A DNA stretch of 64,000 nucleotides from Phycisphaera sp. GTDB lineage: Bacteria > Planctomycetota > Phycisphaerae > Phycisphaerales > UBA1924. The stretch lies in contig CP098402.1 of the NCBI GenBank assembly GCA_025916675.1, positions 3,281,205 to 3,345,204 on the forward strand, read 5' to 3'. This document shows, piece after piece, positions 1 to 64,000 of the stretch. A model generated the notes under the pieces. That model was given only the letters and a program-made list of their open reading frames with translations. It had not been told where the DNA came from and did not search any database. How positions within the stretch are numbered: position 1 is the stretch's first letter; every line of letters starts with the position of its first letter. A program made the position numbers and the translations under genes.

Positions 1-1
1 C

Positions 2-562
2 GACGCTCTGACCGAGAAGCAACGCGGTGAACGCGACGCGTTCTTCGAGGGCTACCGCACCGCCGCCGGCCACGCTCGCAACGCGTGGCAGGCATTCCAG
101 ACCAAGGAGTGGATGCGGGACATCCGGACCAAGCCCCTCCACTCCATCAAGCACGCCTTCACGCTGGCCTACGACGCGGGCTTGCAGCTCAACGACATCG
201 AACACTTCCACAGGCGGGAGATTGCGGTACTCCGCGGTCAACGCAGAGCCGAGGAGCGCGAAGCGGGCCGAGAGGTTCGACAATCGCAGAAGGCCAGGAT
301 GGCCACGCTGCGGCAGGACTACACGCGGGACCGCCTGGGCTTCTTGCTCGAGCGGCAGATGGACCGGGCCAAGCTGCGGGCCGAGTGGCGGCAGCTCGAG
401 AAAGACCGGCAGCGGACCGTGAGCCGTGGCGGACGCACGTGGGCCGCGTCACCCCAGGGTTCCAAAGAGGGTGTTTCGGATGAAGTCCTCGAGAAGGCCA
501 GGCTAATGCGTGAGGCCCGTGAGCAACGCCGGCGTGATCGAGGCCGAGGGCTCGAGCGGTAG
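2..562 (+). CDS. C-terminal part of a probable relaxase/mobilization protein (5' partial)
   Basis: The frame is open from the first bases of the window, so only the C-terminal 186 residues are visible. They are strongly charged and helical, with dense Arg, Lys, Glu and Gln from about residue 60 to the end, and contain no recognisable catalytic motif. Such tails are common in MobA/TraI-type relaxases, and the coupling protein gene about 1 kb away fits that role. The catalytic N-terminus, with its expected Tyr and three-His motif, would lie outside the window, so the assignment rests mainly on context. It converges with the next gene, leaving 8 bp between their ends. Confidence 0.45.
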   Translation, partial: DALTEKQRGERDAFFEGYRTAAGHARNAWQAFQTKEWMRDIRTKPLHSIKHAFTLAYDAGLQLNDIEHFHRREIAVLRGQRRAEEREAGREVRQSQKARMATLRQDYTRDRLGFLLERQMDRAKLRAEWRQLEKDRQRTVSRGGRTWAASPQGSKEGVSDEVLEKARLMREAREQRRRDRGRGLER

Positions 563-570
563 CAATCGGT

Positions 571-843
571 TTAGATCCCCCAACGTTCCCGCCGGCGTCC
601 ATCCAGCCACGCGACAATCCCGCTGAAGGCCTCGTCGAAGCCGAGGTTCTGCAAGCGTGCCTCTTCGTCGGCGTACCCGGCGAGCTCGGCGTAGGAGAAC
701 CCGTTGAGCAGGACGAGCGAGTCGGCCTGCTCCCAGACCAGACGGAAAGCGGTGCACGAGCGCGTCGAGCCGTCGGGGAGCGAGATCTCTCTCGTTTCGC
801 GCTCGATCCAGCGCTCGATCTTGTATTCGGTCCAGAAGCCCAT
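571..843 (-). CDS. Small hypothetical protein (90 aa)
   Basis: No family is recognised. The protein is soluble and acidic to neutral, with a Trp/Tyr-rich N-terminus (WTEYKIERWIERETREI) followed by a segment that reads like a beta-hairpin and a C-terminal helix ending WLDGRRRERWGI. It has no membrane segment or signal peptide. It is the last gene of the leftward series that starts at the coupling protein, and may be an accessory gene of the element. The ATG at 841-843 is the only start that retains the conserved-looking N-terminus. Confidence 0.55.
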   Translation of the reverse strand: MGFWTEYKIERWIERETREISLPDGSTRSCTAFRLVWEQADSLVLLNGFSYAELAGYADEEARLQNLGFDEAFSGIVAWLDGRRRERWGI

Positions 844-892
844 GCACCATCATGCCATGAACCGGCCGCTCCGTGCAAGTTCTCGAGGCCTG

Positions 893-1195
893 CTACATCC
901 CCTGTCCTCGGGTTGCCCGCTCGAACGCCTGCTTGGCCGCCTTGCGGCGCATCTCCAGCCGGGCCCGGATCGCCTCGATCTCCTTCAGGATCTTATGGTC
1001 CTGCTGCGTCCGAGCCTCGCGCGCGACCGAGCCCATCGGGGTGAGCGTCTGCTGGGGCTTCGGCTGGGAGAGCTGCTTGTGCAGCTCGTCGATCTGAGCC
1101 CTGTTCACCGGCCGTGCGACGGGGATGATGTCCCGATCGCGTGGTGTATTCGGTGACGCATGATCGTTGAATCCGGTATGGGTGTCATCGGGCAT
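893..1195 (-). CDS. Hypothetical charged helical protein (100 aa)
   Basis: The first 40 residues are polar and probably disordered. The C-terminal half is a charged helix (QDHKILKEIEAIRARLEMRR) with coiled-coil character. No family is recognised. Its start overlaps the end of the upstream gene by 11 bp, which suggests translational coupling within the coupling-protein operon. It lacks a signal peptide and cysteines. A role as a small DNA-transfer accessory protein would be consistent with position only. Confidence 0.55.
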   Translation of the reverse strand: MPDDTHTGFNDHASPNTPRDRDIIPVARPVNRAQIDELHKQLSQPKPQQTLTPMGSVAREARTQQDHKILKEIEAIRARLEMRRKAAKQAFERATRGQGM

Positions 1196-1544
1196 GGCGT
1201 GCTCCTTCGTGCGTGCTTACCTGGCCACTCGCCTGGGCGTCGGTGAGCCTTCCGATCAACTGTTTCAGCCGCTGGTGCACCGGTGGCTGCGGCCTCATGA
1301 ACTTCACCACAGGCACGTCTTCGTGTGACAGCGGGCCCCCGAGCTTGGTCGGGCCCGTCAGGGTCCAGTACTCGGCGTACAGCACGGTGTTGATGCGGGG
1401 GTCTGCGCTGGTGCGTGACTCCCATCGCACGTGCGGCAGGCCAACAACGTCGGCGACGACCACCAGGCCCACCAGGAAGCCGACACACGCCAAGAGCCGT
1501 GACACGCTCGAGCGTGGCTTGAGTTCGTTCGCTGACCTTCCCAT
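1185..1544 (-). CDS. Hypothetical single-pass membrane protein (119 aa)
   Basis: Residues 16-36 (LLACVGFLVGLVVVADVVGL) form one membrane segment after a short basic N-terminus, so the remainder is probably periplasmic. The gene begins one base beyond the stop of the virD4-like gene and ends overlapping the next gene by 11 bp, so these genes are almost certainly co-transcribed. No family is recognised. Its position just after the coupling protein suggests a transfer-related envelope protein, but nothing in the sequence proves this. Confidence 0.55.
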   Translation of the reverse strand: MGRSANELKPRSSVSRLLACVGFLVGLVVVADVVGLPHVRWESRTSADPRINTVLYAEYWTLTGPTKLGGPLSHEDVPVVKFMRPQPPVHQRLKQLIGRLTDAQASGQVSTHEGARHAR

Positions 1545-1545
1545 C

Positions 1546-3222
1546 TCAGCCTCCTTTCGACGGCTTGCGGTAATACGGGTTGGGTGCCGCCCGGCGGCGG
1601 AGCCTGGGGTTGCGGAAGTACGGCGTGGTCATGACCTTGAACGGCGGGCTGTTCTTGTAGAAGACCAGGGCCTTGTTCTCGGGCAGCTCGCGGACCTGCT
1701 CGGGCAGGATCAGCCGCTGGCCGTGTTGGCTGGTCGAGGTCGAGTAGTCTGGGCCCGAGCGGTTGCCGAAGCCGTCGGGCCGAACGCTGTGCGACGTTTG
1801 GTGGGCCGTCTTGCTGCCGGCCAGGTCGGCGAGCATCTTGCAGGTCTCACGGTCGCGAACGCCGAGACCAACGACCATCTCGCACATGGCGAGCAGCTCC
1901 CGCGCGCGTGAGTCGCCGTAGATTGCTCGCAGCTGCTCGTACGATTGCAGATAGATGATGGGCACCAGGCCGAGCTTCCGGCCGAGCGCGACACATTTAA
2001 AAATGGATGGCATGGCCAGGCCCGTGCTGGCGAATTCGTCAAGTAGCAGCAACACCTTGCGGTTCGTACGAATGCGCGACATCTGCTCGATGGCGGCCGT
2101 CAGGACGAGGTTCAGCCACACGCCGTGGCTCGAGGCGTACTCGGCCGGCAGCGTGACGTACACGGTCTTCGCGGCTCCGGTCTTGAGCGTGGCGAAGTCG
2201 AAGCCACCCTGGACCGACACCGAGCGACCGATCGGCCCAAAATCGTCGAAGCACTCCAGGCTCTGGATCGCGGTGTTAACCATGCCGGACCACTCGTTCT
2301 CGGAGGCCCGTGTGTCGTTCAGCCGCACGGCCAGCTCCCGCAGCGTGCCACCAAACGCGTCGCTCACCATCGCCTCGGCGAAGATGAGGTCCCACCCCTC
2401 GGCCGAGCTCATGCACAGCCGCCGCGCCTCGGCCGGGCTGGGGTTTCCTCGCAGAGTCATGTACAGGTTCAGGAACATGTGGAACCGCTGGGCGGCCGTG
2501 TTGAAGAATTTCGACGAGCCCGAGGCCTTCGGGTCGTCGGGTTGCACCGTGTGGGCGAGCTGGAACGCCAGGTCCTTGGTCTCCTCGCCGGCGTCGTTCA
2601 GGATCGTGTAGGGGTTGAAGCCGCAGTCGGTGATCTCGACACCCAGCTCGTCGCTCAGCCGCGCGGCGTGCGAAACGAGCGAGATCTGTTTGCGTTTCAA
2701 TGAACGTTGGAATGGCGAAGCCACGCACTGAATTTCTGCGGTTGGGTCAAGGCACACGATCGACATCGGCTGGCCGTGTTCGTCGTACTGCTCTTGGGTC
2801 AGTTGGTTGATCACCAACCTGCTCGTCTTTCCGCCCCCCGGTGGTGAGATGACCACGCTGGCCCCTTCCCCGTTTTTTGCCATCCGCTTGCCCTCGATCG
2901 TGCCGAGCTCGAAGTAGCCGCGGCCGAGCATGCCGGCCCGCTTCGCATCACGTGCGGTGCCCCAACGGGCGGAACCGTGGGCCGTGCTGGGCTCCTTGAT
3001 CTCCCGGTTGATCCGCCGCAGCTGCGCGTGCGCAAGCAAGGCCTGGAACCCTCGCACCAGCCAGACCAGGCCCATGAAGCTGGTGACCAGGGCGGCGACC
3101 CCGAACCACTGCGTGTTCACGGTCTGGTTCTCGAACAGCCAGTAGGTGCCCGCAAAGGCGACGCCGGCCATGATGAAGTGGAGCAGCGGGTACTCGGGTG
3201 GTTGGTTCGGCTGGGACGGCAT
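1546..3222 (-). CDS. virD4: Type IV coupling protein, VirD4/TraG family
   Basis: This is the ATPase that docks the relaxase-DNA complex at a conjugative secretion channel in the inner membrane. The N-terminus carries two membrane segments (about residues 13-30 and 39-58). The Walker A motif PPGGGKTS lies at about residues 127-134 and the Walker B motif KVLLLLDEFAST at about residue 393. A downstream block with VVGLGVRDRETCKMLADLAG matches the conserved RecA-like region of VirD4/TraG proteins. At 558 residues the length is normal. A 195-bp gap separates it from the upstream VWA operon, and the small genes downstream follow tightly. No VirB/TraB channel genes are seen in the window. Confidence 0.9.
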   Translation of the reverse strand: MPSQPNQPPEYPLLHFIMAGVAFAGTYWLFENQTVNTQWFGVAALVTSFMGLVWLVRGFQALLAHAQLRRINREIKEPSTAHGSARWGTARDAKRAGMLGRGYFELGTIEGKRMAKNGEGASVVISPPGGGKTSRLVINQLTQEQYDEHGQPMSIVCLDPTAEIQCVASPFQRSLKRKQISLVSHAARLSDELGVEITDCGFNPYTILNDAGEETKDLAFQLAHTVQPDDPKASGSSKFFNTAAQRFHMFLNLYMTLRGNPSPAEARRLCMSSAEGWDLIFAEAMVSDAFGGTLRELAVRLNDTRASENEWSGMVNTAIQSLECFDDFGPIGRSVSVQGGFDFATLKTGAAKTVYVTLPAEYASSHGVWLNLVLTAAIEQMSRIRTNRKVLLLLDEFASTGLAMPSIFKCVALGRKLGLVPIIYLQSYEQLRAIYGDSRARELLAMCEMVVGLGVRDRETCKMLADLAGSKTAHQTSHSVRPDGFGNRSGPDYSTSTSQHGQRLILPEQVRELPENKALVFYKNSPPFKVMTTPYFRNPRLRRRAAPNPYYRKPSKGG

Positions 3223-3416
3223 GGCGTGTCTCCTTGATGGAGTCTGGATTGGGGATCTGGGTTTTGTGCCACTGCTTGCTGGCAGGTCGAGCGCGTACGA
3301 CAGTGCTCCCGCTGTTTGCAGGTGTTCGTTCCTTCAAAGCTCGCGAATGCGGCGGACCAGCTCTCGCCGGCCAGCCACGGGTCCTTTTCGCACGCTCACT
3401 ACGTCGTGTGCGAAGT

Positions 3417-3851
3417 TCACTCGGTCGGTGCGTCGGCAGCGGCGTCATGCTCCGGCTCTTCGGCCGGCACGATGTAGGGTTCCGCAGCGACCTGTTGGAC
3501 CAGGTCCGCTGCGAGCATCCCCAGTGAATCCGTCTTCCGTTCTGCGTCGGCAAGCGCGCGGGCCGACGCCTCGATGAGTGCTGTTGCGTTGGCTAGCTCC
3601 ATGAGCAGGACCTGGTTCTCTGCCTCGAGCGTGTCCAGCCTCGCATGCAGGTAAGACTCGATATCCATGCCCTCGCTCGACGCGTCATGCTCGGTCACCG
3701 CCCGCTGCCAACCATCCAGGGCTCCGGTGGCCGACGCCCTGATCCTCAACGGCAACTCGGGCTCCATCATGGCGAGCACGAACCCGGCGACCATGCACGC
3801 CAGGAAGGCGAACCCACAGAGCACCCATACCGGTGTGCGCAGGTTGATCAC
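3417..3851 (-). CDS. Membrane-anchored coiled-coil protein (144 aa)
   Basis: The N-terminus has one membrane segment (about residues 8-27, VWVLCGFAFLACMVAGFVLA). Helical heptad-like sequence follows (LDTLEAENQVLLMELANATA) and the tail is acidic. The start overlaps the upstream gene's stop by 4 bp (ATGA), so it is the last gene of the overlapping operon that begins with the ExbB-like gene at 6068. No family is recognised. It may be an extra periplasmic or cytoplasmic subunit of that membrane complex. Confidence 0.6.
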   Translation of the reverse strand: MINLRTPVWVLCGFAFLACMVAGFVLAMMEPELPLRIRASATGALDGWQRAVTEHDASSEGMDIESYLHARLDTLEAENQVLLMELANATALIEASARALADAERKTDSLGMLAADLVQQVAAEPYIVPAEEPEHDAAADAPTE

Positions 3852-4231
3852 GGCCGTTCCTCCCTCGGCTTGATCGAATCCGCGACCAGGCTCGAATACT
3901 CGATGAGCTCATCCAGGCCATCAACGCTGATGCCCTGGGCTGTCAGTTCACGCTGGTGGCGTTCGAGGCTGCGGACCTTCATCCGAAGCGAGACCGCTGC
4001 CCGGGTGCGCTCGGTGCCCTTGAGAAGATCGGGGCCAGAGAGCACAGCAGGAAGCTCGCTGATGCGGTTCGGTCCAGACAGTCCAGAACTTGTGCCCTCG
4101 CGAAAAACCGAGGAACCCATGGAGAGTGCGCCGATCGCTAGGCCCGCGATGACCACGACGATGGCGACGAGAACACCTCGCTGCACGTCGCTCTCCTCAC
4201 GGTACCGATTCCCTAAATCTGTCACCTTCAT
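3848..4231 (-). CDS. Membrane-anchored hypothetical protein (127 aa)
   Basis: A single membrane segment lies at about residues 20-40 (VLVAIVVVIAGLAIGALSMG). A Ser/Gly/Pro-rich linker and a charged C-terminal helix (LRMKVRSLERHQRELTAQG) follow. It sits 47 bp downstream of the VWA gene and overlaps the next TM-coil gene by 4 bp. The paired arrangement and similar architecture suggest that this protein and its downstream neighbour are partner subunits. No known family is recognised. Confidence 0.6.
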   Translation of the reverse strand: MKVTDLGNRYREESDVQRGVLVAIVVVIAGLAIGALSMGSSVFREGTSSGLSGPNRISELPAVLSGPDLLKGTERTRAAVSLRMKVRSLERHQRELTAQGISVDGLDELIEYSSLVADSIKPREERP

Positions 4232-4278
4232 CTCAATCTCCCTTAATGTTGGAAGCCATCCGACGTGGCTACGCCGGC

Positions 4279-5286
4279 CTATCGACTGGTGATCCCCCGG
4301 AGCAATGGCTCGAGCATGTCCGATGGGTTTTCCGAGAACGTTGCCCTGCTACCGCCTTGACGTGAGACGCCCTGGAAGAACGCTCGGTCGCGACCATGCG
4401 TACCCGTGAAGATGTGCACGGTGCCGTTTCGGTCATCGCTCTTCACCCACTCGGCCAGATGAGCCTGCACCCGGCTTGCGGCCGCGGCCGATCGATCACC
4501 CGCCTCGAATGGGCCTACATCAGTGAGCGTGACCAGCCGCTTCGAAGCTAGTTGGTTGGACGAAGAATCCAGCATCGCGATGCCAGCCTCGACGGCGGCC
4601 GCGAGGTCGGTCGCGCTCGACTTGGTGTCGATCGCCCCGAGGAACGCCGCCAGCTGATTGAGGCTCTTGCCCTGATCGACGCTCGTCGGACGGATCTGGA
4701 TTAGTCGGAAGACGCGCTGGTCCATCCGGTAGGCGATCACACCCACACGAAGCGTTGTCAGCGGCCCGAGCGTCTCTGAGAGCGTCCGTACCCGATCGAC
4801 AAGCTGGGCGATACGTGCAGCCTGAGACTGGCTCGTGTCGATCAGAAACACCACATCCACGCTCTTGGTCGCCAGTTCGTTCTCGGCACGATCCGCCCGC
4901 GACGACTCCGAAGAGGCGAGCGCTTCGGCGACGTCAGCCCGTTTTTCTTCACGCCGCGCGAGGGCTTTGGCCTGCTCGGCTCTGTCCCTCTGCTGCTTGG
5001 CCAACTCTGATGCCTGCTGGGCCTTGCCCTGCCACGCCTCTGCCTCCGACACCGCCGCCTGCCGCGCATCCTCGGCATCGCTCGCGACGCCGATGGCCGA
5101 CTGGAGTGATGCCAGTGTCGTCGCCAACTCGGCTTCGAGCTCCTCTGCATCGGCCGTGCTGCTCAGCGTCACTAGGGGCACCATGCTCGTGAAGAGGGAC
5201 ATGAACAACAGGGCCAGTAGGGCCCACACGTCGCCGTTGACGACGAGCCCGAGCGGCGTCGAGGATGAAGCACGACGGCGGCTCAT
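4279..5286 (-). CDS. ExbD/MotB-like anchor with coiled coil and VWA domain (335 aa)
   Basis: The start at 5284-5286 overlaps the upstream gene's stop by 4 bp. A membrane segment begins with Asp19 (GDVWALLALLFMSLF). It resembles the ExbD/TolR helix, in which an Asp followed by Val and a Leu-rich run with FM carries the proton. Residues about 45-140 form a long Ala/Glu/Arg coiled coil. Residues about 145-325 form a VWA domain with a complete MIDAS start (Asp150-x-Ser152-x-Ser154), a SATD segment for the MIDAS Thr and an LTDVG segment for the later Asp. The usual peptidoglycan-binding (OmpA) domain is absent. It is inferred to be the stator partner of the adjacent ExbB-like protein, with the VWA domain binding an unknown ligand outside the inner membrane. 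Confidence 0.8.
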   Translation of the reverse strand: MSRRRASSSTPLGLVVNGDVWALLALLFMSLFTSMVPLVTLSSTADAEELEAELATTLASLQSAIGVASDAEDARQAAVSEAEAWQGKAQQASELAKQQRDRAEQAKALARREEKRADVAEALASSESSRADRAENELATKSVDVVFLIDTSQSQAARIAQLVDRVRTLSETLGPLTTLRVGVIAYRMDQRVFRLIQIRPTSVDQGKSLNQLAAFLGAIDTKSSATDLAAAVEAGIAMLDSSSNQLASKRLVTLTDVGPFEAGDRSAAAASRVQAHLAEWVKSDDRNGTVHIFTGTHGRDRAFFQGVSRQGGSRATFSENPSDMLEPLLRGITSR

Positions 5287-6068
5287 GGCTGCCCATCCTT
5301 TTTCGAACCCTCGGCGCCGGAGGCGCAGATTGCTGGCACGATGTAGTTGGCCAGGAGCTCGCGGGAATGGGCCACATAGGCCCGGCCCGAGGCCTGCACG
5401 GCGGCCGCCAGGGCATTCAGAACGATGCTGGCCAGCACGCCCAGAACGGTCGAGCCGTAGGCCAAGCTCAACGAGGCGATGGGCCCGCCAAAGCCGAGTA
5501 ACTCCTCGAACATCTTTGGTCCGCTGCCCACGTCGGCCGACGACGCGTAGGCCGACAGGCCACTGAGGGACTGCATGGCCCCCAGAGCGGTGCCGAACAC
5601 GCCGATGAGCACGCAACTGCCCGATAACCACCGGGCCGGGCCTGCAAGGCGATCGAGTTGATCTTCCATGACCCCCACCCAGTCGTCACCGTGTATGGGT
5701 CGGCCATGGCGTCCGGCCTGTGCCATTCCGTTGATGGTCGCGCGGAATGGCGTTGTCGAGCCGGCCGTGTCGACGAGGAAGGTGCCCACATCCTCGATGC
5801 GTTCCAGATGCTCGACTTCTCGCTCGGTCTCTCGGGACCACTGCCGAGCACGCACAGCACCCGCCACGACGGTCCCGACGCCGCCCAGGAACAACATCCC
5901 GATGAGCAGGTAGACGGCGTGTTCGAGCCGCCCTTGGCTCACGGCTAGGGCGAGCAGGAAGATGCCGCCGCAGGCGAGAAGTCCCACGATCGCCACATCA
6001 AGCACCGGCCGGGCCTCTCCGAAGCCCGGGGTCATCGTCGTCATCGTGCTTCCATCGTTTCTGGGCAT
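5283..6068 (-). CDS. MotA/TolQ/ExbB-type proton channel family protein (261 aa)
   Basis: Four membrane segments are visible: two near the N-terminus (about residues 22-45 and 50-75), a third containing IGVFGTALGAMQ, and a fourth containing IASLSLAYGSTVLGVL. The last two carry the family signature, GxxGTxxG followed by the small-residue ALxxTxxGL helix whose Thr residues line the ion path in TolQ/ExbB. The loop between TM2 and TM3 is cytoplasmic and shorter than in ZorA or MotA. Its stop overlaps the start of the VWA-bearing ExbD-like gene, so the two are expected to assemble as an ion-driven complex. It is the first gene of a four-gene operon and its upstream region contains a tandem repeat. 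Confidence 0.8.
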   Translation of the reverse strand: MPRNDGSTMTTMTPGFGEARPVLDVAIVGLLACGGIFLLALAVSQGRLEHAVYLLIGMLFLGGVGTVVAGAVRARQWSRETEREVEHLERIEDVGTFLVDTAGSTTPFRATINGMAQAGRHGRPIHGDDWVGVMEDQLDRLAGPARWLSGSCVLIGVFGTALGAMQSLSGLSAYASSADVGSGPKMFEELLGFGGPIASLSLAYGSTVLGVLASIVLNALAAAVQASGRAYVAHSRELLANYIVPAICASGAEGSKKDGQP

Positions 6069-6159
6069 GGCTCTAGGTCTCCATTGCTAGCGTGTACAAC
6101 TTGCGTACCGTCGAACTCATAGAGCATGTAAGTAAATCTGCACGCCAGGGTTTCACGTC

Positions 6160-6215
6160 TTTCAACTACTTTGAATTCGCAAGGGATGCGCGCATTTCAA
6201 CGACTATGAATTCGC
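6160..6215. promoter_or_regulatory. Imperfect tandem operator-like repeat
   Basis: Two 21-bp copies, at 6160-6180 and 6195-6215, match at 19 of 21 positions. Each starts TTTCAAC and ends TGAATTCGC. Their spacing is 35 bp start to start, a bit over three helical turns. They lie in the AT-rich region between the divergent ExbB-like operon and the GlpX-like gene, so they could be binding sites for a regulator of either. The binding role is inferred. Confidence 0.5.
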
Positions 6216-6295
6216 GTGTGTGAATACTCGATCTCCCGAATTATTAAAATGCCGATTGTGTTAGACTGAGTTCCAGATTGTGACTACAAGTCCGC

Positions 6296-7639
6296 ATGGA
6301 CAACACCACCACACCATCGCCGAGTAACAAGGACACCCATCGAGGCCTCCGATTTGGCGCGCTCGAACTCATCCGATGCACGGAGCAGACCGCTGTGCTG
6401 ATGTCCGACGCAGAAGGTCGCGGCGTCCACCGGGACGAAATCGGCAAGTATGCGACCATGTCCATGGCCGGCTACCTCCGCCAGTCGACCTACAGAGCCC
6501 GGTTCGGTCTCTTCGACGAGATCTACGACCGCGAAGATGAGGCCAAGGGATCAACCCCATCGGTCCAGATCCTGAGGGCACTCGAGAGGGTCGGTGACGG
6601 CTACCGCGAAGCCTCCGGTCCTGACCGGGATGGTGATCTCGATCTTGACTTCTGCTGCGCACCGATCGATGGAAGGCACGCCCTGTCCATGGGCCATACC
6701 GGGGGCACGGTGTCGGCTATTGGCTTCGCCGCCCACCGCGCCGATAATCCGATCTTTGCTCCGCCACGGCAGCGTCTGAATATCAAGCGAGGGCGCGGCC
6801 AGCCGGCACACGCTGATCGAAGCCCGCCATGGCTCATCCTCGCGGGATCCGCCGAGTCGGCACTGCACCTTGGCGGAGTAGAGGCCATCCAGGACTTCCT
6901 CCGAAAGCTCGCCGGTCGGCAGCAAGGCGACCTTGTCGAGGATTTTGTCTCCAACGTCTTTGATACGCCTGGCTCTCGTGGGCCTTCCGACGCCAGGCTG
7001 CCCATCCGCATCGAGCGATCGCTCGCGGTGCTGGATCAGCCGCGGTTCTTGCTGACCTGGGATCGCAGGTCGACCCCTTCATGCAAAAAGAGGGTGTTTA
7101 CGGGATCATCCCTTGCCATCAACCTGGCGGCGATGTTCGACACCCGTGGATTCGATTGCGCTCTTTCCATTACTCGGCACCTTCACGCGGTACAAGCCAG
7201 CATCGCGGCGAGAGCCCTTGGTGGCTTTGTCGTCGCCGTGCCCCTGTGCCGGGCCGAGGAGCCATCGGGACCTGCGGGCAACGTCCCGCTCTGTATCGAA
7301 TCTGACGACATTTGGACACACACCAAATTCGTTCGATCCACCGATGCGGCCTTAGTCGTGAGTGGTATCAGCGAGAACGTCGTGCTGAGCCCGGTTCGTA
7401 TCCGCGGTGACCAGGCACGGGTCAACACATTGAGCCTGAGCGCACGCACTAAGTCAATGCGCAAACTGGATCATCGAATCACACTGAGTGGCCCATCCGC
7501 AACCCGCTTTGCGTGCTTCGATGAAGGGGTATTTGATTCTCTAAAGCGTGGTGATCCCCTGCCAGAGGCTGAATGGGATAGCGCTGACGAGTGGCGCAAG
7601 CGGTTCGACAAGATGCTCAACCGACATCATCTTCGCTGA
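6296..7639 (+). CDS. Divergent GlpX-type (class II fructose-bisphosphatase) homologue, probably non-catalytic
   Basis: Landmarks of the GlpX family appear in order. LELIRCTEQTA near residue 23 matches the family's E-[FL]-x-R-x-T-E-x-x-A start. APIDGRHALSMG at about residues 122-133 aligns with the D-P-I-[ED]-G-T metal site. LDQPRF aligns with the RPRH region. ISENVVLSPVRIRG and TLSLSARTKSMR align with the C-terminal ATG[IV]TDG..GVR and SLVMRSKSGT blocks. The metal-site Asp is Ala122, the following Thr is Arg, the DGD substrate loop is replaced and the early GDK motif is altered, so normal phosphatase activity is unlikely. It is about 100 residues longer than usual GlpX. It is transcribed divergently from the ExbB/VWA operon, with no good ribosome-binding site before the ATG. 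Confidence 0.7.
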   Translation: MDNTTTPSPSNKDTHRGLRFGALELIRCTEQTAVLMSDAEGRGVHRDEIGKYATMSMAGYLRQSTYRARFGLFDEIYDREDEAKGSTPSVQILRALERVGDGYREASGPDRDGDLDLDFCCAPIDGRHALSMGHTGGTVSAIGFAAHRADNPIFAPPRQRLNIKRGRGQPAHADRSPPWLILAGSAESALHLGGVEAIQDFLRKLAGRQQGDLVEDFVSNVFDTPGSRGPSDARLPIRIERSLAVLDQPRFLLTWDRRSTPSCKKRVFTGSSLAINLAAMFDTRGFDCALSITRHLHAVQASIAARALGGFVVAVPLCRAEEPSGPAGNVPLCIESDDIWTHTKFVRSTDAALVVSGISENVVLSPVRIRGDQARVNTLSLSARTKSMRKLDHRITLSGPSATRFACFDEGVFDSLKRGDPLPEAEWDSADEWRKRFDKMLNRHHLR

Positions 7640-7658
7640 TTCCGACACGATGTTGGCT

Positions 7659-8546
7659 CTAGGGGTGAGATGGTCTGTCCCCGAGCACCCAATCGGCGGC
7701 CTTCTGCGCCGCACCGGCGGCCTGGACCACCAGCTTGGTATCGCTGCTCAGCTTCTTCCGCCAGCCGTCGATGTAGGCCGCAGATTGATCGATCGTGGCT
7801 TGTCCGATGCCCGAAGCCGCCGCCAGGAACGCCGCCCCCATCTCGGCGACCAGCTCCTCCTTGGAGTAATCCGCCGAGCCGAACGGTGAGAGGTTCTCGT
7901 CCAGGCCCCGGTCCAGCCGTGAGCTGTGCCCGGTCGAGTGGACCAGCTCGTGGAAGAGCGTCGCGTAGTAGGACTCTGGATCGACGAACCGATCGGGATC
8001 GGCGATGCGCACCAGGTCCGCCTTGGGCTGGTAGAGCGCGCGAGATCCTTTGTGCTCGATGCGTGGCCCACCCTCGTAGTGCTCGACGATCGCCGCGGCG
8101 GCCTCGATGGGCGTGAACTCCGCCTTCTCGTCCTGATCTTCGGCCGTCGCCGGCGACGGGACCTCGATCCCCTCGCACTGCTCGGCGTTGAAGACGGTGT
8201 AGTGGCGCAGCACCGGCACGGTGATGTCCTCGCCGGTTTCCTTGTCCTGGGTCGCGTACTGCTTCCAGAGGATCACCAGCGAGCCCTTCTCGCCCTTGCG
8301 TACGTGCCCGCCCATCTTCCTGGCCTGCACGTATGTCAGCCAGTACGGCGACTCGTAGCCCTCCAGCCAGGCCGTGACGGCCAGCAGGAAGACGTTGATG
8401 CCGCGATACGCCCGCTGCGACGCGAGGCTCGTCGGAAGCGATTGTTCGCCCCCAGCGCCCCGGATCGGGTGTCGCCAGGGCACGGTGCCCCGGTCGAGCA
8501 ACTCGATGATGCGGCCGGTCACCGCCGTGTACACATCCAACGCCAT
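7659..8546 (-). CDS. ardC: ArdC-family antirestriction protein
   Basis: ArdC proteins bind single-stranded DNA and protect incoming conjugative DNA from restriction. The N-terminal domain (about residues 1-125) has the typical YRGINVFLL and RKMGGHVRKGEKG sequences. The C-terminal zincin-like metallopeptidase domain contains HELVHSTGH (about residue 200), and YSKEELVAEMGAAFL supplies the third metal-ligand Glu region. At 295 residues the length matches the family. Its presence in a transferring element is expected. It converges with the GlpX-like gene, 19 bp apart. Confidence 0.92.
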   Translation of the reverse strand: MALDVYTAVTGRIIELLDRGTVPWRHPIRGAGGEQSLPTSLASQRAYRGINVFLLAVTAWLEGYESPYWLTYVQARKMGGHVRKGEKGSLVILWKQYATQDKETGEDITVPVLRHYTVFNAEQCEGIEVPSPATAEDQDEKAEFTPIEAAAAIVEHYEGGPRIEHKGSRALYQPKADLVRIADPDRFVDPESYYATLFHELVHSTGHSSRLDRGLDENLSPFGSADYSKEELVAEMGAAFLAAASGIGQATIDQSAAYIDGWRKKLSSDTKLVVQAAGAAQKAADWVLGDRPSHP

Positions 8547-8967
8547 CGCCGCCCTACCTCGGGCGGCTGGTGATTCCCTTATAGTCTCCGGTCATGCCTG
8601 CCTCGTATGGTTGTTATGACAATCGGGTTCTGCCACGGGCCGGCTTCGTGTGTCAAGGACTTTCGGTGCTGCATTGCAGCACCTGATCAGCGGATTGTTG
8701 AGTCAGGGTGTGCCTTTCTTGGTTCGTGGTTTGCGGTAGTAGAGAGGGCACAAGTGTCGAACCGCCAATACCCCTTCCACAGGTAGGCAATATGCTGTAT
8801 ATCTTGAACTGCCGGGCGGCACTTCGCCCGGCCGGGAGTACAAGCCCGCCACATGTCTCGGCCTACGGGTCGGACCACGCCGGATAAGCCGCTCGCGGCC
8901 CAAGAAGGCGTGCCTTCGTGTGGAGGCTTGTACGGTCCGGCCCACCAGACGAAAGGAGACCAGGCCG
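8547..8967. other. Non-coding stretch with a short palindrome
   Basis: No convincing gene is seen in these 420 bases. A perfect 9-bp inverted repeat with a one-base centre lies at 8665-8683 (GGTGCTGCA / TGCAGCACC). It is too symmetric and lacks a T-run, so an operator or cruciform fits better than a terminator. The 3' part is presumably the leader of the small gene at 8968. Confidence 0.4.
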
Positions 8968-9090
8968 ATGGACAACAAGCTCATTATCGAGGAACTCGCG
9001 AGGATCGCGGACGACCTGCACGCGAACGTTTACGCACTCAACAAGATCAGGGAAGAGATGGGACGGAGGAGAAACGACGGCGAGGACTGA
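8968..9090 (+). CDS. Small hypothetical protein (40 aa)
   Basis: A clear ribosome-binding site (AAGGAG at 8953-8958) lies nine bases before the ATG. The product starts MDNKLIIEELARIADDL and continues as one amphipathic, charged helix with an Arg-rich end. Size and helix are consistent with a small regulatory or toxin/antitoxin-type peptide, but no family is recognised. It was found by reading the sequence; the spacing of the Shine-Dalgarno is the main support. Confidence 0.5.
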   Translation: MDNKLIIEELARIADDLHANVYALNKIREEMGRRRNDGED

Positions 9091-9122
9091 CCGCGCATAT
9101 GGTGGTATGTACGGTCGATTCC

Positions 9123-9710
9123 TCAGCCGCCGGCACGATAGCGACGCCATCCGACGATACACACGATGAGATGCAGGCCGATGGTCGCGATATACGCGTA
9201 GTAGGCCAACCAGAGCGATGACGAACCACTCAAGGCCGTGCTGGCGATCACGAGGCAGGCCAGTAGGACCAGGGCCGCGGCGAGAAGCACGGCTCCGACT
9301 GTTTCGACGCCGGTTCGTCCTCCGACGGCCACATGTCGGCTTGGATGGCTTGATTGGAACCCGAGTAAATCTTCACTCACCAATTCGTTAGCCTTCCCCT
9401 CAAGCCATTCGATCCGCCGGAGCACGTCCTCGAACGAACGCGCATGGCTGATCGTCGTGCGCACGAACCAGACCAACGACGCTGGCACTACGAAGAGCAG
9501 GATCCACTGGGATTGCTCGGGCATCAACGGCAGCACGCCAAGGAAGGCCACGATCGTTGCCCCGGCAGCGGGCACCCGGCGTTCGAGCGAAGCCATGCGG
9601 AACTCGGCAAGTTGGTACATTGCCCTGTACTCAGCCAGCAGCACCTCGATCGAGGCTTGTGGATTAAGATGGTTTGCCGAAGTGGGCTTGCTTGGGGATG
9701 GCTGGTCCAT
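9123..9710 (-). CDS. Hypothetical multi-pass membrane protein (195 aa)
   Basis: Residues about 20-50 are an amphipathic helix (LLAEYRAMYQLAEFRMASLE). Four hydrophobic segments follow: two about residues 50-90 and two in the last 60 residues (AVLLAAALVLLACLVIAS and the following ATIGLHLIVCIVGW). The middle part is a cytoplasmic, charged loop. The layout resembles small SLATT-like membrane proteins that often accompany defence or signalling genes, but this is only a resemblance. ATG at 9708-9710 is preferred over the preceding TTG. Confidence 0.55.
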   Translation of the reverse strand: MDQPSPSKPTSANHLNPQASIEVLLAEYRAMYQLAEFRMASLERRVPAAGATIVAFLGVLPLMPEQSQWILLFVVPASLVWFVRTTISHARSFEDVLRRIEWLEGKANELVSEDLLGFQSSHPSRHVAVGGRTGVETVGAVLLAAALVLLACLVIASTALSGSSSLWLAYYAYIATIGLHLIVCIVGWRRYRAGG

Positions 9711-9753
9711 CAAGAATCGCTATCAGAGTCGGGTACCCTTGTAAAGCCCTGCA

Positions 9754-9990
9754 TTACGGCTTGATGTCCGCGATCTCGTCCGCCGGGTCGGCCCCACAGG
9801 CGTGGCACCACTGGACGAACTCCACCGGGTCGATCCGGCGCTCGCCGTGCTCCACCTTGTAGACGTACGAGTGCGGCCGCTTCAGGATCTCGGCCAGCCC
9901 CCGCATGGTCAGATCGGCCTCCCGGCGCAGCTCGCCCAGCCGACGGCAAAGCTTTCGGTACGCCAGAGTGTGGTGCGGCCTTGTCCCCAT
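9754..9990 (-). CDS. XRE-family helix-turn-helix regulator (78 aa)
   Basis: The whole protein is one Cro/CI-type HTH domain. LGELRREADLTMRGLAEIL contains the first helices and the turn, and HSYVYKVEHGERRIDPVEF covers the recognition helix and the following helix. Its start codon abuts an inverted-repeat operator-like region at 9991-10040, so autoregulation is likely. It may control maintenance or excision of the element. Confidence 0.85.
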   Translation of the reverse strand: MGTRPHHTLAYRKLCRRLGELRREADLTMRGLAEILKRPHSYVYKVEHGERRIDPVEFVQWCHACGADPADEIADIKP

Positions 9991-10040
9991 GTTGGGCGCA
10001 CACTACAGTGCCCAACGCCTGCGCCCAGTATGGGCGCAGG
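9991..10040. promoter_or_regulatory. Inverted-repeat operator cluster upstream of the XRE gene
   Basis: Two inverted repeats lie directly upstream of the XRE start. The arms GTTGGGC (9991-9997) and GCCCAAC (10010-10016) flank a 12-bp spacer. A second pair has perfect 10-bp arms (10018-10027 and 10031-10040) with a 3-bp centre. The octamer TGGGCGCA occurs twice in forward and once in reverse orientation. This is the kind of layout an XRE dimer would bind. The binding itself is inferred. Confidence 0.6.
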
Positions 10041-10135
10041 ATTGGAGGAGGTAGGACCATGTATGAGTTCGGGATGCCTGACCTTGGCCGTGCTGATTCG
10101 AACTGCCAAGCCTGGCCGCCGCTTCGTCTCGGCCG

Positions 10136-10360
10136 TCAGCGCCGCAGGGGAGGCATCAGATCCGCAGGCTCGACACGGAGGGCTCGTGCGAGCTTCTCGA
10201 CCGTCTCTAGGGTGGCCGAGCGCTCGGCCCGCTCGATGAACGAGATCGCCGTCCGGTGCAAGCCCGACCGGCGGGCGAGCTCTTCCTGGGAGAGATCGCG
10301 CTCGGTCCGAACGGCACGGACCCGATCACCGAAATCTTGCACGAAGGTTCGTCGGCTCAC
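10136..10360 (-). CDS. XRE-family helix-turn-helix regulator (74 aa)
   Basis: A second compact HTH protein: FGDRVRAVRTERDLSQEEL and HRTAISFIERAERSATLE are textbook XRE helices, with SQEELARRSGL as the turn and recognition helix. It has no additional domain. It is divergent from the cupin gene that starts at 10430, and is a likely regulator of that gene or of the element. Its composition is GC-rich like the host. Confidence 0.88.
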   Translation of the reverse strand: MSRRTFVQDFGDRVRAVRTERDLSQEELARRSGLHRTAISFIERAERSATLETVEKLARALRVEPADLMPPLRR

Positions 10361-10429
10361 TGGATTGAGCGTGGATCCATGCGGACAATAAGTCTACATA
10401 CAAAACGTCACATAGAAAGGGAGAATCCG

Positions 10430-11119
10430 ATGGTTGCACACAGCGGTGCTCTGGCGTTCGAAGGGCTCAATCTGGACGTTGCCGGCGGAAAACCGTCCAC
10501 CGGCTCAGACGTGCTGAGGGCCATCCTGGAGATGGCCAGCACGGCTCTTGAGCAACTCAGGGCTAGCACGGATCGTCCTACTGCCGTCCTCGGGCGCATC
10601 CGGGGCACGGGACGCGGGGTCTCCTTTGGGCGACTCGTCGATCGGCTGGAGGCGGAGCACCCCCTTGACCTCGTTTCACCGTTCGAGGGAAGCGATCGGG
10701 TTGCCGGGGCGGTCTGGGCACTGAGTGAGCCATACGCGGCCGCCCTGGCCAAGCTGCGCTGGGACGCCAGAGCGATCGATCTGCCGATGCATGTCCACGA
10801 GCACTCCGACCGCTTCATCATTGTACTGGAAGGCCGGGGCTACTACCACGTGGCGGGCCAGCCTCTCGATGGCTTCGACGGCTCGGCCGTTCGCACCGTG
10901 CCGGCCCGGGAGCGTGACGTCTTCGTCTTCACGCGCGGGGTGGTTCATACGTTCAGCACCGACGAATCACCGATGGTGCTGCTGTCATGCCAGTTGCCGC
11001 ACCTGCCATTCGATGATCCGAGGCAGTACACGCTGCCCCGGGTTCGATGGACGGCCGCGAACCACAAAGATCGACAGCCCACGGTCGGGTGCGACCCGGC
11101 GTGGACAGTGCTGACATGA
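10430..11119 (+). CDS. Cupin-fold protein (229 aa)
   Basis: The ATG at 10430-10432 has an AAAGGGAG ribosome-binding site and avoids overlap with the divergent XRE gene; a longer frame exists but runs antisense through that gene. The C-terminal half has cupin motifs: MHVHEHSDRFIIVLEGRGYY supplies the metal-binding His/His/Glu-type pattern, and FTRGVVHTF supplies the second motif His. The N-terminal about 90 residues show no recognised domain. Its substrate is unknown. Sitting between XRE regulators, it may be element cargo or a sensor. Confidence 0.7.
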   Translation: MVAHSGALAFEGLNLDVAGGKPSTGSDVLRAILEMASTALEQLRASTDRPTAVLGRIRGTGRGVSFGRLVDRLEAEHPLDLVSPFEGSDRVAGAVWALSEPYAAALAKLRWDARAIDLPMHVHEHSDRFIIVLEGRGYYHVAGQPLDGFDGSAVRTVPARERDVFVFTRGVVHTFSTDESPMVLLSCQLPHLPFDDPRQYTLPRVRWTAANHKDRQPTVGCDPAWTVLT

Positions 11120-11280
11120 TGATTGAGTTGGTATGTAAGACAAAATTGTCCAACACATCAGGCCGATTTATGACTATGTAGTACGGCTACTCACCTGATG
11201 CTTGTGCAACAACGGTTCAGAGAGGATAGTAGTGCTGATTGAGGCGGAGTACGTGGTGGTATCACCCGCCAGTATTGAGG

Positions 11281-12519
11281 CTAGTAATCAAGTACCGGCG
11301 AATCCAGTCGTTGTCGAACCCATTCGATGAGCAACCTGTTTTCAGGCGCCACTGGACGCATGTAGACATCTGCAACTGCAGAGCTGGCTGCATGTCCTAG
11401 CCAGCCGCGCATTTCACTGATCGAGCAGCCATCGCGTGAACCAAACTCGGTCGCACCCAGATGGCGTAGAACGTAGAAACCACTCATCGTGTCTTTGTTT
11501 TCATCTATGCGCTCTCGAAGCGCGTGCCACCAGCCTTGTACCCGATTCACATGGCCACTAACGAGGGGCAATCCAGACTGGGACTGGAATACGCGTTCCC
11601 CTTGCGGTCGTGCGGTCTCTTGGATGTAGCCATGAAGATACGCCCATACAAGACGCGGCGTACTCCCATATCGTTGGATGCCGGTTTTTGCACGCCTTAG
11701 GTCGTACCCAATCTTGTCAATTTGGCCAACACGCAACATGGAGAGATCTGAAGGTCCGAATCCAAGGCCAATGGCAGTCCAGATCATGGCTTGGCCACGC
11801 AGGTCTGTTGCAGCCAGTATTCGTTTCAATTGATCAAGTGTTGGGAGCAAACGCGGTTGTCTTGGGCGTCCAACAAACCGGTCACGCGACTCCCAATTCC
11901 ACGAGAGCGTTTGTTGCCCATGCTCAGGTCGTCCTGCTCGGATAATTAGATGCCGTACTCCTTGCATGGCATGGGCGATGGCTGCCGAAGAGAGGTTATC
12001 CTCCATGAGCTTGCGGTTGTATCCTTCAACTTGCGGCATTGTCAGGTCATCTACTCGAATCTTGCCTACAGCTCCCTGCCCATGCTCTGTGTTGATGAAC
12101 TTGAGGAACGCTCGAACGTAGTAGCACCGATATCGAAACACATCGGGATGGATGGTGCCACGAGCTCGGGGCGTATCAGCTTCCCTGACTCTGGATTGCT
12201 CGTAGTTGAGCAAGCCGTTCGCCACTTCCAACAAGCACCCCGGCTGCATAGTGACAGCCGTCTGTGTAGCCAATTCATGATTGATGCTGGATGGTGAACG
12301 CCGGTGACCGTGTCGAGGTGTTGGTCTTCCGTGGAGATATTCATCAAGCCAATTTGCGTAACGACGCTCAGCTTCGGCTTTATCTGAGGGATTGGCAAGA
12401 TCGAATCGGTGCTTCTTCGGGCTGCCCGTCTGGGGGTCGCGGAATGACACATGCCAGCCGATGCCACGATTGGTGGTGAAGGACAACTTCGGGATTCTGG
12501 GCTTGCGCTGATGGGGCAT
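11281..12519 (-). CDS. Tyrosine recombinase/integrase of the element
   Basis: The N-terminal part (about residues 1-110) is an arm-binding region. The middle part is a SAM-like core-binding domain, and the C-terminal catalytic domain has the box-II pattern YVLRHLGATEFG, LGHAA and the final Tyr in VADVYMRPV. The usual first catalytic Arg position reads GLGFGPSDLSML, a variant common in planctomycete integrases and not necessarily inactivating. ATG at 12517-12519 is preferred; an in-frame GTG at 12534 would add five residues and overlap the portal remnant. The gene lies at the element's edge with its start toward the junction, as expected for an integrase. Confidence 0.88.
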   Translation of the reverse strand: MPHQRKPRIPKLSFTTNRGIGWHVSFRDPQTGSPKKHRFDLANPSDKAEAERRYANWLDEYLHGRPTPRHGHRRSPSSINHELATQTAVTMQPGCLLEVANGLLNYEQSRVREADTPRARGTIHPDVFRYRCYYVRAFLKFINTEHGQGAVGKIRVDDLTMPQVEGYNRKLMEDNLSSAAIAHAMQGVRHLIIRAGRPEHGQQTLSWNWESRDRFVGRPRQPRLLPTLDQLKRILAATDLRGQAMIWTAIGLGFGPSDLSMLRVGQIDKIGYDLRRAKTGIQRYGSTPRLVWAYLHGYIQETARPQGERVFQSQSGLPLVSGHVNRVQGWWHALRERIDENKDTMSGFYVLRHLGATEFGSRDGCSISEMRGWLGHAASSAVADVYMRPVAPENRLLIEWVRQRLDSPVLDY

Positions 12520-12530
12520 GCTTGCAACTC

Positions 12531-13550
12531 TCACTCAGGGAGTTGGTCTATTGTAGTGCATGATCGGACAATAAGTAGTGCTAAAACCATGTAAAATACT
12601 CGAAATAGCGTATTTTGGTACATCTTGAAGGACTGCATGGTCACGCGGGCGGCGCGGTCGCTCAGGCGTGTGTTGAGCTGGTCTTGGAGTGGGGTGAGCG
12701 GCTCGACCTCGCCGATGCCGGCGTAGCAGAGCGGCTGGGGGATGTTCTGGATGTGCACCACCGGCACGCGGCCGGGCGAGGCGCGGTTGGGGCCCTCGGC
12801 GATGAGCTCGCCGTCGACGTAGACCTGCCGCCACGCGCCGCTGAGGACTTCGGTGACGCGCTCGGTGTTGAGGGTGCGGCCGTGGCGGTCGTCCTCGTCG
12901 GTTTGCGAGGTGCGCCGCGTGAAGTCGATGGCGTAGGCCTCGAGGCGTCGGTAGTCGCTCGGGTCGACGATGGGCACGCCGCGGCTTGGGTCGATCGCTT
13001 CGACGCGGATGGCCTCGGCCAGCACTTCGGCCGGGAGTTCGAGGAGCGCATCCAGGTCAGGCGCGAGGGCGGTGAGGCGTTCGATATCGCAGCGGAGCAG
13101 CAGGTCGACGTGGCCGTAGACGTGGCCAAGGAGGAGGGCGTCGTGCAGGAGCGAGAGCCCGCCCGAGGCTTCCCACACGGCGTCGAGGGCGGCTTCGATG
13201 CTGCGGCGGTGCTGGGGTTGGCCGGCGGTGCTGAGCAGCACGAGCGGCTCGGGCAGCATGAAGTCGACCATGGTGTGGATGCGCCAGGCGATGTCGTTCT
13301 CGATGACGACCTCGTTCGTGGCCGCGTCGACCATCCGATCGTCGGACCAGGGGTCCCACGCGCCGCGGAGGCGGGGCGGGAGGCCGGTGGCTTGGGGGAG
13401 TTCGCCGCCCGGGCGGGTTGGCTCGTTTCGGAAGTAGCCCCAGAGCCAGCGGAGGCGCGGCGCGATGTCGCGCTCGTGCTCGGCCAGGATGATCTCGAGG
13501 GCCTGGGGCGAGAGGGTGGTGTCGGTGAAGGGTGCGAGGTTGAACGCCAC
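12531..13550 (-). pseudogene. Phage portal-like protein, 3' end lost at the element junction
   Basis: The N-terminal about 310 residues read as an SPP1 gp6-like portal protein, the dodecameric ring at the phage DNA-packaging vertex: a conserved-looking DIAWRIHTMVDFML segment, then GHVYGHVDLLLR, and HIQNIPQPLCYAGIGEVEP with LQDQLNTRLSDRA. The frame then leaves family-like sequence near 12,620 and ends in a short hydrophobic tail inside integrase-proximal DNA, so it is truncated relative to the usual 450 or more residues. The GTG start has a strong AGGGAGGT site. The missing 3' part is predicted beyond the element's other end, making this gene the integration target. No other phage genes are adjacent. 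Confidence 0.65.
12593..12616. other. Candidate attachment-site core
   Basis: Perfect 7-bp inverted arms (AAAATAC at 12593-12599 and GTATTTT at 12610-12616) flank a 10-bp spacer. This resembles a tyrosine recombinase core site. It lies exactly where the sequence switches from AT-rich element DNA to the GC-rich portal-like gene. Identification as att is inferred. Confidence 0.5.
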
Positions 13551-13962
13551 GGGTGACCTCCCTTGGGTAAGGGCGTTGGGTGTTGGCCCCGTGAACTCGG
13601 GGGCCTCTACCTCACGGGCGGTCGGACGGGTGGCGGCGCGCGGGAGTGGTGTTTGGAAGTGGGCACTATGCGAGAATCACCCCGGAATTGCCGGGGATTC
13701 TGCGAAATCAGAATTGTGCTGGAGCTTGGTGTGATCGCGGCGTGGCATGCGCGCGGGAGAGGGGATGAAGAGGGATAACCACAGAGGCACAGAGACCCAG
13801 AGGGGAAAGGAGAAGACTTGGGGGATGGGGGAGAAGAGTTGGGAAAGTAAAGGGGGTGTAGAAACCGAGCCGCGGGCGTGAGCACGCGGCCTCAATCACA
13901 CCTTGATAGCCGAATAAAGGCCGCGTGCTCACGCCCGCGGCTCGGAAGGAGGGGCTCGGCGG
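13551..13962. other. Intergenic stretch with repeats, no gene seen
   Basis: No convincing coding frame is seen. Short purine-rich direct repeats of CACAGAG/CCAGAG type occur at about 13,780-13,805, followed by the palindromic element described separately. The G-rich stretch has no promoter-like box that I can defend. Confidence 0.4.
13865..13945. repeat. Perfect 27-bp inverted repeat (palindromic element)
   Basis: The arms 13865-13891 and 13919-13945 are exact reverse complements, separated by a 27-bp AT-richer loop. The arm motif CCGCGTGCTCACGCCCGC recurs at 48,933. The hairpin is long and lacks a T-run, so it is better seen as a dispersed REP/MITE-like element than as a terminator, although it may stop transcription of the neighbouring leftward genes. 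Confidence 0.8.
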
Positions 13963-14229
13963 TTAGCCGGTGGTTTCGGCTTTTGGCTCTTCGAGCACCT
14001 CGACGGCCGAGAAGCGGTCGAGGTTGAGGACGACGAGCTCGCCGTCCTTCTTGCGGAGCTCGACGCGGTCGATCCAGACCTTGTTGTCGCGGGTGTGGGC
14101 GAACCAGGAGCCGGATTTCTCTTGGCCGACGCGGACGACGACGCCCTGGACGGTGGAGACCATCGTGCCGCTTGCGCGGGGGAACTGCTGGGTGATACGC
14201 ACGGTGGCGCCGGGGGTGAGGTTTTCCAT
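13963..14229 (-). CDS. Small beta-rich hypothetical protein (88 aa)
   Basis: The ATG at 14227-14229 gives MENLTPGATVRITQQF. The protein alternates short hydrophobic strands (VQGVVVRVG, KVWIDRVELR, GELVVLNLDRFSAVEVLE) and could be a small SH3/KOW-like barrel. Longer in-frame starts run into low-complexity sequence shared with the der upstream region and were rejected. No known family is recognised. It is divergent from der with a 163-bp gap. Confidence 0.6.
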   Translation of the reverse strand: MENLTPGATVRITQQFPRASGTMVSTVQGVVVRVGQEKSGSWFAHTRDNKVWIDRVELRKKDGELVVLNLDRFSAVEVLEEPKAETTG

Positions 14230-14392
14230 GGCGGGCGATGGTAGGGGGGGAGGGAGAGAGAGGGCATCGGGCATCAGGCACTGGGCATCGGGGAAGAAGG
14301 GGGATGAAGAACCCTCACTCCGGCCCTCTCTCTGGGAGGGAGAGGGGGCAGAGGGGAAGGGGAGTCGGGCTGGGCGGCGTACGATTGGGTCT

Positions 14393-16084
14393 ATGCCTAT
14401 ACCACGGATCGCGATCGTGGGCCGGCCCAATGTGGGCAAGAGCTCGCTGATGAACATGCTGGCCCATTCCAAGGTGTCGATCGTTGACGATCTGCCGGGG
14501 GTGACGCGCGATCGGGTGACGACGATCATCGATCTGCCCCATAGCGATGGGCGGCCCGAGCGGCCTGTCGAGATCACCGACACGGGTGGTTATGGGGTCT
14601 ATGTGGCCGAGGGGCAGCGCTACGACGAGGTGGGGGCTGACCTCTCGACGCTGACCGATGATGTCGAAGGGCAGATCGAGGCGGCGGTGTCGGATGCCGA
14701 TTTGATCCTGTTCTGCGTGGACGTGCAGGCGGGGCTGACGCCGCGGGACGAGGAGATCGCCCGGCTGCTGCGCGAGCAGAAGCTGGGGCGGCGCGATCGC
14801 GCCGAGATGGCGAAGCTCGACCCCAGCCTGGGCAAGCAGGCGCCGGTCTACATCGTGGCGACCAAGGTGGACGGGCCCAAGTGGGAGACCCACGCCTACG
14901 AGATGAGCGCGTTGGGCTTTGGCGAGCCCTTGATGTGCAGCGCGCGGAACAACTACATGCGGCGGGACATCAGCGACCGGCTGTACGACCTGCTGCCGGC
15001 CGAGGACGAGACGGCCAGCGTGCCGCCGGCGGACCTGTCGATCGCGGTGATCGGCAAGCGGAACGCGGGCAAGAGCACGCTGGTCAACGCGCTGGCGGGG
15101 GCCGAGCGGGTGATCGTGTCGGAGATCGCGGGAACGACGCGCGACGCGATCGACGTGCTGGTGGAGAAGGATGGCAAGCGGATCATCGTGATCGATACGG
15201 CCGGCATGCGGCGGAAGAAGAGCTTCCAGGGCAAGGTCGAGTGGTTCGCGTTCGACCGCGTGCAGCGGGCGATCGATCGGGCCGACGTGGTGATGCTGAT
15301 GATCGACTCGACCGAGCCGACGAGCCAGGTGGACCAGCAGCTCGCGATGCTGTGCCAGAACGCGTTCAAGCCGACGATTCTGGCGGTGAACAAGTGGGAC
15401 CTAGCCGAGGGACGGACCGATGACAAGGGCCGGCCTGTGACCCCCGAGCGGTACGAGAAGTACGTGCGTGAGGGGTTTAAGGGGCTGCCGTTCGCGCCGA
15501 TTGCGCTCTTGAGCGCGAAGGCCGGGCTGAACATCGACGGCGTGCTGGAGCTGGCGTTCGACCTGAAGAAGCAGGCGCACGAGCGGGTGTCGACCGGGGC
15601 GTTGAACCGGCTGATTCGGTCGATCCTGGAGAAGCGCGGGCCGGCCACGAAGATCGGCACGATGGCGCGGATGTTCTATGTGGCGCAGGTGGGGACGGCC
15701 CCGCCGACGATCGCGATGGTGGTGAACGAGCCCAAGCTGTTCACGCCCAATTACATGCGGTATCTGATGAATCGGCTGCGCGAGCAGGCGCCATTTGATG
15801 AGATCCCGTTCCGGGTGTTCGTGCGGAGCCGCAAGCAGTTCGACAAGCGGCGTGAGCAGGCGGAACGTCGTGATAAGAAGGGGCTGATCGACACGAGCGC
15901 GTTCGATCGGGGTGAGGATCTTGAGCTGACGCCCGACGAGATCGAGAGCCTGTTCCGTATTCCGGGTGAGGGATCGGGCGAGGGTGGATCGTTCGTGGAT
16001 GAGAGTGGCATCGAGGGCGAGGTGTTCGAGGATGCCGAGGTGTTTGTTTTTGGCGATGACGAAGCAGAGGACACCCGGTCGTAA
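14393..16084 (+). CDS. der: Ribosome biogenesis GTPase Der (EngA)
   Basis: Der acts in 50S subunit maturation. Two tandem G domains are visible: GRPNVGKSS with TRDRV, and later GKRNAGKST, DTAGMR and NKWD; the first domain has TKVD as its G4 motif. A KH-like C-terminal domain follows, and then an acidic tail of about 60 residues (EDLELTPDEIESLF to the end) that is longer than in most Der proteins. ATG at 14393 places MPIPRIAIVGRP at the start, as in the family; the longer open frame upstream is not coding-like. A hairpin terminator follows directly. Confidence 0.97.
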   Translation: MPIPRIAIVGRPNVGKSSLMNMLAHSKVSIVDDLPGVTRDRVTTIIDLPHSDGRPERPVEITDTGGYGVYVAEGQRYDEVGADLSTLTDDVEGQIEAAVSDADLILFCVDVQAGLTPRDEEIARLLREQKLGRRDRAEMAKLDPSLGKQAPVYIVATKVDGPKWETHAYEMSALGFGEPLMCSARNNYMRRDISDRLYDLLPAEDETASVPPADLSIAVIGKRNAGKSTLVNALAGAERVIVSEIAGTTRDAIDVLVEKDGKRIIVIDTAGMRRKKSFQGKVEWFAFDRVQRAIDRADVVMLMIDSTEPTSQVDQQLAMLCQNAFKPTILAVNKWDLAEGRTDDKGRPVTPERYEKYVREGFKGLPFAPIALLSAKAGLNIDGVLELAFDLKKQAHERVSTGALNRLIRSILEKRGPATKIGTMARMFYVAQVGTAPPTIAMVVNEPKLFTPNYMRYLMNRLREQAPFDEIPFRVFVRSRKQFDKRREQAERRDKKGLIDTSAFDRGEDLELTPDEIESLFRIPGEGSGEGGSFVDESGIEGEVFEDAEVFVFGDDEAEDTRS

Positions 16085-16095
16085 TCCCGACAAGA

Positions 16096-16142
16096 AGGCA
16101 CGGCCAGGGGCCGGGGGATGAGTCCGGACGCTGGCCGTGCCT
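16096..16142. terminator. Hairpin after der
   Basis: Perfect 12-bp arms (AGGCACGGCCAG at 16096-16107 and its complement at 16131-16142) follow the der stop by 11 bp. There is no clear T-run, so termination may be weak or Rho-assisted. It sits between convergent genes. Confidence 0.6.
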
Positions 16143-16285
16143 GGTGTGGCTTGTTTGCCCGATTTCCCTGTTGGGTGGCCTGAGTTGGCCCGGGCTTTGT
16201 CTTGCTCTGTCAACCTTCTATTCGTCGGGTGTTCGCCGCCGGTTTCATGGATTGGGGCGAATACCGATTCCGCGCGTTCTCGGGT

Positions 16286-17191
16286 CTAGCAGCCGGCGTC
16301 GAACTCGTTCTGGAAGGCCAGGAAGTCGAAGAGGGTTAGGATGCCGTCGCCATCGAGATCGGCCGCCAGATCGCCCGCGTCGAAGGCGTTCTGGAAGGCG
16401 AGGAAGTCGAAGAGGTCGAGCGTGCCATTGCCGTCGAAGTCGGCGATGCAGGGTGCCAGGCCCAGGCCCTGGGGGATGTCGGCGGTGACGGCCCGAAGGG
16501 TGGTCAGGCCGGAGACGATGTTGATCTCCCAGAGGCGGCGGCCATTCTCGGTCATGACCAGGTCGCCGTCGCGCTGGAAGGCGATGCTGCCCGGGGCACT
16601 GCCGACAATGGTGGTGCTCAGCGGGATGGTGGCGACCAGGGCGCCGGTGGAGGGGTTGATCTTGAGCAGCTCGGGGACGGAGCCCGGGCTGGCGCTGGTG
16701 ATGCCGTAGAAGAAGCCGTCGCGGGTGTTGTAGTCGAGGCCGAAGAGGCGCGGGAGCCTCGAGCCGCCGAGCAGGCGGACATTGCCGGTCGACGAACTGA
16801 CAGTGCCGAGGCGGCCGCCAAGGTCGGTGCCGTAGAGCACGCCGCCGGGGCCGATGGAGATGGATCCCCGCACGTCGCCGCCGATGTGGGTGGCCAGGCC
16901 GGTCGCGGGGTCGACGCGGCTGAGGCCCTCGTCGCCGGTGGGGGTGTTGTTGATGACGAAGATGAGGCCCGAGTCGGTGACGGCCATGCTGATGGGTGTG
17001 GTATAGCGGGCAGGATCGGGGTTGAGCGGGCCGATGGTGCGGATCGTCGCACCGGTGTCCGAATCGAAGATGTAGAGGCTGTCGACGCTGGCATCGACGG
17101 CGTACATGCGGTCGGCCCGGGCGGTGTTGGTCAGCATCGACACGCTGGTGGCGGCGACGGCGACGGCGGCGGCGAGGGTGAGGCGTTGCAT
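16286..17191 (-). CDS. Secreted propeller-like protein with paired FDFLAFQN C-terminal motifs
   Basis: A signal peptide (MQRLTLAAAVAVAATSVSML, cleaved near ANTARA-D) leads into repeated beta-strand segments of about 40 residues (YAVDASVDSLYIFDSDTG; LSRVDPATGLATHIGG) like an NHL/SMP propeller. The C-terminus has two copies of a Ca-binding-like DxDGxG motif followed by LFDFLAFQN, ending NEFDAGC. This dockerin-like pair is a frequent ending of secreted proteins in this lineage and may be a surface anchor or sorting tag. The AAGGAGAAA ribosome site supports the ATG at 17189-17191. It is probably co-transcribed with truA, 77 bp upstream. Confidence 0.8.
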   Translation of the reverse strand: MQRLTLAAAVAVAATSVSMLTNTARADRMYAVDASVDSLYIFDSDTGATIRTIGPLNPDPARYTTPISMAVTDSGLIFVINNTPTGDEGLSRVDPATGLATHIGGDVRGSISIGPGGVLYGTDLGGRLGTVSSSTGNVRLLGGSRLPRLFGLDYNTRDGFFYGITSASPGSVPELLKINPSTGALVATIPLSTTIVGSAPGSIAFQRDGDLVMTENGRRLWEINIVSGLTTLRAVTADIPQGLGLAPCIADFDGNGTLDLFDFLAFQNAFDAGDLAADLDGDGILTLFDFLAFQNEFDAGC

Positions 17192-17268
17192 CTGCGTTTC
17201 TCCTTGTGCTGCCGGGCGGGGTTTGCGACTGCCCGGCACTGTGGGAGAGCGGCAAGGAAATGCCCGAG

Positions 17269-18174
17269 TCACGCGGGATTTGTCGGAGAATCGCCGGAAT
17301 TGTCGCCTGGGTACCTGATCCACTCGAGGCACAGGCCTGTGGGGGCGGCGGTGGGGCCGGCCTGGCGTCGATCGGCGCTGGCAAGGATGGCAGGCACGGC
17401 GCTCTGGGCAATCCGGCCGCGCCCCACTTCGTGCAGCGTGCCGGCGATGATGCGGACCATGTTGTAGAGGAAGCCGCTGCCGGTGACGGTGATGCGGACG
17501 CGGTGCTCGGCGGTTCGCTCGACGGCGAGGTCGTAGATCGTGCGCACGGTACTCTGGCGGTCGTGGTTGAGCTGGGTGAAGGCGGCGAAGTCGTGCTCGC
17601 CCACCAGGTGCTGGGCGGCGGCGTGCATGGCGGCGGCGTCGAGGGTGTGGTGGGTGTGCGTGACGAAGGCGCGATCGAAGAGCGGGCGCTGGTGGTGGTC
17701 GTGGAAGGTGTAGGTGTAGGCCTTGCGCTGGGCGTCGCCGATGGGGTTGAAGGCGTCGTGCGTGGGCTGGGCGTGGGTGAGGAGTACGTCTTGCGGCAGG
17801 CGGCCGTTGACGGCGCGGACGAGGGCGTCGAGGCCGCGCTCGACGGGCCAGCCGCCGCCGTGGCGGGCGGGGTCGCTGCCGTCCGAGCAGGTGAACGCGG
17901 CGGTCTGGCCCCTCGCGTGGACGCCGGCGTCGGTGCGGCTGGCGCCGGTCAGGATGATCGGCTCGCGGACGACCTGGCGGACGGCCTGCTCGGCCACGGC
18001 CTGCACGGTGCGGAGGGCGACGCGGCCGGGCGGGGCGGGTAATGAGGGGTCGGCGTGGTGGATGGCCGAGCCGGTGGCGACGGGCTCGCCGGGGACCGGA
18101 GCGGGTGGTTCCTGCTTCTGCCAGCCGCAGAAGGCGGTGCCGTCGTAGCGAAGAGTGAGGCGGTAGGTGGGCAC
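17269..18174 (-). CDS. truA: tRNA pseudouridine synthase A
   Basis: TruA makes pseudouridine at positions 38-40 of tRNA anticodon arms. The catalytic Asp lies in TGASRTDAGVHARGQ. Other TruA blocks are RLTLRYDGTAFCGWQ at the N-terminus, RKAYTYTFH and GSGFLYNMVRIIAGTL. About 35 extra residues rich in Pro/Ala are inserted between GWQ and the TVQ helix, unusual for the family. The start is a GTG (18172-18174). At 301 residues the length is otherwise normal. Confidence 0.95.
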   Translation of the reverse strand: MPTYRLTLRYDGTAFCGWQKQEPPAPVPGEPVATGSAIHHADPSLPAPPGRVALRTVQAVAEQAVRQVVREPIILTGASRTDAGVHARGQTAAFTCSDGSDPARHGGGWPVERGLDALVRAVNGRLPQDVLLTHAQPTHDAFNPIGDAQRKAYTYTFHDHHQRPLFDRAFVTHTHHTLDAAAMHAAAQHLVGEHDFAAFTQLNHDRQSTVRTIYDLAVERTAEHRVRITVTGSGFLYNMVRIIAGTLHEVGRGRIAQSAVPAILASADRRQAGPTAAPTGLCLEWIRYPGDNSGDSPTNPA

Positions 18175-18327
18175 GGGGTGGAGGGTACGGCGGTGACGGG
18201 GTAAATCCGCGGTGCAAATGGCCAGAGGGGGCCGCAATAGGCCGTGTGGCCTCACGTTCCACCGTGGGGGCCGGCCTCTGTGGGTCGACCGCGCCATCGG
18301 AGCGACTCGAAGAAAAGGAGCTTGAAG

Positions 18328-18789
18328 ATGACCAGGAGTATCTCGATCATGGCGGCCGTGGTGGCCGTCCTTGTGTCGGCCGCCAGCACGTTCGGTCAGA
18401 GGAACCCGCCCGACCCCACGGACGTGGCCGCACGGTGCGTGGCGAGCATGGAGCAGGTGGCCGACCGCACGGTTGGAGCCATCGCGAGCACGACGGACGC
18501 CACGATTGATCGGATCGCCCGGCTCGACGCGGCGGGGGCGACCGACCGGGAGATCATCCGGGCCGGGCAGGCCGGGGCCGATCGCGTGCAGTTGATCGGC
18601 CGCTTCGGCGCGTCTCGCGTCGAGCGCATCGAGCGCCACTGCGTTCGGTTGCTGGTCCGCCTGAGTGCCGAGCGTGACCTGGTCATGCGTGTCCGCGGTG
18701 CTGGCGAGGGCTTCCGCACGGGCATCGGCGACGCCGTCCAGCGTGGCAGCATGGCGATCCGCCAGGCGGTGGCCGACGCGATCGGCTGA
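18328..18789 (+). CDS. Secreted helical hypothetical protein (153 aa)
   Basis: AAAGGAG precedes the ATG at 18328-18330. A signal peptide (MTRSISIMAAVVAVLVSAAS, cleaved near TFG-Q) is followed by an almost entirely helical, Arg/Ala-rich mature part with repeated 11-residue-like periodicity (VAARCVASMEQVADRTVGAI, IASTTDATIDRIARLDAAG). One Cys lies in each half, so a disulfide is possible. No family is recognised; coiled-coil envelope proteins look like this. A strong terminator follows. Confidence 0.7.
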   Translation: MTRSISIMAAVVAVLVSAASTFGQRNPPDPTDVAARCVASMEQVADRTVGAIASTTDATIDRIARLDAAGATDREIIRAGQAGADRVQLIGRFGASRVERIERHCVRLLVRLSAERDLVMRVRGAGEGFRTGIGDAVQRGSMAIRQAVADAIG

Positions 18790-18823
18790 TTCTTACCTCG
18801 GAGCCTCGAACACCGAGGGAGGG

Positions 18824-18857
18824 CACCCCGCGCCTGGGGAGGGCGGGGTGTTTTTTT
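18824..18857 (+). terminator. Intrinsic terminator
   Basis: Arms CACCCCGC (18824-18831) and GCGGGGTG (18843-18850) are followed by seven T residues, the clearest Rho-independent terminator in the window. It ends the small secreted helical protein gene. Confidence 0.92.
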
Positions 18858-18944
18858 ATTGGACGGTTGAAGCGTAACGGGGTTGGCACCATTGGGTTTA
18901 GCCTGTATGTTTCATGTGGCGGGTAGCCCCATCAGGAGAGAGAC

Positions 18945-19835
18945 ATGATCAGGTTGAGCGGTGTTGTTGTTGCGTGTGTGGTGGCCGGTGCGTTGGGGCA
19001 GGATGGGACGATCATCGGAGGGAACCTGAACCCAAACCAGCTCGTGGAGATGAGCCGGACGAGCGGGAGCACGACGGCGCGGGCGCCCGTGGGCGTGCAG
19101 CCGCAGGGGCTGGCGTACGACGCGGGGCGGAACACGCTGTATGCTGTGGATGCTGGGTTCAACTCGGTGTACACGATCAACCCCGACACCGGCGCGACGG
19201 TGTTGCTGGCGGCGGTCACGGGCGCGAGCAACGCTAACGGGCTGGCCTATGACCCCGGGCGTGACGTGATCTACGTGAGCGACAACAACAACAATCGGCT
19301 GTATACCGTCGACCCGGTGACGGGCGCGTCGAGCATTGTCGGCGTGCTGACCGGTGCCAACGGCGTGGAGGGATTGGCGTACGACTGCGACAGCAACACG
19401 CTGTATGGCATCTCGGACCTTACCAGCCGGGTGATCGTCATCGACCCCGACACGGCAGGCGTGACGGAACTGCCGCTGGTGCTGCCGAGCGGCAACCTGC
19501 GCGGGCTGGCGTACGACCGGAGCGAGAACGCGCTGTACATCAGCATCTCGGTGAGCGGTAACTTCTTTCGCGTTGATCTCGATCCGTTGACGCTGACCGA
19601 CCTGGGGCTCATCAACCCGTCGCGGGCTGTGCAGGGGTTGGCGGTGATCGAGACCTCGTGCGACACGTGCGCGGCCGACATCGACGGCGATGGTGAGCTG
19701 ACGCTGTTCGACTTCCTGGCCTTCCAGAACCTGTTCAGTGCGGGCGATCTGGCGGCGGATTTTGATGGGGATGGCGAGCTAACGTTGTTTGATTTTCTGG
19801 CGTTTCAGAATGCGTTTGCGGCGGGGTGTGGGTGA
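18945..19835 (+). CDS. Secreted propeller-like protein with paired FDFLAFQN motifs
   Basis: A short signal peptide (MIRLSGVVVACVVAGALG) precedes five or so repeats of about 42 residues with the pattern GLAYDxxRNxLYxxD.. (for example GLAYDAGRNTLYAVD, GLAYDPGRDVIYVSD), a beta-propeller-like repeat. A CDTCAAD linker leads to two DGDGELTLFDFLAFQN motifs, like those of the protein at 16,286. It has the same overall plan as that protein but only moderate similarity. The function of the propeller is unknown. Confidence 0.82.
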   Translation: MIRLSGVVVACVVAGALGQDGTIIGGNLNPNQLVEMSRTSGSTTARAPVGVQPQGLAYDAGRNTLYAVDAGFNSVYTINPDTGATVLLAAVTGASNANGLAYDPGRDVIYVSDNNNNRLYTVDPVTGASSIVGVLTGANGVEGLAYDCDSNTLYGISDLTSRVIVIDPDTAGVTELPLVLPSGNLRGLAYDRSENALYISISVSGNFFRVDLDPLTLTDLGLINPSRAVQGLAVIETSCDTCAADIDGDGELTLFDFLAFQNLFSAGDLAADFDGDGELTLFDFLAFQNAFAAGCG

Positions 19836-19915
19836 TGTACGCGACCTCTTCGCCCACAGCGCGTGGCACGAGCGGTTAGCCGTGCAGAAGCGGGTGGTGG
19901 TTCTCTCGCGTTACT

Positions 19916-20953
19916 CTACCACGACCCTTGAGAATAGGCTTTGAGAACTTCGGCCTTTGTCGGGAAATCTGATTCTATTGTTCCAAATTCATCTGAGAAT
20001 CGACTTCGGAATGTGTTGGGTCTGCGCCAGCAATCAGTCCAGGCGCCATGATCTACAGGAGCGCGGAACAAACACCCCGTGCCATCAGGTTTGACATCTT
20101 TGTAAACTGCCAGTCTTAATGCTGACATAATATTTTGAATGGACATTGAAACGAGTTGGAGACGTTGAATTAACGCTCTCGGATCCCAAACAACAGAATC
20201 GTGGCGAACACGCTTGCAATGCTTAGGGCGACCATTAAATAGCTCAGTAGTGAGATAGGTTGTTCCATATTTGCCGCCGCTGATATGAGACGTGGCACTC
20301 TCATCTATGACCCCAAATGTTCTTTCGGGTGTTATTCTAAGAGTAAACCCTCCCGGTCGTACACGTACGCCGTGCTTAATACTGTTGTATTCGCGTTGTT
20401 GATGTTCGTCCATGAAGTCTGAGGAAACTCGTTGCCAAAAACTTGCAAATCCATCTGAAATTCTCGTTCGCTTGTCAGCATCCCATGCTTGACAATGGCT
20501 GTGAACCAGATTCGAGAGTTCGTTCCAGGTGAGTCTAGATTTGCCATCAGTTAACTGATTCTGTTTAGTAGTGAGTTTGAAGTACGCGGGGGTTGAATTT
20601 CTGACACAACTAACTACATGGCGCAGATCGCGAAGTGTATACTCGTTCAGCCAGAGGCCAACGCCGTGTGGGGCCTGTGTTGCTGCTCCAATAATCGCCA
20701 TAAGTGATTCAATGGCATGCCCATATGTGCTGCGGATAGCCGTAGCACATTTGGATCTTTGGCCTTGATCTTCAGTATGTTCAAATTCGTCACAGAACAA
20801 AGCTGCAACAGAACTGAAATAGTCTACTTCGAAGGCGCGAAGGTAATTGAGATTGTCGTAGTCAGTGTTTGTTCCAAGTAGTACGAGTGGACGTTCGCCG
20901 ACAACTATCGGAAGTCGCCAAGGGTTGTTGGACTCACTCAAGTCTTTGCTCAT
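19916..20953 (-). CDS. AT-rich hypothetical protein, likely acquired (345 aa)
   Basis: No family is recognised with confidence. The sequence is soluble and mixed alpha/beta, with several His, Asn and Arg clusters. The segment EYNSIKHGVRVRPGG resembles NxxKHG motifs in HEPN-like helical proteins, but the match is short. Codon use is clearly AT-richer than in all neighbours. Its ATG overlaps the TGA of phhA by 4 bp, so it is read as a coupled downstream gene although it looks foreign. The start is unambiguous. Confidence 0.7.
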   Translation of the reverse strand: MSKDLSESNNPWRLPIVVGERPLVLLGTNTDYDNLNYLRAFEVDYFSSVAALFCDEFEHTEDQGQRSKCATAIRSTYGHAIESLMAIIGAATQAPHGVGLWLNEYTLRDLRHVVSCVRNSTPAYFKLTTKQNQLTDGKSRLTWNELSNLVHSHCQAWDADKRTRISDGFASFWQRVSSDFMDEHQQREYNSIKHGVRVRPGGFTLRITPERTFGVIDESATSHISGGKYGTTYLTTELFNGRPKHCKRVRHDSVVWDPRALIQRLQLVSMSIQNIMSALRLAVYKDVKPDGTGCLFRAPVDHGAWTDCWRRPNTFRSRFSDEFGTIESDFPTKAEVLKAYSQGSW

Positions 20954-21798
20954 GCCGCACTCGTCTTCCTCGCATTCATCACCCGCTCCGCGTACTTGTT
21001 CATCGCGTCACGAAGCTGCTCGAAGCTCTCGAGCACGTACAGGATCGGCTGGTAGTGGTCGATCTCGAAGGGGGTGTCGCAGACGCGGTCCATGTCGAAG
21101 GGGCGGCGGTCGACGTGGGGGCTGCGCAGGGCGTGCTCGCTCTCGCCCAGGCTGCTGATCAGGCCGCTGCCGTAGAGCTTGGTCTGGCCCGCTTCCTTGA
21201 TGAGGCCGAACTCGACGGTGAACCAGAAGAGGCGGCCCAGGCGCTCGATGTGGTAGGGGTCCTCGCAGTGCAGGGCGGCCTGGCCGTAGGTGCGCAGGAA
21301 CTCGGCAAAGACCTTGTCGGCGTGCAGGGGCACGTGGCCGAAGATGTCGTGGAAGATGTCCGGCTCGGGCAGGTAGTGCAGCAGGTGGCGCGGGCGGATG
21401 GTGATGGTGGTGGGGAACTCGCCGCCCGCCAGGCAGGCGAAGAAGGCCTTGGCCGGCAGGTACCCCGGCACGGGTCGGCTCTGCCAGCCGGTGCGCTGGG
21501 CCAGATTGGCGTTGATGGCGGCGACCTCGGGCACGGCGTCGCTGGGCAGGCCGATGGCGCGCATGCCGTCGAGGAAGACGGTGGAGGCCTGCTGGTCGAG
21601 GGTCTTCATGCGTTCGCTGTAGAGGAGTCGCCAGACCTCGTGGTTTTCCTGGGTATAGCCCGCCATGTTCTGGGTGATGAAGAATTTCGAGGTATCGATG
21701 TCGGCCGAGGCCTGGAATGGGGCCTTGTCGGCGGCGGCCTGGGCGTTTCGCGCCTCGGTGCTGTCGATGACCGTGCTGCTCTCGAGATTGGCTTGCAT
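20950..21798 (-). CDS. phhA: Phenylalanine 4-monooxygenase
   Basis: This iron- and pterin-dependent enzyme converts phenylalanine to tyrosine. The core motif FHDIFGHVPLHAD contributes two iron-ligand His residues, and FWFTVEFGL the Glu ligand. PTTITIRPRHLLHYLPEPD lies before the metal site, as in bacterial PhhA. At 282 residues it matches the catalytic domain alone, without a regulatory ACT domain. The chosen ATG (21796-21798) is followed by about 35 polar residues. About 300 bases upstream contain no gene. Confidence 0.95.
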   Translation of the reverse strand: MQANLESSTVIDSTEARNAQAAADKAPFQASADIDTSKFFITQNMAGYTQENHEVWRLLYSERMKTLDQQASTVFLDGMRAIGLPSDAVPEVAAINANLAQRTGWQSRPVPGYLPAKAFFACLAGGEFPTTITIRPRHLLHYLPEPDIFHDIFGHVPLHADKVFAEFLRTYGQAALHCEDPYHIERLGRLFWFTVEFGLIKEAGQTKLYGSGLISSLGESEHALRSPHVDRRPFDMDRVCDTPFEIDHYQPILYVLESFEQLRDAMNKYAERVMNARKTSAA

Positions 21799-22095
21799 GG
21801 GTTCTGGACCTCCGGCTGTATCTGGGTGCCAGAAGATGATACACGGGGTGTGTCGGGGGCTTGCATTGTCCGATAAGTATGGATGCCGGTATGACCCTTC
21901 GGGGGTTTGGGTTCGTTGTGCGGGCTGTCGGTAGGTAGGATTGGGGCCAGCCGATGGATGTTGGTGCTGGTTTGGCGGGAGCCGCCGGTGCGGCGCATCG
22001 CTGGGTGGTGGTGGGGCGGCCCGCCCGACGAGGCCCCGAATGGGGAGGGCCCCGGGCGATGGGCTTGATGTTGATGACTTGAAGGAGGCATGAGG

Positions 22096-23529
22096 ATGCT
22101 CGGTCGAAGAGGTCAGTTTGTCCCGGCTGGTGGCTGGGTTTTGGGTACGGCCGGCGTCGTGTCGGCGATGGTGTGCATGGTCTCGCCGGCGTACGCCCAG
22201 GAGGGCGAGATCGCGCGGACCCGGCTGGAGGAGTGCCGCGAGGCGATCAAGGAGCTGAAGACGCTGCAGTACGTCGGCTCGGTCGACGCCGAGGGCGGCC
22301 TGTTCGGCACCATCGAGAAGCTCGACAGCAAGGTGTGGATGGAGCGCGTGGGCGAGGGTGAGGCTTCCGAGTGGAACCACCGCCGCCAGGGCGAGGTCGT
22401 GGTGCGCGACCCGACGTCGGAAGGCAACATGACGGTTGAGTTCAACGTGATCCGCAAGGGTCCGAACATCACCTACACCGCGCACGACCTGCGCACGGTG
22501 TACGAGCGGTACCACCGGGCGGCGCGGCACAAGAGCGTGACCGTCGCGCAGACGGGGTGGATCGCCGAGTTTGCCGACGACACCCCCTTCGAGCGCGAGC
22601 TGACACTGCCCGAGGTGAAGCTGAGCCTCGAGATTGGTGGCGATAAGGTGGGCGACGACGTGTGCGACGTGGTTCAGGTTGCCTTCGGCGACCAGCGCCA
22701 GGTGGTCCGCTGGTCGATCAGCCAGGACACCGACCTGCCCCGTCGCAAGGAGACGCGTCTGGCCGACAATCGGCAGACGTTCACGATCACGAACATCGCG
22801 GTGAACAAGGACCTGCCCGAGGACATCTTCAGCCCCGAGCGGCCCGAGGGGTACGCGTTCAACACGACCGTGCGCACGGGTCGTGATCGTCCCGCCGCGC
22901 AGAATCCTCGCGCACCGGTGTATCCGTCGGCCAAGCCGTTCGAGGTGACCATCGCCGAGGGCCCGGGCAAGGGCGAGACGGTGAGCCTGGAGAGCCTGCA
23001 AGGCAACGTGGTGGTGCTGGACTTCTGGACCGGTTGGTCCGGGACGTCGAAGGACTCGCGTGGTGACATCCAGGCGATCGCCGCCCAGTTCGAGGATGAG
23101 CCCGTGGAGGTGCTGAGCATGACCTGGCGCGAGCGCAATCGCGTGCAGGCTGGCATCGACGCGTGGAAGGCCAGCAACGCGACTTACCCGCTGGCGACCG
23201 GTGCCGACGCGGTCGCGATCGAGTACGCGGTGAGCAGCTTCCCGACGGTGTTCGTCGTGACCAAGGACGGCAAGCTGGTGTTCTCGCTGACCGAGTACAA
23301 CGAGGACACGTTCCGCACGAGCATCACCGAGGCCGTGCAGAAGGCGCTCGACGGCGGCTTCGATGCCCCTGCCACGATGCAGGGTAGCGAGGGTGGCAAC
23401 CAGACCACGACCGAGGCCGGCGGTAACCAGACCGGTGGCAACGGCAACCAGGGTGGAAACGGCAACCAGGGCGGCAACGGTAACAAGCCCGCTGGCAACC
23501 AGGGTGGCAACGGCAACCAGCCGAAGTAA
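22096..23529 (+). CDS. Secreted protein with cysteine-less thioredoxin-fold domain and N/G-rich tail
   Basis: ATG at 22096 is spaced seven bases from GGAGG; the ATG at 22090 is too close. A signal peptide ends near YAQ. Residues about 30-250 form an unassigned domain resembling outer-membrane lipoprotein-sorting-like sheets (TRLADNRQTFTITNIAVNK). Residues about 280-425 match the TlpA/AhpC family (NVVVLDFWTGWSGTSKDSRG, AVSSFPTVFVVTKDG), but the WCxxC active site reads WSGTS, so disulfide exchange is not possible. The last 55 residues are repeats of GGNGNQ type. A terminator follows. Confidence 0.75.
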   Translation: MLGRRGQFVPAGGWVLGTAGVVSAMVCMVSPAYAQEGEIARTRLEECREAIKELKTLQYVGSVDAEGGLFGTIEKLDSKVWMERVGEGEASEWNHRRQGEVVVRDPTSEGNMTVEFNVIRKGPNITYTAHDLRTVYERYHRAARHKSVTVAQTGWIAEFADDTPFERELTLPEVKLSLEIGGDKVGDDVCDVVQVAFGDQRQVVRWSISQDTDLPRRKETRLADNRQTFTITNIAVNKDLPEDIFSPERPEGYAFNTTVRTGRDRPAAQNPRAPVYPSAKPFEVTIAEGPGKGETVSLESLQGNVVVLDFWTGWSGTSKDSRGDIQAIAAQFEDEPVEVLSMTWRERNRVQAGIDAWKASNATYPLATGADAVAIEYAVSSFPTVFVVTKDGKLVFSLTEYNEDTFRTSITEAVQKALDGGFDAPATMQGSEGGNQTTTEAGGNQTGGNGNQGGNGNQGGNGNKPAGNQGGNGNQPK

Positions 23530-23551
23530 TCACCGCTGATTCTGATCGATC

Positions 23552-23590
23552 AAGAACGCCCGCGGCCATCGAGGTCGCGGGCGTTCTTTG
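23552..23590. terminator. Terminator after the thioredoxin-fold gene
   Basis: Perfect 13-bp arms (23552-23564 and 23576-23588, beginning AAGAACGCCCG) surround an 11-base loop and end in TTCTTTG. It can serve both the rightward gene and the leftward ppdK gene that converge here. Confidence 0.85.
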
Positions 23591-23607
23591 TTGTGCTGGT
23601 TGCCGGC

Positions 23608-26358
<2,751 letters not shown>

Positions 26359-26503
26359 CGGCGGCGCGTCCTCTACTCGGCTTTTGGTTGGATACTCGCC
26401 AGTCCCCATCGCACGATGCGGGCCTGCCTAGCGTGAAGGTTCGCCGCTGGTCAGCCGGGCGGCAGGTTTTCGATCGCTTGGAAGTGAATCTTAGAGGACG
26501 TAT

Positions 26504-27769
26504 TTGCTCGTGACGACCGCACCCAGCGAATCTGCCGACACGGAGCCGACAGGCGAGGCCGGGCCAGATGGTCCGATAGCCGCGATCGTGCGGGGTGGTC
26601 GGGTTTCGGTCCATTCCTGCGATGGGTGGCAGGAAGTTACATCGGGATCGCTGACGCCTCGGGGCAAGGGGGCGTTCGTGGGGTTTGTTTCGTACGAGAT
26701 CGGGCATGCGTTGGAGCCAACGAGCACGGCGGAGCGGCCGGGTGGGATGCCCGCGGGAGCGCGGCCCGATCGTGCTTGGGGGCTTGGGGGGTGGATGGGA
26801 CTCGGGGCGCGTGTTGATCGAACGAGCCCCGCGCGCGAGCGAGGGGAATGGGCGTGTTTGGACACGAAGTCCTCTCGCTCGCGCGAGGGGCTCGTTCAAG
26901 AGCCGGGGTATGGGTTGGGTGTGATGCGGAGTGTGTGGGGGTGTGAGCGGTACACGCGAGCCGTGGCTCGCGCGGTGGAGTTGATCCACGCTGGGGATAT
27001 GTATCAGGTGAACCTGGCGCACGCGCTGGTGGGCCGGTTCGAGGGTTGCCCGCGGGCGTTGTTTGTCGATCTTGCACGGGCGTCGTCGCCGGCGATGGGG
27101 TGTTATCTTGAGCTGCCGGTGCTGCCCGATGGCCGGCGGCGCGCGGTGCTGAGCTTGAGTCCTGAGCTGCTGGTTCGGTACGACGCCACGACGCGGACGC
27201 TGACGAGCGAGCCGATGAAGGGCACGCGTCCGGGGACTGAACTCGGCTTGCACGAGCTGCGCGATGCTGAGAAGGACAAGGCCGAGCTGGCGATGATCGT
27301 TGACCTCATGCGCAACGATGTTGGGCGCGTGAGCGCCATTGGTACCGTGCGCGTTGAGGAGTCGCGGATGCTCGTGCATCATGGGCCGGCCGAGGGCGGC
27401 GTGTGGCAGGCGAGCGCCCGGGTGAGCGGGCGGCTGCGTGATGGGCTCACCCTCGACGACGCGCTGCGGGCGTTGCTGCCGGCGGGGTCGATCACGGGCG
27501 CGCCGAAGGTGCGGGCGATGCAGGTGATCCACGAGATGGAGCCGACGCCGCGCGGGCCGTATTGCGGGGCGATCGGTGTGATCGGTGAGGGGGGCAACGC
27601 CGAACTCGCCGTTGGCATCCGCACGGCCGTCATCGTGGGCGACGAGATCCGCTACTCGGTGGGTGCGGGCATCGTGGCCGAGAGCGATCCCGAGATGGAG
27701 TGGGCCGAGACGCTGGCCAAGGCCGGGCCGCTGCGGGCGGTTGGCGCGGTGATCGAGGACGATGGGTAG
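26504..27769 (+). CDS. pabB: Aminodeoxychorismate synthase component I (chorismate-binding)
   Basis: PabB-type enzymes aminate chorismate for folate synthesis. Signature blocks include SPELLVRYD, EPMKGTRPG, RNDVGRVS, SITGAPKVRAMQVIHEME and the C-terminal GAGIVAESDPEMEW. No glutamine amidotransferase domain is present, so PabA must come from elsewhere. The N-terminal domain is short and carries a 26-residue insertion at residues about 106-131 encoded by a palindromic repeat. A TTG at 26504 six bases after GAGGA is the likely start; GTG at 26510 is the alternative. Its stop overlaps the next start by one base. Anthranilate or isochorismate synthase is possible but less likely. Confidence 0.88.
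   Translation: MLVTTAPSESADTEPTGEAGPDGPIAAIVRGGRVSVHSCDGWQEVTSGSLTPRGKGAFVGFVSYEIGHALEPTSTAERPGGMPAGARPDRAWGLGGWMGLGARVDRTSPARERGEWACLDTKSSRSREGLVQEPGYGLGVMRSVWGCERYTRAVARAVELIHAGDMYQVNLAHALVGRFEGCPRALFVDLARASSPAMGCYLELPVLPDGRRRAVLSLSPELLVRYDATTRTLTSEPMKGTRPGTELGLHELRDAEKDKAELAMIVDLMRNDVGRVSAIGTVRVEESRMLVHHGPAEGGVWQASARVSGRLRDGLTLDDALRALLPAGSITGAPKVRAMQVIHEMEPTPRGPYCGAIGVIGEGGNAELAVGIRTAVIVGDEIRYSVGAGIVAESDPEMEWAETLAKAGPLRAVGAVIEDDG
26820..26897. repeat. Palindromic element inside pabB
   Basis: The 27-bp arms at 26820-26846 and 26871-26897 match at 25 of 27 positions, with a 24-bp loop. The same element lies between genes at 32,983-33,055. Here it stays in frame and encodes about 26 residues (RTSPARERGEW... 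SREGLVQ). Arms contain ACGAGCCCC and GCGCGAGCGAGG. Confidence 0.85.
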
Positions 27770-28260
27770 TGCCTGATATTCGTGCTGATCTGGTGGACGT
27801 GTACGTCATGCGCGAGCGTGATGGGGCTGTGGAGTTCTTGCAACTGCGTCGAACAGCCGAGCCCATGGCGGGCACGTGGCAGCCGGTAATGGGGCACGTC
27901 GAGGCGGGTGAGAGCGCGGTGCAGGCCGCGGTGCGTGAATTGGGTGAAGAGGTGGGCTTGCGTGGCGGCGATCCGGCGTGGCTTGGGTTCTGGCAGCTCG
28001 AGGAGGTGCATCCGTATTTCGTTGCGGCGATGGACGCGGTGGTGCTCTCGCCGAGGTTTGCGGTGCTGGCGGACGAGTTGTGGGAGCCGGACTTATCTGG
28101 AGATGATGCGCACAATGCGCATCGGTGGATTGATGCCGGCGGCGTGCGCGAGGCGTTCATGTGGCCCGGGCAGTGCCGGGCGTGCGACGAGGCGGCGGGG
28201 CTGCTGGCTACGCGCGGATCTTCTCTCGAGCGGGCGCTCCGGCTGCGGCCGGGTGGATAG
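27769..28260 (+). CDS. Nudix hydrolase, NudB-like (possible dihydroneopterin triphosphate pyrophosphatase)
   Basis: A full Nudix box GHVEAGESAVQAAVRELGEE followed by VGL is present. The flanks WQPVMGHVEAGES and HRWIDAGGVREAFMWPGQ resemble E. coli NudB, which removes pyrophosphate from dihydroneopterin triphosphate in folate synthesis. The GTG start shares one base with the pabB stop (TAGTG), so the two are coupled, and PabB is also a folate enzyme. A role as the NudB step is therefore plausible but not proven; other nucleotides could be the substrate. The 3' end overlaps the convergent glycosyltransferase by 53 bp. Confidence 0.8.
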   Translation: MPDIRADLVDVYVMRERDGAVEFLQLRRTAEPMAGTWQPVMGHVEAGESAVQAAVRELGEEVGLRGGDPAWLGFWQLEEVHPYFVAAMDAVVLSPRFAVLADELWEPDLSGDDAHNAHRWIDAGGVREAFMWPGQCRACDEAAGLLATRGSSLERALRLRPGG

Positions 28261-29335
28261 CAGCGTCGAGCAGTCGCGGCGCTTCGGTCCATGGCGCGAG
28301 GGCCCGGTCGCCCTCCCCCGCGGCTCTCAACTCGGCCAGCGCGTCGAGCATCGGGCCCGGTGAGAGGGTGCCGATGACCAGGCGTTCGGCTTCGTTGGCG
28401 TCGACGAGTGTGATGCCGGCCTCGGCGAGCGCCCGGCGCACGGCCCAGGCGTGCTTGCCCTCGTGGACGAGGCAGGCCGTCTCGAATCGGGCGTGTTGGA
28501 CGGCTCCGCGAGCGTGGTGGAGGCCGGTGAAGCGTTCGTAGTGAACATCACTGAGGGGCTCGCGTTTCAGGGTGTGGCGGAGCGTGCGCAGCTCGCTTAG
28601 GCCCTGGCGGAAGCCCTCGGTCGCGTTTTCTTTCTTGGCGATCCACGCGCAGCGACGGATGTGGTCGCGGCGGAGGAAGCTCCGGTCGTGCGCGGGCGTG
28701 GTGCGCTCGACGATCATGCCCTGGTTGCGTGTCAGCAGCCGGAGCATGCGGTTGAGGTCGCGGTTGGTCGGGGTCTTGTGGTGCAAGACGCGGAAATATG
28801 GGTTTGACTCGATACGCCAGCCGGCCGCGATAATGCGGGCGCACAGATCGGGCTCCTCGGCGGCGAAGAAGAAGCTGGGGTCGTAGCCGCCGGCGTCGAG
28901 GTAGGCTTGCTTGCGAATAGCCGCGCCGCAGCCGACGAGGACTTCCGGCAGCCCGCCGCGCTCGCGCGAGCCGTCGGGCAGGGTGATGTCGGCCATGACG
29001 ACGGCGGTGTCTTCGTGCGTTGTGGCAAGCACATCCAGGTGGCCCGGGTCTCTGGGGGCGCTGTCGTCGTCGAGCATGACCAGCCAATCGTGCTCGGCTT
29101 CTTGGGCGGCATGGTTGCGCGCGGCAGCGCCGATGTTCTCGGGCAATCGAACAACACGCACGGGGATGGTGGTTTCGGGCAGGCACTCGAGCACGGGCGT
29201 GTCGGATCCGTTGTCGGCGATGACGAACTCGACGGGCTCGGGGCGATCGCGGTGCAGCGCATCGAGCGTGCGGATGGTGGCGGCCAGTTCGGCCGGGCGG
29301 TTGCGCGTGCAGGTAATGTAGCTGACGGGGGTCAC
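28208..29335 (-). CDS. Family 2 glycosyltransferase (GT-A)
   Basis: The start (GTG, overlapping the previous stop by 4 bp) leads into VSYITCTRNRPAEL and EFVIADNGSDTP, the nucleotide-sugar-binding N-terminus of GT2. The catalytic DxD motif is MLDDDSAP, and GGYDPSFFFAAEEPDLCARI is the acceptor-side ED block. The C-terminal 150 residues are helical and basic. No membrane segment is visible, so it is likely cytoplasmic or peripheral. Co-transcribed with the heptose-kinase-like gene; probably extends a surface glycan. Confidence 0.88.
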   Translation of the reverse strand: MTPVSYITCTRNRPAELAATIRTLDALHRDRPEPVEFVIADNGSDTPVLECLPETTIPVRVVRLPENIGAAARNHAAQEAEHDWLVMLDDDSAPRDPGHLDVLATTHEDTAVVMADITLPDGSRERGGLPEVLVGCGAAIRKQAYLDAGGYDPSFFFAAEEPDLCARIIAAGWRIESNPYFRVLHHKTPTNRDLNRMLRLLTRNQGMIVERTTPAHDRSFLRRDHIRRCAWIAKKENATEGFRQGLSELRTLRHTLKREPLSDVHYERFTGLHHARGAVQHARFETACLVHEGKHAWAVRRALAEAGITLVDANEAERLVIGTLSPGPMLDALAELRAAGEGDRALAPWTEAPRLLDAAIHPAAAGAPAREKIRA

Positions 29336-30975
29336 GACGCGGCCTTGGCCGTGGGCGCCGCGGGCTCGCGGTACACGAGGTGTGCCCGGTGCAGGCGAGC
29401 GAGTGCGCCGGCGAGGTCCCCGTGGGGCACGGTCGCGTACCCGGGGCGCGAGACGGCGCTCGCTTCGGCGCAGGCGCCGAAGAGGGCCGCGATGGTTGGC
29501 GCGTGGGATTGATCGCGGCCCGAGGCCCGGACGCCAAGCAACGCGAGCGTGGCGGCGGCCAGCAGGGCCGCGTCGGCGCCGGCGGTGTCGAGTGCCAGCG
29601 GTGCGAGGCTGGGCACCGGTTGGGCCCGCACGCGCGCGGGCCAGCCGTCGCCGGTATCGATCGGCTCGGGTAGGCGGTCGAAGGCGAGCAGGCCCTCGGG
29701 CCCGAGCCCCACGATGGCCGCGGCGGCCTGGGCGGCGTCCATGGCCGACCACGCGGCGGCGGTCAGGCTGCCGCTGGGGTTGGCCACGGCGCGGCGGAGG
29801 TCTTGTTCGCCCAGGCACAGCATGTCGGCGTGGCGGATGGCCAGCGGGCTGGCGTTGCGCGCCTGGGCGCTGGCGGTGAGGACGCACGAGCGCTCGCGAA
29901 GAATCTCACTGATCGCGCGAGCGATCGGGCCGCCGAGCAGGCCCAGGCCCTGGTCGGCGATGCACACGGCGTCGAAGCTGCCTGCCAACTCGCGAACGCT
30001 CGAGGTGATGGCCGAGCGCAGGGTGGTGTCGGCGGCGATGGGCCGTGCGTGATCGACGGTCATCAGCTTCTGCGCACCGGCGATGTAGTGCTCGACAACC
30101 AGGGGCTCGGGCGTGGAAGGGAGGGACGCGAGTTCGACGCCGGCGTGGCGGAGGCGATCGGCGAGCCGCCCGCCGGCCTCACCGGCTGGCGGGCAGGTGA
30201 GCAGGGTTGGTGACAGGCCCATCGCCGCGAATTGCATGGCTACGCCCGCGGCCCCGGCGTCGAAGCGGCGCTCGCCGGCGGGGCGGAGGGTCATGACCGG
30301 CTCGCGTGCGCCGATCTGGGGCGATTGGCAGACGCGGTAGACCTCCTCGATGGCTTCGCCGACGACCAGCACGCTGCGGCCCTGGGCGGCGTCGAGCGTG
30401 GCGGTGAGATCCTCGGCGGCCATGCCCGGGCGGCGCAGGAGCTGGGCGAGTGCGCCGGTGGGCGCGTCCACGCCCGTGTCGCGGCCGCTCTCAAGGGCGG
30501 CGATGAGGGCCGAGGAGCTGAACACGATATCGCCCGAGGAGAACACCACGCGGCCGCCCGCGCCCTCGACGGCGGCGCGTTCGGCAGCGAAGCGGGGGTC
30601 GTTGTTCGATTCGTACTCGCGGCCCTTGACGTACACGTCGGGCTCGATGGCGTGCAGGATGCCCTCGGCGGTGGGCTCGTCGACGATGTGGACGGCGTCG
30701 ACCATGTCGAGCGAGGCGAGGTTCTCGGCCCGTAGATCGTGTGGGATGAGCGGGCGGCCCGCGCCCTTGTTGATGCCCTTGTCGGCGGTGATGGTGACCA
30801 GCAGCACGTCGCCCTGGGCCCTGGCCCAGCGGAGGTGCCGTACGTGGCCGGGATGCACGATATCGAAGCAGCCGTGGCACTGGACCAGCCGGAGGCCGCG
30901 ATCGCGCAAGTTCTGGCGCCAGGCCAGCAGGTCGCTGCGGCTACGGATGGCCGGATGGGAGGCGGTAGGGCTCAC
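29332..30975 (-). CDS. HldE-like protein with nucleotidyltransferase and PfkB-kinase domains in reversed order
   Basis: The N-terminal about 170 residues are a nucleotidyltransferase: VQCHGCFDIVHPGHVRHL contains the HxGH signature and KGREYESNNDP the family's later motif. Residues about 180-500 are a ribokinase/PfkB-like domain whose end reads DTAGADAALLAAA, so the usual GAGD anion hole appears one residue short. Canonical HldE has kinase first, then nucleotidyltransferase. It is inferred to make an ADP- or CDP-heptose-like sugar for the adjoining glycosyltransferase. The start is GTG at 30973-30975. Kinase activity is uncertain. Confidence 0.75.
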   Translation of the reverse strand: MSPTASHPAIRSRSDLLAWRQNLRDRGLRLVQCHGCFDIVHPGHVRHLRWARAQGDVLLVTITADKGINKGAGRPLIPHDLRAENLASLDMVDAVHIVDEPTAEGILHAIEPDVYVKGREYESNNDPRFAAERAAVEGAGGRVVFSSGDIVFSSSALIAALESGRDTGVDAPTGALAQLLRRPGMAAEDLTATLDAAQGRSVLVVGEAIEEVYRVCQSPQIGAREPVMTLRPAGERRFDAGAAGVAMQFAAMGLSPTLLTCPPAGEAGGRLADRLRHAGVELASLPSTPEPLVVEHYIAGAQKLMTVDHARPIAADTTLRSAITSSVRELAGSFDAVCIADQGLGLLGGPIARAISEILRERSCVLTASAQARNASPLAIRHADMLCLGEQDLRRAVANPSGSLTAAAWSAMDAAQAAAAIVGLGPEGLLAFDRLPEPIDTGDGWPARVRAQPVPSLAPLALDTAGADAALLAAATLALLGVRASGRDQSHAPTIAALFGACAEASAVSRPGYATVPHGDLAGALARLHRAHLVYREPAAPTAKAAS

Positions 30976-31122
30976 GCAAGGCTTATCGGCACCGCGGATG
31001 GGGGGAGTCAAGTGAAGGTCCGGGTAGATCTGACCGAATGTTGGGATGGAGCCGAATGGGCCGCTCGCTGGCTGCTTTTGGCGATTCGAGGCCGACCAGA
31101 TCTGCAACGGGGAACCTCAGAC

Positions 31123-32502
31123 ATGGACCATATCTCAGACGCGCTCGTGTTGGTGCTCGACGAGGGATCGCCTTTGGTGCAACTCGACCGCAACGGCACG
31201 CTCGAGCAGCATCGTGCGCTGTGGACCGCCATGGGCCGCCAGTACGGGCGGATGGTCTTGGTTTCCCACGATCGGGGCGACGAGACGCACAAGGCGATCG
31301 AACTGGCCCAGAGCCTTGGTGCCGAGTGCGTGTGCGACGCCCAGGGCACCCAGGCCCACGAGCATCAGGATCGGGCGGCGGGCAAGGTGGCCGAGCTGCT
31401 CAAGGACTGCGAGACGGTGGTGGTGCAGGCGGTAGGGTTGATGGCCGCGCCGACGGCCCTGTCGGTGGCCAGCGCCCTGCGGCAGTCTGGCGTCAAGGCG
31501 GCGCTGCTGGCCGAGGGCGCCGATTTGTGGAGCCGTCAGTCGATCTGCGAGTTCGGGCCGACGTCGCGGGCGGCGCTCGAGGCGGCGTATCGCGAGCAGC
31601 TCGCGTGTACCTCGGCGCACGTCGTGCTGGCCGGGTGTGGGCCGGTGGCCGACGACCTAGTGTGGCGGTTCAACCTTCCGGCCGAGCGCGTGCGGGTGGT
31701 GCCCATGCCGGTGCTGGGAGACACGTGCTGCGTCCATGCCGAGCAGCGGGAAGACGATCTGATCCTGGCCTTTGGGCCCGCGACGAAGCGGGCTCGGTTG
31801 AACCTGGCTATCGACGCGGTGGCGTACCTGCGGAAGACCGACAACCCGAACGCCAAGCTTCGCATCCTGATGGCCGGGCCCGAGGCGCCCGCGCTCGAGG
31901 CGCAAGCCAGAGAGCTCGGCGTGCCCTTGGAGATCGTCGCCAGCCCGACGGCCGAAGAGGCCAAGCTGGCGTTGCACCGCTGCGCCCTGATGGTGTACAC
32001 CGCCACGAGCGAGACCAACCCGCCGGCGGTGTTCGAGGCCATGGCCGTGGGCACGCCGCTGGTGCTGGCGGTCGATCCGCTGTGCGCGCTCGAGGTGGTC
32101 CACGGCGTGTCTGGACTGCGGATGCCGGCCGAGGCCGAGGCCCTGGCACGTGCGATCGGCGGGCTGCTCATGGATGCGCCGTGGCGTGACGCGCTGGGCA
32201 ACGCGGCACGGGAGAGGGCCTACCTGGAGCACTCCAGCCCGGTGGTGGCCGAGGCGATGGCCAAGGCCCAGCACGCGGCCCTCGAAATTGCCAGCCGGGA
32301 GACCGAAGCGGCCAGCCCCACACTCATCCTGGCTGGTGAGGGCCTGGCCGAGCTTGCAGCCGAAGATGGTGCCAATGCGTGGGCGCGGGCCATTGGCGAT
32401 TATCTGAGCCGCGTTGAGGGCGACCAGGCCGAGCACCTGGCAGCGATTACCCAGGCGCTGGCCGGGCTTGAGGGCCGCCAGCGGAAGGCACCGGCGGCAT
32501 GA
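31123..32502 (+). CDS. GT-B glycosyltransferase (GT4-like)
   Basis: The C-terminal half has GT4 features: RILMAGPEAP, then LMVYTATSETNPPAVFEAMAVGTPLVL with the donor-binding ExxxxxxxE-type block, and LEVVHGVSGLRMP. The N-terminal half is a Rossmann-like acceptor domain (LVLVLDEGSP and VVQAVGLMAAPTALSVAS). The tail after residue 390 is helical. ATG at 31123 is used; the longer frame upstream is not coding-like. It is divergent from the HldE-like gene, suggesting one surface-glycan locus. Confidence 0.8.
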   Translation: MDHISDALVLVLDEGSPLVQLDRNGTLEQHRALWTAMGRQYGRMVLVSHDRGDETHKAIELAQSLGAECVCDAQGTQAHEHQDRAAGKVAELLKDCETVVVQAVGLMAAPTALSVASALRQSGVKAALLAEGADLWSRQSICEFGPTSRAALEAAYREQLACTSAHVVLAGCGPVADDLVWRFNLPAERVRVVPMPVLGDTCCVHAEQREDDLILAFGPATKRARLNLAIDAVAYLRKTDNPNAKLRILMAGPEAPALEAQARELGVPLEIVASPTAEEAKLALHRCALMVYTATSETNPPAVFEAMAVGTPLVLAVDPLCALEVVHGVSGLRMPAEAEALARAIGGLLMDAPWRDALGNAARERAYLEHSSPVVAEAMAKAQHAALEIASRETEAASPTLILAGEGLAELAAEDGANAWARAIGDYLSRVEGDQAEHLAAITQALAGLEGRQRKAPAA

Positions 32503-32591
32503 TGCTGTTATCGGGCGGCAATTCCTGCTGTCCGGGCGGACATTATGTCGGTTTATGTCGGTTTTGACGATAACAAGGGTCTGGTTTTGGC

Positions 32592-32963
32592 ATGGATGCC
32601 CGCCAGAGAATGGGGATGGTTCGCATGGACGAGCGACTTCAGAACGACATGGACCGCCGCCGCTTCCGCCGCTCGCCGGTGAATCGGACGGGCAAGGTCT
32701 ACGTCCGCCGGGCCCTGCGGTACCTGCCGGTGCGGGCGGTGGACGTCTCGCTGGGCGGGCTGCTGCTGGAGATCAAGAGCGAGCGGCCGCTGATGATCGG
32801 CGAGCCGTTGGAGGTGGTCATCGGCGACGGCAGCAGCGCGGTGGTCGGCACCGACGACGTGGTCGAGGCGCGGATCGCGCACGTCCGCGTGGGTGACGAC
32901 GGCACGCAGCACGTGGGCCTGGCCTTCGCGCACGAGGGTGCGATGGCGGCCGTCGCGGCCTGA
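32592..32963 (+). CDS. PilZ-domain protein (123 aa)
   Basis: The c-di-GMP motif pair is clear: RRRFRRSP (the RxxxR part) at about residue 21 and DVSLGGLLLEI (DxSxxG) near residue 51. Nothing but the PilZ barrel is present, so it is a stand-alone receptor or adaptor. The start is ambiguous: ATGs at 32592, 32616 and 32625 are all in frame; each keeps the RxxxR motif. A 10-bp tandem repeat (TATGTCGGTT) lies just upstream at about 32,546-32,566. Confidence 0.88.
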   Translation: MDARQRMGMVRMDERLQNDMDRRRFRRSPVNRTGKVYVRRALRYLPVRAVDVSLGGLLLEIKSERPLMIGEPLEVVIGDGSSAVVGTDDVVEARIAHVRVGDDGTQHVGLAFAHEGAMAAVAA

Positions 32964-32982
32964 TTGGATCTGTTGAGGGATC

Positions 32983-33055
32983 ACGAGCCCCTTGCGCGAG
33001 CGAGGGGTTATCGCGTTTCGTGCGTCCATTCCCCTCGCTCGCGCGAGGGGCTCGT
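32983..33055. repeat. Intergenic copy of the pabB palindromic element
   Basis: Arms 32983-33007 and 33031-33055 match at 24 of 25 positions. The sequence is the same family as in pabB, in opposite orientation, including part of the loop (GAGGGGAATGG). It lies between the PilZ and CPBP protease genes and has no T-run. Confidence 0.85.
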
Positions 33056-33163
33056 TTCCAGAGTGCGTGGGATTTCCCAGTTGCCAACAATCTTTTTCCG
33101 CCGCGGGGCGCGTTGGCCGATGCCAAGGGCCGTACGCGATAGCCGCGTGCGTGCGGAGGGCCT

Positions 33164-34339
33164 GTGGCCTTGAGCAGCGTGGCTCTAGCCAAGACAAGTC
33201 GGTGGGCGATCTCGCCCCGGTTGGGGCTGGCGGCGGGCGCTATCGCGTTCCTGCTGGTGGCTGATGCCACCTTGGGCCAATCGCTCGGACAGGTCCAGAG
33301 CGGGCCGCCGATGGGCGAGGGCGTGAAGTCTCTCACCACCAGCGACTGGCTGGCGATCACGATCCGCATCGCCGCCCCCTTGGTGCTGGTGATCCTGTTC
33401 CTGGCCGACTTCATCCGGCCCGGCTCGTTCCAGCGTGCGGGCAGGCGCGACGTGGTGGCCTACCAGTGGCCCGTGTGGCTCTTCGGGGCGTTCGTGGTCG
33501 TGTCGGCCCAGATCTTCGGGGCCCAGGCCTTCGGGCACGTGACCCAGCTTTGGGAGTGGATGGCCGGCCAGGGCGGCCCGGTGCAATCCCTAGGGGAGAG
33601 CCCGACGCGCGACGAGGCGCTCACCCAGCTCGGCTCGGTGCTGTTCGGTGCCTTCGCGGGCGGCGTCATGGTGTACCTCCTCAACAAGCGTGAGCACGAC
33701 GAGGGCATGCGATTCGGAGCCGGGGACATCCCGCTGGGGCTGTTGGCGGTGCTGATCGCCTTCCCGGTGGTGGTGTCGGCGGGCGAGGCCTCTCGGCTGC
33801 TGTTCGAGTACGCCAGCGGCGACGAGCAATCGACGGTGGCCCACGCCACGCTCGAGATGATCCGCCAGAACTCCGACGACCCGTGGACGTGGGTCATCAT
33901 CTTCACGGCCATCTTCGGGGCGGCCATCATCGAGGAACTGATCTTCCGGGCCTTCGTGCAGACGGCCCTGCTGCGGATGATGGGCTCGGCCTGGCTGGCG
34001 GTGATCATCACCTCGATCGTGTTCGCCCTGATCCACCGCGTGGGCGACCAGGTGCCGTGGCACGCCATCCCGGCCCTGTTCGTGCTGGGGCTGGCCATCG
34101 GCGTGGCCTACGAGCGGTTCAAGGGTCTGGGCGTGCCCATCGCGATGCACGCGGGCTTTAACGCCATCAACATCGCCCTGGTGCTATGGCTTGCCGACCC
34201 GACGCCGCAGCCCACGCAATACGACGAGCAGGGCATGCCGATCACCGAGCAGGTGGAGCCGGGCGTCGCTGAGCCGGCCCCGCAGCAAGGCAGGCAACCG
34301 AGCCGCCCCGCCCAGCCCGGGTTCGAGGGCCAGCGGTAG
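33164..34339 (+). CDS. CPBP family intramembrane metalloprotease
   Basis: These CAAX/CPBP (Abi) proteins are integral-membrane metallopeptidases. The key motifs are present in order: EELIFRAF (EExxxR), FALIH, and HAGFNAIN (HxxxN). At least six membrane segments are visible, together with an N-terminal signal-anchor and a long hydrophilic segment at about residues 120-165. The last 60 residues are a Pro/Gln-rich cytoplasmic or periplasmic tail. The GTG start has GGAGGG five bases upstream. Substrate unknown. Confidence 0.85.
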   Translation: MALSSVALAKTSRWAISPRLGLAAGAIAFLLVADATLGQSLGQVQSGPPMGEGVKSLTTSDWLAITIRIAAPLVLVILFLADFIRPGSFQRAGRRDVVAYQWPVWLFGAFVVVSAQIFGAQAFGHVTQLWEWMAGQGGPVQSLGESPTRDEALTQLGSVLFGAFAGGVMVYLLNKREHDEGMRFGAGDIPLGLLAVLIAFPVVVSAGEASRLLFEYASGDEQSTVAHATLEMIRQNSDDPWTWVIIFTAIFGAAIIEELIFRAFVQTALLRMMGSAWLAVIITSIVFALIHRVGDQVPWHAIPALFVLGLAIGVAYERFKGLGVPIAMHAGFNAINIALVLWLADPTPQPTQYDEQGMPITEQVEPGVAEPAPQQGRQPSRPAQPGFEGQR

Positions 34340-34378
34340 GGCTTTGACCGGAGCACCCAGGATCGTCACCCGATTTGT

Positions 34379-36919
34379 TTGCGGCCGCCAACCCCGGTAC
34401 TGTCCGGGGCTTTGGGTACGGCATGCACCGAGCGAGGTCGGAAGAACGGGCGTTGGGCCCGTGCTGTGGCTGTCGCTGCGCTGCTGGCGGCCGCCGGCGC
34501 GGCGTGCGCCCAGGCCCCGGCGGGCGGCCAGGAGGGGCTCGACGACATCACCGGCCCGGTTGCCGGCTACGCCGACCGTCTGGTCCGAGCGGTGGTGCTG
34601 CGCAAGCCGCTGGAGAACGGCATGTACGGCCAGCTCGACCCCACCCTGGAGACCATGGCCCGCCAGCAGGTCCGCACGGCACCGGGTTCGGCCCTCGACC
34701 CCCAGATTTTGTTGCAAGATCGCCGGACGCTCGACCGGCTGGGCCGCTTCCGGCGGATCGTGGTCGAGGCGGTTCCGCAGGACGACGGCTCGGTGGTCAT
34801 CGTCTTCACGCTCGATCCGCAGCCGCTGGTGTACGTGGTGCAGCCGGTGGGCAACCGGGCGCTGAGCGACCAGAAGATCTCGGCGCTCACCGAGGTGCTG
34901 GTGCTCAACCCGGTCGATCCGGTGCAGATCCAGAACGTGGCGCAAGACATCGAGCGGGCGTACGCGATCGAGGGCTTCACCGAGGCGCAGGTGACCCCCG
35001 ACCTGTCGGAGGTCGAAGAGACGGGCCAGCTCTTCCTGCGTGTGCGCGAGGGCAGCCGCCTGCGCGTCACGGGCATCCGCTTCGAGGGCAACGAGGTCTT
35101 CAGCAACCGCCAGCTCCGATCCCAGATCGAGCTGGGCACCTACAAGCCGATCTTCAACAAGGGACGCTTCGACGAGCAGAAGGCCGAAGAGGACGTGCTG
35201 GCCATCATCCAGTTCTACCGCGATCGGGGCTATGTCGACGTGCGCGCGGGCTGGCAGCGCATCGACGCGCCCAACAACCGCGAGGTCATCGTGGTGTACC
35301 ACGTGGCCGAGGGCGAGCGGTACACGGTGCGCGACGTGCTGGTCGAGTACGCCGACGCGCGTGCGGACGGCGACTTCGTGCCCAGGCTGAGCCCCGAGCA
35401 GGTCCGCGGGCTGATGTCGATCAAGCCCGGTGATATTTATAACGCCGCGCTGATCAACACGGGCGTCGAAGACATCTACGCCGCACTGACGCGCATGGGC
35501 TACACGACCTGCCGGGTTGCCGTCGAGGACCTGACCGATGCGGATGACAACCTGGTCGACCTGCGCGTGCGCATCGATCAAGGGCCGGCCAGCAAGGTCG
35601 GATTAATCTCGGTGTTCGGCAACACGATCACGAAGATCCCGGTGATCCTGCGGTACACCGAGCTGGAGCCCGACACGCCGGCGGACATCCACGAGCGTCG
35701 CCCGGTCGAGGGGTCGGCCGGCGATCGGACGAAAGAGCAGCTCGTGCGGACGAGGTTCTTCGGGCCGCTGGGCTTCCCCGATGTCCAGATCGTGCTGCAG
35801 GACCCCGTGGGGTCGGGCAGCCACCGCGACGTGCTCATCAGCCTCCAGGAAGCGCGCACGGCCAATTTTGCCATCGGCGCGGCGCTCAGCAGCGACTCGG
35901 GGGTCATCGGCCAGCTCACCGTCAGCGAGGCCAACTTCGACATCACCGATTGGCCCGAGAGCTTCGAGGAGTTCATCAATCGGCGGGCGTTCCGCGGCGG
36001 CGGCCAGCAGGCGTCGATCAGCATCGAGCCGGGCAACATCAGCGAGAGCTACCGGCTGCGATTCAGGGACCCCTTCCTGCTCGAGAGCAACTACAGCCTC
36101 GATACCGGCGCGTACTACACGTCGTTCAGGTTCGACGACTACGACGAGTCTCGCGTGGGCGGCACGCTGGCCTTCGGGCGGGCGTTCGGCAGCCAGTGGC
36201 GCGCCAGCCTGTCGACGCGCTTCGAGCAGGTGCGCGTCAGCGGCATCGAGCCCGATCGCCCGGTCGATCTGTTCGAGTCTTCGGGGCAGACACTGCTGGA
36301 TATCCAGGGCCTTACGTTCTCTCGCACGAGCTTCGACAAGCCCATCCTGCCCACGCGCGGGTCGGCGTTGCAACTGAGCGTCGAGCGGGCCGGCCTGCTG
36401 ACCGACGACTGGGACTTCACCCGCTTGCGGGCCAGCGGTATCGTGTACGTGCCGATCCGCGAGGACTTCCTGGACCGGGCGACGGTGGCCAACTTCGCGG
36501 GCCGGGTGGGCTACATCCCCGATTCGCCCAGCGACGTGCCGATCTTCGAACGGATCAACACGGGCGGCGCGCGCTTCCGCGGGTTTGGCGTGCGTGGTGT
36601 CGGGCCGGTGGGCATCCGCAACGACACGGGCCTGCTGGGCGACGATCAGGTTGGCGGCACGTGGGAGCTCTTCTTCAGCGCCGAGATCCAGCAGCCCATC
36701 ATCAACGAGAACTTCCGGTTGGTGTTCTTCAGCGATATGGGCACGATTACCAACTCGCCCGGCTTCGAGGACTGGCGCATCACGGCTGGGCTGGGGCTTC
36801 GCCTGACGGTGCCGGCCCTGACGCCGGTTCCCCTCGCCTTTGACTTCGGATTCCCCATCCGGAAGATGCCCACCGACGACACGCGTATCTTTACGTTTAC
36901 GGTTGAGGTGCCGTTCTGA
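34379..36919 (+). CDS. bamA: Outer membrane assembly protein BamA/Omp85
   Basis: BamA folds beta-barrel proteins into the outer membrane. After a signal peptide (RAVAVAALLAAAGAACA-Q), about five POTRA-like modules occupy residues 60-450 (for example LRVTGIRFEGNEVFSNRQL and SKVGLISVFGNTITKIPV). The 16-strand barrel covers the rest, with the conserved RGF loop at ARFRGFGVRG and a terminal strand ending in Phe. The start is uncertain: TTG at 34379 is the longest; a later TTG/GTG is equally possible because there is no ATG before the signal peptide. 846 residues is normal. Confidence 0.92.
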   Translation: MRPPTPVLSGALGTACTERGRKNGRWARAVAVAALLAAAGAACAQAPAGGQEGLDDITGPVAGYADRLVRAVVLRKPLENGMYGQLDPTLETMARQQVRTAPGSALDPQILLQDRRTLDRLGRFRRIVVEAVPQDDGSVVIVFTLDPQPLVYVVQPVGNRALSDQKISALTEVLVLNPVDPVQIQNVAQDIERAYAIEGFTEAQVTPDLSEVEETGQLFLRVREGSRLRVTGIRFEGNEVFSNRQLRSQIELGTYKPIFNKGRFDEQKAEEDVLAIIQFYRDRGYVDVRAGWQRIDAPNNREVIVVYHVAEGERYTVRDVLVEYADARADGDFVPRLSPEQVRGLMSIKPGDIYNAALINTGVEDIYAALTRMGYTTCRVAVEDLTDADDNLVDLRVRIDQGPASKVGLISVFGNTITKIPVILRYTELEPDTPADIHERRPVEGSAGDRTKEQLVRTRFFGPLGFPDVQIVLQDPVGSGSHRDVLISLQEARTANFAIGAALSSDSGVIGQLTVSEANFDITDWPESFEEFINRRAFRGGGQQASISIEPGNISESYRLRFRDPFLLESNYSLDTGAYYTSFRFDDYDESRVGGTLAFGRAFGSQWRASLSTRFEQVRVSGIEPDRPVDLFESSGQTLLDIQGLTFSRTSFDKPILPTRGSALQLSVERAGLLTDDWDFTRLRASGIVYVPIREDFLDRATVANFAGRVGYIPDSPSDVPIFERINTGGARFRGFGVRGVGPVGIRNDTGLLGDDQVGGTWELFFSAEIQQPIINENFRLVFFSDMGTITNSPGFEDWRITAGLGLRLTVPALTPVPLAFDFGFPIRKMPTDDTRIFTFTVEVPF

Positions 36920-36946
36920 GGAGTGGCGATTGCCACAGGAGATGCC

Positions 36947-38038
36947 ATGCCCCTGACCGACTACACCACCCTGGGCCGCAGCGGCCTGCGCGTCAGCCCG
37001 TTCTGTCTCGGAACAATGACCTTCGGCAAGGAGTGGGGCTGGGGCAGCGACGTGGAGACCTCCAACGAGGTCATCAAGACGTTTCTGGATGCCGGCGGCA
37101 ACTTCCTGGACACGGCCAACATGTACACCAAGGGCCACAGCGAGGTGGTCATCGGGGACTACTTCGACAGCGGGCCGGGCAAGGGGAATCGCGATCGGGT
37201 TGTCATTGCGACGAAGTTCCTGGGCAACATGTACATGGGCGACCCCAATGGCGGGGGTGCTTCACGCAAAACCATCTACGAGAGCTGTGAGCAGAGCTTG
37301 CGGCGGCTGAAGACCGACTACATCGACCTGTATTGGATGCACTTCCACGACAAGCACACGCCCATCGACGAAACGATGCGGGCGTTGGACGATCTCGTGC
37401 GCGCGGGCAAGGTCCGCTACATCGGCTTCAGCGATACGCCCGCGTGGAAGGTGGTGCAGGCGCAGTACGAGGCGATCTTCCGGAGTTGGACGCCTCTGAT
37501 CGCGTTGCAAATTGAGTACTCATTGCTGGAGCGCACGGTCGAGCACGACCTCATGCCGATGGCCCGCGAGATGGGGCTGGGGGTGACGCCGTGGAGCCCG
37601 ATCAAGGGCGGCATCCTGAGTGGCAAGTACACGCGGGAGAACACGCCCAAGGAGGGTGAGGGCCGGTACAAGGAAGACAGCCGGTACCTTACGGAGCGCA
37701 CGTTTAAGATCATCGACGCGCTCAAGGAGATTGGCGACGCGCACGGCGTGAGCGCGGCGCAGGTAGCCTTCAAGTGGGTGCAGGACCGCGAGGGCGTGGC
37801 CTCGACCATCATCGGTGCGCGAACCCTCGACCAGCTCAAGGACAACATGGCCGCCATCGACCTGGAACTGACCGAAGACGAGACCAAGACCCTCGACGAG
37901 CTGAGCGCGCCCGATCCGATCTTCCCCCACTCGTTCCTGGCCAACATCGACAACGCCATCCAGGGCGGGACGACCGTCAATGGCGTGCCCAGCGAAGCAC
38001 CCCAGATGGCTCCGCAGAACGACGATGAGCGCTGGTAG
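36947..38038 (+). CDS. Aldo/keto reductase
   Basis: NADPH-dependent TIM-barrel oxidoreductase. Family motifs: FLDTANMYTKGHSEVVIG (Asp and Tyr of the tetrad), YIDLYWMHFHDKHTP (His), RYIGFSDTPAW, GVTPWSPIKGGILSGKY and the cofactor region STIIGARTLDQLKDN. ATG at 36947 with AGGAG five bases upstream is preferred to the GTG at 36923. Length is typical. Its substrate cannot be read from sequence; the closest general type is the YajO/PA1127-like group. It overlaps the acetyltransferase gene by 14 bp. Confidence 0.92.
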   Translation: MPLTDYTTLGRSGLRVSPFCLGTMTFGKEWGWGSDVETSNEVIKTFLDAGGNFLDTANMYTKGHSEVVIGDYFDSGPGKGNRDRVVIATKFLGNMYMGDPNGGGASRKTIYESCEQSLRRLKTDYIDLYWMHFHDKHTPIDETMRALDDLVRAGKVRYIGFSDTPAWKVVQAQYEAIFRSWTPLIALQIEYSLLERTVEHDLMPMAREMGLGVTPWSPIKGGILSGKYTRENTPKEGEGRYKEDSRYLTERTFKIIDALKEIGDAHGVSAAQVAFKWVQDREGVASTIIGARTLDQLKDNMAAIDLELTEDETKTLDELSAPDPIFPHSFLANIDNAIQGGTTVNGVPSEAPQMAPQNDDERW

Positions 38039-38606
38039 GCCGACGCCCGACCTGCGCACCGAGCGGCTGCCCGTTCGCTTTCCCCACGTGGCCGACGCCG
38101 AGGGCATCGCGCGGTACTACACGAACAACAGCGAACACCTCGAAGAGTTCGGCCCCGCCCGCGATGAGGCGTTCTACACCGAGGCGTACTGGCAAGTGCG
38201 GATCGCGCAGATGCGTGATGAGTTCGATCGTGACGCGTCGGTGGGGTTCTTCGTGTATTTGAAGGACGAACCGAGCGAGGTCATCGGGCAGGCCAATGTC
38301 TTCAACATCGCGCGCAAGTCGTTCCAGTGCGGCACGCTGGGGTACTCGATTGCCAAGGCGCACGAGGGGCGTGGATACATGACCGAGGCGTGCCGGGCGG
38401 TGGTGTCGTACGCGTTCGAAACCATGAACCTGCATCGTGTGCAGGCCGGGCACCTGCCCGAGAACCTGGCGAGCGGCGCGGTGCTCCGCAAGCTGGGCTT
38501 CCTGCCCGAGGGCTACGCGCGAGACTTCCTGTACTTCCACGGCAGGTGGCGGGACCACGTGTTGCACGCCATCACCAACCCCGATTGGAAGGACACCGGC
38601 GTCTAG
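38025..38606 (+). CDS. GNAT acetyltransferase, RimJ/RimL type
   Basis: The protein reads through a GNAT fold: [19 protein letters not shown] at the N-terminus, then [20 protein letters not shown], whose Q/RGxGxA-like acetyl-CoA loop is HEGRGY, and [21 protein letters not shown] at the end. This pattern is typical of the RimJ/RimL subfamily, which acetylates ribosomal protein N-termini or small molecules. The start overlaps the aldo/keto reductase stop. It converges with pyrC, overlapping by 4 bp. Confidence 0.9.
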
Positions 38607-39937
38607 CCGAGCTCGTACGCGTACCGCGCCGGGCTGCCCCGATGCATCGGGTCGATGGTGCCCGCGTTGTAGACCGTTCGTCCACCGACGATGGTGCGAA
38701 CCGCCTGGCCCTTCAGCCGCTCGCCGTGCCAGGGGCTCCAGCGGCTCTTGGTGAGTTGCTCGTTGTCATGCACGGTGTGCGTTTTGTTGATGTCCACCAG
38801 CGCCAGATCGGCGTCGTAGCCGGGCGTGATCGAGCCCTTGTTCACGATGCGCCACGTCTGGGCGGGCTTGACGCACATCCATCGCACGATCTGCTCGAGC
38901 GAGCACTTGCCTTCGTGCATCGCCGTGAGCATGAGGGCGAGCGAGTTCTCGACCGCTGGCAGGCCGCTGGGGCTCTTGGGGTAGGGCTGGCTCTTTTCTT
39001 CGAGCGTGTGGGGCGCATGGTCGGTGGCGACGACTTCTAAGACGCCATCACGCAGGCCCTGCCACATCGCGTCCACGTCGGCCCGCGTCTTGATCGAGGG
39101 GTTCATCTGGATGCGCGTGCCCAGGCGGTCGTAGTCGTCCACCGTGAACCACAGGTGGTGCGTGCAGGCTTCGCCGGTGATGATGCCCGGGTGGTCCTTG
39201 TGCGATTGGGCGATCAGCGGGATCTCGTCGGCGGTCGACACGTGCAGCACGTGGAAGCGGTGGTTGTGCCGCGTGGCCAGATCGATGGCCCGGGCCGTCG
39301 AGATGCGCGCGGCGGCGTGGTCGCGGATCTTGGAGTGGTCGTGGATGGTCTTCCCGCCATCGAGCCGCTCTGCATTTGCCCGAACCGTCGCTTCGTCCTC
39401 ACAGTGCGCCGTCAGGGGCAGCCTCGTCTCGGCGAAGATGCGCTCCAGCGCCTCCTGCTGGTCGACCAGCAGGTCGCCCGTGCTCGAGCCGATGAAGATC
39501 TTGATACCCGGCGTGCGCGTGGCGGTCTTGAGGTCGTCGATGTTGTCGGGCGTGGCGCCGATGTAGAAGCCGTAGTTCACAACGCACTTGTCGGCGGCCA
39601 GGGCCAGCTTGTGGTCGACGCCGGCTTGCGTGATGGCGTTGGGGATCGTGTTTGGCATCTCCAGGAAGGTTGTGACGCCGCCCTTGGCGCAAGCGAGCGA
39701 TGCCGTGTGCAGGTCCTCCTTGTGGGTCAGGCCCGGCTCGCGGAAGTGGACCTGGTCGTCGATGATGCCCGGCAGCAGGTGCAGGCCGGTGGCGTCGATG
39801 ACCTCGCCCGCCTCGGCGGTGGGGGCGGGGTCGATGTCGAGGATGCGGCCCTCGCCCAGCAAGACCGAAGCGGGTCGCGTGCCGTCGGGCAGCACGCAGG
39901 TGGCGTTCTTGATCAAGACTCTGGGCGTGGCGGGCAT
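38603..39937 (-). CDS. pyrC: Dihydroorotase (class I)
   Basis: DHOase closes carbamoyl aspartate to dihydroorotate in pyrimidine synthesis. Metal and substrate motifs: [20 protein letters not shown] (HxH-equivalent, here D-Q-V-H), [20 protein letters not shown] and ATDHAPHT. The metal-site Lys falls near [12 protein letters not shown]. The 444-residue length fits class I enzymes. The usual DxHxH start reads DDQVHF, a known class I variant in which Asp precedes; exact ligand should be checked by alignment. Related amidohydrolases are possible but less likely. Confidence 0.9.
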
Positions 39938-39994
39938 GGGCGTTCCTTGGTAAATGCCGGAAATCGACCTAGGCTAGCAGCGAGGAACGCATCT

Positions 39995-40843
39995 ATGGCA
40001 CCCACCACGCGGCGCAAGAGCGCCCAACCGCCCATTACGCCCGCCCAGATCGAGCTAGCCGCCCAGGCCGCGCGCTGTGTTGTCGATACCCACGAGGCCA
40101 TTGTGGGGTTTCTGAAGCACGGCCAGACACTCGCCGAGATCGACCGCTTCGTGGGCGAGACGCTGGCCAAGCTGGGCTGCAAGAGCTGCTTCAAGGGCTA
40201 CCGCGCCGGCCGGCACCCGCCCTTCCCCGCCCACGCGTGCCTGAGCGTGAACGAGACGGTCGTCCACGGCCACCCGGGCAGCTATCAGGAACTGATGAAG
40301 GCGGGCGACGTGCTCAAGGTCGACATCGGCGTGAGCAAGCACGGCTGGATCGGCGACGCGGCCTACACCTACTCGTTCGGCGAGCCCGACGAGACGACAC
40401 GCAAGCTGATGGACTGCGGCAAGGAGGCGTTGCGGCTGGGCATCGAGGCCATGCAGCCCGGGGCCGAGATGGTCGAGTGGGCCAGGGCCATCCAGCACCA
40501 TGTCGAGAAGGAATGTAAGTTCCACATGGTGCGGGGCTTGGGCGGTCACGGCTATGGCCGCTCGCTGCACGCCCCGCCGTTTATCTCGAATGTCGTGCCC
40601 AAGGTGGCGGCCCTGGAGTGGCGCGAGGCCCACGACCCGTTCACGCCCGGCATGTTGCTGGCCGTCGAGCCCATGATCGCGGTGGGCACAGGGCGGATCA
40701 CCCAGCACGGCAACGCCTGGCCGCTCGATATCGCCGATGGCAGCCAGAGCGTGCATTACGAGGCCGACATCCTGATCACCGAGGATGGGCCGCGGAATCT
40801 CACGGCCGGGCTCGAGAAGCTGCACGACGTTGTGACGCGATAA
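39995..40843 (+). CDS. map: Methionine aminopeptidase, type I
   Basis: It removes N-terminal methionine. Metal ligands lie in VDIGVSKHGWIGDAAYTY (two Asp), GLGGHGYGRSLH (His), AVEPM (Glu) and YEADILITEDG (Glu). An N-terminal extension of about 20 basic residues precedes the core, as found in some type I enzymes. ATG at 39995 gives 282 residues. It is divergent from pyrC with 57 bp between starts. Confidence 0.96.
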   Translation: MAPTTRRKSAQPPITPAQIELAAQAARCVVDTHEAIVGFLKHGQTLAEIDRFVGETLAKLGCKSCFKGYRAGRHPPFPAHACLSVNETVVHGHPGSYQELMKAGDVLKVDIGVSKHGWIGDAAYTYSFGEPDETTRKLMDCGKEALRLGIEAMQPGAEMVEWARAIQHHVEKECKFHMVRGLGGHGYGRSLHAPPFISNVVPKVAALEWREAHDPFTPGMLLAVEPMIAVGTGRITQHGNAWPLDIADGSQSVHYEADILITEDGPRNLTAGLEKLHDVVTR

Positions 40844-40918
40844 TTTGTTGCAACGCCCCGGATGGCTTCGGGTATACACACCTGAGAATTGCCCTAGTAC
40901 CATCAATGGGAGAATGCG

Positions 40919-41590
40919 ATGCCACGTGTGGGTGTAATCTTGAGCGGCTGCGGTGTTTTTGATGGTTCGGAGATCCACGAGGCGGTGGCCGTGCTGCACG
41001 CCCTCGACCGCCACGGGGCGGAGGCGGTGTGCCTCGCGCCCGAGATGGAGCTCGACGAGATCAACCACCTGACCCAGCAGCCCACGGGCAAGAAGCGCAG
41101 CGTGCTGATGGAGTCGGCCCGCATCGCCCGGGGCGACGTCACGCCGCTGGCTAAGGTGAAAGGCGACGACTTCGACGCCATCGTGCTGCCCGGCGGGTTC
41201 GGTGCGGCCAAGAACCTGTGCGATTTTGCCAGCAAGGGCGCCGAGTGCACCGCCAACGAGCAGGGCGCCCGCGTGCTCAAAGAAGCGCAGGCCGCCGGCA
41301 AGCCGCTGGGCTTCGCGTGCATCAGCCCGGCCGTGGCCGCGCGAGTGTTTGGCAAGGAGCTCGGCCCGAACCTGACCATCGGCAGCGACAAGGGCACCGC
41401 CGACGGGCTGGAAGCGATGGGCGCGACGCACCAGAACTGCGACGGTGAGGGCATCGTCTTCGACGCCCGCCACCGCATCGTCTCGACGCCCGCGTATATG
41501 TGCGACCAGCCCATCGGCGCGGTCTTCACGGGCATTGGCGGCATGGTCGATAAGGTGATGGAGATGGTCCGCGAGCCAGCGGCGGTATAG
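40919..41590 (+). CDS. elbB: ElbB-like DJ-1/PfpI family glyoxalase
   Basis: The N-terminus RVGVILSGCGVFDGSEIHE is characteristic of ElbB, a DJ-1/PfpI superfamily protein linked to isoprenoid synthesis and glyoxalase activity. Further blocks are VLPGGFGAAKNLCDFASKG and the nucleophile elbow LGFACISPAVA with its conserved Cys. STPAYMCDQPIGAVFTGI is at the C-terminus. It is 223 residues, normal for the family. No operon partner is obvious. Confidence 0.92.
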   Translation: MPRVGVILSGCGVFDGSEIHEAVAVLHALDRHGAEAVCLAPEMELDEINHLTQQPTGKKRSVLMESARIARGDVTPLAKVKGDDFDAIVLPGGFGAAKNLCDFASKGAECTANEQGARVLKEAQAAGKPLGFACISPAVAARVFGKELGPNLTIGSDKGTADGLEAMGATHQNCDGEGIVFDARHRIVSTPAYMCDQPIGAVFTGIGGMVDKVMEMVREPAAV

Positions 41591-41621
41591 CAGAATGGGC
41601 TCGTTGTCTATCAAGAACTTA

Positions 41622-43058
41622 TTAGTTCGCTTCCCGAAGCTTCGCCCGGATCGCCTCGCTATCGACCTCCGCGATCCACAGCTGGCTGCTGGGCCGCTGC
41701 TCGCCCGGTGCAAGCTCGCCGCGCTGGGCGGTCCACATCAGATAACGTCCATCGGGGCTGAACACCGGCAGCACGTCGGCGCCGCTGGCCTGGGTGATGC
41801 GCACGGGCTCGGTGCCCTTGCTCGCGTCGGCCCAGATGGCGAAGACCTCGTAGTTGCGGTGGCCCACCTGGCTGGTGGCATAGACCAGCAGGTCGCCGTC
41901 GGGGTGCCAGTAGGGCGCCCAGTTCACGTGTTCGTTGCTGGTGAGCTGGGTTTCCTTCGTGATCCCAACCGGCACGCCGTCCTCGTTGAGCTTCAGGTCG
42001 GCCACAAAGAGCTGCAGCAGGTTGTTGCCCGCGCGGTCGCTGCGATAGCAGATCTTCGTGCCGTCGGGGCTGAAGAACGGGCCGCCGTCGTAGCCGCTGG
42101 CTTCCACCAGCATGTAGTGCGCGCCCGTCTCTGTGTCGTAGGCCCACAGGTCGGCGTCGGGCCGGCCGGCGGCGTCGCTCTTAGCCTCGTCGACCTGCGC
42201 GTACAGCAGCGTGCGGCCATCGGGGCTCCACGACGCCTCGGCCGTGTAGCCGGGCTTGCTGAACACCGCGTCGGTGATGGCCGGCCGCAGCGCGTGGTAG
42301 CCGTCCTCACCCTCGGCCGGGATGATCGTCGAGCTGATCGAGCCGCTGACGATCTCCATCTCGGTGGGGAAGCTCCAGGCGTACCGCCCCGTGCCGCGTT
42401 GGTAACCGGGTACCTTGTCGGCCGATGGCGGCTCGATGGTGCTGCCAAAGAGCACGATGTTGGCCTGGATGGGGTGGAACCAGCCGCAGGTGTTGGCGCT
42501 GCCGCCGGTGGAGACGCGGATGACCGTGTTGAGGCGTGAGCCGTCGCTGGCGACCTTGACATCGGCGCCGGCTTGTCTGAGTTCTTCGGCTAGGGCGCTG
42601 GCTTCGTCTTTGCTTAGCTGCCCCTTTACTGTGGCTGGCAGGTTGTCGACCATGTCCTTGGCGTCCTTGAGACCAAGCCCAGTGGCCGCGCGGACAATCT
42701 TGAGAATCTTGATCCGGTTTTCGCCACCGGCCTCGATGATCACGTCGAAGCCGTTGTTCCCTGTGGTCAGAGCGCTACCAAGAGGCGCCACGAACATCTC
42801 GTAGTGCGGGCTCGGTGCCGCATCGCCCTCGGGCACCGGTGTGGCCTGGAAGATCACCATACTGCTGTCGGCGTTGAAGTACGCCTCGCCCGCGCGGGTA
42901 AACATGTCTCGGCTGGTGAGCTGGCGGTGATTCGTCAGGATCAAGGCTTCGGCGGTGCGCCAGTCGGGCTGGGCGGTTGGGCTCTGCCCCAATGCCCATT
43001 GCCCATTGCCCATTGCCAAGCCAACGCACACCAGCACACCAAAACGAATCCCGATCAT
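41622..43058 (-). CDS. Secreted TolB-like propeller with an inserted ribosomal bL12 C-terminal domain
   Basis: The start at 43056-43058 gives a signal peptide ending near ALG-Q; the last part of its coding DNA is a GCCCATTG-type tandem repeat. TolB/WD40-like blades appear later (ASWSPDGRTLLYAQVD, GGPFFSPDGTKICYRSD, YWHPDGDLLVYATSQ, VFSPDGRYLMWTAQ). Residues about 103-170 instead match the C-terminal domain of bL12 (VRAATGLGLKDAKDMVDNLP with SKDEASALAEELRQAGADV), inserted between two propeller strands. The expected GTxxCGWFHP-like strand resumes immediately after. The domain's role in a secreted protein is unknown. Confidence 0.85.
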   Translation of the reverse strand: MIGIRFGVLVCVGLAMGNGQWALGQSPTAQPDWRTAEALILTNHRQLTSRDMFTRAGEAYFNADSSMVIFQATPVPEGDAAPSPHYEMFVAPLGSALTTGNNGFDVIIEAGGENRIKILKIVRAATGLGLKDAKDMVDNLPATVKGQLSKDEASALAEELRQAGADVKVASDGSRLNTVIRVSTGGSANTCGWFHPIQANIVLFGSTIEPPSADKVPGYQRGTGRYAWSFPTEMEIVSGSISSTIIPAEGEDGYHALRPAITDAVFSKPGYTAEASWSPDGRTLLYAQVDEAKSDAAGRPDADLWAYDTETGAHYMLVEASGYDGGPFFSPDGTKICYRSDRAGNNLLQLFVADLKLNEDGVPVGITKETQLTSNEHVNWAPYWHPDGDLLVYATSQVGHRNYEVFAIWADASKGTEPVRITQASGADVLPVFSPDGRYLMWTAQRGELAPGEQRPSSQLWIAEVDSEAIRAKLREAN

Positions 43059-43112
43059 CGTCCGTCCTTCCCCGGCATCACCGGGCTCAAATCTTACTGA
43101 GACTCTGTCGCA

Positions 43113-43790
43113 ATGACAGGGAGTATATCGTCCCTGCCCATGCCCGACGGCCCGACCGACCATCTCGTGAAGATCGTGCTGGACACAGGCCGCTACGTGG
43201 TCGTTGACAAGCCCAGCGGCCTATTGAGCGTGCCGGGCAAGGGGCCCGAGAAGGCCGATTGCGTGCGGAACCGCGTGGCTGCCATGTACCCCGACGCCAC
43301 GGGCCCGATGACCGTCCACCGGCTCGACCAGGACACCAGCGGGCTCATCGTCGTGGCCCTGGACGCCGACGCCCAGCGGGCCATGAGCCAGGTGTTCGAG
43401 CATCGAAGAGTCACCAAGCGCTACATCGCCGTGGTCGAGGGTGAACTCAAAGAGCACGCCGGCCTGATCGACCTGCCGCTGCGGATCGACTGGCCGAACC
43501 GGCCCAGGCACATCGTGGCCGAAGACGGGCGAGCAAGCCAGACGCGGTACAAGGTGCTCGGCGTCGAGGATGGAAACACGCGCGTCGAATTCACACCCAT
43601 CACCGGCCGGGGGCATCAGCTCAGGGTGCACGCCGCCGACGAGCGCGGCTTGGGCGCGCCCATCCTGGGTGATCCGCTGTACGGCGACACGAGCAAGGCT
43701 CCCCGCCTGCTGCTGCACGCGTGGAGCCTGGAGTACAAGGATCCGTTCACTGGTGAGCTTTTGCACATCACCAGTGATCCACAGTTCTAG
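43113..43790 (+). CDS. RluA-family pseudouridine synthase
   Basis: HRLDQDTSGLIVVALDADAQ contains the catalytic Asp of RluA-type enzymes. YVVVDKPSGLLSVPGKG is the first motif, and HQLRVHAADERGLGAPILGDPLYG the last. No S4 domain is present. The specific RNA target (23S rRNA or tRNA) cannot be decided. The first ATG at 43113 is used; a second at 43140 is possible. It shares a 54-bp divergent region with the propeller gene. Confidence 0.9.
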   Translation: MTGSISSLPMPDGPTDHLVKIVLDTGRYVVVDKPSGLLSVPGKGPEKADCVRNRVAAMYPDATGPMTVHRLDQDTSGLIVVALDADAQRAMSQVFEHRRVTKRYIAVVEGELKEHAGLIDLPLRIDWPNRPRHIVAEDGRASQTRYKVLGVEDGNTRVEFTPITGRGHQLRVHAADERGLGAPILGDPLYGDTSKAPRLLLHAWSLEYKDPFTGELLHITSDPQF

Positions 43791-44437
43791 CGGCGGCGAC
43801 GCAACGCTAAAGCGCCCAGGCCGAACACAGCCAGCGACGCCGGTGCCGGCACGATCACGTCCTCGACGTAATGGATCGCCGCGTCGTGGACGCGCTCGTC
43901 CTCGCCGTTGTTGAACACCAGGTATGTGGTCAGCGCGCTGCCGATGCTCGAGTCGCTGCTCGAGAAGTCGAGCGCCAGCAGGTACACGCCCGTCTCGGGA
44001 TCGTTCAGATAGAAGTCGTAATGCTCGTCGAAGCCGGCCGGGCCCACGCCGATGCCGAAGCCCGGGGCCGAGCCGGCCAGCGGGCTGGTGGCGCTCAGGG
44101 GCCCGAACTCGAGCGTGTAGGTCTGGGGAGCGATCACGAATGTCGAGCCGTCCCAGCGCTGCACGGGGCTGGCAAAGTCGAAGTTCAGGTCGCTATCGGG
44201 GAACTCGCCCGCCGCGGCAAAGAGGCCGGGGCCGTCGGCATAGATGCGTCCGCCGAAGTCGAACATCTCGCCGGCGAAGACACGCTCGCCTGGAATCACG
44301 AACTCGCCGCCGGGCCCGTCCTCGACGATGCCGGTCACGATGCGGCCGTCGATGATCTTCAGGCCCACGTCGCCCTCGTGGGCAAGTGCGGTGCCGGCGA
44401 CGGCCAGAGCGATGGCTGCGGTCAGTGTATTGCGCAT
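43787..44437 (-). CDS. Secreted PEP-CTERM protein, paralogue of the next gene upstream
   Basis: A short signal peptide (MRNTLTAAIALAVAGTALA) precedes the mature sequence HEGDVGLKIIDGRI. The C-terminus is a PEP-CTERM sorting signal: VPAPASLAVFGLGALALRRRR, with the Pro-rich start, hydrophobic stretch and basic tail read by exosortase. The middle (ERVFAGEMFDFGGRIY, FDEHYDFYLND, GVYLLALDFSSS) aligns with its neighbour at 44,480, which ends differently. It is probably cell-surface or exported; ligand unknown. It converges with the pseudouridine synthase gene, overlapping by 4 bp. Confidence 0.8.
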   Translation of the reverse strand: MRNTLTAAIALAVAGTALAHEGDVGLKIIDGRIVTGIVEDGPGGEFVIPGERVFAGEMFDFGGRIYADGPGLFAAAGEFPDSDLNFDFASPVQRWDGSTFVIAPQTYTLEFGPLSATSPLAGSAPGFGIGVGPAGFDEHYDFYLNDPETGVYLLALDFSSSDSSIGSALTTYLVFNNGEDERVHDAAIHYVEDVIVPAPASLAVFGLGALALRRRR

Positions 44438-44479
44438 TGGGATCCTCTCTTCTTCTCTCTGAACTCTCTCCGGGCGATA

Positions 44480-45241
44480 TCAGCAGCCCGCGTCGAACTC
44501 GTTCTGGAAACTCAGGAAATCGAAAATGGTCAGCGATCCGTCGCCATCAAAATCCGCCGCGAGATCGCCCGCGTCGAACAGGTTCTGGAATGCCAGGAAG
44601 TCGAAGATGGTCAGCGATCCATCACCGTCCATGTCGGCCCGGCAGGGCGTGCCCACCAGCGTGTCCTCGACCCAGGCCACCGCGTCGGCCAGGTCGTCGG
44701 CGCTGGCGTTCTGGCCAAAGACAAGGAAGAAGGGGGCGCTTTCCTCCACTGCCCCGCCTTCTTGCCAGAGCGTCATCTCGAGCAGGTACACGCCGTCGCT
44801 GGCCGGGCTCAGCAGCTCGTATGCGAGGTGGTGGTGGAACTTGCCGGTGGTGCTGGCCTGGCCGAACACGAAGCCAGGCAGCGATCCCGTCAGGGGTGTC
44901 TCGATCGACACCGGGCCCTTACTGATCAGGATCCGCGAGTCGGCCACGCTGGTGAACGCGGCGCCGTCCCATTCGAGCACGGGCGAGAGCACATCGAATC
45001 CCAACGCCGCACGCGGCACGAAGGCATCGGTCGGCGAATCGAAGCCCGGGTCGTTCGTCCAGTTGGGCAGCTTGCCGAACTCGGTGTCGAACACGCGCCG
45101 GCCGAAGACGGCTGAGCCGCCCTCGGCAAAGCCGGTCTCGATCATGCCGCGCTCGCCGGTGATGACGATGTCACCCTCGTGCGTCTGGGCCGCCGCGGCG
45201 GTCGCCAGCAACGCGGTCGTAAACACAATCAACTGTTTCAT
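44480..45241 (-). CDS. Secreted protein with paired FDFLAFQN motifs, paralogue of the PEP-CTERM neighbour
   Basis: Signal peptide MKQLIVFTTALLATAAAA. The body (THEGDIVITGERGMIETG, GVYLLEMTLWQEGG, FFLVFGQNAS) matches the PEP-CTERM gene beside it in strand order and motifs. The C-terminus, instead of a PEP-CTERM helix, has two DGDGSLTIFDFLxFQN repeats ending EFDAGC. The two genes look like a tandem duplication in which the sorting end was exchanged. Same direction, 42 bp apart. Confidence 0.82.
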   Translation of the reverse strand: MKQLIVFTTALLATAAAAQTHEGDIVITGERGMIETGFAEGGSAVFGRRVFDTEFGKLPNWTNDPGFDSPTDAFVPRAALGFDVLSPVLEWDGAAFTSVADSRILISKGPVSIETPLTGSLPGFVFGQASTTGKFHHHLAYELLSPASDGVYLLEMTLWQEGGAVEESAPFFLVFGQNASADDLADAVAWVEDTLVGTPCRADMDGDGSLTIFDFLAFQNLFDAGDLAADFDGDGSLTIFDFLSFQNEFDAGC

Positions 45242-45262
45242 CGCATGCCTCCTTGGTTGGCG

Positions 45263-46048
45263 CTACTGCGCGACGCGCGGGTCGAAGCGGTTCTTCTCGT
45301 AGCTCTCATACACGTCCTCGAACTTCTCGATGGACGCGTGGCCGTCGAGGTAGCCGTAGGTGGCGCGGGCCGACCAGTCACCGCCGTTGCCGCCGTGGGC
45401 GTTGATCTGCGATTCGAGCGAGGCTCGCAGCGGGATGCGCCCGCCGGGCGCGGCGCCCCAGTCCTCGGCGTGCACGTGGTCGGTGCGCGCAAAGTCGGCG
45501 CTCGCGTCCGTCTGACCAAAGGTCATCATCAGCCACTGCACCGTCGCGTAGGGCCGCTCGATCAGCCGGTCGGCGTCGAACGTCGCGTCGGGCGAGGGCG
45601 CCACGCTGCGCGTCGTGTAGTTGTTCAGCCCATAGCTGGTCCAGCGGGCCAGCTCGCCCAGGCCCGTCTCGCCCGCGCGCACGCGACGCAGCGCCTCGGC
45701 GAAGCTCAGGCCCTCGAACTGCCCGCCTTCTTCGACCGACCAGAACGGGCTGCGGTCGACCGGCGAGCGGATCGCCAGGCCGCCCTCGGTGTAATCGGCC
45801 AGCAGCACGGGCCACGCGTTGGGAATGTCGGCGATGCCGCCGTGCGCCAGGCCGGCGTCGACGTAGTGGCCCTTGTTGTCGTCGGCGTACAGCCGCTGGG
45901 CGAGCCCGAGCGATCGGGCCTGGCTCAGGCATACCGCCCCGCGGGCCGTCGCCCTCGCCTGGCCGAGCGCCGGCAGCAGGATGCCGACGAGCACCGCGAT
46001 GATGGCGATGACCACGAGCAACTCGATGAGCGTGAAGGCGTGCCGCAT
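45263..46048 (-). CDS. Prepilin-like protein (DUF1559-type secreted protein)
   Basis: The N-terminus [20 protein letters not shown] is a type IV prepilin cleavage/methylation signal with the +5 Glu (AFTLIE). The remaining 230 residues are rich in Gly, Ala and aromatic residues with a [15 protein letters not shown]-type end, as in the many pseudopilin-like planctomycete proteins. It is likely exported to the surface or to a type II secretion pseudopilus. It lies 21 bp upstream of the secreted pair, possibly one operon. Confidence 0.85.
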
Positions 46049-46149
46049 GCAAGGGCTCCGGAGCGGTTACTGAGACTGCACTGTCAATACTACGATTACT
46101 GAGAACGCGTTACAAAAACTTTCACCCAATTCGCCGTTAGGATTGTCCA

Positions 46150-47226
46150 GTGTCCGCCCTCCTTACGAGCCCCAGCACCACCCAGAACCCTGCCATCGGC
46201 CGGCCGTTAACCATTGGTGGTGTTGGGCTTACGACCAACCTGATGCTGGCCCCCATCGCCAATTACTGCGACCTGGCCTTCCGCCTCACCTGCCGAGACC
46301 AGGGCGGAGTGGGCCTGGCCTGCACCGACCTCCTGAGCCCCCAGGGCCTGCTCCGCGGCTCGGCGGCCAGCCTCGACCTCGCCCGGACCAGCGACGAGGA
46401 CAAGCCGGTGGGCATGCAGCTCTACGGGGCCGACCCCGCCGTGATGGCCGAGGGGGCCCGGTGGGCCGCCGATCACGGGGCGACGATCGTCGACATCAAC
46501 ATGGGCTGCCCGGTCGACAAGGTCTGCAAGAAGGACGGCGGCAGCAAGCTGATGTGCAACGTGCCGGGCGCCATCCGCCTGGCCGAGGCCGTGCGCGCGG
46601 CGCTGCCCAGCCATGTCCCGCTGACCGCCAAGATGCGCCTGGGTTGGAGCGAGGAGGACTGCCAGAAAGGCGTCGCGGGCGCGCTCGCGTTGGGATTGGT
46701 TGATGTTGGCGTGAGCGCCATCACCGTGCATGGCCGCACCACTGAGATGAGGTTCAAGGGCGACTGCCGCCGCGAGGACATCGCCCGCGTCGTGCGCAGG
46801 GTGAAGGACCGCCACCCCACCATCCCGGTCATCGGCAACGGCGACGTCAAGACCGCCCAGGACTGCATCGACATGATGGCGGACACCGGCTGCGACGGCG
46901 TCATGATCGGCCGCGGCGCGCTCAGCACGCCCTGGCTCTTCCGCGACGCGTGGGCCTTGCAGACCACGGGCGAGGTCCCCGCCGAGCCGAGCGAGCGGGA
47001 GAAGCTCGACATCGTCCGCGCCTTCTTCGACCGCATGCTCACCTTCCGCGACGAGCACTACGCGATGAACCACATCCGCCGGCGGATCTCCTGGTTCGCC
47101 AAGCGGATCAACGGGGGGCATTGCAAGGAACTGAAGGAGGCCATCCGCACGGCCGAGGACCCCGCGGCGGTGGAGGCGGCGTTACGTTCCTGGCAGGCGT
47201 CCGGCCCCGCGCCCGCCCACGCGTGA
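46150..47226 (+). CDS. dusB: tRNA-dihydrouridine synthase (DusB-like)
   Basis: FMN-dependent reductase of tRNA uridines. LTTNLMLAPIANYCDLAFRL is the barrel start, DINMGCPVDKVCKKDGGSKLM holds the active-site Cys region (KVxKxxxGSxLM), and VHGRTTEMRFKG and GNGDVKTAQD follow; GRGALSTPWLF is the phosphate loop. The C-terminal RNA-binding helix bundle is present. GTG at 46150 starts the protein. Clade (DusA, B or C) is judged from motif only. Confidence 0.93.
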   Translation: MSALLTSPSTTQNPAIGRPLTIGGVGLTTNLMLAPIANYCDLAFRLTCRDQGGVGLACTDLLSPQGLLRGSAASLDLARTSDEDKPVGMQLYGADPAVMAEGARWAADHGATIVDINMGCPVDKVCKKDGGSKLMCNVPGAIRLAEAVRAALPSHVPLTAKMRLGWSEEDCQKGVAGALALGLVDVGVSAITVHGRTTEMRFKGDCRREDIARVVRRVKDRHPTIPVIGNGDVKTAQDCIDMMADTGCDGVMIGRGALSTPWLFRDAWALQTTGEVPAEPSEREKLDIVRAFFDRMLTFRDEHYAMNHIRRRISWFAKRINGGHCKELKEAIRTAEDPAAVEAALRSWQASGPAPAHA

Positions 47227-47311
47227 AAGATTTCCGAGGCCCCCGCGCATTCGCGCAACCGGTGCGCGTTTCGCGTCCGAGAACGCCCCCAGGGTCCGCG
47301 TAACCGAAGTT

Positions 47312-47563
47312 CAGAATGATTCGGTGATGGCACAGAATGATTCTGCCACTGCACGGAGAGGTTCCGAAGCTGCACAGAATGTTCCCGCACCTGTCCAGAA
47401 CGATTCCGAAGCTGCACAGAACCATTTTGCACCTGCACCGAAGGCTCCGGTCGCGGCCCCGAGACGTTCCGTTGTTGCACGGAGAGGTTCTGGTGCTGCC
47501 CCGGAGGGTTCCGGTGTTGCCCCGCGGCCCCCGGTGACGGTTCCGAACGATCCCCGGACGCCC
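47312..47563. repeat. About twelve 21-bp degenerate tandem repeats
   Basis: The register is exact: each unit starts C[AC]GA.. or C[CG]G.. and has GATTCCG/GTTCCG in the middle and CTGCA/GTTGC at the end. Units begin at 47312, 47333, 47354, 47375 and so on every 21 bases until about 47,563. Because 21 is a multiple of three, long open frames appear on both strands. It is directly upstream of the HAF-repeat gene and downstream of dusB. The repeat may hold protein-binding sites or be a minisatellite. Confidence 0.85.
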
Positions 47564-47638
47564 GGTGAATCGGGCCGCAAGATTCTGGCCCGCCAGGGGC
47601 CGTTTTGTGGTATGCTGTTCATAGGAAGGAGCGCCCCG

Positions 47639-48901
47639 ATGCCCGAGATCCGAGTTTCTACCCATCCGATTGCCCTCCTCGCCGCCAGCGGCCTGGCCCT
47701 GGCGGCCGCGAGCACCGCGCACGGCCAGGCGACCATCACCGCCATCGAGCCGCCCGCGGGCTACGCCGAGGTGTGGACGACCGACGCCAGCGGCGATGGC
47801 TCCACGATCGTGGGCTATGCCAGGGGCTCGGGCCGCCCGCCCACCCCGATCCTGTGGGATGCCATGCTGACCCCCACAGTGCTGGCCCCGCTGCCGGGTG
47901 ACACCCACGCCTACCCCAGCCACCTGACCGCCGATGGGTCGCTGGCGACCGGGGCGAGTGTGTTCGAGTTCTTCAGCCTGCCGGGGACGTCCCGCGCCGC
48001 CATCTGGAGCGCCGACGGCACCCCAGAGGTCTTGGGCACGCTGCCCGGCGACGACAACGCGGGTGCCAGCGGCATCAGCGCCGACGGGGCCATCGTCGCG
48101 GGCACCAGCCGCGGGCCGGACGGCGAACGCGCCTTCGTATGGACACGCGCGGGGGGCATGGTCGCCCTGGATGCGCCGGTGGGCAGCACGCGCTCGCGAG
48201 CCGGCCTGGTCAGCGCCAATGGCCGCGTGATCGCCGGGTCGATCCAAACCGACGAGGGCAACCGCATCGTGCGTTGGATCGATGCGGCCGAGGCCCAGGA
48301 GATCGGCGCGCTGCCGGGCGATCCCTTCGCCACGCCCTACGCCATCAGCGCCGATGGCTCGGCCATCGTGGGCTTCAGCGGGCGGCAGACGGGCCCGAGC
48401 CGGATGGTCCGCTGGACCGACGCGGGCGGCCTGGAGGACCTGGGCGTGCTGCCAGGCCGCTCGCGCAACCGCGCCACCGACGTGAGCGGCGACGGCTCGA
48501 TCGTCGTGGGCTACGGCGAGGCCATCGACGTCTTCCGAGCTGCGATGTGGACGCGGTCGACCGGCCTGGTCGACCTCAACACCTACCTACCCACGCTGGG
48601 CGTCGACCTGGGCGGCTGGACGCTCCGCCACGTGCAGGCCATCTCCGACGACGCGACGGTGATGACCGGCTCGGGCGTATTGGATGGCCAGATCCGCGCG
48701 TTCGTGATCCGCGACCTGGCGCCGCTGGTCCCCTGCCCCGCCGACCTCGACGCCGACGGCGACCTCACCATCTTCGACTTCCTCGCGTTCGGCAACCTCT
48801 TCGACCTCATGGACCCTCGCGCCGACTTCGACGGAGACGGCGACTTCACCATCTTCGACTTCCTGGCCTTCCAGAACGCCTTCGACGCCGGCTGCCCGTA
48901 G
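47639..48901 (+). CDS. Secreted HAF-repeat protein with paired FDFLAFQN motifs
   Basis: A GGAAGGAG site eight bases before the ATG at 47639 and a signal peptide (HPIALLAASGLALAAASTAH) fix the start; the in-frame extension through the 21-bp repeats was rejected. The mature part has seven or so HAF-type repeats of about 40 residues (SxDGSxIVGYARG..., AxIWSADGTPEVLGTLPGDD), a propeller-like unit seen in many secreted proteins. The end has two DxDGDxTIFDFLAFxN motifs. Function unknown. Confidence 0.85.
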   Translation: MPEIRVSTHPIALLAASGLALAAASTAHGQATITAIEPPAGYAEVWTTDASGDGSTIVGYARGSGRPPTPILWDAMLTPTVLAPLPGDTHAYPSHLTADGSLATGASVFEFFSLPGTSRAAIWSADGTPEVLGTLPGDDNAGASGISADGAIVAGTSRGPDGERAFVWTRAGGMVALDAPVGSTRSRAGLVSANGRVIAGSIQTDEGNRIVRWIDAAEAQEIGALPGDPFATPYAISADGSAIVGFSGRQTGPSRMVRWTDAGGLEDLGVLPGRSRNRATDVSGDGSIVVGYGEAIDVFRAAMWTRSTGLVDLNTYLPTLGVDLGGWTLRHVQAISDDATVMTGSGVLDGQIRAFVIRDLAPLVPCPADLDADGDLTIFDFLAFGNLFDLMDPRADFDGDGDFTIFDFLAFQNAFDAGCP

Positions 48902-48932
48902 TGCCGAGCGCTCTTGGTGGGCGGGTATTGGT

Positions 48933-48957
48933 CCGCGTGCTCACGCCCGCGGCTCGG
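48933..48957. repeat. Half copy of the 13,865 palindromic element
   Basis: The 25 bases are identical to most of one arm of the inverted repeat at 13865-13945. The opposite arm is largely lost; only CCGAGC at 48904-48909 can pair with its end. It lies between convergent genes and may aid termination. Confidence 0.75.
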
Positions 48958-48975
48958 TGAAGAGTCCGGAGCGCC

Positions 48976-51012
48976 TCAGGCCGTCGCCAGCCCCCGCATC
49001 GAAGCCTCGCGCCGCTTGGGGCCGCCCTCGGCCTCGCCCTCGATGGCGGCGAAGCTCTCGCCGAAGCGGAACAGGCGGAAGCTGTTGAACATCACGAACA
49101 GCACCGGCAGGATCTGGTAGAGCCCCGCGACGGTCAGGTTGATGAAGCCCGTCGAGGCGATCACCAGGCCCACGATCACGAACAGGATCGACGCGATGAT
49201 GTTCTGCAGGATGATCGCCTTGGTCTTGCGGGCCAGCTCGATGAAGAAGGGGATGCGGCTGAGGTCGTCGTTCATGAGCGCGACGCCCGCCGAGTTGGCC
49301 GCGATGTCCGACCCGCTCAGACCCATCGCCACGCCCACGTCGGCCTCGGCCAGCGAGGGGCCGTCGTTGATGCCGTCGCCGACCATCATCACGCGGTAGC
49401 CGCGGTCGACCAGGTCTCGCACGAGCTGGTACTTCTCCTCGGGCAGGCACTCGGCCTCGATGGCGTCGACGCCCACCGCCACGCCCACACGCTTGGCCAC
49501 GCTCAGGCGGTCACCGGTGAAGATCGCGATGTGCCGCGCGCCCAGCTCGCGCAGGCGTTGCAGCACGTTCTTGGTGTTCTTGCGGACGCGGTCTTCCAGA
49601 CCAACCACGCCCATGTACCTGCCGTCGCGCATCACGTGCACGCCGCTGACGCCCTCGATCTTGGCCTCGATCGTCTCGATCGCCGACGCCTGGCCGGGCT
49701 TGAGCTCCTTGAGCCAGCTCGACCGGCCGACGTGCAACTCGCCCTTCTCGGTCACCGCGCGCACGCCCTTGCCGTGGAACTCCTGGAAGTCGCTGGGCGT
49801 CTCGACGGGCACTCGCGCCTTGTCGGCGGTTCGCGCGATGGACTGGGCCAGCGGGTGGTTGCTGTTGCGTTCGGCCGTCGCGGCAGCCTTCAGCAGGTCG
49901 GCACCCTCGATGCCCTCGGCGGGGATCAGTTTGGTCACTTCGAAGGTGCCGGTGGTGATCGTGCCGGTCTTGTCCATGATGATCGTGTTCACGCTCGCGG
50001 CGGCTTCCAGGAAGCTCGTGCTCTTCACGAGGATGCCCAAGCGGGCCGCGGCACCGAAGGCCGCGACCATCGCCGTCGGGCTCGCGAGCAGCAAGGCCGC
50101 GGGCACCGCGACGACCAGCACGGCCAGGGCCGACGCGAACGCGTCCTGCTGCGTCTGCGCGTTGTTGGCGCTCAGCATGAAGACAATGAACGCGACACCA
50201 ATAGCGATCGGAACAAAGAATCTTGCCACCTGCTCGATGATCTGCTGCCGCTGCGTCTTGGTGCTCTCGGCTTCGCGGATGAGCTGGGTCACCTTGCCGA
50301 TGGTCGTGTCCTCGCCCACCTGCGTGACCTCGAGCTCGATGATGCCCGAGAGGTTCGTCGTGCCCGCGTACACCTCGCTGCCCGCCTGCACCGAGACGGG
50401 GATCGCCTCACCGGTCAGCGACGCCTGGTTGATTTCGCTCTGGCCCTTCACGATGCGGCCGTCCACCGGTAGGTTCTCGCCGGGCCGGACGCGGACGATC
50501 TGGCCCAGCGTGACGTCGGTAATCTGGACTTCCGATTCGGTGCCCTGCTCATCGACCACGCGGGCGGTGTCGGGGGTCAGGCCCACGAGCGCCTCGATGG
50601 CGCGCCGGGCACCGCTGGCCGTCCGCTCGACGATCTCGTTGGAGATGTTCAGGATGAAGGCCAGCAGCCCGGCCTCGAAGTACCGCTCGAGCGCGAGCGC
50701 GCCCCCCACGGCGATGACCACCAAGCAGCGCGAGCCGAACTCGCCCAGCCGCAGCTCGCGCCAAGCCGGCGGCAGCAAATAGGCCCCCAGCAGCAGGGCC
50801 GCGAGCCCCGCGGGCACGGCCGCCACCGATTCGCTGGCCATGCCCGTCCACTTGGCGATCACCGAGCACGCCAGCACGATGGCCGCCCCCAGGAAGACGA
50901 AGATCTTCTTCTCGATCGTGGCTTCCTGTTCGCTCTCGGTGCCGAGCTCGGGGCTGTCCAATGGCGCGGTGGGCTCCATCTCGTCGCGTCGGGCGGAGGC
51001 GATGGTCGACAT
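48976..51012 (-). CDS. P1B-type heavy-metal ATPase lacking the CPC motif
   Basis: P-type ATPase blocks are all present: TGEAIPV, DKTGTITTG (phosphorylated Asp), HP-type motif NSNHPLAQSI and GDGINDGPSLAEAD. The NSNHPL motif and six-plus-two helices indicate the P1B metal-transport group, not KdpB. The TM6 metal-binding motif, normally CPC, reads VVAVPAALLLASPT, so both cysteines are missing. There is no N-terminal HMA domain. Substrate is therefore unknown; it could be a non-thiol metal or the pump may be altered. The first about 35 residues are polar. Confidence 0.88.
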   Translation of the reverse strand: MSTIASARRDEMEPTAPLDSPELGTESEQEATIEKKIFVFLGAAIVLACSVIAKWTGMASESVAAVPAGLAALLLGAYLLPPAWRELRLGEFGSRCLVVIAVGGALALERYFEAGLLAFILNISNEIVERTASGARRAIEALVGLTPDTARVVDEQGTESEVQITDVTLGQIVRVRPGENLPVDGRIVKGQSEINQASLTGEAIPVSVQAGSEVYAGTTNLSGIIELEVTQVGEDTTIGKVTQLIREAESTKTQRQQIIEQVARFFVPIAIGVAFIVFMLSANNAQTQQDAFASALAVLVVAVPAALLLASPTAMVAAFGAAARLGILVKSTSFLEAAASVNTIIMDKTGTITTGTFEVTKLIPAEGIEGADLLKAAATAERNSNHPLAQSIARTADKARVPVETPSDFQEFHGKGVRAVTEKGELHVGRSSWLKELKPGQASAIETIEAKIEGVSGVHVMRDGRYMGVVGLEDRVRKNTKNVLQRLRELGARHIAIFTGDRLSVAKRVGVAVGVDAIEAECLPEEKYQLVRDLVDRGYRVMMVGDGINDGPSLAEADVGVAMGLSGSDIAANSAGVALMNDDLSRIPFFIELARKTKAIILQNIIASILFVIVGLVIASTGFINLTVAGLYQILPVLFVMFNSFRLFRFGESFAAIEGEAEGGPKRREASMRGLATA

Positions 51013-51191
51013 GGGCGCAAGTCTCCTGCGAAGGGTCGCTCAGGGGCAAATTCGAGAGCCAGAATCGGGCTGGGAGCCACTTTAGGCCCCCGAACACGCC
51101 CCCCAAACGCGCACGGTACAACTCCTGCGCGGGCGGGGTAGCCGCCTGCTACGGCCGTCCCCCGCCCCCGGTTCGCGGCGTATCGTGCCCC

Positions 51192-52238
51192 ATGCGACAC
51201 GCGGCGGTCCTCGGGAGCGGCCAGATGGGCCTGGTCTGCACGGCCATCCTGGCCTCGGCCTCCCCCCAACTCGATGCTCCCGATCCCGGCGGCGATGACG
51301 CCGAGATCGGTCGCATCGCCCTGTGGGGCCACGACCTCGACACCCAGCACAGGCTGGCCCAGGTCCGCCACAGCCCCTTACTCGAGGGCTTTACCCTGCC
51401 CGAGCGCGTGGGCGTGGCCCTCAGCGACGAATCGGCCCTCCAGGGCGCCGGCCTCATCGTCTGCGCCATCCCCGTCCAGCACATCCGAGAGGCCTTCACC
51501 CGCCTCAAGGCCCACGTCCCCCACGGCGCGGGCGTGGTCAGCACGGCCAAGGGCCTCGAGACCGACACCCACCTTCGGCCCACCGAGATCATCGGGGAAG
51601 TGATCGGCAGCGATCGTCCCCTCGCCGCCCTCAGCGGGCCCACCATCGCCGCCGAGCTGGCCCGGGGGCTGCCCGCCACCATGATCGCCGCCAGCGACGA
51701 CCACGTGTTCGCGGAAAACGTCCAGCGCTGGTTCGCCGCCAGCTACCTGCGGATCTACACGTCGAACGATCTGGTGGGCACCGAACTGGCCGGCGCCATC
51801 AAGAACGTCATCGCCATTGCTGCGGGCATCCTCGATGGCCTCCAGGCCGGCTACAACGCCAAGAGCGCCCTGCTCGCGCGAGGCCTGGCCGAGATCGTCC
51901 GTTTAGGCGTCGCCATGGGCGCCCAGCCCGAGACCTTCTTCGGCGTCGCCGGCGTGGGCGACTTGGCCACCACCTGCTTCAGCCCCCAGGGCCGCAACCG
52001 CGCCTGCGGCGAAGCGCTCGGCAAGGGCCGCACCCTCGAACAACACATGAAGGCGACGATGCACGTCGTCGAGGGCGTGGCGACGACCAAGGCCGTGATG
52101 GAACTTGCCAAGAAGCACAACGTCGAGATGCCCATCTGCGAGGCCGTCCACTCGGTGCTCTTCGACGGCCTCGACCCCGTCGACGCCATCGGCGTGCTCA
52201 TGAGCCGGCCGCAGAAGCGAGAGCGGTTGGCGGAGTAA
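51192..52238 (+). CDS. gpsA: Glycerol-3-phosphate dehydrogenase [NAD(P)+]
   Basis: It supplies glycerol-3-phosphate for phospholipids. AAVLGSGQMGLVC is the Rossmann nucleotide loop; STAKGLE and LSGPTIAAEL follow, with the catalytic Lys in LAGAIKNVIAIAAGI and the GVGDLATTCFSPQGRN segment near the end. Compared with E. coli GpsA, the first loop is GSGQMG and not GAGSYG. A 16-residue insertion follows the first beta-strand. Length 348, normal. It converges with the cupin gene, one base apart. Confidence 0.95.
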   Translation: MRHAAVLGSGQMGLVCTAILASASPQLDAPDPGGDDAEIGRIALWGHDLDTQHRLAQVRHSPLLEGFTLPERVGVALSDESALQGAGLIVCAIPVQHIREAFTRLKAHVPHGAGVVSTAKGLETDTHLRPTEIIGEVIGSDRPLAALSGPTIAAELARGLPATMIAASDDHVFAENVQRWFAASYLRIYTSNDLVGTELAGAIKNVIAIAAGILDGLQAGYNAKSALLARGLAEIVRLGVAMGAQPETFFGVAGVGDLATTCFSPQGRNRACGEALGKGRTLEQHMKATMHVVEGVATTKAVMELAKKHNVEMPICEAVHSVLFDGLDPVDAIGVLMSRPQKRERLAE

Positions 52239-52239
52239 T

Positions 52240-52761
52240 TCAGTCTCGCTGCGACCGCATCGATTTGGGCGCATCAAGAAACGACACACCCCATGAGGTT
52301 CCGAGTTCAGCCAAGGCATCCTGGGTGAGCTTGCCCGCCTTGGCCAGCGACTCCATAGCCTCAAAGAAGCCCATGAACCGGCCCGGCGTGACGACAATGG
52401 CCGTGCGTCCCACACCCCGACTGCCCGCCTTAGTGCAGCGAAAGCCGTGGGCGATCTCGCCGGGCACGAAGAGCACGTCGCCCGCGCCGGCATCGATCGT
52501 GTCGTCGTGCGTATAAAAGGTGAAGTTGCCTTCGAGCACGAAGAATGTCTCATCAAACGTGTGGTGCGCATGGAAGGGAGGGCCGCCACCCTCGGGCGTG
52601 TCGCCCACGATCACGCCGTGCGAGCCGCCGGTCATTTCCGTGGTGACCGGTACGGCGGCCCTGGTACCGCCAGCATGACCCTCCCCGAGGCCCTCACTTG
52701 CCCGAACAATCTTGACAGCTCTTGGCTGGTCCAATTGGTCTGCCCCTTTCTGTGGGATCAC
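52240..52761 (-). CDS. Cupin-domain protein (173 aa)
   Basis: PFHAHHTFDETFFVLEGNF carries the first cupin motif (His, His, Glu), and GDVLFVPGEIAHGF the second. Single-domain, no signal peptide. Its start abuts the stop of the DUF5996 gene, so the two are an operon. Many such proteins are metal-dependent sugar or aromatic-ring enzymes, but the substrate is not readable here. Confidence 0.82.
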   Translation of the reverse strand: MIPQKGADQLDQPRAVKIVRASEGLGEGHAGGTRAAVPVTTEMTGGSHGVIVGDTPEGGGPPFHAHHTFDETFFVLEGNFTFYTHDDTIDAGAGDVLFVPGEIAHGFRCTKAGSRGVGRTAIVVTPGRFMGFFEAMESLAKAGKLTQDALAELGTSWGVSFLDAPKSMRSQRD

Positions 52762-53721
52762 TCAAGCGCGTGCGTCGGATGGCAGGTCGCATTCGAGCGC
52801 GTCGCGGTCCCACTCGGCGAGATCCGCCGCCGCGTCGTATGTGCTGCGCAAGAAGGCCGATAGCGATGCATCGGGATCGTTGCTACTACGCACCGCCGCG
52901 TAGGGCAGCACGAATTCGCCGAGTTCCTCCGACCATGCCGCCGTTTCGGGCTGAACGCTTGCCTTCTCAAAGCCATTTGGCTTGGGGTAGGCGTACGAGT
53001 AGAAGACCGCATCGCTGCCGTTGCCACCTGGCCAGAAGCCCGCGCTGCTGACCTCGTGCGAGTACGCCTCGCGGGCAACCCAATCAGGAAAGTTCGGCAC
53101 CCCCCCGGGGTGGGGCGGGGCACTCCGACCCGAGAATCGCGTGACCGCAAGGTCGAAGCTGCCCCAGAAGAAGTGCACCGGGCTGCACTTACCCAGGAAA
53201 TCAGACCGAAACGCCTTGAACACCCGATCCATCTGCACCAGGGCCCGCCAGAAGTGTTCAACTGCCGCCGCGTCGTAGGGTCGATCCTTCGTATCACGCT
53301 CGAACGGCGTCGCGTCCGCGATCTCGCTTGGGGTGGTGTAGATAGAAATGCCGTACCCGAGAGAATCGAGCTCGCTCATGACCGAGTTGTAAAAGCCTGC
53401 CACCGTCCCGGGGCCGAGCTTGATGCGGCGTGTGGGCCCCGCGACCGCTTCAAGAACAAGTTCGTGATCGATGAAATCAAATCGCATCTCGAACGCACGG
53501 CCCTGCAGAGCCATGAGCGAGGTCGTCAGGCCGCGAGCGTTGACATAGAGCGGTACGTGCCAGGAGTGGTTCGTCCAGGGGGTGAGTTCGAGCCGGACCT
53601 TGCCGACAACCTGCGTGTACAGGTGGAGCGCGGCGGCGGTATCTGCCCAGGTATCGTGAGATATTTCGGGCCAGAATTCCAGATTCGATGTGCGGTCGCC
53701 ACTTCTGGTCGTGTCGCTCAT
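52762..53721 (-). CDS. DUF5996-family protein
   Basis: LHLYTQVVGKVRLELTPWTN, PLYVNARGLTTS, SPVHFFWGSFDLAVTRFSGR and EAYSHEVSSAGFWPGG are hallmarks of DUF5996, a family of unknown function rich in aromatic and His residues, perhaps metal-binding. The ATG at 53719-53721 has GAGAGGT upstream; an upstream ATG would add five residues. 319 residues fits the family. Coupled to the cupin gene. Confidence 0.88.
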   Translation of the reverse strand: MSDTTRSGDRTSNLEFWPEISHDTWADTAAALHLYTQVVGKVRLELTPWTNHSWHVPLYVNARGLTTSLMALQGRAFEMRFDFIDHELVLEAVAGPTRRIKLGPGTVAGFYNSVMSELDSLGYGISIYTTPSEIADATPFERDTKDRPYDAAAVEHFWRALVQMDRVFKAFRSDFLGKCSPVHFFWGSFDLAVTRFSGRSAPPHPGGVPNFPDWVAREAYSHEVSSAGFWPGGNGSDAVFYSYAYPKPNGFEKASVQPETAAWSEELGEFVLPYAAVRSSNDPDASLSAFLRSTYDAAADLAEWDRDALECDLPSDARA

Positions 53722-53802
53722 GTTGACCTCTCGCATTCGCTCGATTGTGATGAGTACCGCTGAACCGTATCACGATCAGCACTGAGCAAATCCGAGAGTC
53801 GG

Positions 53803-54729
53803 TCAATCCCTAGGCGGCATCGAAGGCCCCGCCAGCGGCGTCTCCCCGCGTAGCCGCCGCCCAAGATCGGCCAAGATCCGATCCTCAAGCGTGATCAACT
53901 GGTGGCTCAGTAGGATCCGGCCCGGCACCCAGATGGGCTCCTGGCCCTCGGGTGCCGAGTTGGTCGCGCCAACCCACGAGTCGCGCAGGGTCGCGTAGGG
54001 CACGATGGTGTACGAACCGGCGTCACCCGTGCCGGGGCTTGCCTCGGTCATGGCCGCCAGGAAGGCCGAGCCGGGGATCATCTGCCGCGCGGCGTCGTCG
54101 ATGTGGATCCACCGGGCGATCTTCGCGCCCTTGTGCGGCGTGCCCAGGGTGTACAGCGTCCTGATGTTCAGCCGCACGCCCAGGTTGCGGCCCACTTCCG
54201 TTGGCTCGGCCCACGCTGTCCGCGCCACCAGCCCGCCCATCGAGACGGCCACCACGTCGACCTCCACCGTCCACCGCTCGCCCGTCAGCGGGTCGGTGGT
54301 GCTGCCGAACTCGTCGGCCACCATCAGCGCCACCTTGTCGGCCAGCGTGGGGATGTCGTTGCCAAACACGTAGCTGATTGGCAGCACGCGGTCCTTCTCG
54401 GCCCCGGTCACCCGCCGCACGCGGGCGGCCAGGTTGTTGGCCGAGGGGCTCGGGGCCCGGTACCCGCTCAGCACGATCACAGGCCGCTGGACTCCCACCG
54501 GGGTTGCCTCCATCTCGTCGATGGCAGCACGCACCTCGGTCTTGGTCGCCGGGTAGGCGGGGTTGGGGTGATCGAGGTGGATGCACGAGGCCAGCGCCAG
54601 CATCCCAACGCCGCCAACCAAGGCGATGCCCGCCCGGCGGAAACGGCGACGCCACTTCCTCGGGCGATTGGTCTTGCCGCCCTTCTTGGCCCCCTCGGGC
54701 GTGGCTTCGTTGGTGTCCGATTCGCTCAT
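53803..54729 (-). CDS. Probable lipoprotein with an alpha/beta-hydrolase (lipase-like) domain
   Basis: A basic N-terminus and hydrophobic segment end in LALASC, a likely lipobox, placing the protein in an envelope membrane. The body has a lipase-like hydrolase layout: VIVLSGYRAP (oxyanion region), DVVAVSMGGLVARTAW with the nucleophile elbow GxSxG-like VSMGG, and LYTLGTPHKGAK. The elbow is A-V-S-M-G, so the first Gly is Ala, as seen in some lipases. The catalytic Asp/His cannot be placed firmly. Substrate unknown. Confidence 0.75.
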   Translation of the reverse strand: MSESDTNEATPEGAKKGGKTNRPRKWRRRFRRAGIALVGGVGMLALASCIHLDHPNPAYPATKTEVRAAIDEMEATPVGVQRPVIVLSGYRAPSPSANNLAARVRRVTGAEKDRVLPISYVFGNDIPTLADKVALMVADEFGSTTDPLTGERWTVEVDVVAVSMGGLVARTAWAEPTEVGRNLGVRLNIRTLYTLGTPHKGAKIARWIHIDDAARQMIPGSAFLAAMTEASPGTGDAGSYTIVPYATLRDSWVGATNSAPEGQEPIWVPGRILLSHQLITLEDRILADLGRRLRGETPLAGPSMPPRD

Positions 54730-54817
54730 GAGGCCTCCCGGGGCTCGCTCCCCAGGGGGTTTATCGGGAAAGCTAGCGTTTGCTTACATAAATAGTGAGC
54801 TTTTTACGCCAACCCAC

Positions 54818-56161
54818 TCAAACCAGCAGCGTCGCGGGGGCTTCCAGCATGCCCTTGACCGTGTTCAGGTACTGAGCGGCCATAGCCCCATCGACGATGC
54901 GGTGGTCGCTGGACATGGTCATGCTCATCACGCTGCCGATCATCAGCTGGCCGTCGCGGACCACGGGGATCTCGCGGGCCGCCCCGACCGCCAGGATGCA
55001 GGCGTTGGGCGGGTTGATGATGGCGGTGAAGTGGGCTACCCCGAACATGCCCAGGTTGCTGATGGTGAAGGTCGAGCCCTCCATGTCCTCAACGCTCAGC
55101 CCCTTCTCGCGGGCCTTCTTGGCCAGGCGGCGGGTCTCGCTGGAGATGATTCGCAGGCCCATGCGATCGGTGCCTTGGAGCACCGGCACCACTAAGCCGC
55201 CCCCACGTTCCTCGGGCAGCGCCACGGCCACGCCGATGTTCACGCTGCCGTGCTGCTTGATGGCGGCCTGCTTGCCAGAGCCATCCCAAGACGCGTTCAC
55301 GAACGGGTGCTGGTGCATCGCAAGCGCACACGCGCGGACGAGGAAGTCGTTGACCGTGAGCTTGACGCCCTGGGCGCTGAGCTGCTCGTTCAGTTGCTCA
55401 CGCAGGTCGAGCAGATCGTCCATGTCGACCTCGACGGTGACCTGGTAGTGGGGGATGGACTGCTTGCTCTCGACCAGCCGCTTGGCGATCGTGCCGCGCA
55501 TGTTGCTGAGCGTGACGGTGTTGTCTTCGAGGGAAGCCCCCATCGCCGGCAGTTCGACCGCGGGACGGGCCGACTCGCGGGCCTTGCCGCCAGATCCCGA
55601 CGCTCCGCCGCTCTCGATCGCCTGCTCCACGTCCTTCTTCACGATGCGGCCGCTGGGCCCGGTGCCATCCACGCCCGACAGATCGAAGTTGTGCTCGCCG
55701 GCGATCTTCTTGGCCAGCGGGCTGGCGAAGATGCGGCCGCCGTCGCCATTGGAGGCCGATCCGTTCGAGCTGCCGTTGCTGGCCGGCGCGGGTGCCGTAG
55801 CTGTGCTGGTCGAGGTGGAACCCTCGCTCTCGCCCTCGGCCTGCTTGCTCTCGGCCTTCGGCTCTGGCTTCGATTCGGCCCTCACCTCACCGCCACTCTT
55901 GGCGGCTTCGGCCGCGTCCTCGCCCTCCTCGGCGATGATCACGATCGGGTCGCCCACGTTCACCGCGTCGCCCTGCTTGGCGGCCAGCTTGGCCACGGTG
56001 CCCTCGTCGAAAGCCTCCAGTTCCATCGTGGCCTTATCGGTCTCGATGTCGGCCAGCACGTCGCCCGGGCTGACGGTGTCGCCCTCCTTGACGTGCCATT
56101 GGATAACGGTGCCGACCTCCATCGTGTCGGAAAGGCGGGGCATGGTGACGGTAATGGGCAT
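54818..56161 (-). CDS. pdhC: Dihydrolipoamide acetyltransferase (E2) of pyruvate dehydrogenase
   Basis: The lipoyl domain is at residues 1-80, with the lipoylated Lys43 in [13 protein letters not shown] Ser/Pro/Glu-rich linker follows; the E1/E3-binding domain ([18 protein letters not shown]) is at about 144-182, and the catalytic domain has [14 protein letters not shown] (His-x3-Asp-Gly) near the end. Start [10 protein letters not shown] at 56159-56161 with AGGAG upstream. E1-beta (pdhB) is 1.5 kb upstream in the same direction, but a thioredoxin gene and a DUF1801 gene intervene; no E1-alpha is in the window. Confidence 0.95.
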
Positions 56162-56229
56162 GATTCGAGGCTCCTGATGCCGGGCCACCCGGCCACGCTG
56201 ACAAGGGTAGGAGCCCTAATGGCCCACCC

Positions 56230-57228
56230 CTATTTATCGGTTCGAGCCGCCCGGTATTCATCGAGCGTGCTGGCGTAATAGTCCAGGAATCCCGCGGCGG
56301 TTGGATCGGTCCGACAGATCTCCACCGCCCGCTCCTGGAGTTCGACCGCCTGGGCCAGGTTTCCATCGTTGGCCGCGAGTTTTGCCAGGCTGTGCAGGGC
56401 GTAGGCGTTCTTCCCATCCAGGAGTTCATTGGCCCGAGACGCGTACTCGAAGGCCACACTTGGATCAACGTTCTGAATCCGCCCGCCGAAGTTGAAGGCG
56501 ATACCAAAGGCGATCTTGCCGAGCAGGTCGGCGTCGTCCCAGAATTGTTCCTTGGCAGCCGCCCAATCCTCCTCGGCCATGATCCGATCCTTCTCCGCCT
56601 GGATCGCCAATTCGCGCTCGAACCGCTCCGCGTACGCGTCGGCGTCCCATGTGCCCGCGAGCACGGCGTCGAGGATCTCCGGCAGTTCTTCGGCCTTGGG
56701 CAGCCCGACCCACACCAGCGTGCCCTTGCCGTCGATGATCGCCGCTTGAGGCCGGATGCTCCGGACCTCGTCGGGCAGGAGCTGTCGCGCCGTCGACCCG
56801 TCGGGGTCGACGCCCAGCGTGAATCGCGCGCGATCGAACTGCGTCCGTTGTGCCTGGCCGTCCTCACCCTTCACCGGCGAGCGAAGGAACCGCACGACCA
56901 AGGGCAGGCTCTCGTCGGTCAGCCCGACGAACCGCACACCCTTGTCCTCATACCGATCTTGGAGCGCGCTCACCTTGTCCATCGCCGCGATGCATGGCAC
57001 GCACCACGTCGCCCAGAAGTCGACCACGTACACCGTGCCCGGCTTGGGCTCCTTGATGGGCTCGTACCGCCCGCGCGAGTCCAGGTCGCTGACCTGGATC
57101 CAGTGTTCGATTGCCATCGCTGGCACGCGGTCGCCAATGGGCACGGTTTCGACAGCGGCCGAGTTCTGGGCCGGTGCGGCGGGAGCCGCGAGCGCGATCG
57201 TGAATACGGACAGGGCGGTTGCGAGCAT
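56230..57228 (-). CDS. TlpA-like thioredoxin, secreted
   Basis: Signal peptide MLATALSVFTIALAAPAAPA. The redox motif is WCVPC in VVDFWATWCVPCIAAMD, followed by the TlpA-type insert and AAIIDGKGTLVWVG. The C-terminal 130 residues are helical (FGGRIQNVDPSVAFEYASRA, LAKLAANDGNLAQAVELQER) and look like TPR-type helices. Predicted periplasmic disulfide reductase. It contrasts with the gene at 22,096, which has lost these cysteines. It lies between pdhB and pdhC, same strand. Confidence 0.85.
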   Translation of the reverse strand: MLATALSVFTIALAAPAAPAQNSAAVETVPIGDRVPAMAIEHWIQVSDLDSRGRYEPIKEPKPGTVYVVDFWATWCVPCIAAMDKVSALQDRYEDKGVRFVGLTDESLPLVVRFLRSPVKGEDGQAQRTQFDRARFTLGVDPDGSTARQLLPDEVRSIRPQAAIIDGKGTLVWVGLPKAEELPEILDAVLAGTWDADAYAERFERELAIQAEKDRIMAEEDWAAAKEQFWDDADLLGKIAFGIAFNFGGRIQNVDPSVAFEYASRANELLDGKNAYALHSLAKLAANDGNLAQAVELQERAVEICRTDPTAAGFLDYYASTLDEYRAARTDK

Positions 57229-57317
57229 GGCGGGCTACCTCATGGCCTGGGGAGTTGACCAACGGGATGGCCGGAGAGCGACTCCCTGTCGAACGGCACG
57301 CGTAACAGGCGATTGCG

Positions 57318-57704
57318 CTACCGCTTGGGCAAGCGTTTCGGCTTGGAAGGTGCGGAAAGCGAGGACTCGATCAGGGTTTGTATCGATGCATCCCTTGGCA
57401 AGGTAGGCCCGATCTCGACAAACCGCTTGCCCTTCCGGCCCACTTCGCCCGAAAGCACACCCTCTGGATCTTCCATAAACTCGCCCAGCGGGAAGTCGAG
57501 ACGCAGAACGCCCTTGCGATGCACAAGCTGGCAGATCGAGCCCTTGATCGGCCCGCCACGCTCGGCGTCAAAGAACGAGATGGCGTCCCACGTCACCCGC
57601 TCGGCCGAGTGTGGTGCCAGGTCGAGCACCAGCCGACGCACCTTGGCGGCACGCTTCCGCACCGCAGCGGGCAATTCCATGATGAAGTCGTCAGGCGAGG
57701 GCAT
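57318..57704 (-). CDS. DUF1801-like protein (128 aa)
   Basis: The pattern AKVRRLVLDLAPHSAERVTW, ISFFDAE and CQLVHRKGVLRLDFPLG resembles the YdhG/DUF1801 fold, a small protein of unknown function related to MmcQ-like domains. No signal peptide. It starts 15 bp after pdhB ends, so may be co-transcribed with it. The basic tail LSAPSKPKRLPKR is typical of small nucleic-acid-associated proteins, but no more can be said. Confidence 0.65.
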   Translation of the reverse strand: MPSPDDFIMELPAAVRKRAAKVRRLVLDLAPHSAERVTWDAISFFDAERGGPIKGSICQLVHRKGVLRLDFPLGEFMEDPEGVLSGEVGRKGKRFVEIGPTLPRDASIQTLIESSLSAPSKPKRLPKR

Positions 57705-57719
57705 GGCCCAAGGCCCCGA

Positions 57720-58787
57720 TCAGCCAATCACGCCCCGCACCGCCTCGACAATGCGATTCGCATTCGGCAGATATTCTGCCTCAAGATTCTTCGCATACGG
57801 CGTCGGCACGTCGGCCGTGTTTACGCGCACCGGCTGGTGGTCGAGCCAGTCGAACGCGTTCTCGACAATCTGCGTGACCACCTCGCTGGCGACGCTGGCA
57901 AACGGCCAGCTCTGGTCGACGATCAGCACGCGGTTGGTCTTCTTCACGCTCTCGACGATCGCGTCGATGTCCAGCGGCCGGATCGTCCGCATGTCCAGCA
58001 CCTCGACCTCGATGCCGTCCTCGGCCAGTTCCTCGGCGGCCTCCAGGCAGAAGTTCACGGGCCGGCCGAAGCTCACGATGGTGCAGGCGTCGCCCTCGCG
58101 CGCCACGCGGGCCTTGCCGAAGGGGATGAAGTAGTCCTCCTCGGGCACATGACCGACATCGCCCAGCATGCGCTCGCTCTCGAGGAAGAACACCGGGTCG
58201 GGGTCGGCGATGGAGGTGCGCAGCAGGCCCTTGGCGTCGATGGCGTTGCTGGGGATCACCATCTTCATGCCGGGCACGTTGCTGAACAGCCCCTCGACGC
58301 ACCAGCTGTGCGTGCTGCCGAGCTGGCCGCCCGCGCCGTCGTTGCCGCGGAAGACGATCGGGCAGCCCCATTGCCCGCCGCTCATGTACAGCATCTTGGG
58401 TGCGTTGTTGAGGATCTGGTCGGCCGCCACCAGGCTGAACGACCAGCTCATGAACTCGACGATGGGCCGAAGCCCGCTCATGGCCGCGGCGATGGCCATG
58501 CCCGCGAAGCCGTTCTCGCTGATGGGCGTGTCGATGATGCGCTTGGGCCCGAACTCTTCGAGCATGCCCTGGCTGATCTTGTACGCGCCGTTGTACTCGG
58601 CCACCTCCTCGCCCAGCAGGAACACCCGCTCGTCCTCACGCATGGCGAAGGACATGGCCTCGCGGAGCGCCTCGCGGAAGGCGATCTCGCGGGTGCCCTC
58701 GCGCTGCGGCTCCTGCCAGTCCGAAAAATCGGGAAACGGCTGGGGGCGTGACAGGGCGGGGTGTTCGATCTCGATCATCGCGGGCAT
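57720..58787 (-). CDS. pdhB: Pyruvate dehydrogenase E1 component, beta subunit
   Basis: The transketolase-like pyrimidine domain begins IAFREALREAMSFAMREDER and has VFLLGEEVAEYNGAY; GPKRIIDTPISENGFAGMA holds the conserved Glu for thiamin diphosphate activation. The C-terminal domain has DMRTIRPLDIDAIVES. 355 residues, normal. Start MPAMIEIEHP at 58785-58787 after GAGG; a longer frame is not coding-like. 2-oxoisovalerate dehydrogenase is possible, but nearby pdhC favours pyruvate. Confidence 0.93.
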   Translation of the reverse strand: MPAMIEIEHPALSRPQPFPDFSDWQEPQREGTREIAFREALREAMSFAMREDERVFLLGEEVAEYNGAYKISQGMLEEFGPKRIIDTPISENGFAGMAIAAAMSGLRPIVEFMSWSFSLVAADQILNNAPKMLYMSGGQWGCPIVFRGNDGAGGQLGSTHSWCVEGLFSNVPGMKMVIPSNAIDAKGLLRTSIADPDPVFFLESERMLGDVGHVPEEDYFIPFGKARVAREGDACTIVSFGRPVNFCLEAAEELAEDGIEVEVLDMRTIRPLDIDAIVESVKKTNRVLIVDQSWPFASVASEVVTQIVENAFDWLDHQPVRVNTADVPTPYAKNLEAEYLPNANRIVEAVRGVIG

Positions 58788-58896
58788 GGGCGGGTCCTCG
58801 GGAACTGAAGGGCGAAAGGGATGGTATCCGCCGCACCCGGCCGTGGATCTGGCCCGCTCGCGTACCATTGCCCCAAGACCTCACTCGGAGATGCCC

Positions 58897-60969
58897 ATGC
58901 GAACGCTTCTGACCGTCATTCTCTCTGCCGCCATCCTCACCCCCGCGGCCCATGCCGTCCAGACCGGTGAGGACCGCCCCTACGAGGCCTTCGCGCCCCT
59001 CGACCTGCCCACGCCCAACGCCGTCCGTCTGGGCTCGGGCGCGCCCGGCCCGCAGTACTGGCAGCAGCGTGTGGATTACAAGATCGATGCCACGCTCGAT
59101 GCCGAAACCAAGCGTCTCAGCGCCACCCTCGAGGCGATGTACCACAACCACTCGCCCGAGCCGCTGACCTACCTCTGGGTCCAGCTCGAGCAGAACCTCT
59201 TCAGGCAAGACAGCATCGGCACACGCAGCCGCACCGGCGGCGGGCCCATGCGCCAGATGGACGAGCAGTTCAACGGCGGCTACGACATCCCCTACGTCCG
59301 CTCGGGCCGCAAGGACCTGGAGTTCACCATCTACGACACGCTCATGCGCGTCGAGTTGCCCAGGCCCATCGAGCCGGGCGGCACGTTCCGCTTCGAGCTG
59401 GCCTTCGCCTTCGACATGCCGCCCTACCTCCGCCGCATGGGCGCCGAGGACGTCGATCAGGGCCGCATCTTCGAGTACGCCCAGTGGTTCCCCCACCTGT
59501 GCAACTACGACGACGTGAACGGCTGGAACACCCTGCCCTACGCCGGCAGCGGCGAGTTCTACACCAACTTCGGCGACTACGAGGTCAACATCACCGTGCC
59601 GCGCACGTACCTCGTCGCCGGCTCGGGTGAGCTCCAGAACGCGCAGCAGGTGCTCACCCGCACGCAGCGCGACCGCCTACGCGCCGCCCGCAAGAGCCGC
59701 GAGACGGTCATGATCCACAGCGCCGAAGAAGTCGGCACGCCCGAGTCCCGCCCCAGCGGCGACGGCCCGCTCACCTGGCGCTTCAAGGGCGACAACATCC
59801 GCACCTTCGCATGGGCCGCGTCCGACGCGTTCATCTGGGACGCCTGCGGCGTGACCATCACCGACCTCAAGGGCAAGGACCGGATCGTCCTGTGCCAATC
59901 GCTCTACCCCGTCGAAGCCGAGGCTTGGAAGCCCGAAGCCGAGCAGGGCGGCAGCACCCAGTACGTCGCCCACTCCATCGAGTACTACAGCGAGAACCTC
60001 TACCCCTACCCCTACCCGCTCATGACCAACGTGAATGGTCCCGAGGGCGGCATGGAATACCCCATGATCATCTTCTGCGGCGGGCGCACCGGCCGCGGGC
60101 CGCTGGGCGTGACCGACCACGAGGTGGGGCACACCTGGTTCCCCATGATCGTGAACACCGACGAGCGACGCCACGCCTGGATGGACGAGGGCTTCAACAC
60201 CTTCATCAACATGCACTCGCTGGCCGCGTTCCGGGGCCAAGAGATCGACCCCGGCCGCGCCCGCCGCCAGACCATGAGCCTGGCCCGAGGCCGCAGCCAG
60301 CCCATCGACATCTTCCCCGATCGCAACCTGCCCGGCTTGCTGGGCCGCCTGCAATACCGCAAGACCGCCATGGGCCTGCACTTGCTGCGTGAGGTCGTCC
60401 TAGGCCCCGAGCGCTTCGATTACGCCTTCAAGGAGTATGTCCGCCGCTGGGCTTTCAAGAGCCCGCGTCCTGCCGACTTCTTCCGCACGATGGAAGACGC
60501 CGCCGGCGCCGACCTGGCCTGGTTCTTCCGCCAATGGTTCATCGAAGACGGCACACTCGATCAGGCGGTCGAGGTGGCGTTCAACGAGCCCGAGCCCGAA
60601 TCCGAGGGCGACCAAGAGAGCGACGGTGAAGACGCCGAGGAAGAAGAGCCCTTCGTCCCGATGGCCACCATCACCGTCCGCTCGCTCGGAGAGATGGTCA
60701 TGCCCGCCGAGGTCGTCGTGCAGTTCGACGACGGCTCGATCGACCGCCGCTCGTTCCCCGTCGAGGCCTGGGCCACGACGCGCGAGCGTTCGTTCAAGAT
60801 CGTGCTCGACGGCCGGGTGATCCGCCGCGTGGTGCTCGACCCCGACGACCTGCTGCCCGACGTCGACCCCGACAACAACCGCTGGCTGTCAGAGGAAGAA
60901 GAGGCCGAGCAAGCCGAGCAGGACAAGGAGGCCGACGAGCAATCGGCCGAGTCCCAGGCCTCCCCATGA
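58897..60969 (+). CDS. Secreted M1-family (gluzincin) metallopeptidase
   Basis: CGGAG ends six bases before the ATG at 58897. Signal peptide MRTLLTVILSAAILTPAAHA. The zinc motif is TDHEVGHTWFPMIVNT (HExxH) followed 18 residues on by AWMDEGFNTF, the second Glu; GGMEYP supplies the exopeptidase substrate motif like GxMEN. After the catalytic and helical domains comes a Glu/Asp-rich linker (DQESDGEDAEEEEPFVP) and a beta-sandwich-like end. Its stop overlaps the next start. 690 residues. Substrate unknown. Confidence 0.9.
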   Translation: MRTLLTVILSAAILTPAAHAVQTGEDRPYEAFAPLDLPTPNAVRLGSGAPGPQYWQQRVDYKIDATLDAETKRLSATLEAMYHNHSPEPLTYLWVQLEQNLFRQDSIGTRSRTGGGPMRQMDEQFNGGYDIPYVRSGRKDLEFTIYDTLMRVELPRPIEPGGTFRFELAFAFDMPPYLRRMGAEDVDQGRIFEYAQWFPHLCNYDDVNGWNTLPYAGSGEFYTNFGDYEVNITVPRTYLVAGSGELQNAQQVLTRTQRDRLRAARKSRETVMIHSAEEVGTPESRPSGDGPLTWRFKGDNIRTFAWAASDAFIWDACGVTITDLKGKDRIVLCQSLYPVEAEAWKPEAEQGGSTQYVAHSIEYYSENLYPYPYPLMTNVNGPEGGMEYPMIIFCGGRTGRGPLGVTDHEVGHTWFPMIVNTDERRHAWMDEGFNTFINMHSLAAFRGQEIDPGRARRQTMSLARGRSQPIDIFPDRNLPGLLGRLQYRKTAMGLHLLREVVLGPERFDYAFKEYVRRWAFKSPRPADFFRTMEDAAGADLAWFFRQWFIEDGTLDQAVEVAFNEPEPESEGDQESDGEDAEEEEPFVPMATITVRSLGEMVMPAEVVVQFDDGSIDRRSFPVEAWATTRERSFKIVLDGRVIRRVVLDPDDLLPDVDPDNNRWLSEEEEAEQAEQDKEADEQSAESQASP

Positions 60970-61532
60970 CCCGCGTCCGCTGCGTTCAGGGCGATATCAC
61001 GACGCTCCGTGTCGACGCCATCGTGAACGCGGCCAACGAGATGCTTGCCCCCGGCGGCGGCGTGTGCGGGGCCATCCACCGGGCCGCCGGCCCCGGGCTC
61101 GAAGACGCCTGCCTCGACCTGCCCGAGGTCCGCCCGGGCGTCCGCTGCCCGCCGGGAAAGGCCGTTGTCACCCGATCGTTCGACCTGCCCGCCCGGGCGG
61201 TCATCCACACCGTGGGCCCGGTCTGGGTCAACGGCCGAGCCGGCGAGGACGACACCCTGGCAAGTTGCTACCGAGCTTGCCTCGAGCTCTGCCGCAAGGG
61301 AAAGATCGCCTCGATCGCCTTCCCGGCCATCTCGACCGGCGTCTACGGCTTCCCGCCCGAATACGCCGCCATCATCGCCGTCCGCACGCTCACCGGGGCC
61401 ATCAAGCCCGACGAAGACGGCACCGCCCCCTACCCCGACCTCAAGACCATCACCCTGTGCGCGTTCGACAAGCAGACCCTGGCCCTCTACCAGCAGCAAC
61501 TGGAGGCCGCCGGCCACCCGGTCGATGGGTAA
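60966..61532 (+). CDS. Macrodomain protein
   Basis: The whole protein is a macrodomain: VDAIVNAANEMLAPGGGVCG (catalytic Asn and the Gly-rich loop), AVIHTVGPVW and PAISTGVYGFP. It binds ADP-ribose, and the NAAN and GGGV motifs are those of the active MacroD type. A deacetylase/hydrolase for O-acetyl-ADP-ribose or ADP-ribosylated protein is therefore likely. The 4-bp overlap with the M1 peptidase gene couples the two, although that peptidase is secreted and this protein is cytosolic. Confidence 0.93.
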   Translation: MTRVRCVQGDITTLRVDAIVNAANEMLAPGGGVCGAIHRAAGPGLEDACLDLPEVRPGVRCPPGKAVVTRSFDLPARAVIHTVGPVWVNGRAGEDDTLASCYRACLELCRKGKIASIAFPAISTGVYGFPPEYAAIIAVRTLTGAIKPDEDGTAPYPDLKTITLCAFDKQTLALYQQQLEAAGHPVDG

Positions 61533-61610
61533 GGGCGGGTGGGGCCGCCCATGACTCGGCCCCCACGGCCTGATACCATGCGGGCCCGCCGGGAGCGATC
61601 CCGGCCACAC

Positions 61611-61700
61611 GGAGTGGTGCCCGAGAGGCTGAAGGGGCCGGATTGCTAATCCGGTGTACTGGTTTTACCGGTACCGAGGGTTCGAATCCCTCCCGCTCCG
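61611..61700 (+). tRNA. tRNA-Ser (anticodon GCT)
   Basis: The acceptor arms GGAGTGG and CCGCTCC pair. The D-arm has GCCCGAGAGGC, the anticodon stem-loop GGATTGCTAATCC reads GCT, there is a long variable arm as in serine tRNAs, and the T-loop is GGTTCGAATCC. 90 bases; the CCA end is not encoded. A terminator follows directly. Confidence 0.97.
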
Positions 61701-61714
61701 CTTAGCAGAACGAG

Positions 61715-61737
61715 GCCCGGGCGCAAGCCCGGGCTTT
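61715..61737 (+). terminator. Terminator after tRNA-Ser
   Basis: Perfect 8-bp arms GCCCGGGC (61715-61722 and 61727-61734) surround GCAA, followed by TTT. It closes the tRNA gene, just beyond the leftward gene's stop. Confidence 0.88.
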
Positions 61738-61738
61738 C

Positions 61739-62401
61739 TCATGCGCCAGCGGGCTCTGCCACGCCCCACCCACACTCCGAGCACGAGCCCGCTCGGGCCG
61801 CCTCCCCATACCCGCACACCGGGCAGCACCCCCGCGCCAGCCGCCGCCGCCGAACCAGCATCCGCCAGCCCGTCGCCGCGATCACGATCGGCAGTGCCAC
61901 GAGCAGCGCGTTGGCCAGCAGGCCCCAGAGCGGCACCGTCGGCAGCGAGCGCGGGTTGTTGCCCTGGCCACGGCCGATCATGATGCCGCGCCGCCAGCCG
62001 AGCCTGTCGTGCAGTTCGAGCGCGTGCTCTATGCCTAATGCGTTGCCCGACACATAGCGCACGCCCACGGCATCGCGGGCAAGCGCCGGCCATGGAAACC
62101 CATACGTTCGCCGCCAGTAGTCCACGCGATGGTCCTCGCCCTGGTACATCGTTGTTGCCGATCGCGTATGCACGGCAACGATCGGCGAGACCCGATCGAA
62201 CGCCGCTGGCAGTGGTTCCTGTTCGGCCGGATCAACAAGCCACGCCGGCAATGGTTGGGCTGGCCGCGGCCATTCAAGCATCCCGCGCGACACGTCCTCG
62301 GTCAGCGCCACGACCACCGGCACACCCACCGCCCACACCAACGCTGCGAGCACCGCCACCACGATCGACCACAGCGGAATTGTCGCTCTCAGTCGTGGCA
62401 T
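61739..62401 (-). CDS. Membrane protein with C-terminal zinc ribbon (220 aa)
   Basis: One membrane helix at about 10-32 and another at about 160-178 bracket a periplasmic part. The C-terminus CCPVCGYGEAARAGSCSECG is a CxxC...CxxC zinc ribbon. This architecture, a membrane protein of unknown function ending in a zinc ribbon, recurs in planctomycetes. No family with a known role is recognised. It lies in a run of leftward membrane-protein genes. Confidence 0.7.
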   Translation of the reverse strand: MPRLRATIPLWSIVVAVLAALVWAVGVPVVVALTEDVSRGMLEWPRPAQPLPAWLVDPAEQEPLPAAFDRVSPIVAVHTRSATTMYQGEDHRVDYWRRTYGFPWPALARDAVGVRYVSGNALGIEHALELHDRLGWRRGIMIGRGQGNNPRSLPTVPLWGLLANALLVALPIVIAATGWRMLVRRRRLARGCCPVCGYGEAARAGSCSECGWGVAEPAGA

Positions 62402-62414
62402 ACCTTGACACCGA

Positions 62415-62594
62415 TCACGGGATCGCCCCTGTAATCCACAAGATCAACACCACGTCGATCCCCGCAAAGAAGAACTCCAGCGCCGCCCGCCCGGGCTTCC
62501 TGGGCTCGTGCCGCAGCGCCTCGAAGCCCGCCCACAGGCTGCGCAGGCCGAAGACCGCGAGCGCCACGACGATGAGCCACCAGATCCAGTGCAT
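62415..62594 (-). CDS. Small two-helix membrane protein (59 aa)
   Basis: The ATG at 62592-62594 begins MHWIWWLIVVALAVFGLRSL, a first membrane helix, then a polar loop (EALRHEPRKPGR) and a second helix (FFAGIDVVLILWITGAIP). The size and plan match small stress or assembly proteins. It is a separate gene, not a part of either neighbour, 13 bp from the next one. Confidence 0.65.
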   Translation of the reverse strand: MHWIWWLIVVALAVFGLRSLWAGFEALRHEPRKPGRAALEFFFAGIDVVLILWITGAIP

Positions 62595-62618
62595 GCCGAC
62601 CTCCTTGCTCTACGTGCC

Positions 62619-63098
62619 TTATTGCTTGGGCAATACCTGGGCGATCATCGCGAGCCACGTTGCCGACATCAGCAACGCGCCGAACGCGCTCAGGCCGATG
62701 CAGATCACCAGCGTGACCACCGGCCAGGCCGCCTTGAGGTAGACCGATCGCTCGGCGGTCCCCGCAACCAAGCCGGTCGAGTTGTTCGCGAGCGTGGTAC
62801 TCAACGATCGCATCTCGCCCGCTTTGCTGCCGATGGCGACCAGCATTGCCACGCTCACGCCCGCCGTCACGATCCCGATGAGCGCCATCACGATGGGCAG
62901 CACCGGCTGGATCCAGACCTCGCTGTCGCTGTACATCGCCATGTCCCGCATCTGAACAGCCGAAAACATGAACGATGTCAACGCCGACACGTTGATCCAC
63001 CAATACAGCCCCACCCAGCCCACCAGTAACGCGAGCATCAGTCGCACGTTGCCGTTGAGATCACGGATGCGCGCCCCGATCAGTTCTTTCTGGTCCAT
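62619..63098 (-). CDS. Hypothetical multi-pass membrane protein (159 aa)
   Basis: Three or four hydrophobic segments: LMLALLVGWVGLYWWI (about residues 20-36), WIQPVLPIVMALIGIVTAGV (about 63-82) extended by a Val-rich stretch, and AWPVVTLVICIGLSAFGALL near the end. The remaining loops are short and polar. The N-terminus MDQKELIGARIRDLNG is soluble and helical. No family is recognised; neighbours in the same direction are also small membrane proteins. Confidence 0.65.
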   Translation of the reverse strand: MDQKELIGARIRDLNGNVRLMLALLVGWVGLYWWINVSALTSFMFSAVQMRDMAMYSDSEVWIQPVLPIVMALIGIVTAGVSVAMLVAIGSKAGEMRSLSTTLANNSTGLVAGTAERSVYLKAAWPVVTLVICIGLSAFGALLMSATWLAMIAQVLPKQ

Positions 63099-63116
63099 CG
63101 CAACCCCCTTTGCGTG

Positions 63117-63788
63117 TTATCCGACCTTCCGCGCCACCATCACACCCTCACGCAGCGGCACGCAGAACGCCTCGAAGTCCCCATCCGCCGCCACCAGCCG
63201 ATTGACCTTATCCGCCGCGTCGCGGTGCTCGTTCTCGCCCTCGGGCGTGTCGATCCACCAGTCGCCCGAGCCCAGCATGTTGTCGGCCACCAGCAGGCCG
63301 CCGGGCCGCAGCAGTTTTTTCGCGTGCGGCAGGTAGTCGGGGTACTCGCTCTTGATGGCGTCCAGAAAAACCAGGTCCACCGTCCCCGCCCGCTCGCCGG
63401 CCATCGCCTCCAGCACCGGCGTGCCATACCCGCGCACGACCTCCACGCGATCGCCCACGCCCGCCTCGCCAAACATCCGCTCGGCGAAGTCCGCGTGCAT
63501 CTCATTGGGCTCCACAGTCAGCAGCTTTCCGCCGTCAGAGAGCCCCCGGGCCAGCCAGATGCCCGAGTACCCCGCCAGCGTGCCGACCTCCACGATCAGC
63601 CTCGCGTCCACGAGCCCGGCGAGCGTCATCAGCATCCGCCCCACCGACGCCGACACCGCGATATCCGGGATGCCCGCCTCGATCGCCCGGGGCATGAGAT
63701 TGGCCAGGTGCTCGTCCTGATCGCCAAAGACCGTGTCCAGGTAATCGCACGTGTGACGCCATCGCTCGGGGGTCATCTCAATAGCCAT
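63117..63788 (-). CDS. O-methyltransferase (SAM-dependent)
   Basis: Class I O-methyltransferase of the catechol-OMT-like group. IVEVGTLAGYSGIWLARGL is the SAM-binding motif (E-V-G-T-x-x-G-Y-S), DLVFLDAIKSEYPDYL holds the metal-binding Asp and Lys, and PGGLLVADNMLGSG the second metal-binding Asp-Asn. ATG at 63786-63788 fits; the longer frame adds 27 low-complexity residues. Substrate unknown; many of this group methylate catechols or caffeoyl-CoA-like molecules. Confidence 0.92.
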   Translation of the reverse strand: MAIEMTPERWRHTCDYLDTVFGDQDEHLANLMPRAIEAGIPDIAVSASVGRMLMTLAGLVDARLIVEVGTLAGYSGIWLARGLSDGGKLLTVEPNEMHADFAERMFGEAGVGDRVEVVRGYGTPVLEAMAGERAGTVDLVFLDAIKSEYPDYLPHAKKLLRPGGLLVADNMLGSGDWWIDTPEGENEHRDAADKVNRLVAADGDFEAFCVPLREGVMVARKVG

Positions 63789-63881
63789 ATTGGACCGTAG
63801 GTCCGAAACGCTGGCGCGCCCCTCCCAATACCCTCGGTAGGGCCCCGCCCCGTGGGGCCCCAGGAACACGGGAGAGACACC

Positions 63882-64000
63882 ATGCGTCGCCTATCCATCT
63901 GCTTTGCCCTATTCGCCATCGCGATCCCCGCGCTCGCCCAGGACCTGCCCAGCCGCGGCCGCGTCGTGCCCCAGCTCAGCGCCCTCGACCAGCTCATGCA
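63882..64000 (+). CDS. Secreted protein, 3' partial
   Basis: The ATG at 63882 with GGAGAG upstream begins a signal peptide (MRRLSICFALFAIAIPALAQ). Only 39 residues are visible; the mature start DLPSRGRVVPQLSALDQLM gives no family. Divergent from the methyltransferase. Confidence 0.6.
   Translation, partial: MRRLSICFALFAIAIPALAQDLPSRGRVVPQLSALDQLM

Follow-up and report, generated by a model that had tools for sequence, protein, structure and literature searches.

An ExbB-like/VWA gene pair next to the type IV coupling protein of a planctomycete mobile element: a candidate motor for DNA transfer

The window, a 64,000-nucleotide stretch of Phycisphaera sp. DNA, contains a minus-strand operon headed by two genes that overlap by 4 bp (5283-5286). 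The first encodes a MotA/TolQ/ExbB-like channel protein of 261 aa (P0002, 5283..6068), assigned by profile matches to MotA, PomA and TolQ and by a conserved motif, and the second a VWA protein of 335 aa (P0001, 4279..5286), recognised by Pfam and its MIDAS residues and read from the ATG at 5286, the mechanical reading frame extending further upstream to a GTG. Both frames and their overlap are as the initial annotation had given them, and so are the two transmembrane partners that follow: P0004 (127 aa, 3848..4231, minus) and the coiled P0003 (144 aa, 3417..3851, minus), whose genes again overlap by 4 bp (3848-3851) and which hydropathy marks as one-TM proteins. Searches of Pfam, PADLOC and NCBIfam with P0004 give nothing at E <= 1; P0003 has no match above the curated cut-offs of Pfam and NCBIfam and none in PADLOC at E <= 1. 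Next on the same strand is the gene for a VirD4/TraG-like type IV coupling protein (T4CP; P0005, 558 aa, 1546..3222; PF02534 4.9e-31, PF12696 6e-23), the component that feeds DNA out in conjugation. Small minus-strand genes complete the operon: one-TM P0008 (1185..1544), mobilization-operon protein P0009 (893..1195), with relatives in loci L023 and L024, and P0010 (571..843). Across eleven loci of the same T4CP clade, relatives of P0008 follow the T4CP in ten (six of which built its profile; in the eleventh, L061, the T4CP lies at the contig end), and relatives of P0010 occur in seven (four of which built its profile). The 3' part of a MobA/VirD2-like relaxase gene lies on the plus strand (1..562; PF03432 1.6e-12), its start 893 bp to the left of the window (L007:1108-2562, 484 aa).

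These genes belong to a mobile element of about 67 kb. At its right end lies an integrase-like protein (11281..12534, minus), assigned by reading alone and unmatched in Pfam and NCBIfam at E <= 1, followed by TACATCTTGAA (12619..12629, plus), the right copy of an 11-bp direct repeat whose left copy is 67.2 kb away at window coordinate -54605. The repeat has a BLAST E of 0.19 by itself, and its weight comes from its place: both copies sit at the apparent split of a portal-like gene, a label given by reading and not by profile. The same element also carries a Gabija pair, about 40 kb from the ExbB-like/VWA pair. The description of this element as conjugative holds in part. It is mobile and has a relaxase and a VirD4 coupling protein; "conjugative" is unproven, because none of its larger ORFs was recognised as a type IV secretion (T4SS) component and the VirB4/VirB10 profiles (PF03135, PF19044 and PF03743) have no match anywhere in the genome (G000). 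VirB4 and VirB10 were detectable in none of the nine clade genomes. This lack is not specific to the clade, because four of six comparison genomes also have neither; of these 15 genomes, G352 and G231 have matches to PF19044 and PF03743, and none has one to PF03135, G696 and G226 being part of the T4CP count and not of these searches.

Is P0002 a channel of the ExbB kind? By itself it falls under the Pfam MotA_ExbB cut-off (PF01618, 13.6 versus 22.9 bits), and its relatives share 18-21% identity with it. PF01618 nevertheless matches five of the six ExbB-like family members at E <= 1 (best 6.4e-11), and a profile of all six, compared with PDB, finds MotA, PomA and TolQ as the best 14 of 17 matches (E 0.0013-0.046). 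Hydropathy gives stretches at about 19-48, 50-74 and 197-227, the last containing Thr207. The region at about 147-170, with its GxxGTxxG motif, stays under the hydropathy threshold, yet aligns with MotA, PomA and TolQ, and in three relatives it is visible as a third hydrophobic stretch. The claimed ExbB/MotA-type family is borne out by profile and fold; hydropathy bears out the four helices only in part, the third being seen in these relatives but not in P0002 itself. G159, G163 and T207 are invariant in all six aligned proteins; in two of them, Ala stands in place of the motif's first Gly. We take the glycine motif before or in the third helix and the pore Thr of the last helix to play the roles they have in the MotA/TolQ/ExbB family. 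A Thr ring is described in a 2025 study (PMC12204202). The structure models of P0001 and P0002 are weak (mean pLDDT 55.6 and 62.0) and yield no Foldseek match at E <= 0.001; for the low-confidence P0002 model there are 250 matches at E <= 10, and the 50 listed are all ExbB, TolQ, MotA or ZorA.

P0001 consists of an N-terminal helix with Asp19, a coiled coil at about 47-139 and a VWA domain at 144-263, which passes two Pfam cut-offs (PF13519, 31.6 versus 27 bits; PF00092, 27.9 versus 23.8). The ExbD-like helix, coiled coil and intact MIDAS described initially are all in place, with D150, S152 and S154 joined by T226 and D256, residues that presumably act as in other MIDAS sites; domains of this type bind ligands as a rule. 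In an alignment of five VWA proteins, from which the broken VWA of L036 was omitted, D150, S154, T226, D256 and a DVGP motif are invariant, and position 152 is Ser or Thr. The helix Asp is present in all six VWA genes, located immediately ahead of the best 21-residue hydrophobic window or among its first eight residues. Twelve hand-chosen one-TM neighbours served as controls, and in all of them the first half of this window is free of Asp; P0008 has one in the second half and P0004 one four residues ahead. P0001 has no ExbD/TolR profile or peptidoglycan-binding domain at E <= 1 in Pfam, and the five A8 members show no such match among 25 of 26 families listed. By the positive-inside rule, charge near a transmembrane helix is linked to its topology. 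Four of the six proteins have a basic N-terminus ahead of the helix, but in G307 and G589c79 it is acidic, so the rule does not back the topology uniformly.

The likeness of the pair to an ion-driven motor is well supported. Conceivably, helix and channel might have kept their resemblance without conducting ions, as the low identity and the score of P0002 under the Pfam cut-off could suggest; but the Asp of the helix, two glycines of the motif and the Thr of the last helix were retained despite divergence to about 20% identity, which makes a non-working motor highly improbable. ExbD and TolR carry a periplasmic fold, MotB and ZorB carry peptidoglycan-binding domains, and a MotA-type motor drives flagella. 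The pair resembles ExbB-ExbD, TolQ-TolR and MotA-MotB in the motif region, the fold matches and the Asp-headed partner helix, but a VWA domain replaces the periplasmic fold or peptidoglycan-binding domain, and there is no ExbD profile match. Nor is an exbD gene found next to the pair, as judged by Pfam on the neighbours in the window and by reading alone at the other loci. This ExbB/TPH-VWA architecture is already published: TolQ and "TPH-vWA" motors were described without an assigned function (Mol Biol Evol 2025 msaf138, PMC12204202, Fig. 4c-d). In that study a TolQ-like gene likewise adjoins an Asp-helix vWA gene without tolR or exbD, and the vWAs lie mainly in heterologous pairs in Proteobacteria and Verrucomicrobia, whereas here there is one vWA per locus, in Planctomycetota and in a T4CP/relaxase setting.

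That setting recurs. In five further planctomycete loci an ExbB gene and a TM-VWA gene lie directly upstream of a T4CP of the same clade, and because of this recurrence we consider the association beyond chance. The arrangement is found in 6 of 11 clade loci and in none of 11 T4CP loci from outside the clade. In the remaining five clade loci its place is taken by a multi-TM protein and a probably exported one, the latter carrying a VWA domain in four cases; "exported" was assigned by reading signal-like N-termini, two of the five having a hydropathy stretch. Accordingly, some VWA protein is near the T4CP in 10 of 11 clade loci, and neither VWA nor ExbB is near any of the 11 T4CPs outside the clade, a count that includes L025 (G226; T4CP 181 bits, no VWA, no ExbB), added after the first tally and tree. 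Without the window's own locus the contrasts are 5/10 versus 0/11 for ExbB with TM-VWA (Fisher p 0.012) and 9/10 versus 0/11 for any VWA (p 3.4e-5), values that are indicative only, because the loci are related and the scores had been seen before the clade was defined. On the T4CP tree the two types of module intermingle, and the ExbB-like gene is replaceable, since none was found in five of the eleven clade loci. Each of the six pair loci has one VWA match, L036 being a short contig.

The linkage to the T4CP is biased in that the T4CP was the route to L023, L062 and L063; L062 and L063 were left out of profile building, and L036 and L037 were first reached through the VWA search. In searches of 392 genomes of the phylum and 397 of the class, the TM-VWA type rose above threshold only in G000, G307, G589 and G736, all T4CP-linked; unlinked copies may have been missed, because the same search missed G550 and G491, which carry a TM-VWA. 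For its first vWA family, the 2025 study (PMC12204202) says that no phenotype was reported and suggests a possible gliding role; for the second it suggests that force acts at the outer membrane. By analogy, the pair might be a chromosomal-type force transducer of the envelope, for gliding or for work at the outer membrane, that the element carries as cargo and that is unrelated to transfer. Against this, the T4CP adjoins the pair in all six loci, even if three were found through it, and the above-threshold genomes are all T4CP-linked, if with the two misses; we consider such a transducer very improbable.

Beyond these loci, relatives were scarce. A search with P0002 matched 3 of 294 genomes. 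The match in G016 was rejected as a chance frame inside a polyketide-synthase-like gene (a label by reading), and in G009 there is an ExbB-like gene, but the 13.8 kb examined contain no VWA match. VWA matches in five f71 genomes, G119 and G165 were long VWA proteins with no ExbB or T4CP match within about 1.5 kb on each side. A scan of genome contigs gave eight loci, of which only L042 is titled planctomycete; its length and match place are those of L036. Plasmids yielded no relative with the ExbB proteins or with four VWA proteins (three without a match, one with a match at E 0.2), viral contigs yielded none, and a search of Gammaproteobacteria for the Idiomarina family of the 2025 study covered three genomes, one gammaproteobacterium and two Bacteroidota, in which the lack of a match carries no weight. 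The layout of relaxase, T4CP and small partner is that of MOBP or MobF relaxase and VirD4 T4CP mobilization modules. On the nearest named plasmid, pPla86_1 (CP036297), "mobilizable" and MOBP in PLSDB, the ExbB/TPH-VWA pair is replaced by a multi-TM protein and a VWA protein that is probably exported.

Given the ExbB-like channel, a Zorya-like motor for anti-phage defence was also conceivable, with a VWA sensor in place of the peptidoglycan-binding domain of ZorB, and defence was one of three functions offered initially. P0002 has a weak PADLOC match to ZorA3 (17.3 bits, E 3.8e-4), ZorAB stands at ranks 45 and 50 among the 50 Foldseek matches listed of 250, and the Gabija pair shares the element. 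No ZorB, ZorC, ZorD or ZorE match was obtained in nine other window proteins scanned (the T4CP and ArdC being left out), the recurring partners are a T4CP and mobilization genes, and Gabija is distant. Zorya itself was rejected as a candidate, the weak ZorA3 score standing alone without partners. A defence role thus has little support, and we regard it as very improbable.

We know of no phenotype for any relative of the pair, and the clue to its job is that it adjoins a T4CP gene. Because it does so in six loci, a mating-related function fits best of the three initially offered. We therefore infer from gene context a role in DNA transfer, and consider it probable (roughly 0.6) that the pair is a motor of the ExbB/TolQ and TPH-vWA type, driven by the proton motive force, that serves the DNA-transfer operon of this planctomycete element. 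How might such a motor act? We envision a scenario whereby five ExbB-like chains surround two TPHs, and protons passing Asp19 and the Thr of the last helix would turn or pull the coiled coil. Outside the inner membrane, the VWA domain with its MIDAS might then grip a protein belonging to the donor envelope or to the mating partner, and the force could open, align or stabilise an exit path for the relaxase-DNA complex brought by the neighbouring T4CP. The multi-TM and probably exported, mostly VWA, proteins beside related T4CPs might do the same job without this motor. Alternatively, the motor may move an adhesin of the MIDAS type, whose task would be to recognise the recipient or to keep out a second copy of the element, in surface or entry exclusion or mating-pair stabilisation, without aiding DNA translocation. 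The usual ligand binding of MIDAS domains, the place of the pair in a mobilization operon and the VWA proteins of another make that hold the same place in other elements would all suit such a function. The pair is, however, no separate unit, since it precedes the T4CP and is read in the same direction, and no exclusion family is among the Pfam, PADLOC and NCBIfam matches; we consider this alternative unlikely, if worth keeping in mind.

The T4CP/relaxase context of the pair looks new. A term search of the PMC12204202 main text gave 0 matches for plasmid, conjug, mobile, type IV and relaxase, and we found no link between an ExbB/TolQ-vWA pair and conjugation in a literature whose scope stopped short of preprints and most subscription papers. 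More speculatively, and with distinct doubt on our part, planctomycete elements might transfer DNA without VirB4-type secretion, the T4CP handing over to a proton-powered envelope machine with an ExbB-like/VWA rotor or, in sister elements, to VWA-type exported and multi-TM proteins. The conserved link to a T4CP and relaxase suggests a function for the TPH-vWA motors, which were described without one, and this function, conjugative transfer, can be tested. Should transfer depend on the motor, conjugation would have a new component powered by the proton gradient, and the finding would be relevant to the spread from cell to cell of planctomycete elements in which no T4SS is recognised.

In the source genome, a single contig of 3.62 Mb of which the window covers 3281205-3345204, the motor-like pair lies on the minus strand. 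The operon starts with the gene for the ExbB-like protein (5283-6068), which is followed by that for the VWA protein (4279-5286) and by two genes for one-TM proteins (3848-4231 and 3417-3851); the 4-bp overlap claimed for the first two genes is present, and the two one-TM genes likewise overlap by 4 bp. The same strand continues with the gene for a VirD4/TraG-like type IV coupling protein (T4CP; 1546-3222) and three small-protein genes (1185-1544, 893-1195 and 571-843), the last of which ends the run at 571. A MobA/VirD2-like relaxase gene in opposite orientation ends at 562. The divergent neighbour on the other side (6296-7639, plus strand) encodes an unusual GlpX-type fructose-bisphosphatase-like protein (PF03320, E 1.2e-13).

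By itself, the ExbB-like protein of the window falls under the Pfam MotA_ExbB cut-off. That profile is matched at E <= 1 by five of six family members (best 6.4e-11), and the profile check proposed in the initial annotation bore the assignment out: a family profile returned MotA, PomA and TolQ as the best 14 of 17 PDB matches, with the motif region in register in both alignments displayed. G159, G163 and T207 are invariant across the family alignment. The four helices claimed are recovered only in part, as the third stays under the hydropathy threshold in the proteins of the window and G307 but rises over it in the relatives from genomes G736, G550 and G491. AlphaFold2 gave a poor model (mean pLDDT 55.6); all 50 matches listed in a fold search with it are ExbB, TolQ, MotA or ZorA, none of them as good as E 0.001.

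The VWA domain of the partner protein passes the Pfam cut-offs, and the proposed MIDAS holds in an alignment of five relatives: the columns of Asp150, Ser154, Thr226 and Asp256 are invariant, and position 152 is Ser or Thr. A sixth relative, L036, was excluded because its helix and VWA domain lie in different frames; on this planctomycete contig (L036:492-1476) the gene is either broken or misassembled. The model of the VWA protein is poor (mean pLDDT 62.0), and its fold-search list includes VWA domains but is uninformative. All six VWA genes encode an Asp where the hydrophobic helix begins, whereas the first half of the helix lacks an Asp in each of 12 one-TM neighbours. The Pfam ExbD profile gave no match, so the ExbD-like label draws on the Asp helix and the gene context. 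According to the positive-inside rule, a basic N-terminus before the helix fits a VWA domain outside the inner membrane. The basic N-termini of the window, G736, G550 and G491 proteins are consistent with this placement; the acidic ones of G307 and G589c79 are of no help.

Is the pair a constant companion of the coupling protein? Searching with the window T4CP against 392 genomes of the phylum gave 14 places in 11 genomes (E <= 1e-10), and searching with a second T4CP query, P0018, against 397 genomes from the class to which G307 belongs gave 10 places in 8 genomes (E <= 1e-20); the two samples overlap and together yield 22 distinct loci. Eleven of these form a clade with the window T4CP, scoring at least 375.7 bits against a profile that six of them built, as against 83-181 bits for the other 11, and a midpoint-rooted tree of all these loci except L025 (21 in total) separates the two sets. 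The search for recurring ExbB-VWA pairs suggested earlier proved positive: ExbB and TM-VWA genes (type A) lie upstream of the T4CP in 6 of the 11 clade loci, namely the window, L023, L036 and L037, from which the ExbB and VWA profiles were built, and L062 and L063, which were not used. In place of the pair, L022, L024, L060, L061 and L064 carry genes for a multi-TM protein (381-463 aa between stop codons, with every Pfam match below cut-off) and an exported-looking protein (type B). In four of these five loci the latter bears a VWA domain; none was detected in L060. A second VWA profile was trained with L022 and L024 but not with L061 and L064. On the T4CP tree, type A and type B loci intermingle: the site upstream of the T4CP is constant and the module exchanged. 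No VWA or ExbB match was found in the sequence examined around the 11 T4CPs outside the clade. A VWA search of the 397 class genomes (query P0016) arrived at G589 and G736 without recourse to the T4CP but missed G550 and G491. The other VWA matches in the class and phylum samples, at seven loci, are long VWA proteins; 3.4 kb was examined at each, and neither ExbB nor T4CP was matched there.

MobF-like relaxases lie near the clade T4CPs of L023, L024, L037 (TrwC by Pfam), L060, L062 and L063, and MOBP-like ones near those of L022 and the window; the sequence examined of L036, L061 and L064 showed no relaxase. Because MobF also occurs near three non-clade T4CPs (L065, L070, L071), the link to VWA is not accounted for by the type of relaxase. 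Profiles for VirB4 (PF03135, PF19044) and VirB10/TrbI (PF03743) gave no match in any of the nine genomes that carry a clade T4CP. PF03135 matched none of 15 genomes and is therefore uninformative in them; PF19044 and PF03743 matched in G352 and G231, on the contigs of their T4CPs. Since four of the six comparison genomes (G105, G216, G052, G354) also gave no match to any of the three, the absence is not peculiar to the clade.

We read the region as an integrative element of ~67 kb. A putative portal-like gene, so labelled from reading, appears split, with its 5' part at 12531-13550 and its continuation ~67 kb leftward. The 11-bp repeat TACATCTTGAA occurs at both breaks (12619 and -54605, negative coordinates lying left of the window start); it is weak by itself (E 0.19) but sits at the gene break. 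The right end carries a putative integrase-like gene, again labelled from reading, whose product matched nothing in Pfam or NCBIfam. A second, Pfam-confirmed tyrosine integrase lies at about -13 kb, so the element is perhaps composite. The gene caller's ORFs of >600 aa in the element encode GajA, GajB, a protein that matches Dockerin weakly, a kinase/WD40 protein and a protein with RHS repeats; no VirB4 is among them. The kinase-WD40 fusion (1102 aa, -50330 to -47022; L004:9670-12978) lies within the element limits and adjoins a 210-aa ORF, and a 2277-aa ORF (-20749 to -13916), of which the 2027 aa scanned contain RHS repeats, adjoins the second integrase. The Gabija pair (-38504 to -34627; L005:1496-5373) matches GajA at E 6.2e-181 and GajB at E 8.3e-121 (PADLOC), with a 4-bp overlap. 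The element also holds two ArdC-type antirestriction genes (ArdcN plus MPTase-PolyVal; 7659-8546 and -4719 to -3658, both minus strand) and a gene for a ThiF/E1-like protein (-24582 to -23143; L005:15418-16857) with a JAB match below cut-off and a PADLOC E1-E2 match at 3.8e-13; pPla86_1 also carries a gene annotated thiF.

How might such a module serve a coupling protein? The gene identities, the conserved Asp, Thr and MIDAS positions, and the operon and its synteny are established. We infer that proton flow turns or pulls the VWA tip and that DNA export makes use of this motion. The N-termini of the type-B VWA proteins suggest export, which would place their VWA domain on the same side as in type A. 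We therefore think that what both types share is a VWA domain close to the T4CP, either periplasmic or surface-exposed, and that the type-A module drives it. A TolQ-linked vWA motor architecture, TPH-vWA, was published in 2025 (PMC12204202); the main text of that paper makes no mention of plasmid, conjug, mobile, type IV or relaxase, and in the literature searched we found no paper linking an ExbB/TolQ-vWA pair to conjugation. The T4CP-linked, single-VWA planctomycete branch of such motors looks new, and it gives a functional lead.
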